This document shows positions 1-64,000 of a stretch of DNA of 64,000 nt, piece by piece. Within the stretch, counting starts at the first letter, position 1. Each line of letters begins with the position of its first letter. The notes beneath the pieces were generated by a model. It had not been told where the DNA came from and ran no database searches. It was given only the letters and a program-made list of their open reading frames with translations. The stretch comes from Methylomonas sp. UP202 (GTDB lineage Bacteria > Pseudomonadota > Gammaproteobacteria > Methylococcales > Methylomonadaceae). The stretch lies in assembly GCF_029910655.1 (NCBI RefSeq), contig NZ_CP123897.1, forward strand, positions 5,321,547 through 5,385,546, given 5' to 3'. The position numbers were made by a program, and so were the translations under genes.

Positions 1-9718: not shown

Positions 9719-10366
9719 TTATTCGAACTGCGGCAACACCTCGGTTTCGGCGCGACCGGCCGCCAGCCATTCTTGCATGGCGGGCTCCGCCAACACGGTT
9801 TCGATGTAGTCCCGAGATTCCGGTCCGTGGGGGAGGGCGTAAGCCTGAAAGCGCAACGCGACCGGCGCGAACATCGCATCGGCGATTGTGAAGCGGCCGA
9901 ACAGCCAAGGTCCTCGCTCTGCGCAGCGTTGCCGGCATTCTCGCCAGATCGCGTCGATCCGCGCCGCGTCGGCCTTCGCGGCGTCTGGCAGCGCTTTGGC
10001 GGCCGGCGTCCGGCTGACGTTCATCCCGCAATGTTCGCGCAGCGCCATGAAACCGCTGTGCATCTCGGCCGCCAACGCGCGCGCCAGTGCTCGTTCGGCG
10101 AAGTCTTCCGGCCAGCCTTGGGTTTGCGGAAATCGCTCGGCCAAATATTCCAAAATCGCCAGAGAATCCCAAATAGGCAGTTCTCCGTCCCATAACACCG
10201 GCACCTTGCCGGCGGCCGAGTAGCGCTGGATTTCGGCTTTCGAGCCCGCCTGGTAAAGCGGGATGCGCACTTCCTGAAATTCGATGTCGTGGTGTCTCAA
10301 AAATAGCCAGGGCCGTAGCGACCAGGACGAATATTTCTTATTGCCGATGATTAAGCTCAGACTCAT
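9719..10366 (-). CDS. Glutathione S-transferase family protein
   Basis: A 215-residue cytosolic GST. The N-terminal thioredoxin-fold half starts with IGNKKYSSWSLRPWL, where a serine of the SSW motif is the likely thiol-activating residue, then has GKVPVLWDG with the cis-proline and DSLAILEYLAERFP binding the gamma-glutamyl group. The C-terminal all-helical half contains FGRFTIADAMFAPV with the conserved N-capping Asp. Start at ATG 10366 is set by AGGAG nine bases upstream; longer readings lack a site. The SnoaL-like gene 42 bases upstream runs in the same direction and may share its transcript. The substrate cannot be told from sequence. Confidence 0.88.
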   Translation of the reverse strand: MSLSLIIGNKKYSSWSLRPWLFLRHHDIEFQEVRIPLYQAGSKAEIQRYSAAGKVPVLWDGELPIWDSLAILEYLAERFPQTQGWPEDFAERALARALAAEMHSGFMALREHCGMNVSRTPAAKALPDAAKADAARIDAIWRECRQRCAERGPWLFGRFTIADAMFAPVALRFQAYALPHGPESRDYIETVLAEPAMQEWLAAGRAETEVLPQFE

Positions 10367-10408
10367 GTCGATTAGCTCCTGACGAACAAAAAGGATCAAC
10401 GCGGAGCG

Positions 10409-10765
10409 CTAACGCCGATAATGCGCGTTGACGCGGGTGATTTTGGCATCCTGATCGATTTCCATGACTTCGGCGGCCAGCAAGTCGTTAACGCTACGGT
10501 AAACTAGGGTCAGGCTAGCAACGCCGGGCAATGCGTGCAATAGCGTGAAGTGCAAATCGGGATATTTGCTTAGGCCGATCCGGAAATAGTCCCGCAAGGC
10601 CGGTTTGCCGACTACCGTGCCGCTCGCTTCGCCCAGTAAAGCCTGCGCGAACGGGCTGGTAAACTCGATTGAGTCGGCATAATGGCCTAGGATACGCTCC
10701 AGGTCGCGGTCGTTCCAAGCTTGCAACCATTCTGCGGCGAAGCGGTCTGCAAATTCTTCGGTCAT
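10409..10765 (-). CDS. SnoaL-like/NTF2-fold small protein
   Basis: A 118-residue soluble protein with the NTF2-like pattern: an N-terminal helix (FAAEWLQAWNDRDLERIL), HYADSIEFTSP, a helix PALRDYFRIGLSKYPDLHF, and beta strands to the end (LTLVYRSVNDLLAAEVMEID). Polyketide-cyclase-like and other small-ligand enzymes share this fold, but no catalytic set is identifiable. AGGGA lies seven bases before the ATG. It is the probable first gene of a pair with the glutathione transferase. Confidence 0.78.
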   Translation of the reverse strand: MTEEFADRFAAEWLQAWNDRDLERILGHYADSIEFTSPFAQALLGEASGTVVGKPALRDYFRIGLSKYPDLHFTLLHALPGVASLTLVYRSVNDLLAAEVMEIDQDAKITRVNAHYRR

Positions 10766-11237
10766 TGGGCGTCCCTTGAAGAGAGAGTGCGTGTCGAATC
10801 AGTCCGCGGCGGAGATGCGTTTATCAAGCGTTACCGCATGGCCGCTAGCTATCGCGTCCGAAACCGTTTCCACACTGCGGGGATTGTATGGTATTCCGGG
10901 GCGAAAACCGTCTTCTGCTCGGCAGGCCGGCCAGAGGGCCAAACGGCGGCGAGCGCGCATATTCTACCGATTAATTCAGGTGGCTAGAAGCTCGGGCCAG
11001 CCGGCGATACCGCGCCTAGCGAATGTCCGTCCGCCGGCTTAGGACTACCGCAGGGGGACTTATCATGCGTAATACCCTCTGAAATACCATCCCAAGATCG
11101 CCGAGCAAACTCCCGACACGTCCCATAACCAACGATCCCTCGCGACGACAACTGAAACCGCCATCCTCAGAAAAACTCACCGGCCGTCATAGGCCCGGCT
11201 CGGACGGCATCGGGTAACTTGATCCGAGAACGCCGCG
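10766..11237. other. Non-coding stretch
   Basis: About 470 bases between two minus-strand genes. The short open frames (for example 10776-11042, plus) have no family-like features. Nothing else recognised; it must hold the promoter of the SnoaL-like gene and the end of the kinase transcript. Confidence 0.4.
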
Positions 11238-12140
11238 TTAACCAGCCGGACTTAGCGCCGCCTGCATTTGCGCGACGCTTTGCGGACGGTGTTCCGGAAA
11301 CACCGCCATCGCCCAATCGATGGCCTTTAGCAGATATTCCGGGTAACGGCGTTTGAAGGCCTTGACGGCCGGCGGCAAATCGTCTTGCTTGACCCGGTCG
11401 GGCGACGACATCGGAATCCGGCAATCCAAACAGGCGCGCATACTCGCGCCCACCGCATACAGGTCGGACCAAGGTCCCAGATTGCCTTGGCTATCGTATT
11501 GTTCGATCGGCGAATACCCGTTGGTCAGCACCTTGGCTCGACTGCGTTGCGGCGACAGCGAGATCTTGCGAATCGCGCCGAAATCCAGCAACAGCGGATC
11601 GTTGCCGCTACGGATCAAGATGTTGGCGGGCTTGATGTCCAAATGCACCAAGCCCTTTTGATGCACGACTTCGATACCGGTCAGCAATTGCCGAAACACG
11701 GTCAAAAGGAATTCCTCGGTGATCGGCAGCATCCGTTTATGGAGAATTTTATCGAGGGTGACGCCGTAGTCGTAGGCCATCACCATGTACACGGTATCGT
11801 TGGCCTGAAAGAAGTTGATGACGTCGACGATGTTGTGGTGCTTGAGCATCGCCAATACCTTGGCTTCCTCGAAAAACAAGGCCCTGCCGCGCATGAACAA
11901 CGCCTTGGCTTCGTCGCCGTTCGGCACGACCACATTGTTCCAGGTGCGGTGGGCCAGCTTGCGCGGCAGGTATTCCTTAATCGCGACTTGTACCTGATCG
12001 GCCATTTGCCTGGCCAGATACACCGAACTGAAGCCGCCGTGCGCCAATTCCCGCTCGATCATGTACTGATCTATAATGGTGCCCGATTGCAGGTAATTCC
12101 ACTGCTTAGGATAGGTTTCGGGATCGTAGTATTCGGCCAT
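11238..12140 (-). CDS. Ser/Thr protein kinase (Hanks type), catalytic domain only
   Basis: A 300-residue soluble kinase without a membrane anchor or sensor domain. It has a glycine-rich loop (ELAHGGFSSVYLA, about residues 31-43), the ATP-anchoring lysine in VAIKEYLP (K55), a catalytic loop HLDIKPANIL in which the usual HRD arginine is leucine, and DFG in LLLDFGAIR. The missing arginine is typical of kinases that do not rely on activation-loop phosphorylation. GYSPIEQY follows, as in bacterial kinases resembling those fused to FHA or PP2C systems. The ATG at 12140 matches the start of the conserved region; an in-frame TTG lies two codons upstream. No phosphatase or FHA partner is nearby, so the target is unknown. 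Confidence 0.88.
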   Translation of the reverse strand: MAEYYDPETYPKQWNYLQSGTIIDQYMIERELAHGGFSSVYLARQMADQVQVAIKEYLPRKLAHRTWNNVVVPNGDEAKALFMRGRALFFEEAKVLAMLKHHNIVDVINFFQANDTVYMVMAYDYGVTLDKILHKRMLPITEEFLLTVFRQLLTGIEVVHQKGLVHLDIKPANILIRSGNDPLLLDFGAIRKISLSPQRSRAKVLTNGYSPIEQYDSQGNLGPWSDLYAVGASMRACLDCRIPMSSPDRVKQDDLPPAVKAFKRRYPEYLLKAIDWAMAVFPEHRPQSVAQMQAALSPAG

Positions 12141-12182
12141 GGGCAAGCAACGCGGATTGAGGCTCTGGATTATAGGTGAAAA

Positions 12183-13046
12183 ATGATTAGAAGCATGACC
12201 GCTTTCGCGGACGGCGAGCTGAGCGCCGACAACCTGACATTATTGTGCGAGCTGCGTTCGGTCAATCACCGCTATAGCGACGTCAGCGTCAAATTGCCGG
12301 AACGCTTGCGCTTCGCCGAAGCCGAGGTTAGGCGCCTGATCTCGGAAAAACTCAAACGCGGCAAAATCGAATGCTCGCTCGGCTACAAAAAACAAATTGG
12401 CGAACAAAGCTTGCACGTCAACCACGAATTCGTGCGCAAGTTGCTAAGTGTAACCGCCGAAATCGAAACGGCCATGGTCAATCCCCAGCCATTCTCGGCA
12501 CTGGAAGTCTTAAGCTTTCCCGGCGTGCAACAAGAGACCGAAATCGACAAGGAAGCCTTGCGCGAGCTTATCCTGCGGTTGCTCAACGCTACACTGGAAA
12601 AAATGCTGGATACCCGGGCTCGCGAAGGGACGCAACTGGCACAGTTGATCGACGACCGTTGTCAGAAGATCTCCTTGCTGGTCGAAGCCGCGCACAAACG
12701 CATGCCGGATGTCCTGCATAACTTGCGCGGCAAGCTGACCAGCCGGGTCGTCGAAATGGTCGCCGATCCCAACTTCGACCGTCTGGAACAGGAACTGGTC
12801 CTGCTCGCGCAGAAACTGGACGTGGCCGAGGAATTGGACCGTTTGGAAACCCACGTCGCCGAAGTCCAACGCACCCTCAAATTGCCGGAGCCGGCCGGCC
12901 GCCGCCTGGACTTCCTGATGCAGGAAATGAACCGCGAGGCCAATACGCTCGGGTCCAAGTCCGCCGACCGGGAAATGACCCAAATCTCGATAGACTTGAA
13001 AGTGCTGATCGAACAAATGCGCGAACAAATTCAAAACGTCGAATAA
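12183..13046 (+). CDS. yicC: YicC/YloC family endoribonuclease
   Basis: A 287-residue cytosolic protein with the full YicC pattern: the start MIRSMTAFADGE, LRSVNHRYSDVSVKLPE, and the conserved C-terminal stretch GRRLDFLMQEMNREANTLGSKS ending EQMREQIQNVE. YicC of E. coli is an RNase implicated in small-RNA turnover. AGGTG sits five bases before the ATG. In many genomes gmk follows yicC; here a ModE-type regulator follows after 20 bases instead, probably on the same transcript. The kinase gene 42 bases upstream is divergent, so the promoters share a very short space. Confidence 0.93.
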   Translation: MIRSMTAFADGELSADNLTLLCELRSVNHRYSDVSVKLPERLRFAEAEVRRLISEKLKRGKIECSLGYKKQIGEQSLHVNHEFVRKLLSVTAEIETAMVNPQPFSALEVLSFPGVQQETEIDKEALRELILRLLNATLEKMLDTRAREGTQLAQLIDDRCQKISLLVEAAHKRMPDVLHNLRGKLTSRVVEMVADPNFDRLEQELVLLAQKLDVAEELDRLETHVAEVQRTLKLPEPAGRRLDFLMQEMNREANTLGSKSADREMTQISIDLKVLIEQMREQIQNVE

Positions 13047-13066
13047 GCCGCCCATTCGGAATTCAC

Positions 13067-13495
13067 ATGAGTGTTAACGACACCAAAACCGGCCACGCCG
13101 ATCCTACCCTGAAACTGACATTGCGCCTGATGCACTGCGGCGAAATCGCGATGGGTCCGGGCAAGGCCGATTTGCTTGAAGCCATCCAATCCACCGGTTC
13201 GATCAACGCCGCCGGCAAATCGATGAACATGAGCTACCGGCGCGCCTGGCTGCTGGTCGACGTGATGAATCGCAGCTTTATCAAACCGCTGGTTCAAGCC
13301 GCCAAGGGCGGTCGGCACGGCGGCGGCGCCAAACTGACGCCGTTCGGCCTGGAAGTGTTGGCAAATTATCGAAAAATGGATCAAGCGGCTAAATCGGCTG
13401 CAAGAGCCTACTTGCCGCTGTTCGACGGACTGATGGCCCCCGCCGATTCCGTCAGCCAGGCGGAAACGTTACCGGCGGATGCCGAGACTGAATAA
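13067..13495 (+). CDS. ModE-type winged helix-turn-helix regulator (DNA-binding domain only)
   Basis: 142 residues that match the N-terminal DNA-binding part of ModE/LysR-like regulators: GPGKADLLEAIQSTGSINAAGKSMNMSYRRAWLLVDVMN is the diagnostic helix-turn-helix (quoted in part; key words SINAAGKSM and YRRAW). The molybdate-binding MOP domains of full ModE are absent; the tail after about residue 115 is short and acidic. Stand-alone versions of this domain are common and are often annotated as molybdate regulators, but no molybdate transporter or cofactor gene is nearby, so the ligand is unknown. It follows yicC with a 20-base gap. Confidence 0.85.
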   Translation: MSVNDTKTGHADPTLKLTLRLMHCGEIAMGPGKADLLEAIQSTGSINAAGKSMNMSYRRAWLLVDVMNRSFIKPLVQAAKGGRHGGGAKLTPFGLEVLANYRKMDQAAKSAARAYLPLFDGLMAPADSVSQAETLPADAETE

Positions 13496-13618
13496 TCCGG
13501 TACCTGAATTATCGCTAAGGCATCTTCCCGGCCCGAGGGCAAGACCGAGTCGGTTCCGGCAACTTTTAGCCTGCGCGACGCAGCCCCCCGGCCTGAAACG
13601 CCTCGGCCACCGCAACAA

Positions 13619-13644
13619 AAACCCAATCAGCGCGTCATGGGTTT
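13619..13644 (-). terminator. Putative terminator hairpin after icd
   Basis: AAACCCA and TGGGTTT (13619-13625 and 13638-13644) pair across 12 bases, and on the minus strand the stem runs into a short T-run. It starts seven bases beyond the icd stop codon. Confidence 0.45.
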
Positions 13645-13650
13645 GAGGAC

Positions 13651-14880
13651 TTACCCGGCCAGACGCCGCTCCAACCGACCCCGCAAGGTCTCCAGAAACG
13701 CTTCGGTCGTTTGATACTGGTCCTCGTTCAAGTTCTCACCATGAATGCACAAAGCCAAATCCTTGGTCATATAGCCTGCTTCGACGGTATCGACGCATAC
13801 TTTTTCCAGCAAGTCGCAGAAATGAATGAGCTCGGTATTACCATCCAATTTGCCGCGAAACGCCAGGCCGCGCGTCCAGGCGAATATCGACGCGATCGGG
13901 TTGGTCGAGGTCGGTTTGCCCTGTTGATGCATGCGGTAATGGCGGGTGACGGTACCGTGGGCGGCTTCGGCCTCCATGATTTTGCCGTCCGGCGTGACCA
14001 AGGTCGAGGTCATTAGACCCAGCGACCCGAAGCCTTGAGCGACGGTATCGGACTGGACGTCGCCGTCGTAGTTCTTGCAAGCCCAGACGAAAGCGCCATT
14101 CCATTTCAGCGCCGAGGCGACCATGTCGTCGATCAGTTTGTGTTCGTACACGATGCCCTTAGCCTGAAACAAATCGCGGTATTCAGACTGATAAATGGCC
14201 TCGAAAATGTCTTTGAAACGACCGTCGTATTTTTTCAATATCGTGTTTTTAGTGGACAGGTACAGCGGCCAGCCGCGATCCAAGGCCACGTTAAAACAGC
14301 TGCGAGCGAATCCGGCAATCGATTCGTCGGTGTTGTACATGGCCAAGGCCACGCCGTCGCCGTCGAAGTGGTAGACCTCGAAGCTTTGCTCCGGGCTGCC
14401 GTCATCCGGCGTAAAGCTGATTCTTAACTTGCCTTTGCCCTTGGTGACGAAATCGGTAGCGCGGTATTGATCGCCGAACGCGTGCCGGCCGATGCAAATC
14501 GGCTGAGTCCAGTTCGGCACCAGTCTCGGCACGTTTTTACAGATAATGGGCTCGCGGAATACGGTGCCGTCCAGAATATTGCGAATGGTGCCGTTGGGCG
14601 ATTTGTACATTTTCTTCAAGCCGAATTCCTCGACTCTGGCCTCGTCGGGTGTGATCGTCGCGCATTTGATACCGACACCGTATTTTTTGACTGCCTGAGC
14701 GGCGTCGATGGTCACTTGGTCGTCGGTGGCATCGCGATGCGTGATACTCAGGTCGTAGTATTCGATCGGCAGATTCAGATAAGGCAGTACCAGTTGGTCC
14801 TTAATGAAATGCCAGATGATGCGAGTCATTTCGTCGCCGTCGATTTCGACGACCGGCTGATTGACGGTAATTTTCTGCAT
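13651..14880 (-). CDS. icd: NADP-dependent isocitrate dehydrogenase (eukaryotic-type)
   Basis: 409 residues, converting isocitrate to 2-oxoglutarate and CO2 with NADP in the TCA cycle. The sequence is of the homodimeric type found in eukaryotic cytosol/mitochondria and some bacteria, not the E. coli Icd type: [13 protein letters not shown] at the N-terminus, [21 protein letters not shown] with the substrate-binding serine and arginines, [11 protein letters not shown] with metal-binding aspartates, and [12 protein letters not shown] for NADP binding. The ATG at 14880 has GGAGG five bases before it; reading upstream to 14994 would add unrelated residues. It is divergent from the MarR-type gene at 15027. 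Confidence 0.95.
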
Positions 14881-15026
14881 GGCGGCCTCCGATCGGATGG
14901 GTAGAAGCCGCCAGTATAGCCCGCCGCCTCGAGAACCGGTGCGGACAATTCGGTAACTCGAGGAATCTGATCCGGCTATCCGCGCAAGCCACACCGCGTG
15001 CGAGTGCCTGTGTTAGAATCGAAACA

Positions 15027-15608
15027 ATGCAGGAATTAGAGACTTTTAAGCTGATAGAGCGTATCAGCGCCATATTGCGCTCGGAAGAGCGCAAAAAATA
15101 CGCGGCGATCGGCTTGCAGCCGGTGCACGGCCAAGTGCTGGACTATTTGGCCAAATGCAATCATTACAGCAACACCCACGCGGCTGTCGCGGAATATCTG
15201 GGTTTGACCAAGGGTACGGTATCCCAGACCATCCAGATTCTGGAGCGGCGGCATTACTTGGAGAAAACCACCGATGCCGTCGACGGCCGGGTAGTACACC
15301 TGACGCTGACCGAAACCGGGTACGCTCTGCTGGAAGACTTGAAACCGCTGGATGTGTTTAAGCACGCCGAAACCCAACTCAGCGAACGCGAGTTCGAGAC
15401 GATAGGTCAGGCCTTGCGAGCCACGTTGAGCGTGTTGCAAAAAGTCAATAATTCCAAAAGTTTTGGGCTGTGCCGCTCTTGTCGACATTTTGCCGTCGAG
15501 GCCAACCATTATCATTGCGGCCTCACTGAACAACCGCTGGCGCGCGGCGATACCGAAAAGATTTGCCGCGATCACCAGCCATTTTCCGATCCACACCACG
15601 AAGAGTAA
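15027..15608 (+). CDS. MarR-family regulator with C-terminal cysteine cluster
   Basis: 193 residues. Residues 1-~140 form a MarR winged helix (VHGQVLDYLAKC, EYLGLTKGTVSQTIQILERRHYLEK, the wing DAVDGRVVHLTLTETG). Unusually, a ~45-residue tail adds a four-cysteine cluster, LCRSCRHF, HYHCGL and EKICRDH, with nearby histidines. Such a cluster could hold zinc or an iron-sulfur centre and make the repressor sense metal or redox state; this is inference. It is divergent from icd and starts a run with ubiK (five bases downstream) and comM. A TTAGAAT resembling a -10 box lies at about 15013-15019, close upstream of the start. Confidence 0.87.
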   Translation: MQELETFKLIERISAILRSEERKKYAAIGLQPVHGQVLDYLAKCNHYSNTHAAVAEYLGLTKGTVSQTIQILERRHYLEKTTDAVDGRVVHLTLTETGYALLEDLKPLDVFKHAETQLSEREFETIGQALRATLSVLQKVNNSKSFGLCRSCRHFAVEANHYHCGLTEQPLARGDTEKICRDHQPFSDPHHEE

Positions 15609-15613
15609 CCGCC

Positions 15614-15865
15614 ATGTTCGATACCAAGACCATCGATAACCTTGCCGACCGCATCTCTAGCGCTATCCCGCCTGGGCTGCATAATCTGAAGGACGACATG
15701 GAGAAAAACATCCATGCCTTGTTGCAAAGCGCCCTGTCCAAGCTCGATTTGGTCAGCCGCGAGGAATTCGAAGTTCAAAAAGCCGTACTGGCCAAAACCC
15801 GCGCCAAGCTTGAAGACTTGGAAAAACGCGTTGCCGAGTTGGAGCAGCGGCTTCCCAAAGACTGA
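15614..15865 (+). CDS. ubiK: UbiK (YqiC/BMFP) ubiquinone biosynthesis accessory factor
   Basis: 83 residues, a small coiled-coil protein of the membrane-fusogenic BMFP family: MFDTKTIDNLADRIS at the start, PPGLHNLKDDMEKNIHALLQ, LVSREEFEVQK, then a C-terminal coiled coil (KLEDLEKRVAELEQRL). UbiK assists the Ubi metabolon in aerobic ubiquinone synthesis in gammaproteobacteria. It begins at ATG 15614, five bases after the MarR-type gene, and is followed four bases later by comM, a very common pairing in this class. Confidence 0.93.
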   Translation: MFDTKTIDNLADRISSAIPPGLHNLKDDMEKNIHALLQSALSKLDLVSREEFEVQKAVLAKTRAKLEDLEKRVAELEQRLPKD

Positions 15866-15869
15866 ACCG

Positions 15870-17399
15870 ATGTCGCTGGCAGTGGTGTACAGCCGGGGGC
15901 GCACCGGCATAGACGCCCCGCTGGTCACCGTCGAAGTCGATGTCGCCAACGGCTTGCCGGCCCTAAACATCGTCGGCTTGCCGGAAACCGCCGTCAAGGA
16001 AAGCAAGGATAGGGTGAGGGGCGCGATCGTCAATTCGCAATTCGAGTTTCCGATCGCGCGGATCACCGTCAATCTGGCGCCGGCCGATTTGCCCAAGGAA
16101 GGCGGCCGTTTCGATCTGGCTATCGCGCTCGGCATTCTGGCCGCCTCCGGCCAAATCCCGAAAACCGCGCTTCACGAATACGAATGTATCGGCGAATTGG
16201 CACTGGGCGGCGAATTGCGGCCGATACCCGGCGCGCTACCGGTCGCGATTCACTGCCGCAACGCCGCCAGGCAACTGATTTTGCCGGTGTCCTGCGCCGC
16301 CGAAGCCAGTCTGATCCAAGACGCGGCATTGCTGCCTGCCCGCACTTTACTGGAAATCTGCGCCCATCTGACAGGCCGGCAAGCCATCGACTCCGCGTCA
16401 TACGCATTTGGGCTACCCACGGCCGCATTCGACATCGATTTTGCCGACGTTCACGGACAATTCCACGTCAAACGCGCGCTGGAAATAGCCGCCGCCGGCG
16501 CCCATAACTTATTGATGCTAGGCCCGCCCGGCACAGGGAAGTCGATGTTAGCGGCACGCTTGCCGACGATTTTGCCGGAACTCAGCGAACAGCAAGCGCA
16601 GGAAACGGCGGCGATCGCCTCGGTCAGCGACCAGGGACTAGACGTCGGCCGCTGGCGGCAACCGCCGTTTCGAGCGCCACACCATACCGCATCCGCCGCG
16701 GCGCTAGTCGGCGGCGGCAGCAACCCCAAGCCTGGCGAAATTTCCCTGGCTCATCACGGCGCCTTGTTCCTGGACGAATTACCGGAGTTTGATCGCAAGG
16801 TACTGGAAGTCTTACGTGAACCGTTGGAAACCGGCCATATCACGATTTCCCGCGCGAATCGCCAAGCCGATTTTCCGGCACGGTTTCAGTTGATCGCGGC
16901 CATGAACCCTTGTCCTTGCGGCTACTTGGGCGATTCGTCGGGGCGTTGCCGTTGCACCTCTGAGCAAATCGCGCGCTACCGGGCCAGAGTATCGGGCCCG
17001 CTACTGGACCGAATCGACATGCACTTGGAAGTCCCCAGGGTGCCGATTTCGGTGCTACGCGAGGGTGCATCGGCCGGCGAGGAACGCAGCCAGATCATTC
17101 GCGAGCGCGTGGCGGCGGCTCGAAACATCGCCTATAGCCGTTGCGGCAAGGCCAATTCGGCATTATCAGCGGCGGAAGTCAAACGCTACTGCTCTCTCAC
17201 GGACGCAGGCCACCGGCTGCTCGAACAAGCCATGGAAAAGTTCGGACTGTCGCACCGGGCGTATCATCGCATTCTGAAATTGGCCCGCACCATCGCCGAC
17301 CTGGCCGGTTCCAATACGATCGAAATTCCGCATCTAAGCGAAGCCATCGGCTATCGAAAGCTGGATAGAACTCGAGGCGGGCCAAACTCCGGCGCATAA
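15870..17399 (+). CDS. comM: ComM/YifB Mg-chelatase-like AAA+ ATPase
   Basis: 509 residues. An N-terminal Lon-like domain (MSLAVVYSRGRTG, VEVDVANGLPALNIVGLPE) precedes a ChlI-type AAA+ domain with Walker A GPPGTGKSMLA near residue 220, Walker B GALFLDELPEF, and the zinc-finger-like NPCPCGYLGDSSGRCRCT, ending with a C-terminal helical domain (GLSHRAYHRILKLARTIADL). ComM is a hexameric helicase that extends branch migration in natural transformation. The ATG at 15870 follows the ubiK stop by four bases. Transcription toward the convergent peroxiredoxin gene is separated by a hairpin. Confidence 0.95.
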   Translation: MSLAVVYSRGRTGIDAPLVTVEVDVANGLPALNIVGLPETAVKESKDRVRGAIVNSQFEFPIARITVNLAPADLPKEGGRFDLAIALGILAASGQIPKTALHEYECIGELALGGELRPIPGALPVAIHCRNAARQLILPVSCAAEASLIQDAALLPARTLLEICAHLTGRQAIDSASYAFGLPTAAFDIDFADVHGQFHVKRALEIAAAGAHNLLMLGPPGTGKSMLAARLPTILPELSEQQAQETAAIASVSDQGLDVGRWRQPPFRAPHHTASAAALVGGGSNPKPGEISLAHHGALFLDELPEFDRKVLEVLREPLETGHITISRANRQADFPARFQLIAAMNPCPCGYLGDSSGRCRCTSEQIARYRARVSGPLLDRIDMHLEVPRVPISVLREGASAGEERSQIIRERVAAARNIAYSRCGKANSALSAAEVKRYCSLTDAGHRLLEQAMEKFGLSHRAYHRILKLARTIADLAGSNTIEIPHLSEAIGYRKLDRTRGGPNSGA

Positions 17400-17431
17400 A
17401 AAAGGCGCGTTGCCTCGAAAGCAACGCGCCT
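17398..17431 (-). terminator. Intrinsic terminator of the peroxiredoxin gene
   Basis: An 11-bp perfect stem (17403-17413 with 17421-17431, loop of seven) is followed on the minus strand by a run of six Ts (17398-17403). It lies 21 bases beyond the peroxiredoxin stop, immediately after the convergent comM stop, and may halt transcripts from both sides. Confidence 0.85.
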
Positions 17432-17452
17432 ACAAGCCTAGACCGACGAAGC

Positions 17453-18055
17453 TTACAGTTTGTCGGCGTTTTTGCTCAAATACTCAGCCACGCCTTGCGG
17501 ATTGGCGTTCATGCCGGAATCGCCTTTGTTCCAACCGGCGGGGCAAACTTCGCCATGCTCTTCGTGGAATTGCAACGCATCGACCATACGCAACATTTCG
17601 TCGAAGTTGCGACCCAGCGGCAAATCGTTAACCACTTGATGGCGCACGACACCTGCTTTGTCGATTAGGAAACTACCGCGAAACGCTACGCCGCCAGCGG
17701 ATTCAACATCGTAATCTTTGCAGATACTGTGAGTCAGGTCGGCGGCCAGGGTGTAACGAACCGGACCGATACCGCCTTGGTTAACCGGTGTGTTACGCCA
17801 TGCATTGTGAGTAAAGTGCGAATCGATGGACACGCCAACGACTTCGACACCACGGCTTTTGAACTCGTCGATACGGTGATCCAAAGCGATTAGCTCGCTA
17901 GGGCAGACGAAGGTAAAGTCCAGCGGATAGAAGAAAAGTACAGCATATTTGCCGCTCGTGGCTTCAGAAAAACTATAGGAGTCGACGATCTGACCATCGC
18001 CCAGAACCGCAGGAACCGTAAAATCGGGGGCTTGCTTACCAACTAAAACACTCAT
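17453..18055 (-). CDS. Typical 2-Cys peroxiredoxin (AhpC/Prx1 type)
   Basis: 200 residues, reducing hydrogen peroxide and organic peroxides through a dithiol cycle in the cytoplasm. The peroxidatic cysteine lies in FYPLDFTFVCPSEL, with the catalytic Pro/Thr context, and the resolving cysteine in HGEVCPAGW near the C-terminus; GGIGPVRYTL is the GG(L/I)G motif seen in oxidation-sensitive forms, though the YF motif is replaced by a YLSKNADKL tail. No AhpF is next to it, so thioredoxin is the likely reductant. The upstream region has a short TGGGT/ACCCA inverted repeat (about 18146-18160) that could be a control site. Confidence 0.94.
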   Translation of the reverse strand: MSVLVGKQAPDFTVPAVLGDGQIVDSYSFSEATSGKYAVLFFYPLDFTFVCPSELIALDHRIDEFKSRGVEVVGVSIDSHFTHNAWRNTPVNQGGIGPVRYTLAADLTHSICKDYDVESAGGVAFRGSFLIDKAGVVRHQVVNDLPLGRNFDEMLRMVDALQFHEEHGEVCPAGWNKGDSGMNANPQGVAEYLSKNADKL

Positions 18056-18258
18056 TGAGTTCCTCCAAAATTTTTTAAAAACAAAAGGTTAACAGGGGGG
18101 AAACGCCTTTGGGGTAAGGCTGAAGCTTATTCTACACTAAAATACTGGGTATTCACCCAATAATCCAGGCAAATTCTACTTGCAAGATGATGCGATTCGC
18201 GCTAACTTGTAGGCAAAAGCTTACACAATTAACAGACAGTCTGCGTGTGTCTGACTTT

Positions 18259-18289
18259 AAAATTCACCTGCAGACCTTTTGTGAATTTT
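18259..18289. promoter_or_regulatory. Perfect 9-bp inverted repeat before the AP2-like gene
   Basis: AAAATTCAC (18259-18267) is mirrored exactly by GTGAATTTT (18281-18289) across 13 bases. It ends 18 bases before the ATG at 18308. The geometry suits a dimeric operator or a hairpin masking the ribosome site. Autoregulation by the downstream DNA-binding protein is a reasonable guess. Confidence 0.6.
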
Positions 18290-18307
18290 CTGGTTGGGGT
18301 ATTAAGT

Positions 18308-18820
18308 ATGGCAAAAGTAAAACACATCACAGAACCCGATGCATTCGGTTTTCAAGTTCGCATCGTTCGGCGCGGCAAGGAGAGCAGCCGTTATTTTTCG
18401 CATAAACTTTGGGGTAGCAAAACCAAGTCGCTGAAAGCCGCGATTACTTGGCGCGACCAAATGTTAGTGGTATTAAAAGGCAGCAAGACCCGATTCTTGA
18501 AGCCGCCGAAAAACAAAACCACCACCGGCGTAACCGGAGTATCCAGAACCATTAAGTTCGACCATCGCAAGGACAAAAGCTATCTGTGCTATACCGTGTT
18601 CTGGGTCAAAGACAGTAAATCCCGCAACAAAACCTTCCAAGTCGGCAACGTCGACACGGTAACCGCCGACGACGAGTTACATGCATTTCGAACCGCCAGA
18701 CTATTCCGTAGCTGTTACGAACACGCCATCGACCACGATGCCTATTTCGATGACAGCAAGTTCGCGAACTGGAAAAAACTGCGTTTGTACGAAAACGAAA
18801 TGCTAAACGCGGTCAGCTAA
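18308..18820 (+). CDS. Double AP2/ERF-like DNA-binding domain protein
   Basis: 170 basic residues. Two AP2-like stretches can be seen: residues ~10-55 (FGFQVRIVRRGK, RYFSHKLWGSKTKSLKAAITWRD) and ~73-130 (GVTGVSRTIKFDHRK, TVFWVKDSKSRNKTFQVG, then a helix rich in HAFRTARLFR). Each follows the three-strand-plus-helix pattern of AP2 domains that occur in plant transcription factors and in phage/integron-type endonucleases. No nuclease or integrase domain is attached, so a stand-alone DNA-binding role is likely. The start at ATG 18308 excludes a non-conserved extension to 18245. A perfect inverted repeat lies just upstream. It is convergent with nadC, only 12 bases away. Confidence 0.68.
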   Translation: MAKVKHITEPDAFGFQVRIVRRGKESSRYFSHKLWGSKTKSLKAAITWRDQMLVVLKGSKTRFLKPPKNKTTTGVTGVSRTIKFDHRKDKSYLCYTVFWVKDSKSRNKTFQVGNVDTVTADDELHAFRTARLFRSCYEHAIDHDAYFDDSKFANWKKLRLYENEMLNAVS

Positions 18821-18832
18821 AACGGCCTAGGT

Positions 18833-19666
18833 TCAGTCGATGCGCATCTGAATGCGCATCGACAAATCGACGGCCTTAATGTTTTTGGTCAAGGCACCAA
18901 TAGAAATAAAATCCACGCCGGTCTCGGCGACCTCTCGAATATTTTCCAGCGTGATATTACCTGACGCTTCCAATTCCAACTGTCCTTTGTTCTTCGCGAC
19001 CGCAACCGCCATATCGGCTAGCGAGAAATTATCCAACATAATTCTATCCGGACCGACTTGCCAAGCCACTTCGAATTCCGCCAGGTTTTCGACCTCCACC
19101 TCGACCGGCACACCGGCATAAACCCTAGCAGCCGCTATAGCCGCCGGAATCGATCCGGCCGCCAAGATATGGTTCTCTTTAATCAAGACAGCATCGAATA
19201 ATCCGATTCGATGGTTAACGCAACCTCCGCAAGCCACGGCGTATTTCTGCGCCACTCGTAGTCCGGGTAAAGTCTTGCGGGTATCCAGCACCCGGCAACC
19301 AGTACCTTCCACCGCGTCGGCATATTGACGCGCCAGCGTCGCGGTAGCCGACAACGTCTGCAGCAAATTTAACGCGGTCCGTTCGCCGGTCAACAACGCT
19401 CTGGCCTGACCGCGGACCTGGCACAGCTCGCCGCCGGCCGGCACCCGGTCGCCGTCGCCGAATTGCCAATCCACAATCACATCCGGCCGCAACTGGCGAA
19501 ACACCGCATCGAACCAAGCCCTACCGCACAGCACCATGGCGTCTCGCGCGACAACGCTGGCAACCGCCTGAGTTTCCGACGGGATCAGCGCAGCGGTCAA
19601 ATCCCCCGTACCGACATCTTCGGCGAGGTAAGTAGCAATTTCGGAGTCGGAAGGCCCAGTAGTCAT
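18833..19666 (-). CDS. nadC: Nicotinate-nucleotide pyrophosphorylase (carboxylating)
   Basis: 277 residues from ATG 19666. It makes nicotinate mononucleotide from quinolinate and PRPP in de novo NAD synthesis. Family motifs are AEDVGTGDLTA, LLTGERTALNLLQTLSATAT, LDTRKTLPGLRVAQKYAV, GGCVNHRIGLFDAVLIKENH with the active-site His/Arg/Lys set, VEVEVENLAE and VDFISIGALTKN. A TTG at 19690 could add eight residues, but a -10-like TATAAT ends only eight bases before it, so the ATG with a leader of about 25 bases is favoured. The last codons lie inside an 11-bp hairpin. Confidence 0.94.
   Translation of the reverse strand: MTTGPSDSEIATYLAEDVGTGDLTAALIPSETQAVASVVARDAMVLCGRAWFDAVFRQLRPDVIVDWQFGDGDRVPAGGELCQVRGQARALLTGERTALNLLQTLSATATLARQYADAVEGTGCRVLDTRKTLPGLRVAQKYAVACGGCVNHRIGLFDAVLIKENHILAAGSIPAAIAAARVYAGVPVEVEVENLAEFEVAWQVGPDRIMLDNFSLADMAVAVAKNKGQLELEASGNITLENIREVAETGVDFISIGALTKNIKAVDLSMRIQMRID
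18837..18862. terminator. 11-bp perfect hairpin at the convergent ends of the AP2-like gene and nadC
   Basis: TCGATGCGCAT (18837-18847) pairs perfectly with ATGCGCATCGA (18852-18862) around a four-base loop. It overlaps the last codons of nadC and lies 16 bases after the AP2-like stop. No T-run follows, so termination would be inefficient or Rho-assisted. Confidence 0.4.
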
Positions 19667-19697
19667 TAGAATCGCCAATCGTTTAGACAAAGCCGTT

Positions 19698-19703
19698 ATT
19701 ATA
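19698..19703 (-). promoter_or_regulatory. -10 box (TATAAT) for nadC
   Basis: A consensus TATAAT on the minus strand, about 32 bases before the nadC ATG. No good -35 hexamer is seen at 16-18 bases. It lies in the 68-base space shared with the divergent ampD. Confidence 0.45.
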
Positions 19704-19734
19704 CCTGGTCAATGTGTCGAGACCGGACTACCCG

Positions 19735-20316
19735 ATGATAACTCAACCGCCAGCCGAAGAAAGCTCGCTACCGATCAACCATCACTTGCTGCTTTGCGCC
19801 AGGCAAGTTCCATCACCGAATCACGACGCTCGCCCGAACCCGACCGACATTTCACTGGTCGTAATCCATTGCATCAGTCTACCGCCCGGCGAATTCGGCG
19901 GACCGCACATCGATCGGCTGTTTTGCAACCAATTGAATCCCGACGACCACCCATTTTTCGCCGAAATTCAAACGCTACGGGTTTCCGCGCATTTATTGAT
20001 AGGCCGAGAAGGCGACATCACCCAGTACGTCCCGTTTAACCGCCGCGCCTGGCATGCTGGGGTTTCGCGATACCGAGACCGCGAGCGCTGCAACGACTTC
20101 GCGATAGGCATAGAACTGGAAGGTACCGTGGATAATCCCTACACCGACAAGCAATACTTGAGTTTGGCAGCGACGCTTAAAGCACTGTTAGCCAGCTACC
20201 CCAGCTTGTCGTCGGAACGTATCGCCGGCCATAGCGACATTGCCCCGGACCGCAAATCCGACCCTGGGCCATTTTTCGATTGGCGACGCTTGCGGCAGTT
20301 GTTAGCGGGGGATTAG
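19735..20316 (+). CDS. ampD: 1,6-anhydro-N-acetylmuramyl-L-alanine amidase AmpD
   Basis: 193 residues, a cytosolic zinc amidase that cleaves the stem peptide from anhydromuropeptides in cell-wall recycling. Amidase_2 features are VVIHCISLPPGEFGG with the first zinc histidine (H45), RVSAHLLIGREG, NRRAWHAGVS, NDFAIGIELEG with the catalytic glutamate, and GHSDIAPDRKSDPGPFFDW with the second His and Asp ligands. No signal peptide, as expected for AmpD rather than AmiD. Start at ATG 19735; a GTG at 19714 would add seven residues. It is divergent from nadC. Confidence 0.94.
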   Translation: MITQPPAEESSLPINHHLLLCARQVPSPNHDARPNPTDISLVVIHCISLPPGEFGGPHIDRLFCNQLNPDDHPFFAEIQTLRVSAHLLIGREGDITQYVPFNRRAWHAGVSRYRDRERCNDFAIGIELEGTVDNPYTDKQYLSLAATLKALLASYPSLSSERIAGHSDIAPDRKSDPGPFFDWRRLRQLLAGD

Positions 20317-20368
20317 CGAAGGATTTGCGGATCGATTCACCGGTGGGATTGCAAGATCGCGCAGCCCA

Positions 20369-22303
20369 TCAACCCGGCTTTACGTCCAAATGCATGGCCT
20401 TGATAATGGTCAGCAACTCCTTCTGCTGTTGCTCCAGCGGAGCAAGCTCCGACTCCAACTGAGCGATGCTTTCGGCGACGCTGCCTTTGGATTCGTTGAT
20501 CTTGCGCAGCATGACCAAACGGCTTTCTATCTGCTTTTTATGATCCTTGATTTGGTGCATCAATGGCGTCAACACGCTGTTGCTCCAAGTCACCGCGTCT
20601 TTTTGGGCTTGCTGCAAAATGTTTCTCGCCTTGGCGATCAAGGTACTGTACAGCTTATTCACCACGATGCTTTGCTCGGTCATCGTGGTTCGGGCGCTAG
20701 TACGGAACGCTTCGCCTTCCTCGAAAATCTGCTCCAGCTCGAATTGATATTGCTTGATCGAGAACAATTGCGGCTCGATTTCCTTGAAGCCGTATTCGTC
20801 CTGGAATTTCTTATGTATGGCTTTAATCAAGCGCCGAGTTTCCTCGGTCATATCCACCGAGTCCTGTAACAAATCACGCAACTCGTCGAACAGTTTGCGC
20901 ATGTTTTGCTTCATACCGTAGGTCGTCAGACTTTTACTCATATCGTGGCGCGTACGTTTGATGATGTCGTCGATTCTTTCCCTGGAAAACGAATCGATCA
21001 GCATCTTGGCCTGCACCGCAAACACCTTGCGACTGGCCTGGAAATTCTCGACATTCGCCATGTAGGCGTTTTGCCGGTCGCGAGTTTCCGCCATTAGCTT
21101 GCCGGTCATCTCCTGGTTTTCGAAATCCATTTGCTTGAACTCGTCCAGTTGCTTACTGGCATTGCTGATTTTGGCTTCCATCAGCTTGGCCGATTCGCTA
21201 ACCAAAAATCCGATTTCCTTCTCGACCACGCCTTTCAAAATATCCCGGCGCTGATCCAGAATATCGTCGGACAAATAATTTTCCAGCAAATCCAAACGAC
21301 TCTTGCGCAGCAGTGCTTCGTCGCCCTTGACCTTGGCCAGCAAGGCCTGCTTGGCGGATACCGGAAACACGACATTCCGATCCAGATTCAGAATAGACGC
21401 GGAGGTTTCGATCTGCTTGCGTATCGCCGCGTCGTAGCCGACTTCGCCGATCAAATCGTCCCACATCGAGTCGATTTTGTTCATGACGACCGCCAGGCCC
21501 TGCCGGCGCGAACCCGCACGGGAACTGCAGACATGGCTCTTCCACATCTCCAGATCGCTCTTGGTGACGCCGGTGTCGGCCGCCAACACGAACACGATGG
21601 CCTGAGCGCTGGGCAACATGCTCAAGGTTAGTTCCGGCTCGGTACCCAACGCGTTCAGGCCCGGCGTATCGAGGATACACAAGCCTTCTTTCAACAAAGG
21701 ATGCGGAAAACTGATCAGCGCGTGGCGCCAGCAAGGCACCTCGACGCTTTCCGGATTAATGATGCCTTGTTCCGCCGCTTCGCGTTCGTTCCATAAGCCC
21801 AGCTTGTCGGCCATTTCCCGCGAAATCCGCTTGGTAGCGATCAACTCTTTGAACGCCTCCTGCATCTGGGTGGGTGAATCACAATTCAAGTCGATCTGAG
21901 TCCAACGGTCCGGATTACGCTTGTAATCCATCAGCGAGATGTCTTCCAAACGGCTTTCGATATTCAACAAGCGGATATAGCTGCCGCCCTTCTCGTCCCA
22001 AAACAATTCGGTCGGCGACATCGTGGTCCGTCCCGGCGAGGACGGCAACAAACGCACGCCGGTCTCGGCAAAAAACAACGCGTTAATCAACTCGGTTTTA
22101 CCGCGCGAGAATTCCGCGACGAAGGCCAATGTCACCCGATCGTTTTGCAAGCCCTGCAGAATATTTAACAAGGTGTCGGTACTTTGCGGATCGCTGAAGC
22201 GATAACGCGTACGCCAGTCCCGGTACATGTCGATAGCCTGAATCAGTTGTTCGCGCCAATGCGCGTACTCATGCAACTGTTCCCTAAATTCCAGATTTCT
22301 CAT
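20369..22303 (-). CDS. Bacterial dynamin-like GTPase
   Basis: 644 residues. The GTPase domain has G1 AEFSRGKTELINAL (about residues 63-76), G3 LDTPGLNALG (about 213) and G4 VVMNKID (about 272). Next comes a long helical stalk-like region with predicted coiled coil, and a C-terminal glutamine/glutamate-rich coiled coil (ESIAQLESELAPLEQQQKELL). Dynamin-family GTPases remodel or protect membranes. There is no clear hydrophobic paddle, so how it binds membrane is uncertain. AAGG lies seven bases before the ATG. It follows pyrE on the same strand after 95 bases. A single gene, unlike the paired dynamins of some species. Confidence 0.85.
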   Translation of the reverse strand: MRNLEFREQLHEYAHWREQLIQAIDMYRDWRTRYRFSDPQSTDTLLNILQGLQNDRVTLAFVAEFSRGKTELINALFFAETGVRLLPSSPGRTTMSPTELFWDEKGGSYIRLLNIESRLEDISLMDYKRNPDRWTQIDLNCDSPTQMQEAFKELIATKRISREMADKLGLWNEREAAEQGIINPESVEVPCWRHALISFPHPLLKEGLCILDTPGLNALGTEPELTLSMLPSAQAIVFVLAADTGVTKSDLEMWKSHVCSSRAGSRRQGLAVVMNKIDSMWDDLIGEVGYDAAIRKQIETSASILNLDRNVVFPVSAKQALLAKVKGDEALLRKSRLDLLENYLSDDILDQRRDILKGVVEKEIGFLVSESAKLMEAKISNASKQLDEFKQMDFENQEMTGKLMAETRDRQNAYMANVENFQASRKVFAVQAKMLIDSFSRERIDDIIKRTRHDMSKSLTTYGMKQNMRKLFDELRDLLQDSVDMTEETRRLIKAIHKKFQDEYGFKEIEPQLFSIKQYQFELEQIFEEGEAFRTSARTTMTEQSIVVNKLYSTLIAKARNILQQAQKDAVTWSNSVLTPLMHQIKDHKKQIESRLVMLRKINESKGSVAESIAQLESELAPLEQQQKELLTIIKAMHLDVKPG

Positions 22304-22398
22304 GGCTTGCCTTTGTGCTGACGGTACTCGATTTGAGGGCTGATAGTAAGGGCTAAGTGTAGACCATTCTCCGTGAGAGAGCCCGGCCGCACTTCGGC

Positions 22399-23037
22399 CT
22401 AAAGCCCGTATTGCTCGCGATATTCTCGGATCGCCGACAACTTATCGGCATAGCCAGCTTCCCGCTCGATAAATACGACAATGTCCGCCAATGTAATAAT
22501 GGGCAACACCTGAATACCGAACTGGGATTCCACCTCTTGCACCGCGGATCTCTGATTCTGACCCTTTTCCTGACGATCCAACGCTATGACCACGCCCTCG
22601 GGTTCAGCGGCCGCCGCGCGGATGATGTCGACCGACTCCCTAACCGAGGTGCCTGCCGTGATGACATCGTCCAGAATCCAGACCCGCCCCTGCAGCGGCG
22701 CCCCTACGAGTACCCCACCTTCGCCGTGATCCTTGGCCTCCTTGCGGTTGAACGTAAACGGGATGTCGCTCTGCATTCTGGCGTAGGCGATTGCCGTCGC
22801 ACTCACCAACGGAATTCCCTTGTAAGCCGGCCCGTAAAGCACATCGACCGAAACACCCGCGTCTATGATGGCCTGAGCGTAAAACTGGCCCAACCGATCG
22901 AGCATCGCTCCGGTATTGAATAATCCGGTATTGAAAAAGTAAGGGCTGCGCCGGCCGGATTTGAGTTGAAAATCGCCGAATTTAAGAACGCCGCAATCCA
23001 AGGCGTAACGGATAAACTGGTATTGATAGTCTTGCAT
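22399..23037 (-). CDS. pyrE: Orotate phosphoribosyltransferase
   Basis: 212 residues, forming orotidine 5'-phosphate from orotate and PRPP in pyrimidine synthesis. Signatures are LKFGDFQLKSGRRSPYFFNTG at the start, GPAYKGIPL, RKEAKDHGEGG for the flexible catalytic loop, and the PRPP-binding VWILDDVITAGTSVRES. The length equals that of E. coli PyrE. It lies 43 bases after hemW on the same strand. Confidence 0.97.
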   Translation of the reverse strand: MQDYQYQFIRYALDCGVLKFGDFQLKSGRRSPYFFNTGLFNTGAMLDRLGQFYAQAIIDAGVSVDVLYGPAYKGIPLVSATAIAYARMQSDIPFTFNRKEAKDHGEGGVLVGAPLQGRVWILDDVITAGTSVRESVDIIRAAAAEPEGVVIALDRQEKGQNQRSAVQEVESQFGIQVLPIITLADIVVFIEREAGYADKLSAIREYREQYGL

Positions 23038-23080
23038 GGGCCTATACTAGCGACATAAAACTTGGAATTATACCCGCGCC

Positions 23081-24229
23081 CTATTCAGGCACGAACTTTT
23101 CTAACAACACGTCCAGAAAATCCCAACCGCGCGCCGAACAACGGTAAAAGCCGTCCGCTAGCTCCAGCAAGCCTTCCGCCAGCCCATTCCGCAACGGAGC
23201 GGCTAGCGCTTCGCCGGACAAGCCGGTAGCCACCTCGAATTCGCTCAAACGGAAGCCGTCGCGCAAGCGCAAACGATTCATCGCGAACTCCAGCGGTAGT
23301 TGGTTCAACTCGATCCGGGATCGGCTGACAGTCCAAGGCTCGCGCAAGTATTGCTCGGGATTTCGCGGTTTCGCGGTGCGGACAATGTTGCTCGGTAAGG
23401 CCTGACTGATCTTACCGTGAGCCCCGGCGCCTATTCCTAAATAGTCTCCAAACTGCCAATAGTTGCGGTTATGCCGACACTGATTGGCGGTGGAGGCGTA
23501 GGCGGACACCTCGTATTGGCTGTAACCGTGTTCGGCCAGCCAAGCCTGACTACGCTTCTGCGCGGCAAAGATGGCCTCGTCGTCCGGCAAGCGGGGCGGA
23601 AACTTATGGAAATAAGTATTCGGTTCTAAAGTGAGCTGATAAAACGAGATATGCGCGGGCCGTAAACCGGTTGCCAACCTTACATCGTCGAAGGCTTCGG
23701 CCTCGCTCTGTCCCGGCAAGCCAAACATCAAGTCTAAATTGAAATTTTCGAAACCGGCCGCCACCGCGATTTCCGCCGCCTTGATCGCTTCCGCCGCCGA
23801 GTGGACCCGTCCGAGGGTTTGCAAATGCCGATCTTGAAAGCTTTGAATGCCTATCGACAGGCGATTGATCCCCAGCGCTCGAAATTCGCGGAATTTGCCA
23901 CTTTCGAAGGTACCGGGGTTGGCCTCCAGCGTGATCTCGCAGCCGATGGCCAGCGACACTACGCCGCGAATCCCCGCCAGCAAACGATCCAGCATCGGGG
24001 GCGAAAACAAGCTGGGAGTGCCTCCGCCCATAAAAATACTGACAACCGCCCGATCCAGGCCAAAGTATTCCAAGTCCCTTTCCAAATCGCGCAACAACGC
24101 TTCGATATACTCGGCTTCAGGAATCGACTCCTTCACCGCGTGCGAGTTAAAGTCGCAATAAGGGCATTTGCGGATACACCAGGGGAAGTGAATATACAGA
24201 CTAAGTGGCGGCAAACGGTTCGACCTCAC
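23081..24229 (-). CDS. hemW: HemW radical-SAM heme chaperone
   Basis: 382 residues. The radical-SAM cluster motif CIRKCPYC binds a [4Fe-4S] centre, followed by [10 protein letters not shown] and [22 protein letters not shown], typical of the HemN/HemW group; the C-terminal HemW domain ends the protein. It lacks features needed for coproporphyrinogen oxidase activity, as in HemW, which delivers heme to respiratory proteins. The start is taken as GTG 24229, whose GTGA overlaps the stop of the upstream glyoxalase gene (TGA 24226-24228), implying coupled translation. Reading further upstream to 24340 would only add residues inside that gene. Confidence 0.92.
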
Positions 24230-24666
24230 CAGACGCCGGCATTCGCCATCGAAGCCCAAGGCTCTTGCGGCGGTAGGGCACCGCCCTTTTGCAACAATTC
24301 TATCGATATTTGATCGGGAGAGCGGATAAACGCCATCCAACCGTCGCGTGGCGGCCGGTTGATCGTCACGCCTTGGTCCAACAAGCGCCGACAGACCTCG
24401 TATATGTCGTCAACCTCGAAGGCCAAATGGCCGAAATTACGGCCTCCAGCATACTCCTCGACATCCCAATTGTACGTCAGCTCCAACAAGGGAGCGTCTT
24501 GAGCGCTAGCACTAGCCAGATCGGCCGGGGCAGCCAGATACACCAATGTAAACCGCCCGGCTTCGCTGTCCATTCGCCTAACTTCGCTCAAGCCAAGCTT
24601 GGCGCAGTAAAAGTCCAACGACTCTTCCAGGTTGTTTACGCGGACCATCGTGTGCAAATAGCGCAT
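24226..24666 (-). CDS. gloA: Glyoxalase I (lactoylglutathione lyase)
   Basis: 146 residues converting the methylglyoxal-glutathione hemithioacetal to S-lactoylglutathione. The four metal ligands are visible in order: His in YLHTMVRVN, Glu in LLELTYNW, His in [10 protein letters not shown] and Glu in [13 protein letters not shown] lies six bases before the ATG at 24666. It overlaps hemW by four bases and sits after the chemosensory operon on the same strand, with a 74-base gap from cheB. The C-terminal tail beyond the last ligand is slightly longer than in E. coli GloA. Confidence 0.93.
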
Positions 24667-24740
24667 AGCTAATCTCCATCGCAAAACCGCCATTATCGCC
24701 GACACCCAGCGGTCTACGACGAAGATTTTACGAGGTATCG

Positions 24741-25826
24741 CTAATTGGCTTTTCCGTATTGCTCAATCAACCCGGCGATGGACTCCAGCGGCAACTCTTG
24801 CTGAACCGCACCGAGTTTGACCGCTTCCTTGGGCATGCCGTAGACAACGCAAGTCTTTTCGTCCTGGCCGGCGGTACGGGCACCAGCCGCCAACATATCG
24901 CGCAAACCGCGAGCACCATCGTCGCCCATCCCGGTCATGATGATACCTAACGCGTTTTTCCCGGCGTATTTCGCCACGGACCGGAACAACACGTCGACCG
25001 ATGGGCGGTGCCGGTTCACCAACGGACCGTCCTGGACCTCGGCAATGTACTGGGCGCCGCTACGGATTACTGTCATATGCTTACCGCCCGGCGCAATCAA
25101 CGCCCGGCCCGGAATCACCCGATCGCCACTGACGGCCTCCTTGACTTCGATTTGGCAAATGCCGTTGAGTCTGGCCGCGAAGGCGCCGGTGAATTTCTCA
25201 GGCATGTGCTGCACAATCACAATGCCGGGGCTAACCCTCGGCAAATGTGTCAATACCACCTCCAAGGCCTGAGTACCGCCGGTCGATGTTCCTATAGCGA
25301 CTAGCCTGTCGGTGGTCGCCGCCAGCGCGGAAGGCGCCGATGTCGGCTGGCTGGGTTGATGATGACTTTTAACCGCGGCGGCATGCGATGCCATCGTCAT
25401 GGCTTTCATCCGCCGCATATCGGTCAACGCCGCCGCTTTGATCGCGTGAACGATATCGCCGCTATCGTCTTCGAGAAAACTCTTTAGTCCCGCTTTCGGT
25501 TTGGTAACGATACCCACGGCGCCGGCCGCTAATGCCTGCATCGTGGTTTCCGCGCCTTTTTCGGTCAAGGTTGAGCAGATCACAACCGGCGTGGGACGTA
25601 CCGACATAATTTTCTTTAGAAACGTGATGCCGTCCATTCTCGGCATCTCGACGTCCAGGACTATCACGTCCGGCCAATCCTGATTCATTTTCGCCATAGC
25701 GAATATCGGGTCGGAAGCCGCCCCGATCACGTCGATCTCTTGGCAATGCCCTAAAAAAGCGGTCAGCACTTGCCTGACAACCGCCGAATCATCGACGATC
25801 AACACTCGGATTTTGGGTGATGTCAT
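24741..25826 (-). CDS. cheB: CheB protein-glutamate methylesterase
   Basis: 361 residues: an N-terminal receiver domain with the phosphoacceptor Asp in [17 protein letters not shown], a linker rich in His/Ser/Gln (about 130-165), and a C-terminal methylesterase with the catalytic Ser in [10 protein letters not shown], His in IVQHMPEKF and Asp in [11 protein letters not shown]. It removes methyl groups (and deamidates Gln) from receptors, in opposition to CheR. It is the last chemosensory gene of the operon, 82 bases after cheR. Confidence 0.97.
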
Positions 25827-25908
25827 TTGTCGCGCCTGTTTGTGTTAACCTCAGCGGCCCCGCCTCAAACGACGCCGCATTCGAAACCGTGACCGTGACA
25901 ACCGGGAC

Positions 25909-26748
25909 CTAGAATTTCTCGGGTTTACGGTAAATAGATGGCCGAATCAGTTGCAATTCGGTATTCAAGCCGTTTAGGGACTCGGAATGACTGACGAAAA
26001 AATAGCCGCCCGGCTGTAGCGATTTCAGTATCCGCTCCAATAGACGTTGTTTGGTTTCAATATCGAAATAAATCATCACGTTCCGCAAAAATATCACCTC
26101 GAACCTACCCAAATCCGGCAGGTTGCCGATCAAATTGGCGTAATCGAATTTGACATTCCTCCGTAGAGCCGGGTCGATCAATAGAAAACCGTCGTACTCA
26201 CCCGTGCCTTTCAGGCAATATTTTTTCAACAAGTCAGGCGGGATTTTCTCGGAAGCCTGACTAGGATAAAGGCCTCGCTTGGCTTTATCCAAGATGCGAG
26301 TGGAAATATCGGTCCCTAGAATTTCCCACTGCATGCCGCGACCGTATTCCGCTAACAACATCGCTAAAGTATAGGCTTCTTCACCGCTGGAACTCGCCGC
26401 GCTCCAAACCCGAAAGCTTCGATATGACGAGTATTGCGGCAAAATGCTGCCGGTGAAGAAATCGAAATGGGCGGGCTCGCGAAAAAAATAAGTTTCGTTG
26501 GTCGTCAACAAATCGATGGCGATCACTCGTTCGTTTTCGAAGCCCGGCTTGGTAAAAAGCTTGAAATACTCGGTATAGCTCGACAAATCGTAATAACGCA
26601 GGCGCTTTTCCAATCGCCCCATCACCATGACTTGCTTGGATTCATTTAGGACAATTCCGGCATTCTTATACAAATAGTCCTTAATCCACAGGAACTCGTG
26701 GTGTTGCAATACCGGAGCATTGCCGTAGTGATTTGCCGGTTTGTTCAT
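25909..26748 (-). CDS. cheR: CheR receptor methyltransferase
   Basis: 279 residues. The N-terminal all-alpha CheR_N domain is followed by a SAM-binding methyltransferase domain with FRVWSAASSSGEEAYTLAM, GTDISTRILDKAKRGLY and VIFLRNVMIYFD, and the end FFVSHSESL, all typical of CheR. It methylates glutamates on the receptor signalling helices. It lies ten bases after cheW and is probably co-transcribed with it. Confidence 0.96.
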   Translation of the reverse strand: MNKPANHYGNAPVLQHHEFLWIKDYLYKNAGIVLNESKQVMVMGRLEKRLRYYDLSSYTEYFKLFTKPGFENERVIAIDLLTTNETYFFREPAHFDFFTGSILPQYSSYRSFRVWSAASSSGEEAYTLAMLLAEYGRGMQWEILGTDISTRILDKAKRGLYPSQASEKIPPDLLKKYCLKGTGEYDGFLLIDPALRRNVKFDYANLIGNLPDLGRFEVIFLRNVMIYFDIETKQRLLERILKSLQPGGYFFVSHSESLNGLNTELQLIRPSIYRKPEKF

Positions 26749-26757
26749 TACCGTGAA

Positions 26758-27321
26758 TTATTCAGCAAACGCATTTCCGTGGATATGATCGGCCGCTTGT
26801 CCCAGCGCCGCCATTTCATCCACCGAAAGCACTTTGTCGACGTTCAATAAAATGACGAAACGATTATCCCGCTTAGCCATCCCGTTGATAAAATCCGGCC
26901 GAATACCGGCGCCAAAGCTAGGCGGCGGCTCGATTTCATGCCCGGCAATCTCGACGACCTCGTTGACGGCATCGACGATAATGCCCAAATATTGGCGATT
27001 ATCGTCGTTATCTCCGACCGAGGTTTCCACGATGACAATCCCCGTCCGCTTGGCGATCATGGTAACCCCTTTGCCGAAACGCGCCAGCAAGTCGATCACG
27101 GGCACCACGCTGCCGCGCAAGTTAATCACGCCACGAACAAATACGGGCATCATCGGTACTTCCGTTAGGTTTCCGTAATCGATAATTTCCTTGATGTTTA
27201 GTATCCCCAAGGCGTAAACCTCACCCCCTAATACAAAGGTCAGGTATTGGCCGGCCGCCGCAAGTTGTTGCCCGACGACCAAGTCCATAGACTGCGAAGA
27301 TCTTGTTGCCAATGTGCCCAT
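26758..27321 (-). CDS. cheW: CheW coupling protein
   Basis: 187 residues with one CheW domain: YLTFVLGGEVYALGILNIKEII, PMMPVFVRGVINLRGSVVPVIDLLARFG and a C-terminal LLNVDKVLS. It links the receptor to CheA. TAGGAGGG lies five bases before the ATG, a strong ribosome site that overlaps the end of the receptor gene. A short N-terminal extension precedes the domain. Confidence 0.96.
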   Translation of the reverse strand: MGTLATRSSQSMDLVVGQQLAAAGQYLTFVLGGEVYALGILNIKEIIDYGNLTEVPMMPVFVRGVINLRGSVVPVIDLLARFGKGVTMIAKRTGIVIVETSVGDNDDNRQYLGIIVDAVNEVVEIAGHEIEPPPSFGAGIRPDFINGMAKRDNRFVILLNVDKVLSVDEMAALGQAADHIHGNAFAE

Positions 27322-27329
27322 ATGCCCTC

Positions 27330-30300
27330 CTAGAAGCGCTCGAATTGGTTCAAATCGAATTCAGGCTCGTAATTTCCCACGGGCTCCGAAGTTACCATGC
27401 TGTGAGTAGGCGTAGTCTTACGCGGCGTCTTGATCACGGCGCGCCTACTGCCACCCTGTTCTCGGTGACCAATTTTGAAGAAACTCATCAAACTCTGCAG
27501 TTGCTCCGCCTGCCCAGTCATTTCCTCGGAAGTGGCCGCCAATTGTTCGCTAGCCGCCGCGTTCTGTTGGGTAATCTGGTTCATTTGGTTCACGGCGTTG
27601 TTGATTTGGCCGACACCCGCGGACTGCTCGTGCGAGGCAGCCGCGATCTCTTGGACCAGGTCCGAAGTCTTAGCGATGCTGGGCACGATTTCGTCCAACA
27701 ACTTGCCGGCGCTTTCCGCGGTTTTCACGCTGTTCTCAGCCAATTCGCCAATTTCCTGTGCCGCGACTTGACTGCGTTCCGCCAACTTCCGTACCTCGGC
27801 CGCCACCACGGCAAAGCCTTTGCCGTGATCGCCGGCCCTGGCCGCTTCGATCGCGGCATTCAACGCTAACATATTAGTCTGATAGGCAATATCGTCAATG
27901 ATGCCGATTTTATTGGCGATCTCTTTCATCGCTTCGACAGTATGCTTGACCGCCTCACCGCCCTCCATGGCTTCTTTCGAAGCCTTACCGGCCATACCGT
28001 CGGTGACTTTGGCGTTTTCCGCGTTCTGATTGATACTGGCCGCCATTTCCTCGATGCTGGCGCTGGTTTCCTCGACGCTGGCCGCCTGCTCACTAGCGGA
28101 TTGCGATAGCGCTTGCGATGTCGAGCTAATTTGCTCGGAAGCATTGCTTAGCTGGTTCGTCGCATCGACAACTTCGCTGATTGTTTGCGACAACTTGGCA
28201 ATCGTGTTATTCACAGTATCCTTGAAGTCGGCCAATTGCCCCTTATAGTCGCCGTTGACGGTACGGGTCAGATCGCCTTGTTCAACCAGTGACAGCACTT
28301 CGACCGCTTCGTTGACCGGCAAAATTACTCGATCCAATGTCTCGTTTACGCCTTCAACGATTTTGCGGAAGTCTCCCTGATGTTTGCCCGCATCCGCCCG
28401 AGTCGACAACTGCCCCTCCATGGCCGCCTTCGCCAACATGTTGGCATCGGACACCAAAGCGTTAACCGCTTCAATGCAGGTATTCAGGTTGTTTTTAATC
28501 GTATTGAAATCGCCGTTGTAACTGTCGGTAATCTTAGCCGGAATGTTGCCTCGGGATATGTTGTCCACATAATCCGCCGCCACGTTCAACGGCCCAATCA
28601 CCGCATCCAGGGTTTCGTTGACACCTTCGACAATCTTGCGGTAATCGCCTTGGTGCAGGGTCGCATCGGCGCGAGTCGACAGTTTGCCTTCCACCGCCGC
28701 TTGCGACAACATCACCGCGTCCGCCACTAACGCATTGACCGCGTCGATACACGTGTTCAAATTATTTTTGATCACATTGAAGTCGCCGTTGTAACTGTCG
28801 GTGATTTTCGCCGGGATGGCGCCTTTTGCAATGCGGTCTACATAGTCGGCCGCCACGTTCAACGGCCCAATCACCGCGTCCAGCGTATTGTTTACACCCT
28901 GTACGATCTTCCGATAGTCACCTTGGTACTGGCTCGCATCCGCGCGCGTCGCTAACCGACCTTCGATCGCGGCTTTTTCCAAGCTCGCCGCTTCGGCAAC
29001 CATATTGCCGATTGCGTCGATACAGTTGTTCAGGTTGTTTTTAATCGTATTGAAATCGCCGTTGTAACTGTCGGTAATCTTAGCCGGAATGTTGCCTCGG
29101 GATATGTTGTCCACATAATCCGCCGCCACGTTCAACGGCCCAATCACCGCATCCAGAGTTTCGTTGACACCTTCGACGATCTTGCGGTAATCGCCTTGGT
29201 GCAGGGTCGCATCGGCGCGAGTCGACAGTTTGCCTTCCACCGCCGCTTGCGACAACATCACCGCGTCCGCCACTAACGCATTGACCGCGTCGATACACGT
29301 GTTCAAATTATTTTTGATCACATTGAAGTCGCCGTTGTAACTGTCGGTGATTTTCGCCGGGATGGCGCCTTTTGCAATGCGGTCTACATAGTCGGCCGCC
29401 ACGTTCAACGGCCCAATCACCGCGTCCAGCGTATTGTTTACACCCTGTACGATCTTCCGATAGTCACCTTGGTACTGGCTCGCATCCGCGCGCGTCGCTA
29501 ACCGACCTTCGATCGCGGCTTTTTCCAAGCTCGCCGCTTCGGCAACCATATTGCCGATTGCGTCGATACAGTTGTTCAGGTTGTTTTTAATCGTATTGAA
29601 ATCGCCGTTGTAACTGTCGGTAATCTTAGCCGGAATGTTGCCTCGGGATATGTTGTCCACATAATCCGCCGCCACGTTCAACGGCCCAATCACCGCATCC
29701 AGAGTTTCGTTGACACCTTCGACGATCTTGCGGTAATCGCCTTGGTGCAGGGTCGCATCGGCGCGAGTCGACAGTTTGCCTTCCACCGCCGCTTGCGACA
29801 ACATCACCGCGTCCGCCACTAACGCATTGACCGCGTCGATACACGTGTTCAAATTATTTTTGATCACATTGAAGTCGCCGTTGTAACTGTCGGTGATTTT
29901 CGCCGGGATGGCGCCTTTTGCAATGCGGTCTACATAGTCGGCCGCCACGTTCAACGGCCCAATCACCGCGTCCAGCGTATTGTTTACACCCTGTACGATC
30001 TTCCGATAGTCACCTTGGTACTGGCTCGCATCCGCGCGCGTCGCTAACCGACCTTCGATCGCGGCTTTTTCCAAGCTCGCCGCTTCGGCGACCATATTGC
30101 CGATCGCGTCGATACAGTTGTTCAGGTTGTTTTTAATCGTGTTGAAGTCGCCGTTGTAACTGTCGGTAATCTTAGCCGGAATGTTGCCTCGGGATATGTT
30201 GTCCACATAATCCGCCGCCACGTTCAACGGCCCAATCACCGCATCCAATGTCGCATTGACCCCTTCCACCAATCTCCGGAAATCGCCCTGATGCTTGCTG

Positions 30301-31412
30301 GCATCTGCGCGAGTTGCCAATCGCCCTTCCACAGCCGCACTTACCAAATGGTCCGCATCTTGAATGACCGCTTTCAAGTTACCACGCACCAATTCGATCG
30401 TGTCATTGATAAACGCTTTTTTACCCGGCAATTTCTCCATACTGGCGTCGAAATCTCCCTGACCGAACTTTGTAAAGACTGCCATCGCTTTCTTTTTGAC
30501 CGCGATATGGCCGTTAACCATATCGTTGACGCCTTGAGCCATCGCTTTGTAATCACCCTGGAATTTCGCGATATCGACCACCACGTCGATATCGCCTTTT
30601 TCGTGCTCGCTGCTCATGCGCTCCATTTCGGCCAACAGCGCTTTGACGTTGTCGCTCATTCGCTTCATAGCGGCCATCACACTGACGTGATCGCCGTCTT
30701 GCAACTCGATTCGAGACGAAAAGTCGCCGACGGCCACTTTCGCAGCTAATGCCGCGACAAAATCCGGTTCTCCGCCCATTTGACGCATCAGATTACGGGT
30801 AATCAGCCCTCCGATCGCACCGATGATCGTTATCCCCAACAAAGCGATCAGGCCGGAGAGGAGCGCTGCACTTCCACGTATCGCTTCCGCGGATGCGGAG
30901 GAATTTTTACCCAAATCGGCGTTGTATTCGCCGTGGCGCCTAAAATTATTTACGGTCCGGTTCATTAAGGCTTGATTGTCAAGAATCAGATTCTTAGCCT
31001 CCGATTTTTGGCCGGCACGCGATAACTCGCGCACCCTGTTCCAAAATACTCCGTATTCGGCCAACCCGGCTTTATCCGCATCAAGAAGTTTTTTATCTTC
31101 GTCGTCGGCCAACAGCGGTTCGTAATCTTTTATTAATTTATCGATTTTGTTGTCGCTCTCGGCAAAACCTCGCTCCAGTTCATCCATTGCCGCCGGCTCG
31201 CTTTGCAGCAAGTGTTGCCAAACGTTAGTGCGCATTTTTGCCAGTTCAAAACTAATGTCGTTCAGAATAAGCACGCTCGGCAAAGTATTCTCCGTGTTGA
31301 AATTGGCTGCGGTATAGACACGGCCGATCTGAACATAATTAAATCCAGCTAGCCCCCCCAAACCCAAAACCGCCGCTAAAACCAGAAGCAGCATTCGTTG
31401 TTTAATCGTCAT
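27330..31412 (-). CDS. Methyl-accepting chemotaxis receptor with a long poly-HAMP array
   Basis: 1360 residues from ATG 31412, far longer than usual receptors (~550). Order: TM1 (about 8-26), a periplasmic four-helix-bundle-like sensor (~30-185), TM2 (~190-212), a canonical HAMP, then further HAMP-like units. From about residue 390 to 976 they are arranged in 91-residue blocks of two kinds that alternate A-B three times and end in a variant. The signalling domain has the tip [25 protein letters not shown], with methylation-type helices on both sides, and the last residues NQFERF resemble a CheR-tethering pentapeptide. An upstream ATG at 31541 lacks a proper ribosome site. It lies between cheA and cheW. 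Confidence 0.92.
28483..30247 (-). repeat. 546-bp tandem repeat (3.2 copies) inside the poly-HAMP receptor gene
   Basis: Copies start at 28483, 29029 and 29575, with a partial fourth from 30121 to 30247. The period is 546 bases (182 codons, exactly in frame), so each copy encodes two HAMP pairs. Neighbouring copies differ at only a few positions by eye (for example the 2nd and 3rd differ near 30089-30104 versus 29543-29558). Such identity, including at silent positions, points to recent duplication or ongoing gene conversion. Confidence 0.95.
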
Positions 31413-31555
31413 TTTTTCAACCCCATGCCCACGGAAACTTTCGTTTTTGCTTTCCGCAGGATAAATATTCGCAAACTTGGGTAATAGAACAAGCGATGCT
31501 TTGACGCAAGCATCCTTAAAACCGACCCAACCAACATTCATCCCTGCATTAACTG

Positions 31556-33727
31556 TTACGCCGCAAACCCGCGCACCATATACTGCTCGAAGGCACCCAC
31601 CAATACCGGGATATCCAGTATCAATGCCACCTCGCCGCTACCGAGTATTGTGGAACCGCCCAAACCTTGAACGTGGCCGAACAATTTACCCAGTGGTTTA
31701 ATAACTGTTTGAAATTCGCCCAATAATCGATCGACAACCAGCCCAGTCTTCGCACCGGCCACCTCGACCACCACCACGTTGGCACGCCGCGCCGATTCGC
31801 CAGGAACGCCGAATAATTTCTTCAAACGGATGAAAGGCAGGACTTCACCTCGCAAATCCATATAGTCGTGCTCGTCATCGTCATGGCTGAGTTCGACGCA
31901 CTCTACGACCCGGTCAAGCGGAATCACAAAGGATGCCTTGCCGACGCCAACCAAGAACCCGTCGATAATCGCCAACGTCAGCGGCAAACGGATGCGCACG
32001 GTGGTGCCGACGTTCTGCGCGCTATCAACCTCTATCGATCCGCGTAAATCGGTAACATTCCGCTTGACCACATCCATTCCGACTCCACGTCCGGATAGAT
32101 TGGAGATTTGCTGAGCCGTGGAAAATCCCGGTTCGAAAATCAATGCATAAACCTCCTGATCAGTCAGTTTGGCATCCGGCTGAATTAAACCTTTTTCGAT
32201 GGCCTTGGCCAGAATCCGCTCCCGATTCAAACCACCACCGTCGTCCTGCACTTCTATGACAATCACGCCCGACTCGTGATAGGCATTGAGCCGCAGGGTG
32301 CCTTGGGCCGACTTGCCATTCTCCCGACGGACTTCGGCTGATTCGATACCGTGATCCATCGCATTGCGGACCAAATGCATTAACGGATCGCCGATTTTTT
32401 CGACCACCGATTTGTCCACTTCGGTCTCGCCACCGGAAATCGCCAGCGCAATGTCCTTTCCCAGCTCCTTGCTGACATCGCGAACCACGCGCTGAAAACG
32501 ACTGAAAGTGGTGCCTATCGGCACCATTCGCAGTTGCAAAGCACTGTCCCTGACTTCTTCGACCAAACGCATCATTTCCCCGGTCGCTTCCAGCAATGCG
32601 GTCTGTGCGGTCTGCGACGCGCGCAGGTTCACACCCGCGCTGGATATCACCAACTCACCGATTAAATCGATCAGCTTGTCCAAGCGCTCCGCATCGACAC
32701 GAATACTCTGGTTTTCTCTGGCCTTGTTGTCTTTAATCTGCTTTTGTTTTTCCAGCGCGGCATTCACCAAGGGCTGCTGGACGGATTGTTGCTCGACTAA
32801 AATTTCACCGATAGGCTGAGCGGATTTGGTCGGTTCCGTAGTAGCCTGCTGTTGACTTAAACCTTCCTCAAGCTCCCGGCGCGTTAATACGCCACTTTTG
32901 ACCAGAAGTTCGCCCAAATAGGTATCGTCTTCCGGCAATGCGCGGATCAACTCGATGTATTCACCTATAGCGCTTTCCAGTGGCAAAATGTGAATCAAGC
33001 TATCCTCGCGCACGAACTCGAATACATTCTCCAACGCCTCCTTGCCGGCTTCGCTCTTAATGTCGATTTCGAAGCCTAAATAATTGGTCTCGGGGTCCAT
33101 CTGCTCCGCCGGAGGAATCGCTTCGCTGATCGTGGTTAGATTGACCAGGGTTCCCAAGGTGGACAAATAGCGAATGAAAGACAACGGATCCATGCCGTTC
33201 CGCAGGCTATCCGAACCGAAGCGCAAGGAAATATGCCAGTTGCCGCTTTCCATAACGCCTCCGCCTCCGATGGTCTCCACACGATCGGGGCCGGCGGCGA
33301 CCACCTCTTTGGCGAAATCCGGCTGCTCCAGAAACGGGCGCAGTTTGGCCAGTAATTCGTCGCCAGCTACCGTCAAATCGGGGTCTTCGTCGGTATTGCC
33401 ATCGGCAACTGCTCGAATCAACAGCGCAATCTGATCGCAACACGGCAACAAGATGGCGACCAACTCCGGTGTAACCTCCAAAACGCCGTCCCGCAAGGCA
33501 TCCAACACACTCTCGACCACGTGAGTGAAACGTACAATGTGGTCCAAACCAAACAAGCCGGACGAGCCTTTTATCGTGTGCGCGGCCCGAAATATCGCGT
33601 TGATGCGTTCGGACTGATCTTCACCGTTCTCGATCGTCAGCAGGCAATCTTCCATGTCCTGCAACAATTCCAAACTTTCGATGGTGAACGTCACCAAGGC
33701 TTGCTTCATTTCGTCGTCGATACTCAT
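31556..33727 (-). CDS. cheA: CheA histidine kinase with an unusual linker
   Basis: 723 residues from ATG 33727 (AGGTGGG close upstream; a GTG three codons earlier is possible). An Hpt domain has the phosphorylated His in [18 protein letters not shown] middle region (about 190-330) is followed by dimerisation and the GHKL kinase: [12 protein letters not shown] (N box), [13 protein letters not shown] (G1), [20 protein letters not shown] (F and G2 boxes), and a C-terminal CheW-like regulatory domain. In the linker two similar helical hairpins occur, [20 protein letters not shown] and [16 protein letters not shown], which resemble the N-terminal motif of type IV pilus/type II secretion ATPases. 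It follows the STAS gene by 12 bases. Confidence 0.95.
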
Positions 33728-33739
33728 CTGTCCCACCTC

Positions 33740-34027
33740 TTAGTTTTGTGCCAGGACGACCTGGTCGCCGAATGCGGTCGTCAGATTCGCCAATTCCAAA
33801 ATATCCAGCACCGCTTTGCTGTGCATGACGAACCTTAACTGTTTGCCGGCCAGACCAGCCTCGCGCTTCGACAAGATCAATAATTGCAGGCCCGCCGTAT
33901 CCATTTCCGCGACTTGCGAAAGGTTAATTTCCAAGTCATCGCCGGTACTTAGAAAATTGAGCAAATTCCGCTTTTGCTCGGCGGCCGTAAAGATGGTCAA
34001 TTCATCGTCTATAGTGAGCGTTTGCAT
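33740..34027 (-). CDS. STAS-domain protein in the chemosensory operon
   Basis: 95 residues, a stand-alone STAS domain: an N-terminal strand (MQTLTIDDELTIFTAAEQK), LEINLSQVAEMDTAGLQLLILSKREA where the conserved Asp-Thr-Ala-Gly precedes the partner-binding helix, and LELANL near the end. The Ser phosphorylated in anti-sigma antagonists is replaced by Thr (DTAG), still phosphorylatable in principle. GGAGGTAA lies eight bases before the ATG. STAS proteins next to CheA occur in many chemosensory operons but their role there is not settled. Confidence 0.9.
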   Translation of the reverse strand: MQTLTIDDELTIFTAAEQKRNLLNFLSTGDDLEINLSQVAEMDTAGLQLLILSKREAGLAGKQLRFVMHSKAVLDILELANLTTAFGDQVVLAQN

Positions 34028-34083
34028 TGCGAGTTACCTCCGTTCTAACCGATCGGTCGCCGAGCTCAAAGCCAGCATTCGGA

Positions 34084-34452
34084 TCAGGGCAATATCAATT
34101 TGGAAACAGCCGCCAACATTTGCGCCGGTTGAAACGGTTTAACAACCCAAGCTTTCGCACCGGCGGCCTGGCCTTCCTGCTTCTTGGATTCTTGCGACTC
34201 GGTGGTCAGCATGATCACCGGTGTAAACTTGTAAGCCGCTAATTGCTTGAGTTCCTTTACGAACGTAATGCCGTCCATATTCGGCATGTTGACGTCGGAA
34301 ATGATCAAGTGAATCTTTTGGCCGTTCAACTTGCTCAAGCCATCCTTGCCGTCCACGGCCTCAATGACGTCATATCCAGCGCCTTTCAAAGCGATTGCGA
34401 CTACTTGTCGAACGGAAGCCGAGTCATCAACGATTAAAATAGTTTTTGCCAT
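34084..34452 (-). CDS. cheY: CheY-type single-domain response regulator
   Basis: 122 residues, one receiver domain: acidic pair in ILIVDDSASVRQV, phosphoacceptor Asp in IISDVNMPNMDGITF, the Thr of MLTTES and the Lys of VVKPFQP. No output domain. It most likely receives phosphate from the CheA encoded two genes downstream, and may act on a motor, pili or another output. It lies between the membrane MCP-like gene (11 bases) and the STAS gene (56 bases). Confidence 0.95.
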   Translation of the reverse strand: MAKTILIVDDSASVRQVVAIALKGAGYDVIEAVDGKDGLSKLNGQKIHLIISDVNMPNMDGITFVKELKQLAAYKFTPVIMLTTESQESKKQEGQAAGAKAWVVKPFQPAQMLAAVSKLILP

Positions 34453-34463
34453 ATGTCGTTACC

Positions 34464-35561
34464 TTAGAAGAAAGTGATTTCGGAAGCGTGGTGTTCGTTA
34501 ACCGGGGAGCCGGCGCCGTGATGCACGTGCTCCGACTCCATAGTGTAGCTGCTCGTCAGCGCATGCAAGATTTCGTCGGCCACCAGCGGCTTCAACGACA
34601 AGGTGCCGCCGGCATGACTCAATTGAACCTGACGCGGAAAATCGTTGATGCTATCGCGCACATGGACTAACACCTGGCCAATTCTGTCTTGAAACTGAAA
34701 CTGCACAATCGAGCCATTGATTTCCTGCTTGATCATCTGCGCGGACTGATTCAGATTGACCGCGTTATTCTGCAAATTTTCAAACGCTTGCTGCAAACCA
34801 GCTAATACGGTCCTGATGTTTTCGCTGGAGGCCGCGACAACAGCCGCTTCTTTTTCGGTACTTTTTTCGACCGCGCTCAAGGTCCCGTGAATCGCGGTAC
34901 TGACCTGATCGACCTTGGCGCCGATTAATTTACCGGTCTCGCCGGACTGATTGGACAACTTGCGGACTTCGTCAGCCACCACCGCAAACCCGCGCCCCGC
35001 TTCTCCGGCTCGCGCGGCTTCTATTGCCGCATTCAATGCAATTAAGTTGGTCTGTTCCGCAATTCTGGCCACTTCCTTGGCCATATTCTTCAATTCACCG
35101 ACGAAACCGCTGAGGGAGCGAATTCTTTCCAATACCACGACATTTTCTTGTAGCGCGGCATCAAGCGCTTGAACGACTTGCTGCAAACGCGCGTTACTGG
35201 AACCGAATATATCTTGGTCGCCACTCTGCAAGGTCGCCGATGACGCGCTGAGTGCGACATCCAGGTTCCGAATGATGCCGCCGAAGCGCATCGTCAACTC
35301 TGAAACGGCCTGCTCCATTTGTTGGCGGGAAGATTCGATATGCGCCGACCAAATCGGCGTAACTTCGGTAGCAAAACGTTCGATCCCGTTGGCGTACTTC
35401 TCAACCTCGGTCAATGGCAATACCGGAGCGGGGGGGGGCAGGTTGCGCTGTTCCCGCAATAAACGCCGATAGCCAACCCTAACGCCAATCATTACACCAC
35501 CAATAAGTACCACCGCCACTAAAACTGCAATCAGATAGATAGGCACTTGCCGGACCTCCAT
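34464..35561 (-). CDS. Membrane-anchored methyl-accepting protein without periplasmic or HAMP domain
   Basis: 365 residues from ATG 35561. A single N-terminal TM segment ([23 protein letters not shown]) is followed by a basic linker and a cytoplasmic coiled-coil signalling domain with the receptor tip [35 protein letters not shown]. There is no periplasmic sensor loop and no recognisable HAMP, so it must receive its signal from the cytoplasm or the membrane, or act as a scaffold. A GTG at 35594 could add 11 residues. It is the first gene of the chemosensory operon. Confidence 0.9.
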
Positions 35562-35648
35562 TATTTCGACGGACCCGTTGATACCGCATCTCACCTACGG
35601 TTGCGGCGACAACCCTGAAAAAAGTATAGACAGCAATTACCTTGACAA

Positions 35649-35676
35649 CCATGACGGAAAGAATAATTTGTCATGG
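35649..35676. promoter_or_regulatory. Inverted repeat upstream of the chemosensory operon
   Basis: CCATGAC (35649-35655) is mirrored by GTCATGG (35670-35676) across 14 bases. On the minus strand TTGGCA lies 17 bases before AATTAT, overlapping the repeat, and a second -10-like TATACT is close to 35626-35631. The site lies in the gap shared with the divergent ASCH gene. Confidence 0.4.
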
Positions 35677-35819
35677 CTATCGCATTGCCAACAGTAATTT
35701 TGTGGCGAAATGGGGATATTTGAAATATTGCGCGACAAGACCCCGCTATTTTTTATAGCTGTGAAACAATAACCAGATTAACTAGAATCCTTACACCTTA
35801 ATCCAACAAACCTTACGTT

Positions 35820-36152
35820 ATGAATGCTTTGCCAGAAAAAACCTGTTCGATCGATAAACTGATCCGTCACCCAAAATTGATTGCCTCCGCACTGGCCGGA
35901 CATAAAACCCAGCAACGCCGAGACGGCCTGTATGCCTATCCCGGAGAGAGATTTTTTTTGGAAGGGATCGAGTTCGAGATTATCGGCGTGGATCGCCAAC
36001 GCCTCGGAGACATGACCGATGCCGACGCTGACGCCGAAGGCTATCCGGATTTAGCAAGCTACAAGACAGTGATTTTAAGCATGCATGCCGGCATGCAATG
36101 GAACGAGGACGGCTTGGTTTGGGTTCACCGCTTCAGCCGGCGCCTGGAATAA
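35820..36152 (+). CDS. ASCH/PUA-fold small protein
   Basis: 110 residues. The pattern HKTQQRRDGLYAYPGERF, EFEIIGVDRQRLGDMTDADADAEGYPDLASYK and MHAGMQWNEDGLVWVHRF matches ASCH-type domains, a beta-barrel related to PUA that binds RNA or modified nucleosides. The function of this subgroup is unknown. It starts at ATG 35820, divergent from the chemosensory operon, and its end overlaps the 3' end of the convergent hvfC-like gene by 20 bases. Confidence 0.8.
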   Translation: MNALPEKTCSIDKLIRHPKLIASALAGHKTQQRRDGLYAYPGERFFLEGIEFEIIGVDRQRLGDMTDADADAEGYPDLASYKTVILSMHAGMQWNEDGLVWVHRFSRRLE

Positions 36153-36888
36153 CGATGCCTTTCTCGGCGAGTTCGGTCAACATCCTCGCGCCAAACTCCA
36201 AAACCGAGGTGCGATCGAGCTGCGGGAACTCTTCACCGAGTTTATCCAGGCAGGCTCGCCCCGGCATTGCGCCGCATTCGTCCAAGATTTGCAAGGCTCG
36301 AATTGTTAACGGTGTGGTTTTCAGAAAATGCACGTCGTCATCGATATCGCGGTAAACAATCAAACATGTCGGCTGATCGCCCGGCATTTCCGGTAGAAAC
36401 GCCGGAGAAATAGCTTGTACTGGAAATTGGTAAAGCAAGGGCCAAGCCAGCGGCGACAGCCGGACGACGCGATTCAGCGAATCGGTTATAAAGTCGGCAT
36501 CCCCAATCGAGGCTTGCTCTTGGGCGATCGACAACGCCATTTCCACCCATTCGTAATGAGCTAACTCCAGTAGGAAAGGGTAATCCGCTGGGTTATCCCG
36601 TTGGTTTTGCAGATAATCGAGAAACTCTTCGGCGATTTGCGAAAAGTATGGCGTTCGGCACGGGTGACGGGCATAAAAATCCTCGGCCATCTCCCGCCAT
36701 TGCTGGTCGGTCAGCACGGTTTTCAAAACCGGGAAGTTGCTTGCTAAGAAGCTGTCAATATTGTTGAAGAACAATTCGCGGTACATCGCCATCCTGCCCG
36801 AATCGACGTCAGCCGGCGGCCGGTTGGCTAGGGGCGCGCGAATATAGCCGGCAAACTCGCGTTGTGTGGTCGAAAAGTCGACCACCAT
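36133..36888 (-). CDS. hvfC: HvfC-like DUF2063 protein, partner of the MNIO
   Basis: 251 residues with a DUF2063 (putative DNA-binding) domain at the N-terminus: FAGYIRAPLANRPPADVDSGRMAMYRELFFNNIDSFLASNFPVL (key: R at start of the MAMYRELF segment) and WREMAEDFYARHPCRTPYFSQIAEEFLDYL. The C-terminal half is a helical/winged region. In the peptide systems of the HvfABC type this protein forms a complex with the DUF692 oxidase and brings the precursor to it. TGATG: its ATG overlaps the stop of the oxidase gene by one base, implying tight coupling. Despite the domain name, a DNA role is unlikely here. Confidence 0.9.
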   Translation of the reverse strand: MVVDFSTTQREFAGYIRAPLANRPPADVDSGRMAMYRELFFNNIDSFLASNFPVLKTVLTDQQWREMAEDFYARHPCRTPYFSQIAEEFLDYLQNQRDNPADYPFLLELAHYEWVEMALSIAQEQASIGDADFITDSLNRVVRLSPLAWPLLYQFPVQAISPAFLPEMPGDQPTCLIVYRDIDDDVHFLKTTPLTIRALQILDECGAMPGRACLDKLGEEFPQLDRTSVLEFGARMLTELAEKGIVIPGAG

Positions 36889-37739
36889 CAGGCAACCTGC
36901 TTACGGCTATCCATCAACCAATGCTGTTGGATTTGGCTGATCGTATCAACTTCCCCCAACAATTCGGTCAACGGCGGCAGATTGAAATCGCGTTCTAGCA
37001 GGGTCGGAAATACGCCGAACCAGTCATAGGCCTTATTCAGCAACCCCCAAACCGGGTCTACCACCGGGGCGCCGTGCGTATCGACTAGAAAATCCTCGGC
37101 TTCGACGTAGTGCCCGGCAATGTGAGCATATGCAATCCGTTCCGCCGGCATCGCCCGCAAGAACGCCTCGGGATCGTAGCCGTGGTTAACGCTGTTGACG
37201 TAGATATTGTTGATGTCGATCAACACGTCGCAATCGGCCTCGGCGACCACAGCGTTAAAGAAGTCGATCTCGGCCATTTCCTGGCCCGGCGCAGCGTAGT
37301 AGGAAATATTTTCGATGGCGATGCGCTGCTCCAGAATATCCTGAACCCGGCGAATCCGCCCCGCGACATGCCTGACCGCAGCTTCGGTGAACGGTATCGG
37401 CATCAAATCGTATAAGTGCCCGCCATCGCTACAATAACTCAGATGCTCGCTGTAAAATTTGATGCTGTGCAGACGCAAAAACCCTTTCAAATCGCGAACA
37501 AATTGCTCGTCCAAGGGATCGCTGCTACCGATCGACAGCGATAAACCGTGACAAACAAAAGGGTAGCGCTCGGTCAGCGCTCGAAATTGCTTGCCATATT
37601 TGCCGCCGATCGGCATCCAGTTTTCCGGCGCGACCTCATAAAAACCGACATTGGTCGGCGGTGCATTCAGGATTTCACCAATAAAGCCGCGCCGCAATCC
37701 CAGGCCGGCGCCATGCACGAGATTGCGAACGCTGTCCAT
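36888..37739 (-). CDS. hvfB: HvfB-like DUF692 multinuclear non-heme iron oxidase (MNIO)
   Basis: 283 residues, a TIM-barrel of the DUF692/MNIO family. Conserved His, Glu, Asp and Asn likely to bind two or three irons are visible in FVCHGLSLS, KFYSEHLSYC, RIAIENISYYA, VLIDINNIYVNSVNHGYDP, IAYAHIAGHY, LVDTHGAPV and LLERDFNLPP. Enzymes of this family oxidise cysteine residues of ribosomal peptides, for example to oxazolone/thioamide pairs, thioethers or copper-binding forms. The gene follows DedA by three bases and overlaps hvfC. The neighbouring Cys-rich secreted peptide is its probable substrate. Confidence 0.93.
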   Translation of the reverse strand: MDSVRNLVHGAGLGLRRGFIGEILNAPPTNVGFYEVAPENWMPIGGKYGKQFRALTERYPFVCHGLSLSIGSSDPLDEQFVRDLKGFLRLHSIKFYSEHLSYCSDGGHLYDLMPIPFTEAAVRHVAGRIRRVQDILEQRIAIENISYYAAPGQEMAEIDFFNAVVAEADCDVLIDINNIYVNSVNHGYDPEAFLRAMPAERIAYAHIAGHYVEAEDFLVDTHGAPVVDPVWGLLNKAYDWFGVFPTLLERDFNLPPLTELLGEVDTISQIQQHWLMDSRKQVA

Positions 37740-37742
37740 ACC

Positions 37743-38306
37743 TTATTCCTCCGGCTTGTGCGTGGATCGCCAAAACAACACCAATCCAATCGCCACGAGC
37801 ACGCCCAGAATATACATTTCGTATTTTTTGACTTGGCCCATGATGGATTCGGCAAACTGACCAAAGGTGTAACCTAAATATCCAACCGCTATCGCCCAAA
37901 TCGCCGCGCCAAGAAAATTCAGCGCGAAGAACTTCAACGGATGGATCTTGCTGGCCCCGATCACAAACGGCGTGACGTTACGCACGCCGTATAAAAACCG
38001 GAAACCCAATATGACCGGTATCTGATGCTTGTGCAGCAACTCAAACACTTTGTCGGTCTTGCTGTGCCAGAGCGGCCGCTTCTCCAGAAAGGCGATACCT
38101 TTCCAGCGCCCCAGATAGAAAAAAGTCTGGTCCCCGGCAAACGTGCCGAGAAAAGCCGTCAGCATCACCCATTGCAACTCCAAATAACCACCGTGGGCCA
38201 GAAAGCCGGCTATCACGAGAATGGTTTCCCCTTCCAAATACGTACCGATGAATAGCGCGAGATAACCGTAGTCGATAACGAGCTGCTGTAAATCCTGAAA
38301 ATCCAT
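37743..38306 (-). CDS. DedA-family membrane protein within the hvf locus
   Basis: 187 residues with about five hydrophobic segments and the DedA (SNARE-associated) signatures: GTYLEGETILVIAGFLAHGGYL, GTFAGDQTFFYLGRWKG, FRFLYGVRNVTPFVIGASK. DedA proteins are inner-membrane proteins linked to lipid scrambling and proton-driven homeostasis. In this locus it sits between precursor and oxidase, where many related operons have a DoxX-type membrane protein (HvfD); it may play a matching role in membrane or export functions, which is inference from position. Confidence 0.9.
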   Translation of the reverse strand: MDFQDLQQLVIDYGYLALFIGTYLEGETILVIAGFLAHGGYLELQWVMLTAFLGTFAGDQTFFYLGRWKGIAFLEKRPLWHSKTDKVFELLHKHQIPVILGFRFLYGVRNVTPFVIGASKIHPLKFFALNFLGAAIWAIAVGYLGYTFGQFAESIMGQVKKYEMYILGVLVAIGLVLFWRSTHKPEE

Positions 38307-38335
38307 AATGAGGGTCTATACGGTCATACCAAGAA

Positions 38336-38881
38336 TTAATGGCCGGCCGCTTTATCGGCGTCCACTTTGCCGCCGCAACTACCTTCGCCACCCTTCATCA
38401 TCGCTCCACAGGAACCGTCTCCACCTTTACCACCTTGCATCATCGCTCCGCAACTGCCTTCGGACGACTTTTTATCCTTATCATTGTCATGATTCATGCC
38501 GCCCATCATCATGCCGCACGCCCCATCCTTGCCTTTCATCATCGCTCCGCAGGAATGTTCCATGCCGGGTTTCATTTTGCCGCCCTGCATCATCCCGCCG
38601 CACATGCCTTCGCCGCAGGAACCCTCGGTTTTTTTAGGTTCGGCTTTTTTGGCGCCTTTTACGACTTTTTGGCCGTTGCTATCCATCGCATTCGAACCGC
38701 AGGCACCTTCGCTGATTCTGCCGTTGGAATGGCTAGGATGAGTTTCGGCCAACTGCATGTAACCGCCATCCATTTCCGTCAGCGAAAAGGGATTGGCATC
38801 GGCTTGGACATTGACGGCCAAACTGGACAAAACGGCGGTACCCATCGCGGCGACCAGCGGAGATTTGTTGAATTTTTTCAT
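38336..38881 (-). CDS. hvfA: HvfA-like secreted Cys/Met-rich precursor peptide (MNIO substrate)
   Basis: 181 residues. A signal peptide (MKKFNKSPLVAAMGTAVLSSLAVNVQA, about 27) is followed by a low-complexity mature part rich in Gly, Met, Lys. It contains eight cysteines, each in a short x-Gly/Ser-x-Cys-Gly motif: EGACG, EGSCG, EGMCG, EHSCG, DGACG, EGSCG, DGSCG, EGSCG. In HvfA-type peptides the Cys of EGKCG repeats is modified by the MNIO to bind copper. Methionine clusters (GAMM, GMMMGGM) may add copper binding. AGAGGA lies eight bases before ATG 38881; the frame extends to 38956 without a better start. First gene of hvfA-dedA-hvfB-hvfC. Confidence 0.9.
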   Translation of the reverse strand: MKKFNKSPLVAAMGTAVLSSLAVNVQADANPFSLTEMDGGYMQLAETHPSHSNGRISEGACGSNAMDSNGQKVVKGAKKAEPKKTEGSCGEGMCGGMMQGGKMKPGMEHSCGAMMKGKDGACGMMMGGMNHDNDKDKKSSEGSCGAMMQGGKGGDGSCGAMMKGGEGSCGGKVDADKAAGH

Positions 38882-38986
38882 GCTGTTATCCTCTCGTTGA
38901 ATTTTTATAATAATTTTGGTCGGCAACCCGAAACCGTTGCTACGACCGATGTACAACCGTATTCGTTCATTCTGATTATTGCATAC

Positions 38987-39622
38987 TCAGGTTAAATTCT
39001 TGTCTTTAAATTCGCACAGGTCGGCGATGCAACAAGCCTCGCAACGCGGTTTTCTGGCCACGCAAATATAACGGCCATGCAAGATCAGTAAATGGTGGGC
39101 ATCTTTCTTGAAAAGCTTGGGTACGGTCTTGTCCAATTGCTTCTCCACCGTCAATACATTTTTGCCCGCCGCCAAGCCGGTCCGATTAGCAACCCGGAAG
39201 ATATGGGTATCCACCGCGATCGTCGGTTCACCGAAGGCCGTGTTCAAAATCACGTTCGCGGTTTTGCGGCCAACGCCGGCCAAGGCTTCCAGCGCCGCCC
39301 GGTCGCGAGGCACCTCGCCGCCGTGCTTTTCGATCAAAGTCTGACAAAGTTTTATGACATTTGCCGCTTTGCTATTGAATAAGCCTATGGTCTTGATGTA
39401 TTCCTTCAGCCCTTCTTCACCGAGCTGCAGGATCGTTTGCGGCGTATTCGCGACCGGAAATAATTTCGCGGTAGCCTTGTTGACGCCTTTGTCGGTCGCC
39501 TGAGCCGATAGCACCACCGCCACCAACAATTCGAACGGCGTCGTGTAGTTCAGCTCGGTAGTCGGCTCGGGGATGGCTTCGGCCAATCGCTGAAAGATCG
39601 CCAGACGCTTGGAAGTATTCAT
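38987..39622 (-). CDS. nth: Endonuclease III
   Basis: 211 residues, a DNA glycosylase/AP lyase for oxidised pyrimidines in base excision repair. The helix-hairpin-helix LAGVGRKTANVIL carries the catalytic Lys, VDTHIFRVANR follows with the catalytic Asp, and the four cysteines of the [4Fe-4S] cluster lie at the end in the spacing C-x6-C-x2-C-x5-C (CVARKPRC, CEAC, ADLC). It is upstream of the hvf locus on the same strand with a 105-base gap, so it may or may not share a transcript. Confidence 0.96.
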   Translation of the reverse strand: MNTSKRLAIFQRLAEAIPEPTTELNYTTPFELLVAVVLSAQATDKGVNKATAKLFPVANTPQTILQLGEEGLKEYIKTIGLFNSKAANVIKLCQTLIEKHGGEVPRDRAALEALAGVGRKTANVILNTAFGEPTIAVDTHIFRVANRTGLAAGKNVLTVEKQLDKTVPKLFKKDAHHLLILHGRYICVARKPRCEACCIADLCEFKDKNLT

Positions 39623-39721
39623 GACAGTTGAAGATCGGTTTAAATATGAACCATTCGGTAACCTAGAGAGTCACTGCTAGGCATCCAGTTCGGATGCATT
39701 GGAACTACTTTCGGGGGATTT

Positions 39722-40057
39722 ATGAATAAAATAATCACGTTAGCCATCGGCACCCTATTGTTCGCCGCGACCGGCGCCTTCGCCGAAGAGCATGCCGCGA
39801 CAGCTTTAGAACACGCCAACCAAGCAGTGGTCCACGGTAAGGCCGGCCACGCGTCCGTCTTGGTCGAGCACGCCGAAGCCGCGCTGCCTCACGCCAAAAA
39901 AGGCGAAGAAGTCGCCAAGGGTGAGGCCAAAACCCACTTAAGCGCCGGCGTCAAGTCGCTGGAAAGCGCCATCGAACACGGCAAGCTAGGCCACACCGAT
40001 ATGGCAACCAAAGCCGCCGAGGAAGCGGTTGAACACATCAAGGCCGGCAACCACTAA
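39722..40057 (+). CDS. smbP: SmbP-like small metal-binding periplasmic protein
   Basis: 111 residues. A signal peptide (MNKIITLAIGTLLFAATGAFA) precedes a helical protein with regularly spaced histidines: EHAATALEHANQAVVHGKAGHAS, VEHAEAALPHAKKGEE, SAIEHGKLGHTDM, EAVEHIKAGNH. The heptad-like His repeats match SmbP of Nitrosomonas europaea, a periplasmic copper-binding protein with a four-helix bundle. GGGGG lies four bases before the ATG. It is divergent from nth and near the hvf locus, which suggests shared copper handling. Confidence 0.88.
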   Translation: MNKIITLAIGTLLFAATGAFAEEHAATALEHANQAVVHGKAGHASVLVEHAEAALPHAKKGEEVAKGEAKTHLSAGVKSLESAIEHGKLGHTDMATKAAEEAVEHIKAGNH

Positions 40058-40114
40058 GCGGCAACCAAGCAAAACCAGAGCGGAAATGTCCGCCGTTTAA
40101 AACCTCGCCAAACG

Positions 40115-40137
40115 GCCCCGGCCTAACCCGCCGGGGC
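40115..40137. terminator. GC-rich hairpin between smbP and thyA
   Basis: GCCCCGGC (40115-40122) pairs with GCCGGGGC (40130-40137) around a seven-base loop, between the converging stops of smbP and thyA. There is no T-run next to it on either side. Confidence 0.45.
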
Positions 40138-40144
40138 TACTCGA

Positions 40145-40978
40145 CTAAACCGAAACGGCGCCGGCGATATGCGGGTGCGCCCGGTAATCGACCAATTCGA
40201 AGTCCTCGAACGCGTAATCGAAAATCGATGCTGGCCGGTGCTTAAACTTAAGCTGGGGTGGCGGTAGCGGCTCACGGCTAAGTTGCAACGCGACCTGGTC
40301 GAAATGATTGCGGTAAATATGCACGTCGCCGAAGGACATAATCAATTCGCCAAGCTGCAAATCGCACTGCTGGGCCAGCATCCCGGTCAATAACGCCACG
40401 CTGGCTTGATTGTACGGCACTCCCAAAAAGCAATCGGCGCTACGTTGCGTCATCATGCACGACAATCGGCCGTTAGCGACATAAAACTGATACAGCACAT
40501 GGCAGGGCGGTAAGGCCATCCGGCCGGCGGCGGCATTTTCACGCGGACCGACCGACTCGTCGGGCAAATAGGCCACGTTCCAACCGCTGATTATATGACG
40601 GCGCGAATCCGGCTTTTGCCGCAAACCGTCGACCAATACTTGAATTTGATCGAATTCGCGGCCGTCCGGCCCCGGCCAACACCGCCATTGCGCGCCATAA
40701 ACCGGCCCAAGCTCGCCCTCGGCGGTCGCCCATTCGTCCCAAATCGTTACGCCGTGCTCGCGCAAGTAGTGGATATTGGTATCCCCGCGCAAAAACCACA
40801 GCAATTCGTAGGCGATCGATTTGAAATGCAGTTTCTTGGTGGTCAACAACGGAAATCCGTCGCTGAGATCGTAGCGGATCTGCCGACCGAATACCGAGCG
40901 GGTGCCGGTGCCGGTGCGGTCACTTTTGTCGAGGCCGTTATCCATGATATCGGCGAGCAGTTCCAGATAGGCTTTCAT
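40145..40978 (-). CDS. thyA: Thymidylate synthase
   Basis: 277 residues, methylating dUMP with methylene-tetrahydrofolate. Motifs: [79 protein letters not shown] with the catalytic cysteine (PPCH), and [15 protein letters not shown] short insert around residues 135-150 makes it slightly longer than E. coli ThyA (264). Convergent with smbP. Confidence 0.97.
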
Positions 40979-41077
40979 AGTCGGTTAACGCAAAATTGCC
41001 GGGCAGTATACCTGACGACCGGTAATCCGCGAGCGGCAACCTTTAATTCAACTTTGTAAGATTTCAGGCTCCCACTT

Positions 41078-41215
41078 ACCGGAGGCTATCGTTCCGGTAT
41101 GGATTGCCGGACCCGTTAGAGCGCGGAGCGAATCTAGCCGCCATGGATGATTCGAAGCTCGCCATCCATGGCACTGGATACCTGCGCTTCCCGGCGGGTA
41201 TGACGGAATCTGACA
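41078..41215. repeat. REP-like palindromic element
   Basis: A 10-bp perfect inverted repeat with CCATGGATG/CATCCATGG arms (41140-41149 and 41163-41172) is flanked by sequence that on the minus strand reads GTCATACCCGCCGGGAAGCGC followed by GGTATCCAGTG. This strongly resembles dispersed REP/BIME-type elements of proteobacteria with GTCATnCCCGCnnnnGCGGG and ATCCAG. It lies between thyA and wrbA in a 245-base gap. Confidence 0.6.
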
Positions 41216-41223
41216 AAGTAGAA

Positions 41224-42178
<955 letters not shown>

Positions 42179-42209
42179 GCTTGGCACCTTTCCGAGATCG
42201 GGTTGCGGC

Positions 42210-42215
42210 TATAAT
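42210..42215 (+). promoter_or_regulatory. -10 box (TATAAT) for hldE
   Basis: A consensus TATAAT lies 36 bases before the hldE ATG. No convincing -35 is found at 16-18 bases. Confidence 0.45.
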
Positions 42216-42251
42216 AGCACCCTTCGTTTTCCCGTTAAGCCCCGGATCACC

Positions 42252-43682
42252 ATGCAATTACCCAATTATTCCGCCGCCCGCGTCCTGGTGGCCGGCGACC
42301 TGATGCTGGACCGTTACTGGCATGGCGCCACTTCGCGTATCTCTCCGGAAGCGCCGGTACCGGTGGTCCACGTCAATCTCGACGAACAGCGGGCCGGCGG
42401 CGCCGGCAACGTGGCCTTAAATGTCGCCGCGCTAGGCGCCAAAGTCTCGTTATTGGGTTTTACCGGCGAGGACGAAGCCGCTGGCGCGTTAAAGCAATTG
42501 CTGCAAGCCGCCCACGTGCTGTGCCTGTTTCAAACCGTGCCCGGCTATCCGACCATTACCAAACTGCGGGTGATGAGCCGTCATCAGCAATTGATCAGGC
42601 TGGACTTCGAAGACGGCTTTCATGCCGTCGACAGCGACCCATTACTCCATCTTTATCACGCCGAATTGATGCAATCGCAGGTCGCGGTGCTGTCCGACTA
42701 CGGCAAGGGTACGCTAAACCGGGTTCAACAATTCATCGCGTTAGCCAGACAACTGAAAAAACCGGTCTTGGTCGATCCGAAGGGCAACGACTTCTCGATC
42801 TACCGGGATGCGACGTTGATTACCCCCAACCTCGGCGAATTCGAAGCCGTGGTCGGCCGCTGCTCCGACGAAGCCCAAATCGTCGAGCGCGGCCTCAATC
42901 TGATTACCGACCTAGGCCTGGATGCCCTGCTGGTTACCCGCGGCGAGCACGGCATGAGCTTGCTCGGCAAGAACGAAGCGCCGCTGCACCTGCCCACCCA
43001 CGCCCGCGAGGTGTTCGATGTCACCGGCGCCGGCGATACCGTCATCTCGGTATTGGCCGCCAGCCTGGCCGCCAAAAAACCGTTGGCCGAGGCCACGCAA
43101 CTGGCCAATATCGGCGCCGGCATCGTGGTCGGCAAACTGGGCACCGCCACCGTCAATACCTCCGAATTGGCCGACGCACTGCATGGCCCGCGCGCCCATC
43201 GCAAAGGCGTTTTAAGCTTACCGGAGCTGTTGGAGGAACGGTCGACGGCGCAACAAAACGGCGAAAAAATCGTCGCCACCAACGGCTGCTTCGACATCCT
43301 CCATCCCGGCCACGTCCGCTACCTGCAACAAGCCAAAACCCTCGGCGACCGTTTGGTGGTATTGGTCAACAGCGACGCCTCGGTGCAACGCCTGAAAGGT
43401 CCCGAGCGTCCGGTCAACGGCCTGGAACACCGGATGGAAATGCTGGCCGCGCTGGACTGCGTGGACTGGGTGGTGCCGTTCGAGGACGACACCCCTAAAC
43501 AAGTCATCGACCAACTATTGCCGGACATCCTGGTCAAGGGCGGCGACTACACCGACATCACCAGCATCGCCGGCCACGAAAGCGTATTGGCGAACGGCGG
43601 CGAAGTGAAGATTTTGTCGTTTATCGAAGGGCATTCTACGACGGGGATTATTCAGACGATTAAGGATAAAACGGGTAGCTAG
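42252..43682 (+). CDS. hldE: Bifunctional heptose 7-phosphate kinase / heptose 1-phosphate adenylyltransferase
   Basis: 476 residues, two domains. The N-terminal PfkB-type kinase (about 1-315) has [15 protein letters not shown] and [15 protein letters not shown], while the C-terminal nucleotidyltransferase (about 340-476) has [17 protein letters not shown] and [17 protein letters not shown]. Together they make ADP-heptose precursor for the lipopolysaccharide inner core. The ATG at 42252 gives the conserved start; an upstream extension overlaps the ArsC-like gene. The gene marks the left border of an AT-rich insert. Confidence 0.96.
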
Positions 43683-43685
43683 GCC

Positions 43686-43856
43686 ATGTTTGATGCTGAA
43701 GAAATGTCGATATTAAAAGCTTTAGAAAATGGCCAACTGCTACGTAGCGTCGATGCGGATGAAGAAATTGCGTTGGTCACACAAGCCGCTAACGAATACT
43801 TGTCAAAATCTAAAAACGACACAATTCGTCTGAGTTTGGATGATGATTGCAACTGA
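43686..43856 (+). CDS. Short CopG/BrnA-type antitoxin-like fragment
   Basis: 56 residues starting at ATG 43686. DAEEMSILKALENGQLLRS, then AANEYLSKSKNDTIRLSLDD resembles the N-terminal ~55 residues of CopG-type antitoxins, in which the motif 'INIRLS..DL' starts the ribbon-helix-helix. The stop comes right after that strand, so the two DNA-binding helices are missing. It ends inside the start of the next gene (17-base overlap). Either it is a decayed remnant at the junction of an insertion or a tiny co-regulator. No toxin gene is adjacent. Confidence 0.45.
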   Translation: MFDAEEMSILKALENGQLLRSVDADEEIALVTQAANEYLSKSKNDTIRLSLDDDCN

Positions 43857-45108
43857 AATACAAATCTTGGAAATCCCAGAAATTTATAAACGATTCGCTG
43901 AGGTAATAGGGGATAACCATTGGAAAAATCGAATTGCATTACTAAAGCAAAATATAAAGGGAAATAAATTTCTTGTTGATTACATTCAAAGCGAAAATTC
44001 GATCGCCTTCCAACTTGAACACTTACGAGAGCTAACTACAAAATTCGGCACCGTTCCATCATGGGAGCTAAATAATCAAGCCATTTACCCTGCTGCAAGC
44101 TTTGCTTATCAAGTACTAACCATCATTGATTTATCGCCCAAACAATTTGCTGAACAGCTCAAACGGCGAATTCACGGCGCATTAAAAAATCCTGACGATA
44201 TGCGCGCTTTACTATCGGAGCTTAGTGCGGCAACGCACTTTGCTCAACGTGGGCTGAAGGTTAGTTGGCCAGAGTTGACGGGGATTGGCTCATTTGACCT
44301 TTTCATTGAGGAACTTGGACCAAATGGCTTAGACGTCGAGTGCAAATCGATTTCGACAAACAAAGGGCGGAAAATTCATAGGCAAGAAGTATTGGATTTC
44401 TATGGGTTGTTGTGGCCGCATCTTCAAACAACAAGGAAAGGACTTCAAACTGGTCTTTCAGTTGTTATAACCGTTCCCGACAAATTTCCCAAGGCATACA
44501 ACTCTCGTAAAGAATTGGCAAAGCAAGTGAGTAAACAAATTATTTATAGACAAAACACAACTCTGTCAGATGGTTCGAGCCTCAAAATAACCGATTTTGA
44601 TATTCGACAGCTAGGTTCTTTTCCGAGCACATCAAACCCTAAAGAGGCTCGTACAGTAATTGATGAAATATCCGATACTCGTAACCGAGAAACAATGGTC
44701 ATTGGGACAAAGGCTGGTGGTGCGTTAGCATTTACAGTCCAAAGCGCCAAAGACGACACACTCATAAAGGCTATTTTTGACACGTTGGGTGATTCAGCGA
44801 AAAAGCAATTATCTGGCAGTCGTAGTAGTCTGTTTTGGGTTGAGTTATTTGGGGTAGACACCGAGCAACTCATCTCAATTGCATCGCAGGATAAAGACTC
44901 ATCACAGCCACCAACGGCCTTGCGATTAGGTGTCAGCGATTTTCTTTCCAGCCCAAATCGAAACGCGGTAATTGGTGTCAGTTTTGTTAGCAGAAGTAAT
45001 CTTTTCCGCGAGCAGAATGGTTTTATTGATTCGGGAGGCAGTGTTTACTTTTTTCCGAATCGGGCAAGTCCGCTTTGGTCAGATGATTTCAGTGGATTGT
45101 TTTCTTAA
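43840..45108 (+). CDS. Unrecognised protein with a PD-(D/E)XK nuclease-like motif
   Basis: 422 residues, clearly more AT-rich than its neighbours. No family is recognised with confidence. Residues ~125-170 read LSELSAATHFAQRGLKVSW, GSFDLFIEEL, GLDVECKSIS: an Asp followed about 12 residues later by E-x-K in a beta strand, as in PD-(D/E)XK nucleases, with an upstream helix carrying a Glu. The N-terminal ~120 residues are mostly helical; the C-terminal half looks alpha/beta. No signal peptide or TM segment. The start overlaps the antitoxin-like fragment. It could be a restriction- or defence-type nuclease, or a mobile-element protein; nuclease activity is inferred from motif only. Confidence 0.7.
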   Translation: MMIATEIQILEIPEIYKRFAEVIGDNHWKNRIALLKQNIKGNKFLVDYIQSENSIAFQLEHLRELTTKFGTVPSWELNNQAIYPAASFAYQVLTIIDLSPKQFAEQLKRRIHGALKNPDDMRALLSELSAATHFAQRGLKVSWPELTGIGSFDLFIEELGPNGLDVECKSISTNKGRKIHRQEVLDFYGLLWPHLQTTRKGLQTGLSVVITVPDKFPKAYNSRKELAKQVSKQIIYRQNTTLSDGSSLKITDFDIRQLGSFPSTSNPKEARTVIDEISDTRNRETMVIGTKAGGALAFTVQSAKDDTLIKAIFDTLGDSAKKQLSGSRSSLFWVELFGVDTEQLISIASQDKDSSQPPTALRLGVSDFLSSPNRNAVIGVSFVSRSNLFREQNGFIDSGGSVYFFPNRASPLWSDDFSGLFS

Positions 45109-45227
45109 TCACTCGAGACTTAGTGGGAACTTTACTTGTACTTGGGTATGAGAAATAGGTATACCAAATCGGTATAAACTCAGGTACCTAACTGCAGTTT
45201 TAAACCCTAGCAGACTTAAATATCAGA

Positions 45228-46088
45228 ATGAACTTAACCGACCGCCTCCACCAATACTGGCTCCTGGCCCGCTTCGACAAACCGATCGGCATTTTCATTT
45301 TGCTGTGGCCGACGCTGTGGGCCTTGTGGATAGCCGGCGACGGCGAGCCGGATTTGTTGGTGTTGATCGTGTTTACGCTGGGCGTGGTATTGATGCGCGC
45401 CGCTGGCTGCGTGATCAACGATTACGCCGACAAAGATTTCGATCCGCATGTCGACCGGACCAAGCTGCGGCCGATTGCCGCCGGCAAGGTTAGTCCTAAG
45501 GAAGCACTGATTGTGTTCGCGGTATTGTGCCTGACCGCTTTCGGCTTGGTGTTGCTGATGAACTGGTACACCATCGGCTTGTCCTTCATCGGCGCGTTTT
45601 TGGCGGCCAGCTATCCGTTCATGAAACGCTACACGCATTTGCCTCAGGCTTATCTGGGCGCGGCGTTCGGTTTCGCGGTGCCGATGGCGTTCGCGGCGCA
45701 GACCAACGACATTCCACTGCACGGCTGGGTACTGTATTTGGCGGTCCTACTGTGGGCGCTGGTCTACGACACCATGTACGCGATGGTCGATATCGACGAC
45801 GATTTGAAAATCGGCGTCAAATCCACGGCCATCCTGTTCGGTAAACGGGTGAGGGAGATTACCGGCGGCTTGCAAATCGTCATCTTGAGTCTGCTAACCT
45901 GGATAGGCAGCGACCAAAATCTGGCTTGGCCCTATTTCGCTGGTCTAACGGTGGCTGCAGGTCTGGCGATCTATCAGCAAAAGCTGATTTTTTATTTTCA
46001 CAAGCCGGACTGCTTCAAGGCGTTTTTGAACAATAATTGGTTTGGGCTGGCGGTATTTGCCGGCTTGGTTTTGGCCTATCTAGTGTAA
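45228..46088 (+). CDS. ubiA: 4-hydroxybenzoate octaprenyltransferase
   Basis: 286 residues with eight or nine TM segments. It attaches the polyprenyl chain to 4-hydroxybenzoate in ubiquinone synthesis. First Asp-rich motif [22 protein letters not shown], second [22 protein letters not shown]. The start [33 protein letters not shown] is typical (quoted in pieces: [16 protein letters not shown]). Upstream are repeated GGTATA elements (GGTATACC 45158-45165 and GGTATA 45171-45176). Confidence 0.96.
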
Positions 46089-46177
46089 GTCTGGCGAAAC
46101 GACGACTATCTCGCTTCGACTCCGCTCAGTCAACGGTTAATTTTTAACGCTCAGCCTTCCGCTACTCCGGAAATCCA

Positions 46178-46924
46178 ATGAACCCGATCTCGCCCGACAT
46201 CCTGCTTTCGTATTGGTCCACGCCGCAAATCGAAGTCAATATCGTGATTTTGATGAACATCGTCGGCGCGCTATTGCTGGGCATGGTGGTCGGTTACGAG
46301 CGCTCGTTTCACGGCCGCGCCGCCGGCATGCGCACCTACGGCTTAGTATGCATGGCGTCGGCGGCCCTGACCATTATCGTCGGCTACCCGCATTACTGGT
46401 TCGGCGGCTTGCAACCGTTGACGCCGGCCGCCGATCCGACTCGGGTGATACAAGGCATCGTCACCGGCATCGGCTTTCTGGGCGCCGGCGTGATTATGAA
46501 GGAAGGCTTGAACATCAGCGGCCTGACCACGGCGGCATCGATTTGGGCCTCGTCGGCCATCGGCATCCTGTGCGGGTCCGGCTTTTATTTTGCAGCCATC
46601 ATTCTGACGCTGATCGCCTCGGTGACGATGATCTGGGGCGGGCATATCGAAAATATCCTGCCCTCCCGGCATTCCGCGTCGGTGCAACTGACATTCCGTC
46701 CCGGCCAGATTCCCAGCGAGCAACAGGTTCGGGAGCTTGCCGCCGGTCTGGGTTACCGAATCGCCGACGGTGCCACTGCTATCGTCCACGACGGCGAGCA
46801 CGCCGAATGGCATTTGGTGTTTATCGCAACCTCCGAGCGGCCGGTGTCGATTCCGGCGCTGTCGGCCGGCCTACAAGCCAGCTCGCTGGTCGCGGGTCAC
46901 AAAGTGGCGTTTGCCCGCAACTGA
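46178..46924 (+). CDS. MgtC/SapB-family membrane protein
   Basis: 248 residues. The N-terminal MgtC domain has about five TM segments with LLLGMVVGYERSFHGRAAGMRTYGLV (key: GxERxxxGxxAGxRT) and GIGFLGAGVIMKEG, GLTTAASIWASSAIGI. The C-terminal ~80 residues are a soluble ACT-like domain. MgtC proteins influence magnesium and phosphate homeostasis; the SapB subgroup is unassigned in function. It has its own start after an 89-base gap from ubiA, in which TTCGACTCCGCTCAGT, a sequence frequent in dispersed repeats, occurs. Confidence 0.92.
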   Translation: MNPISPDILLSYWSTPQIEVNIVILMNIVGALLLGMVVGYERSFHGRAAGMRTYGLVCMASAALTIIVGYPHYWFGGLQPLTPAADPTRVIQGIVTGIGFLGAGVIMKEGLNISGLTTAASIWASSAIGILCGSGFYFAAIILTLIASVTMIWGGHIENILPSRHSASVQLTFRPGQIPSEQQVRELAAGLGYRIADGATAIVHDGEHAEWHLVFIATSERPVSIPALSAGLQASSLVAGHKVAFARN

Positions 46925-46996
46925 GCCGCGAGCGCAACGGGTCTTATTCGACTAGACTTGCCGACTCCGTCACCCCAACTCGCCGTGGAGCCGCCG

Positions 46997-47458
46997 ATGA
47001 ATTACGCAAAGTTACTGGCCGTTGCTATGAATGAAGCCAGAATCGGATTCGAGGAAGGCGGCGTGCCGGTCGGCGCCGCGTTGTTTGCCGCCGACGGCCG
47101 CCTGCTCGGCAGCGGCCGCAATCGGCGAGTGCAGGACGGCGATCCGTCGATACACGGCGAAACCGACGCTTTTCGCAAGGCCGGCCGCCATACCGATTAC
47201 CGCGACAAAATCCTGGTTACGACCCTGGCGCCGTGTTGGTATTGTTCGGGCCTAATCCGCCAATTCAACATCGGCACCGTCGTGATCGGCGAATCGGCCA
47301 ACTTCGCCGGTCACCCGGATTGGCTGCGCGAGGCCGGCGTCAAACTCGTCGAACTAAACGACCCTGAATGCATTGCGCTGATGCGCCGCTTTATCGAGCA
47401 GTCGCCAGCCATCTGGTACGAAGACATCGGCGTGCCGCCCGCCCCTTCAATGCCCTGA
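46997..47458 (+). CDS. Cytosine deaminase, yeast FCY1 type (CDA superfamily)
   Basis: 153 residues. The zinc site is SIHGETDAF (His and catalytic Glu) with LVTTLAPCWYCSGLI (two Cys). The remainder resembles yeast cytosine deaminase more than tRNA deaminase TadA: VVIGESANFAGHPDWLREAGVKLVELND, and the end FIEQSPAIWYEDIGV. It would turn cytosine into uracil for salvage. GGAG lies eight bases before ATG 46997. It overlaps the 3' end of the convergent SulP gene by 12 bases. Confidence 0.86.
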   Translation: MNYAKLLAVAMNEARIGFEEGGVPVGAALFAADGRLLGSGRNRRVQDGDPSIHGETDAFRKAGRHTDYRDKILVTTLAPCWYCSGLIRQFNIGTVVIGESANFAGHPDWLREAGVKLVELNDPECIALMRRFIEQSPAIWYEDIGVPPAPSMP

Positions 47459-49006
47459 GCCGGGTGCGACATTGTCCACGTTAAACCCCTGCAACTCTAC
47501 CATGACGTTGCGATCCGGCGCGGCCTGTAGGAAATCGGCAATCGCCTCTTGAATATCTTGATCGATGAACAAGGCCTTGGTACCGTCGATCAGTAAATCG
47601 CTGTCGTCCGGTATGCTGCTTAAGTGCCGACGCAACAGCGCTTTATTCAAAAACGAGACGTCCTTGTGCATCCGCAACAAATAGTTCTGGCCGTGTTGTG
47701 TCAACGTAATCGCTTCGTGGAAATTGGCGCGCAACACGAAGAATATACCGGCCGCCATGCCGATCGCGATGCCTTGCAGCAAATCGGTCAACAAGATCGC
47801 CGCGACAGTGATGACGAAGGGTAAAAACTGATTCCAGCCCTTCCGATAGAATTCGATGAACAAATGCGGCTTCGCCAACTTAAAGCCGGTTTGCAGTAAG
47901 ATCGCCGCCAAGCAAGCCAGCGGAATTTTGTTCAAATACTCGGCGAAAAACAACACGCTGACCAACAACAACACGCCGTGCAAAAAGCAGGATATCCGGG
48001 TTTGGCCGCCGGCGTTGATGTTGGCGGAACTGCGCACGATGACCGCGGTAAGCGGCAAGCCGCCGACCAGCCCGCTCAGCAAGTTGCCTAAGCCTTGTGC
48101 CTTCAACTCCCGGTTGGTCGGCGCAACGCGTTTATGCGGGTCCAGCTTGTCGACCGCCTCGAGGCTCAGCAAGGTTTCCAGGCTGGCGATGATCGCCAAT
48201 GTGACCGCCACGCTGTAAACCTTGGGGTTGCTGACGGAACTCCAATCCGGAAAACGTAATTGGCCGATGAAATTTGACAAACTACCGAGATCCGGCAACG
48301 CGACCAAGTGGCGCTCGCTGATCGCCCAAGCCGGCGCATTCTCGACCGCCCACAGATTGAACAACACGCCCCAGACCACGGCCAACAACGGCCCCGGCAC
48401 CAAGCGCAGCCAGTTTATCCGCCTGATTGCCGGCGCATCCCAAATCACCAGGATGATCAAGGCCACCCCGCTGACCAGCGTGGCACCCAACGAAATGCCT
48501 TCCAAGGCTTCCAACAGTTCGAAGAAACTGGATTCGGCGGTTTCCTGCATGTAACTCTCGTCGCCGTCGAAGCTGGCGTCGTAGCCGGTGGCATGCGGCG
48601 TTTGCTTGATAATCAGGATCAGGCCGATCGCCGCCAGCATGCCTTTAATCACGGCCGCCGGGAAAAACGCGCCGATCAAACCGGCTTGCAGAAAACCCAG
48701 CAGCATCTGCAAGCCTCCCGCCAGCACCAGGCTGAACAAGAAGCCGTTGAAGCTCCCCAGCGCTTCGATCGCGTTGAACACGATCACGGTCAGGCCGGCG
48801 GCCGGGCCGGAGACGCTGAGTTGCGACCCGCTGGCCCAGGCGACGACCAACCCGCCGATGACGCCGGCAATCACGCCGGAAAACAGCGGCGCGCCGGACG
48901 CCAGCGCGATCCCCAGACATAGCGGCAGGGCCACCAGAAACACCACGATACTGGCCGGTACGTCCTGGCCGAGATTTTTAAGATAGTAATCCATTTGCGA
49001 TTTCAT
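47447..49006 (-). CDS. SulP-family anion transporter, likely bicarbonate
   Basis: 519 residues: about ten to twelve TM segments with the SulP core (VALPLCLGIALASGAPLFSGVIAGVIGG, SVSGPAAGLTVIVF, LPLTAVIVRSSANINAGGQTR) and a C-terminal STAS domain (DLLIDGTKALFIDQDIQEAI). The family carries sulfate, bicarbonate and other anions. It lies 31 bases after a carbonic anhydrase and downstream of the Dab operon, which makes bicarbonate the favoured substrate. Confidence 0.92.
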   Translation of the reverse strand: MKSQMDYYLKNLGQDVPASIVVFLVALPLCLGIALASGAPLFSGVIAGVIGGLVVAWASGSQLSVSGPAAGLTVIVFNAIEALGSFNGFLFSLVLAGGLQMLLGFLQAGLIGAFFPAAVIKGMLAAIGLILIIKQTPHATGYDASFDGDESYMQETAESSFFELLEALEGISLGATLVSGVALIILVIWDAPAIRRINWLRLVPGPLLAVVWGVLFNLWAVENAPAWAISERHLVALPDLGSLSNFIGQLRFPDWSSVSNPKVYSVAVTLAIIASLETLLSLEAVDKLDPHKRVAPTNRELKAQGLGNLLSGLVGGLPLTAVIVRSSANINAGGQTRISCFLHGVLLLVSVLFFAEYLNKIPLACLAAILLQTGFKLAKPHLFIEFYRKGWNQFLPFVITVAAILLTDLLQGIAIGMAAGIFFVLRANFHEAITLTQHGQNYLLRMHKDVSFLNKALLRRHLSSIPDDSDLLIDGTKALFIDQDIQEAIADFLQAAPDRNVMVELQGFNVDNVAPGSGH

Positions 49007-49037
49007 GCGCGTCTCTCTCGTTATGGGCGGTGGTGAC

Positions 49038-49670
49038 TCAATCGGCGTAACGGTAAATCGGATTGATTTGGGTGTTGTGGTCGAGCTTGATCAATTCGCT
49101 GATCAAACCGTCGTGCAAACCGTAGACCCAGCCGTGCAGCGACGGCTTATGGCCGTGTTTCCAGGCCGACTGAATAATCGAGGTATGGGCGAGCCGGTAA
49201 ACCTGCTCGACGATGTTCAATTCGATCAAGCGATCCAGTTTTTTGTCCGGCGCGGTGAAATCCAGTTCCTCCTGGTGCAGCCGGTAGACGTCCTTGATGT
49301 GCATCAGCCATTTGTTGGCGATGACCAATCCGGCGCTTTGCGGTTGCAGGGCCGCCTTGACGCCGCCGCAACCGTAATGGCCGCAGACGATGATGTGCTT
49401 GACCTTCAGCACGTCCACCGCGTATTGCAGCACGCTCAGGCAATTGAAGTCGGTGGTGATGACCTGGTTGGCGATATTGCGATGGACGAAGATTTCGCCG
49501 GGCTGGGCGTTGACGATGGTATCGGCCGGTACCCGGCTGTCGGCGCAGCCTATCCACAAAAATTCGGGTTTTTGCTCCTTGGCCAGATTCTTGAAAAACT
49601 CCGGGTTCTTCGAAGAAACCTCCTGCGACCAGGCCTTGTTTTCCAACAATAACTTCGCGGGTGTATGCAT
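49038..49670 (-). CDS. can: Beta-class carbonic anhydrase
   Basis: 210 residues, interconverting CO2 and bicarbonate. Zinc ligands and catalytic Asp: LWIGCADSRVPAD (Cys, Asp, Arg) and IIVCGHYGCGGVKAAL (His, Cys). AGGAAG lies seven bases before ATG 49670; the frame is open upstream to 49745 without a site. It follows the last Dab-operon gene after 175 bases and precedes SulP, a common carbon-supply pair. Confidence 0.95.
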   Translation of the reverse strand: MHTPAKLLLENKAWSQEVSSKNPEFFKNLAKEQKPEFLWIGCADSRVPADTIVNAQPGEIFVHRNIANQVITTDFNCLSVLQYAVDVLKVKHIIVCGHYGCGGVKAALQPQSAGLVIANKWLMHIKDVYRLHQEELDFTAPDKKLDRLIELNIVEQVYRLAHTSIIQSAWKHGHKPSLHGWVYGLHDGLISELIKLDHNTQINPIYRYAD

Positions 49671-49845
49671 AAAACGCTTCCTTATCAGTGTCGGGTGGGA
49701 GATAGATGTTCGACCGGCGGTTTTGTTCAGTCGGTCACCCGACACGGCGGAAAACCCTCGGCAATTAATATCGAATCAAAACTATATTCCAAGCTCTTCG
49801 CTTAATCAACCCGTAACCCGTTTTTTGTTCAAACGCGAAATCGGC

Positions 49846-51381
49846 TTAAATCGACCGGTCCGCCGCCGGCGCCTGAAAACCCGTGACGGGCGCGAGCATT
49901 AGCGCCGGCGGATTCACCCGCGACAGCCATGCCGTCAGCGTGGCCTCCTGGCGGGACAACAGCCATTGCGGCGACAAACCGAGCGCCAGCACCAACAAGG
50001 CCGGGACGATCAACGCCGCCAACTCCCTGCCGCGTAAATCTCGCAATCCGGCCAATTCCGGCGCTTTTAGCGGCCCGAAAAAGCCCTTACGGATGAAGTC
50101 CAGGGTATAGGCCGCGCCGAGCACGGCCCCCAGTAAAGCCACCAACGCCAGTACCGGATAGGCTTGCAGAATCCCGAAAATCATCAACAATTCGGCCGGA
50201 AAGCCGTTGCCGCCCGGCACGCCGATAGACGACAGCGCGAACAGGAAGAACAGCGCGGTCAAACGCGGCAACGGCTTGGCGAGGCCGCCCAACTGCAAAG
50301 CGTCGTTACTACCCAGGCGTTGTTGCAACATGCCGGCGATCAGCATCAAACTGGCGGCGACGCTGGCGAAATTCAACAACTGCATCAGCGCGCCTTGCAA
50401 ACCCGACAAGTTAAAACTGGCGATACCGAGGATCACCATGCCGACATGGCTGACCCCGGCATAGGCCAGCAAGCGGCGCAGATTGGTCTGCCGTAGCGCG
50501 ACCAGCGCGCCGTAGATCAGCGTCACCGCGCCGCCTATCGCCAACGGCCAGCGGTATTCGGACGCGGCGGCCGGCGCCAACGGAATCGCGAAACGCACGA
50601 TGCCGTAAACTCCCAGCTTCAAACCCAGCAGCAAAGCGGCGATTTGCGGCGGCGCGTCCATCGCCACGGTCGGCAACCAGGTATGAAACGGCAGCAGCGG
50701 CGCCTTGACCGCGAAACCCAGCAACAGCAATCCGAACACCACCGTCTGCGCCGAAGCCGGTAGCGGCGACCGGAGCAATTCCGGCAAGCCGAACACCGGC
50801 AACGCGCCTGGCTCGCCGGCGGTCGCCAACAATATGAACGCAAACAGCAGCGGCACGCCGCCGAACAACATATACAAGGTGTATTTCATCGCCGCGTAAC
50901 GCCGATGCGGACCGACACCCCACAAGCCGATCAAAAAAAACAACGGCGGCAGGGTCAGTTCCCAAAACAAAAAGAACAACACGGTATCCAGCGCGGTAAA
51001 CACGCCTATCGTCACGCTTTCCAAGGCCAGCAGCAGCGCCAGATAAAACCGGTTCAGACGCTGCACCGCATTCCAGCCGGTCAGCAGGGCCGCCAAGGTC
51101 ACCAGCGCGATCATCGGCAGAAAACCGATCGAAATACCGTCCACGCCCAGTAAAAATCGAGCGTTCAAGCCGGGTATCCAGGGATGGTCTTCGACCAGTT
51201 GGAAATCGCCGTCCTCCGGCCGAAATGCCGCGAATGCCAACAAACAAAACAGCAATTCCAAACCTGCCACCGCCAAGGCCCAGCGCCGCGCCGATGTCCG
51301 CCCGATCGGCGCCGCCAACGGCAGCGTCCCCAACAGCGGCCAGAACAGACAAAGCGATAACAGCGGAAATCCGTTACTCAT
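49846..51381 (-). CDS. NuoM-like proton-conducting subunit (third M-type of the Dab operon)
   Basis: 511 residues, about 14 TM segments, a Proton_antipo_M domain. FFLFWELTLPPLFFLIG has the conserved Glu, LLGFAVKAPLLPFHTWLP and LLLGLKLGVYGIVRFA the conserved lysines, so the proton channel looks intact. It overlaps the preceding subunit by eight bases (ATGAGTAA). No Complex I peripheral arm genes are present, so it belongs to the DabA unit and not to NADH dehydrogenase. Confidence 0.9.
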   Translation of the reverse strand: MSNGFPLLSLCLFWPLLGTLPLAAPIGRTSARRWALAVAGLELLFCLLAFAAFRPEDGDFQLVEDHPWIPGLNARFLLGVDGISIGFLPMIALVTLAALLTGWNAVQRLNRFYLALLLALESVTIGVFTALDTVLFFLFWELTLPPLFFLIGLWGVGPHRRYAAMKYTLYMLFGGVPLLFAFILLATAGEPGALPVFGLPELLRSPLPASAQTVVFGLLLLGFAVKAPLLPFHTWLPTVAMDAPPQIAALLLGLKLGVYGIVRFAIPLAPAAASEYRWPLAIGGAVTLIYGALVALRQTNLRRLLAYAGVSHVGMVILGIASFNLSGLQGALMQLLNFASVAASLMLIAGMLQQRLGSNDALQLGGLAKPLPRLTALFFLFALSSIGVPGGNGFPAELLMIFGILQAYPVLALVALLGAVLGAAYTLDFIRKGFFGPLKAPELAGLRDLRGRELAALIVPALLVLALGLSPQWLLSRQEATLTAWLSRVNPPALMLAPVTGFQAPAADRSI

Positions 51382-52915
51382 GATGCGGCGTATTTCTGTG
51401 GTGGCTATGGTGCGCGGGGTAGTGTTCGCCGATTTCGCTGGCTTCCTGATCGATGAATTTCAACCACGGCGTCGTGTAAAAGCCGGTGCCGATCAACAAG
51501 CCGCAAATCACGACGGCAATGATGCGTTCCTTGATGACCGGATGATGTATGCTGCCGTAGGGCTGCACCCAACGCTGCGGGTGGGCGATGAACAGGCGTT
51601 GAAACGCCCACAGCAAAAATGCCGCGGCCAGCACGTTGCCGAGCAATATCGCGATCGCGATCAGCCAGCCATGCTCTTCTATCGTGCCTTCGATCAACAA
51701 ATGCGCGGCGTCGAAGCCGGGCGTGCCGGGCATCACCATCGTACTCAACGCCGAGATCATGAACAGTAGCGCCAGCGTGGTGTTGGTCTCGAACAATCCG
51801 CCCAGGCGGGGTAGAAACGAAGTCCGGGTCCGTTCGTAAATCAGGCCGATACTGAACAGCATGCCGGCGGTCGCCAGACCGTAGGCAACCGACAACAGAA
51901 TGCTGCCTTCCAACGCGAAATCGTTGAACGAAAACACCCCGATCGCCAGCATGCCGGTATGGCTGATCACCGCGAAGGCCACCAGCCGGCGCATGTTGAT
52001 CTGCATCAGCGCCAGCAACGCGCCGTAAAATATTCCGATCAAGCCCAAGGTCAGCACGAAATGCGCCCATTGCTCGGCGGCGCCGGGTACCAGCGGCAGG
52101 ATGAAGCGAATCAGCGCATAGATGCCCAACTTGATGCCGTGCAGAAAGATCGCGGCGCTGGCGGCGGTACCGTGCTCGGCCAGCGGCGGCAGCCAGGCGT
52201 GAAACGGAAACAGCGGCATCCGCACCGCGAAACCGAACAGCAGCAGGATGAAAATCAAGGTCTCGTTGGGAATCGCCAAATCGTGGTGCTTAAGCGCCAA
52301 CCAATCGAAACTGAGCGGCATGCCGTTCTGGGCTAGACCGCCGCTGAGCAGTACGAAACCGATCAGACTCATCGCCAATCCGGACAACCAGTATTGCAAC
52401 ACCGCTTTGACGACCCGGTTGCGTTGGCGGCCCGTGCCGGCAAACACGGTCAGCAGCACCACCGGCACCAGTTCCAGCAAGCACCAAAACCAAAACTGCA
52501 AGGTATTCAACGCGCTGAACGCGCCGATCAGAATGCCCTGATACGCGAGTAGGCAGGCGACGAACAAACGGTCGTCGCGGTGGCGGGTAATCAAGGTGTA
52601 GACCAAGGCCAACAAGCCCAGGATGGCCGCCAGCGGGATGAACAGCACGTTGGTGCCGTCCACGCCGGTGCGGTAATGCAGACCCAGCCATTCGACGCTC
52701 TCGGCCAAGTGAATGCCGGGGGCTTCGGCATCGAACACCCACAGCATGTAAACGCTCAAGGCCACGTTCAGCAACGCGCCAGCGAAGGCCAGGCGTAGCG
52801 CGTGCGGCGGCCGCGCCGCCATCACCGCCAACGCGGTCAGCAACGGCAACAAGGTCAGAACGCTCAAGACCGGCAACGCGGCGGCGGCTTGCCAATAAAC
52901 GATATCGGTTGTCAT
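51374..52915 (-). CDS. NuoM-like proton-conducting subunit (second M-type) with Lys-to-Arg change
   Basis: 513 residues from ATG 52915, whose ATGA overlaps the stop of the NuoL-like gene. About 14 TM segments. The channel Glu is present in CLLELVPVVLLTVFAG, and the Lys of GIKLGIYALIRF, but the Lys usually before the MP(L/I)FPxHxWLP stretch is Arg (FAVRMPLFPFHAWLP). A His-rich cytoplasmic-type tail (HHSHHRNTPHHE) ends the protein. The frame is open far upstream (to 53896), but that part lies over the previous gene. Confidence 0.9.
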   Translation of the reverse strand: MTTDIVYWQAAAALPVLSVLTLLPLLTALAVMAARPPHALRLAFAGALLNVALSVYMLWVFDAEAPGIHLAESVEWLGLHYRTGVDGTNVLFIPLAAILGLLALVYTLITRHRDDRLFVACLLAYQGILIGAFSALNTLQFWFWCLLELVPVVLLTVFAGTGRQRNRVVKAVLQYWLSGLAMSLIGFVLLSGGLAQNGMPLSFDWLALKHHDLAIPNETLIFILLLFGFAVRMPLFPFHAWLPPLAEHGTAASAAIFLHGIKLGIYALIRFILPLVPGAAEQWAHFVLTLGLIGIFYGALLALMQINMRRLVAFAVISHTGMLAIGVFSFNDFALEGSILLSVAYGLATAGMLFSIGLIYERTRTSFLPRLGGLFETNTTLALLFMISALSTMVMPGTPGFDAAHLLIEGTIEEHGWLIAIAILLGNVLAAAFLLWAFQRLFIAHPQRWVQPYGSIHHPVIKERIIAVVICGLLIGTGFYTTPWLKFIDQEASEIGEHYPAHHSHHRNTPHHE

Positions 52916-54483
52916 CGGTATCCCAGAGCCACCATCAGCGTAATCAGAACGAACAGCGCCAAATAGCGCGGACTCAGCAGCAATTTCTCGAAGCGATTGG
53001 CGGCACGCCCCAAACGCCGGCCGAACCGAATACTGTCCCCGCCGATGCCGCGCAAAATGAAGCGATATTCGAACCAGCCCAACAGTGCCGCGCTCCATTG
53101 CGCCAGTTTGCCGGCCAGACCGCTGCCGTAAGCGAAACTGTCGCGGTCGCTGTCCAAATTCGCGCCGAGCTTGCGCTCCTCCCATTGCGCCAGCGACGAA
53201 ATCGCCCGCATCGCCGGCGCCGGCGCGCCCAGGGCCGGATCGATGACGTGCTCGTCCAGATACCTTAAATCCTCGGACAAGCGCCGCACCGGCTTGACGA
53301 ATAGCCGTTCCAGCGCCGGTTCCAACCAGCCGCGCTGCAGCGACACCAAAAACGCCCAGCGCCGCCGCGCCAGCCAGGCCGGCACCGGCACGGTCGGCCG
53401 GCAAGCTGTGGCTTGCAGAATCGACGGCGCCGACAACAGCAAATAGCAGCGCACCACCGCATGGGCCAGCAAATGCCAGGACGCCAGCGTCCACCAACCC
53501 AGCCCGCATTCGACGAACATCAAACCCAGCTGCACCGCCGCCGCGAAAATCTGCGAACTCTTGATGTCGGTCTGACTCAGCCCAACCCAATAGCCATACA
53601 GCGCGGTCAAGGCCCCAACTTCGATCAACAAGGCCATCGCTTGCGAGGCCTGCTCGAACAAAGGCTGCAATTGAATCAGCAAAAACACCCCGGCGTGAGT
53701 CATCACCCCGCCGTAAAAAATCGCACTGGACGGCGTCGGCCCTTCCATCGCTCGCCCCAGCCAGAACGTAAACGGAAATTGCGCCGACTTGACGCTGGCC
53801 GCCAGCGCGAAACAAGTCGCCAACAGCAACGCGTCGCCCTTTTCCAAATCCGCCGCGCCGTCGTTGATCGTCCGCCAGTCGCAGCTTTCCAGCCAAACCA
53901 GACTCAAACCGATGGCCAGCACAAAACCGGCATCGCCGATCCGATTGGTAACGAATACCCGCAACGCATTAGAGGTCGCGATCGGCCTGTCGTAGGCATA
54001 GCCGATCAGCAAGTACGAACACAAGCCGGCCAGTTCCCAGCCGACGAAGGTCAGCAAGGCATTGCCGGCCAACACCAGCAACAACATCGCTGCCGCGAAC
54101 AAACTCAGCAGGAAAAAGAAGCGGTGGAAGCCGGCCTCGCGATGCATGTAATTGACCGAGAAACGCAGCGCCACCCACAGCAAAATACCGAACACCCCGG
54201 CCACGGCCAGACGGAACCGGTCGCCGACCAGCTCCAGACCGATACTGATCTTGCCCAGCCGCAGCCAGTCGCCGTAGGCCTGTGCGTCCAGCCCGGCCGG
54301 CCAAGCATTCCAGGCCAGCGCCAACACCAGCAGCGTCGCCGCGCCTATCCCCAGCAAAGCCAATCGGGCCGTGACTTTTTCGCCGGCATCGCCGCTCAGC
54401 GCGCCGCCGAACTGTAAAGCGCCGATCGCCAGCGCCGACAACAGCGGCAACAACGGTACCAAGGCCAACCAATACGCGCTCAT
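52912..54483 (-). CDS. dabB: NuoL/DabB-like proton-conducting subunit
   Basis: 523 residues from ATG 54483 (ATGA overlap with dabA). It has the NuoL-type N-terminal region and antiporter core: ALLTFVGWELAGLCSYLLIG with the channel Glu, LAASVKSAQFPFTFWLGRAMEGPTPSSAIFYGGVMTHAGVFLL with Lys and His. It is shorter than NuoL of Complex I and lacks the long lateral helix, as DabB does. DabB supplies proton-motive force to DabA for one-way CO2 hydration. The symbol is by position next to dabA and by length. Confidence 0.85.
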   Translation of the reverse strand: MSAYWLALVPLLPLLSALAIGALQFGGALSGDAGEKVTARLALLGIGAATLLVLALAWNAWPAGLDAQAYGDWLRLGKISIGLELVGDRFRLAVAGVFGILLWVALRFSVNYMHREAGFHRFFFLLSLFAAAMLLLVLAGNALLTFVGWELAGLCSYLLIGYAYDRPIATSNALRVFVTNRIGDAGFVLAIGLSLVWLESCDWRTINDGAADLEKGDALLLATCFALAASVKSAQFPFTFWLGRAMEGPTPSSAIFYGGVMTHAGVFLLIQLQPLFEQASQAMALLIEVGALTALYGYWVGLSQTDIKSSQIFAAAVQLGLMFVECGLGWWTLASWHLLAHAVVRCYLLLSAPSILQATACRPTVPVPAWLARRRWAFLVSLQRGWLEPALERLFVKPVRRLSEDLRYLDEHVIDPALGAPAPAMRAISSLAQWEERKLGANLDSDRDSFAYGSGLAGKLAQWSAALLGWFEYRFILRGIGGDSIRFGRRLGRAANRFEKLLLSPRYLALFVLITLMVALGYR

Positions 54484-57400
54484 CGCTCGACTCCCGCTTG
54501 CCGGATCAGCATCGGCGCCACCGGCTCGCTGGCGTCGCGGTAGCAATCCGGCGAATTTTCCCGGATCGGCAATTCGTCCGGCAACGGCTGCCACGGCACG
54601 AAGCCGTCGCCGCGCTCGAACACGAAAATCTCCCCGCTATCGGGGTCCTGGGCGCTCAGATGCACCCAGCCGCCACCGATCAATTCCCGCAGACCGTCCT
54701 GCCGTTGGTAGATCTCGGTCAGCACGCCGATCTTGGCCTCGACCACGAGTTGCAGCCGCATCGCCTCGTGAATTTCGATCATCTGCTTGGGCAAACCGGT
54801 GCGCAAATCGCTGCCGGCGCCTTCCATGACCGCGAAGAAACCGGTCGGATTGTGCGGCACCTTGGAACCGCAACCCAGCCGCTCGTTGTTGACCGTGGAA
54901 AAGTAGTATTCCAAATTAATGCCGGCGCCGACCGGGCCGACCGCCAGCAAAATACCTTCCAGAATTTGGCCGCTCGGGTCCTGGGTCGGGTCATAGGAAA
55001 TCAAGAACAAGCGCCGATCGAAAAACGCGCCCCGACTAGCCGCGCGCCGACCGACGTAGGCGGCCGCGTTGGTGGCGTGGCCCAATTCCGGCCGGGCTTG
55101 CGAAAAATCGGCGGCGCGGTTCAAAAAATGCCGCAGCGCTTGAGCCGGCCTGGGCCGGCGCGGCGCCGACGCCAGCCTTCGGCAGCGTTCGTGGGCCGAC
55201 ATGCGTTGGGCATGGCGTAATTGCTCGTTCAGATTAAGCCAATCCGATCGGCGCTCGGCCGGCAAACCGTCCAGATCGTACCAAGCGATGTCTTCGTCGC
55301 AGGTATTGTGCTCGGCGCCGATGAAATAGGTATCGGGCGGAATGACGATGCCGCGTTCCGCCAACAGCAGCCGCACCTCGGCACGATTAGCCATCGCCGC
55401 GAACAAGCGGGCGTTCGGCCCGCCGTGCCGGCCGCTGCACGCACCGCAGTCGTAAGCGGCCAGATGCGGATTGTTGCGGCTCATCGAGCCGTGGCCCATC
55501 AACACCACCCATTCGGCAAAGCCGTAGGTCAGGCCGGTATTGCGCAAAAAACCGGCGACGCGCTCGGCTTGCTCAAGGTCGGTAAACCCCAGTCTCGGCT
55601 GCTCCGGCGTGGCCGGGGTCGGCTCGGTCGCGGAAAAATTCAGTCGAGTCTTAAGATCCGGCGCGACGATTTTGGCTGCGACGCCCAGCAAATTTTGTTG
55701 AGTCCTAGGAAACAGGGTCTTGCCGACTAAGCCCGCCAGCGTCAACGGCGCCATCGCGTTGATTGCCGGATAAGCCAGCCAGGGATCGCGGCGCAAGCGG
55801 TGGTGGACAAAGTCGGCGAGCCGCCGCACGAAACGACCGCCGGCACGGTGCCGGCTCGCCGCAAGCGGTGTCGTGGCCGGGGCCGCTTGTTCCTCGACAT
55901 CGTGGGCTGGCACCACGACCACCGGACACAACGGCGTCTTGGCCGCATCGTCCAAGCCCCGGTAATTCATCGGCACCCCGAAAAATCCGGCCGCGCCCAA
56001 GGTCTCGACGTCCGGATTCAGTTCCTCCAGATGGCGGCGGAAGCCTTCCTCTCTATCGTCCATGCAAAACACGATTTGCGCGGCGGGACGGTGCTCGCGG
56101 CGCGCCCAGCGCCCGCGTCGCCGATTGGCGTGCAGTGCTTGCAACACCTGATCGCGGTAATGGCGTTCGTAGGCCCCCAACCAGACCCGGCGCCGGGCGC
56201 TGTCGTCGAACCCGTCGCTGGCGCTGAGCCAATGCAGCAACTGGGCCTTGCTCAACTGCGCGATCTCGGCGGCGTTCAACCCCAAGGCCCGGCAAATCCG
56301 CCACAAGCGCCAGCCGTGATCGTAAACCGCCAAGCCGCCGCCTACCGCAGCCAGCGGGCTGCGTTGCCAAGTCCGGATCCGCTCCGCCAGCCCTTGCCAA
56401 GCCGACTTATCGCGGCCGCCGTCGGCGATCTGCACCTGACAGGCTTGCACCAGATATTCCGGCAAGCCGCCGCCGAATAAGGCATCGCGCACGAAAAATT
56501 CGTAAACGTGCTTGCCGAAATAACCCGCCAATTTGTCGTAGCGGGCATCGCAGTGCCACAGGGTCCGACAAGGGGTTTGCAGAAAGGCCCGATCCAAAAT
56601 CAAGCGCAGGGCCAGGTAGTCGGCCAATTCCGGACGAGCCGCGCCATCCCGGTAACCGGGATGGGTCTGCCGCCAATTGATCAAGCCGGACCAACCCGGC
56701 AGTTCCAGCGCCAAGCGTTGCAGATAACCGGACCAGCGCTGTTCCGGTATCGCCAGGGCTTGCAGTTGCTGAACGACCGCATCGGCGGCATCGTCCGGCA
56801 GGGCCGCGACTATATCGTCCCAATCGTCGAGATCATGAAAAAAACCGCTAGGATCGAAAGCCAAATTGCGCCGCCAGGCCCGATATAAACCCAATCCCTC
56901 GCGGTCGGGCAACTGCCAGGCCGCCAAACCTTCGTCCAGCCAGGAGGCGCACAGTCCGATTAATATCGGGCGCACCTGATCCAGCACATCGACACCGGTC
57001 AACGCCGCCAGCAAACCGCGTAAGCTCAAGCCGTGACCGATCCGGGCAAAGCACTCGTCAACGACGCCAGCCGCCCGTTGCCGCAAATCGCCTTCGCCGC
57101 TCAGCCAATCTTCGGCCTGCTCGGCGCTCAAATCCAGCAAATCCTCGGCATGCAGTTGCGGTTCGCGCAATTCCAGAACCGCCAGCAGCGCCCGCCAAGC
57201 GGCAGCGGCTTCCGGCTCGGCCAATACGCCCAGTTCGCCGACCTGCCAGGACCATTGCGCCGGGGACACCGGGCTGATGTCTTCCAGTAGCGCCAAGCGG
57301 TACAACGCGCGGAGCGTGACCGGCCGGCCGCCGCTGCGAGCGATCACCGATTCGATGTCGTCGCCGAAATGGCGGGCGAGTTCGGCGTCCAATTCGGCGT

Positions 57401-64000: not shown

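Follow-up and report, generated by a model that had tools for sequence, protein, structure and literature searches.

We propose, with a probability of roughly two in three, that a four-gene locus of Methylomonas sp. UP202 (36133..38881 of the 64-kb stretch of DNA analysed, here called the window) is a thiooxazole-metallophore operon of the captophorin, HvfABC-like type with a diverged precursor. Judged from its sequence, the operon probably makes a secreted peptide that would be modified and would hold copper. The proposal draws on an oxidase and a partner that score over the curated HvfB and HvfC cut-offs, and on 24 precursors of the genus whose sequences appear to follow the substrate rules of FonBC; against it stand a precursor that fails both HvfA models and an operon that contains no metal regulator, copper transporter or HvfX.

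Gene content and the precursor

The genes lie on the (-) strand in the 5' to 3' order precursor, DedA, HvfB-type oxidase and HvfC, with 29 bases between precursor and DedA, 3 bases between DedA and oxidase, and a 1-base overlap between oxidase and HvfC. A preliminary description had placed here a tight operon of precursor, DUF692 oxidase and DUF2063 partner with gaps of 1 to 29 bases; its coordinates are sound and the spacings among the four genes are indeed small, but the three genes that it named are not all neighbours, given that about 600 bases, occupied by the overlooked DedA gene, separate the precursor from the oxidase. The four genes recur in the same order in 23 of the 29 DedA loci L085-L113 (L112 is cut at its end and five have DedA alone), and also in five loci (L004, L005, L006, L008 and L034) among the best 80 of at least 587 relatives. 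As DedA furthermore adjoins the oxidase in 25 of 36 genomes of the genus, the arrangement appears to be more than chance.

The oxidase (283 aa; 36888..37739, (-) strand) is, as claimed, a DUF692 protein, specifically an HvfB-type MNIO enzyme (NF003818, 435.3 bits against a cut-off of 360; PF05114, 353.9 bits) that matches structure 3bww (E 2.1e-74). The DUF2063 partner is HvfC (DUF2063/NGO1945 C-terminal; 251 aa; 36133..36888, (-) strand), with 294.1 bits at NF050145 (cut-off 142), scores exceeding the cut-offs of PF09836 and PF22106, and a match to structure 3dee (E 2.1e-9). The gene set of the captophorin type, namely an MNIO, a PME1/DUF2063 partner and a Cys-rich precursor, is present in one predicted operon. 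As in fontiphorin (FonABC) and the captophorins, the MNIO is accompanied by a PME1/DUF2063 partner and has the specificity residues Arg, Arg, Asp and Phe (PMC13097082), its R16, R17, D251 and F252 being the unchanged equivalents of FonB Arg15, Arg16, Asp249 and Phe250. These pocket residues are found in 27/28 oxidases of the genus, 48/48 of other Methylococcales and 23/27 of others, and only four columns, at 85%, separate the oxidases of the genus from those outside the order (locus L018 is grouped with other Methylococcales in both comparisons).

The precursor (181 aa, with the eight cysteines claimed for it; 38336..38881, (-) strand) starts with an ATG at 38881 that is preceded by a purine-rich stretch resembling a ribosome site. 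By eye, residues 1-27 (38801..38881, (-) strand) resemble a Sec-type signal peptide with a KK N-region, a hydrophobic core and VQA before DANPF, the putative cleavage point lying between VNVQA and DANPF. Directly after it comes an NPFx7GYM block (residues 30-42; 38756..38794, (-) strand), a candidate recognition element. Of 81 distinct precursor ORFs, 74 carry its strict form and 80 a looser one, the exception being a fragment of L027. The core (38372..38710, (-) strand) bears cysteines 61, 89, 94, 111, 122, 144, 158 and 169 in [ED][GH][SAM]CG motifs (EGACG, EGSCG, EGMCG, EHSCG, DGACG, EGSCG, DGSCG and EGSCG); Lys precedes Cys at 0/8 sites, Met-Met occurs within four residues after Cys at 5/8, and the 152 residues that start at NPF include 18 Met. 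The precursor is 99% identical in the same-species genome G378 and 56-77% identical among the same-genus genomes listed. AlphaFold2, given 22 sequences, predicted no fold for it (mean pLDDT 47.9), whereas the structure of a published EGKCG protein is a beta-helix.

The precursor scores 18.8 bits at the HvfA model NF050188, under the cut-off of 95, and has no match at E 0.1 to NF050137 (the KCGExKCG domain; cut-off 19.5). The HvfA/B/C-type label given earlier to the locus is upheld by the oxidase and its partner, although the HvfA-like precursor falls short of these models. The locus shares with that of oxazolin (HvfA/B/C/X) the HvfB and HvfC families, a Cys-repeat precursor, here putatively secreted, and EGxCG-like sites, but its precursor is longer, Met-rich and free of Lys before Cys. 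It is likewise distinct from fontiphorin, an EGKCG/EAKCG Lys-Cys peptide (PMC13097082). With the bufferins and the Buf_EGKCG group it has in common a Cys precursor, here putatively Sec-dependent, alongside an MNIO and DUF2063 (PMC12452194); however, EGKCG repeats are what defines that published group, a criterion shared with oxazolin that excludes the window precursor, and its loci mostly include DoxX (PMC12452194), and the window oxidase reaches 269.4 bits at the BufB model NF050167, under the cut-off of 310. Neither DedA nor methionine is named in the main text of PMC12452194. Methanobactin (MbnABC) offers an MNIO oxidase and a copper-peptide theme in a methanotroph, but here the partner is HvfC, the precursor is long and predicted to be exported, and the oxidase has 45.5 bits at the MbnB model TIGR04159, far under the cut-off of 325; none of the three PF05114 proteins of this genome reaches that model.

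DedA and HvfX

The DedA/VTT-family membrane protein (187 aa; 37743..38306, (-) strand; PF09335, 70.7 bits against a gathering score of 33.9) is, on account of the tight spacing, probably co-transcribed with its neighbours. Its residues E25, E27, D59, R103 and R109 are invariant in six aligned sequences. It could serve as an inner-membrane partner, possibly aiding metal or proton handling, and would be dispensable for the core chemistry since related operons lack it. DedA is not a common part of MNIO operons: it stands between precursor and oxidase in 5 of the best 80 of at least 587 relatives (some of these loci are cut at contig ends), all of them Methylomonas except the MAG L008, which shares an identical DedA with a genome of the genus. 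The DedA matches of L070, L077 and L083 belong to another subfamily and lie behind a hemL-like gene. We found no literature uniting DedA and MNIO.

A plausible, though not favoured, alternative is that DedA is a passenger, which the operon carries fortuitously and which has nothing to do with the peptide. Consistent with this, it lies apart from the oxidase in 7 of the 36 genomes of the genus and has no orthologue in 4, and in one clade it is found beside ion-transport-like genes. However, the 29- and 3-base gaps that set it between precursor and oxidase are retained in most of the genus, and in a DedA tree rooted by one distant row the stand-alone copies of the genus nest among the operonic ones, as one move out would produce.

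In contrast to the HvfA/B/C/X operon, the window operon has DedA and lacks the HvfX/DoxX gene that is common in operons of this type, although its own genome encodes an unlinked homologue (212.5 bits). HvfX at >200 bits is located away from the operon in 26/36 genomes of the genus, and phmmer searches with two HvfX proteins found it within 1.5 kb after hvfC in 0/45 Methylococcales loci (L018 grouped with Methylomonas) versus 12/25 others. DedA as a simple replacement of HvfX does not emerge cleanly across the ten genomes of the genus without HvfX >200 bits: the operonic DedA of G003, G004, G009, G022, G032 and G033 fits it (G022 and G032 have lower-scoring HvfX), whereas G019 (95% complete), with neither HvfX nor DedA, does not; in G014 and G029 DedA lies apart, and G001 has no oxidase match.

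Substrate motif, methionine content and the predicted product

The replacement of EGKCG by EGxCG, reported earlier for the window precursor, is borne out and is a trait of the whole genus. Lys precedes Cys at 6/191 sites in 24 distinct precursors of the genus versus 125/132 in 18 precursors outside Methylococcales; in the genus Gly follows Cys at 191/191 sites, Glu, Asp or Gln stands three before it at 185/191, and Phe, Glu or Pro never directly precedes it. These and the methionine counts cover precursors found with phmmer at E 1e-5, with identical mature sequences collapsed and L018 grouped with Methylomonas for motifs and Met positions. Left out of the motif counts were 20 of 80 loci without a phmmer precursor match: KC-type precursors with Lys before Cys at 5/5 (L054), 13/13 (L063), 5/5 (L064), 8/10 (L075) and 6/6 (L080) sites, L082 (3/4), L045 (candidate ORF present), and L021, L024, L025, L032, L043, L047, L049, L052, L057, L066, L067, L076 and L078. 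Loss of Lys is not unique to this group: the gammaproteobacterial precursor L135 (genome G274) has, by our own reading, mostly Asn before Cys and Lys at 2/8 sites, and PMC13097082 already describes varied surroundings of Cys among the captophorins, Lys being absent from some (e.g. NVCGG and LVHCY), so that a motif without Lys is not in itself a novelty. The main text of that paper does not name a Met-rich form. The FonBC variants that we found in PMC13097082 include neither Ser, Met or Gly ahead of Cys nor a His at position 2.

The ring that FonBC makes is now assigned as a 5-thiooxazole and not as an oxazolone/thioamide (PMC13097082), and the oxazolin of Haemophilus influenzae has been re-assigned as a 5-thiooxazole peptide (PMC13097082, PMC13419390). 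Before Cys, FonBC accepts Ala, Thr or Arg in place of Lys, is severely impaired by Phe or Glu and does not tolerate Pro (PMC13097082). Given that the FonB pocket residues are retained and that this residue range, together with the invariant Gly, agrees with the sites of the genus, we take the same 5-thiooxazole as the default; the likeliest product would be a periplasmic copper binder that is poor in Lys, rich in Met and carries this ring, and a different ring is not favoured. The earlier suggestion that the modified product may differ accordingly gains little support; the difference lies in the surroundings of the ring, with hardly any Lys and many Met.

By analogy with FonBC, HvfBC and NgoBC, the cytoplasmic precursor would be bound by HvfC and HvfB, which would convert as many as eight of its Cys to 5-thiooxazoles, each by a four-electron oxidation. 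The Sec system might then export the modified precursor with removal of its signal peptide, and in the periplasm the chain could hold copper via the thiooxazoles and nearby Met-Met pairs, buffering the metal in a cell whose methane oxidation demands large amounts of it. Copper-linked work on the peptide class has been published (PMC13097082, PMC12452194), and the physiological role of these peptides is said to need further study (PMC13097082).

An unlinked orphan precursor occurs in 25/25 same-genus genomes searched and keeps EGKCG in the six that were read; the copy of this genome (C1:4312969-4313307) passes the KCGExKCG model (21.5, cut-off 19.5). We tentatively raise the idea that it too is a client of the window oxidase in trans, which would keep the oxidase Lys-compatible. 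The orphan always lies on another contig than the oxidase places or >170 kb off (G001 has no oxidase match), and no oxidase-like ORF is apparent by eye beside it in four contexts (L171-L174); yet a second HvfB-type cluster, where present (L121), could serve it, and the precursor of the operon is conserved too and lies close at hand, so that two clients would not be exclusive.

Met makes up 11.8% of the precursors of the genus versus 4.3% of those outside Methylococcales. This does not reflect a genome-wide bias, since set against their own enzymes the precursors have 12.1% Met and the oxidases and HvfC of the same genomes 2.7% and 2.6% (L018 grouped with other Methylococcales). Met lies at +2 to +4 of Cys at 147/191 sites in the genus, 207/313 in other Methylococcales and 14/132 outside, with 94, 108 and 0 Met-Met pairs, respectively. 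A 40-aa Met-rich query matched 6/274 class genomes, its own at E 2.5e-11 and five others weakly (E 2.8e-4 to 8.7e-4), and the Met-Met unit is absent in 4/4 readable precursors of those five. Particulate methane monooxygenase, the key enzyme of methanotrophs, needs copper. It is conceivable, if rather doubtful, that the product stores copper for the methane-oxidation enzymes and is not a detoxifier, with Met-Met beside thiooxazoles holding and releasing Cu(I) at high capacity and DedA coupling it to the membrane. This notion extrapolates from composition and lifestyle, and a loose chain could have become enriched in Met by drift; moreover, the query found nothing in G039 and G308 (same order; G308 same family), so the Met-rich form is not universal in the order, and single precursors outside Methylococcales reach 11.2% Met.

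It is improbable that the lost Lys alters the chemistry, giving different or incomplete modification at [SAM]-Cys sites or leaving some Cys free: the near absence of Lys before Cys in the genus, the contact that substrate Lys3 makes with Phe250 in the FonB model of PMC13097082 and off-pattern first Cys sites in some members of the genus (QGACG, EAGCG) would favour it, but FonBC takes Ala, Thr and Arg there and took NVCGG substrates once (PMC13097082), the Lys side chain lies outside the ring, and the oxidase pocket residues are unchanged.

If the locus is indeed a captophorin-type operon, EGKCG-based sequence models miss a methanotroph branch, and as its oxidases are almost unchanged the class would be wider than its models. 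The branch would then serve as a natural experiment on the substrate positions that matter to the oxidase. It would also place a probable copper-binding peptide in methanotrophs, here in one whose genome has no oxidase at the methanobactin model, and lend a DedA protein a metal-linked gene context. A broader scenario, which we consider unlikely, is that Methylococcales methanotrophs evolved a separate thiooxazole-metallophore branch in which Lys was traded for small residues and Met pairs, yielding a dense copper store of mixed thiooxazole-thioether type from which methane monooxygenase is supplied, and in which Methylomonas gained a dedicated DedA and one oxidase shared with the unlinked Lys-type precursor.

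Sequences upstream of the operon

No Rfam family reaches its gathering score in the window, and inspection of the aligned stretches upstream of the precursor by eye revealed no copper-box or CueR-like operator. In the available text of a Methylomonas transcriptome paper (PMC6373157) we found no mention of such a gene. A conserved TATGCMATAATC element (38972..38988, (-) strand) lies some 100 bases upstream of the start codon of the precursor; it was not picked by a consensus promoter scan that itself yielded no more than shuffles. The element is present in 16/18 aligned Methylomonas upstream stretches (L018 and L105 lack it) and could possibly represent an extended -10 promoter.

Operon layout and family assignment

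The locus consists of four consecutive minus-strand genes, running from 38881 down to 36133 with intergenic gaps of 29, 3 and -1 bases in operon order. The first encodes the 181-aa precursor (38881-38336) and is followed by genes for a 187-aa DedA/VTT membrane protein (38306-37743; PF09335, 70.7 bits, cut-off 33.9), the 283-aa MNIO oxidase (37739-36888; HvfB model, 435.3 bits, cut-off 360) and a 251-aa DUF2063/HvfC protein (36888-36133; HvfC model, 294.1 bits, cut-off 142). The preliminary description correctly named the precursor, the oxidase and the HvfC partner, and had omitted the DedA gene from the operon. Among solved structures, 3bww is a relative of the oxidase and 3dee of HvfC. The closest named oxidase loci among the matches listed are those of Methylomonas methanica (two strains), Methylomonas sp. 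LW13 and Methylomonas koyamae, at 82-85% identity. The precursor reaches 18.8 bits against the HvfA model, under its cut-off of 95, and has no match to the KCGExKCG model or in Pfam; because it lacks the defining motif and falls outside both HvfA models tested, it should not be classed as HvfA. Together the sequence features suggest that the locus works like the operons of captophorins, a class of 5-thiooxazole metallophores, with a putative modification, putative copper binding and a putative role for DedA. A 110-aa plus-strand ORF (35820-36152) converges with hvfC and overlaps its end by 20 bases; it has no match in Pfam or NCBIfam, and has a counterpart at 13 of the 15 loci compared.

Substrate drift and the oxidase pocket

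We compared the precursors found by phmmer at oxidase loci, collapsing identical sequences and leaving out 20 of the 80 named loci (the best 80 of at least 587 oxidase relatives), at which no precursor was found by this means. Lys precedes Cys at 125 of 132 sites outside Methylococcales (18 precursors), 102 of 310 in other Methylococcales (39 precursors) and 6 of 191 in Methylomonas (24 precursors). The non-Lys residues in Methylomonas are Ser (99), Ala (50), Met (20), Gly (8), Gln (4), Asn (2) and Thr (2); KCG is wholly absent from 20 of these 24 precursors, and Gly directly follows Cys at all 191 sites. By these counts, the change from Lys to small residues is a clade trait. It is not unique: in L135, a precursor from another gammaproteobacterium, the residue preceding Cys is mostly Asn (EGNCG, EANCG, ESNCG), a separate loss of Lys within the family, and Lys-free motifs are already on record for captophorins in the available text of PMC13097082.

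Mean Met content is 4.3% outside Methylococcales (highest single precursor, 11.2%), 11.3% in other Methylococcales and 11.8% in Methylomonas. Set beside their own partner proteins, the Methylomonas precursors have 12.1% Met, as against 2.7% in the oxidases and 2.6% in the HvfC proteins. Met lies 2-4 residues after Cys in 14 of 132, 207 of 313 and 147 of 191 cases, respectively, and Met-Met pairs after Cys number 0, 108 and 94. As the collecting query was the Met-rich precursor of the window, any bias should act against detecting Met-poor precursors; five non-Methylococcales precursors that it missed were then read, and all are of the KC type. Two Methylococcales metagenome-assembled genomes carry a tandem precursor pair ahead of a single oxidase (L012:4812-5866 and L013:5042-5868).

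Of 81 distinct precursor ORFs, 74 have a strict NPFx7GYM block right behind the signal peptide, and 80 have it in a looser form, the exception being a fragment; the block is a candidate HvfC recognition element. An AlphaFold2 model of the precursor shows no fold (mean pLDDT 47.9; shallow alignment of 22 precursors, signal peptide included), in contrast to the β-helix published for an EGKCG protein in the part of PMC12452194 available.

The substrate site of FonB, the fontiphorin oxidase, is shaped by Arg15, Arg16, Asp249 and Phe250 (PMC13097082, available text). The corresponding R16, R17, D251 and F252 of the window oxidase, paired by motif rather than by alignment to FonB, are identical in 27 of 28 Methylomonas oxidases (the exception, L106, has Lys16), 48 of 48 from other Methylococcales and 23 of the remaining 27; in the four exceptions, Phe is replaced by Leu. 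At the 85% level, the genus oxidases differ in only four columns from oxidases outside the order (L7 for P, I23 for L, M42 for I and V172 for L). By these measures, the oxidase did not follow the change in its substrate. According to the same text, FonB with its partner (FonBC) accepts Ala, Thr or Arg for Lys and Asp for Glu, and tolerates Pro at no position; Phe or Glu in the Lys position impairs it severely. Within the EGKCG frame, Gly and Ala are the only residues that it takes after Cys, although a single modification of one LVHCY substrate is described. None of the variants described there has Ser, Met or Gly before Cys or His at position 2. The substrate has thus drifted within the range tolerated by a related enzyme, and, given the retained pocket residues and this tolerance, the ring to be expected by default is again a 5-thiooxazole.

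DedA and the scattered HvfABCX parts

DedA adjoins the oxidase in 25 of 36 Methylomonas genomes, including that studied here, and lies apart from it in seven (G006, G007, G008, G014, G026, G027 and G029, a partial match). No orthologue above 60% identity was found in the other four (G001, G013, G015 and G019), of which G001 has no oxidase match either. In a DedA tree of 37 rows (29 different), rooted on one distant row and with some deep forks open, the six stand-alone copies from the genus cluster together with support (95/87), inside a set of operonic copies. DedA thus probably entered the operon early in the history of the genus and moved out of it a single time. The stand-alone copies neighbor what we take, from sequence, to be ion-transport genes. 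Among the main texts of the open-licence papers searched, none contains both DedA and MNIO, and the word DedA is absent from those of PMC12452194, PMC13097082 and PMC13419390. In Rhodanobacter, DedA proteins have been linked to the efflux of indium, and the same source cites a further link to selenite (PMC8679861, available text).

HvfX, a DoxX-type operon member, was detected by phmmer within 1.5 kb after hvfC at 0 of 45 Methylococcales loci and 12 of 25 others; it occurs elsewhere at above 200 bits in 26 of 36 Methylomonas genomes. The homolog in the present genome (L180:4870-5514; C1:2212475-2212993 by model; 212.5 bits, cut-off 80) is likewise unlinked, so the HvfABCX parts are scattered across the genome.

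Unlinked precursor, other MNIO loci and upstream region

The same genome encodes an unlinked 112-aa precursor (C1:4312969-4313307, equal to L171:4969-5307), which shares the NPF-GYM block, bears the sites DGSCGEGKCG, EGKCA and EGNCG, and adjoins isc-like genes, named from sequence; no oxidase-like ORF is present in the 10 kb listed around it. Counterparts occur in all 25 Methylomonas genomes searched, on another contig than the oxidase or more than 170 kb from it, and EGKCG is present in 6 of 6 read. This precursor may be modified in trans by the oxidase, and may be the reason why the pocket has stayed Lys-compatible.

Three PF05114 proteins are encoded in the genome, none of which reaches the methanobactin model: the window oxidase, a second HvfB type and a BufB type. 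The second HvfB-type cluster (L121:5013-8167) comprises a MerR-type regulator, a precursor with a single EGKCGEGKCG and four GCS sites, an oxidase in which RRDS replaces RRDF, an HvfC-like protein and HvfX (119.8 bits). The BufB-type oxidase (L121:16340-17503, minus strand; 370.5 bits, cut-off 310) lies by a BufA2-like precursor of 35.3 bits, under the cut-off of 60.

No Rfam family was detected in the window, and visual inspection of the aligned upstream stretches revealed no CueR-like operator. In 16 of 18 such stretches from the genus, the precursor ATG is preceded, at a distance of about 100 bases, by an element, TATGCMATAATC, that could be an extended -10. In the window and at 13 of the 15 loci compared, nth lies upstream of the precursor on the same strand, which makes read-through from nth into the operon possible. 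Divergent from nth, and hence from the operon, is a gene for a small metal-binding protein (39722-40057, plus strand; PF16785, 125.1 bits, cut-off 29); four of these 15 loci (L127, L128, L004 and L006) have it next to nth.
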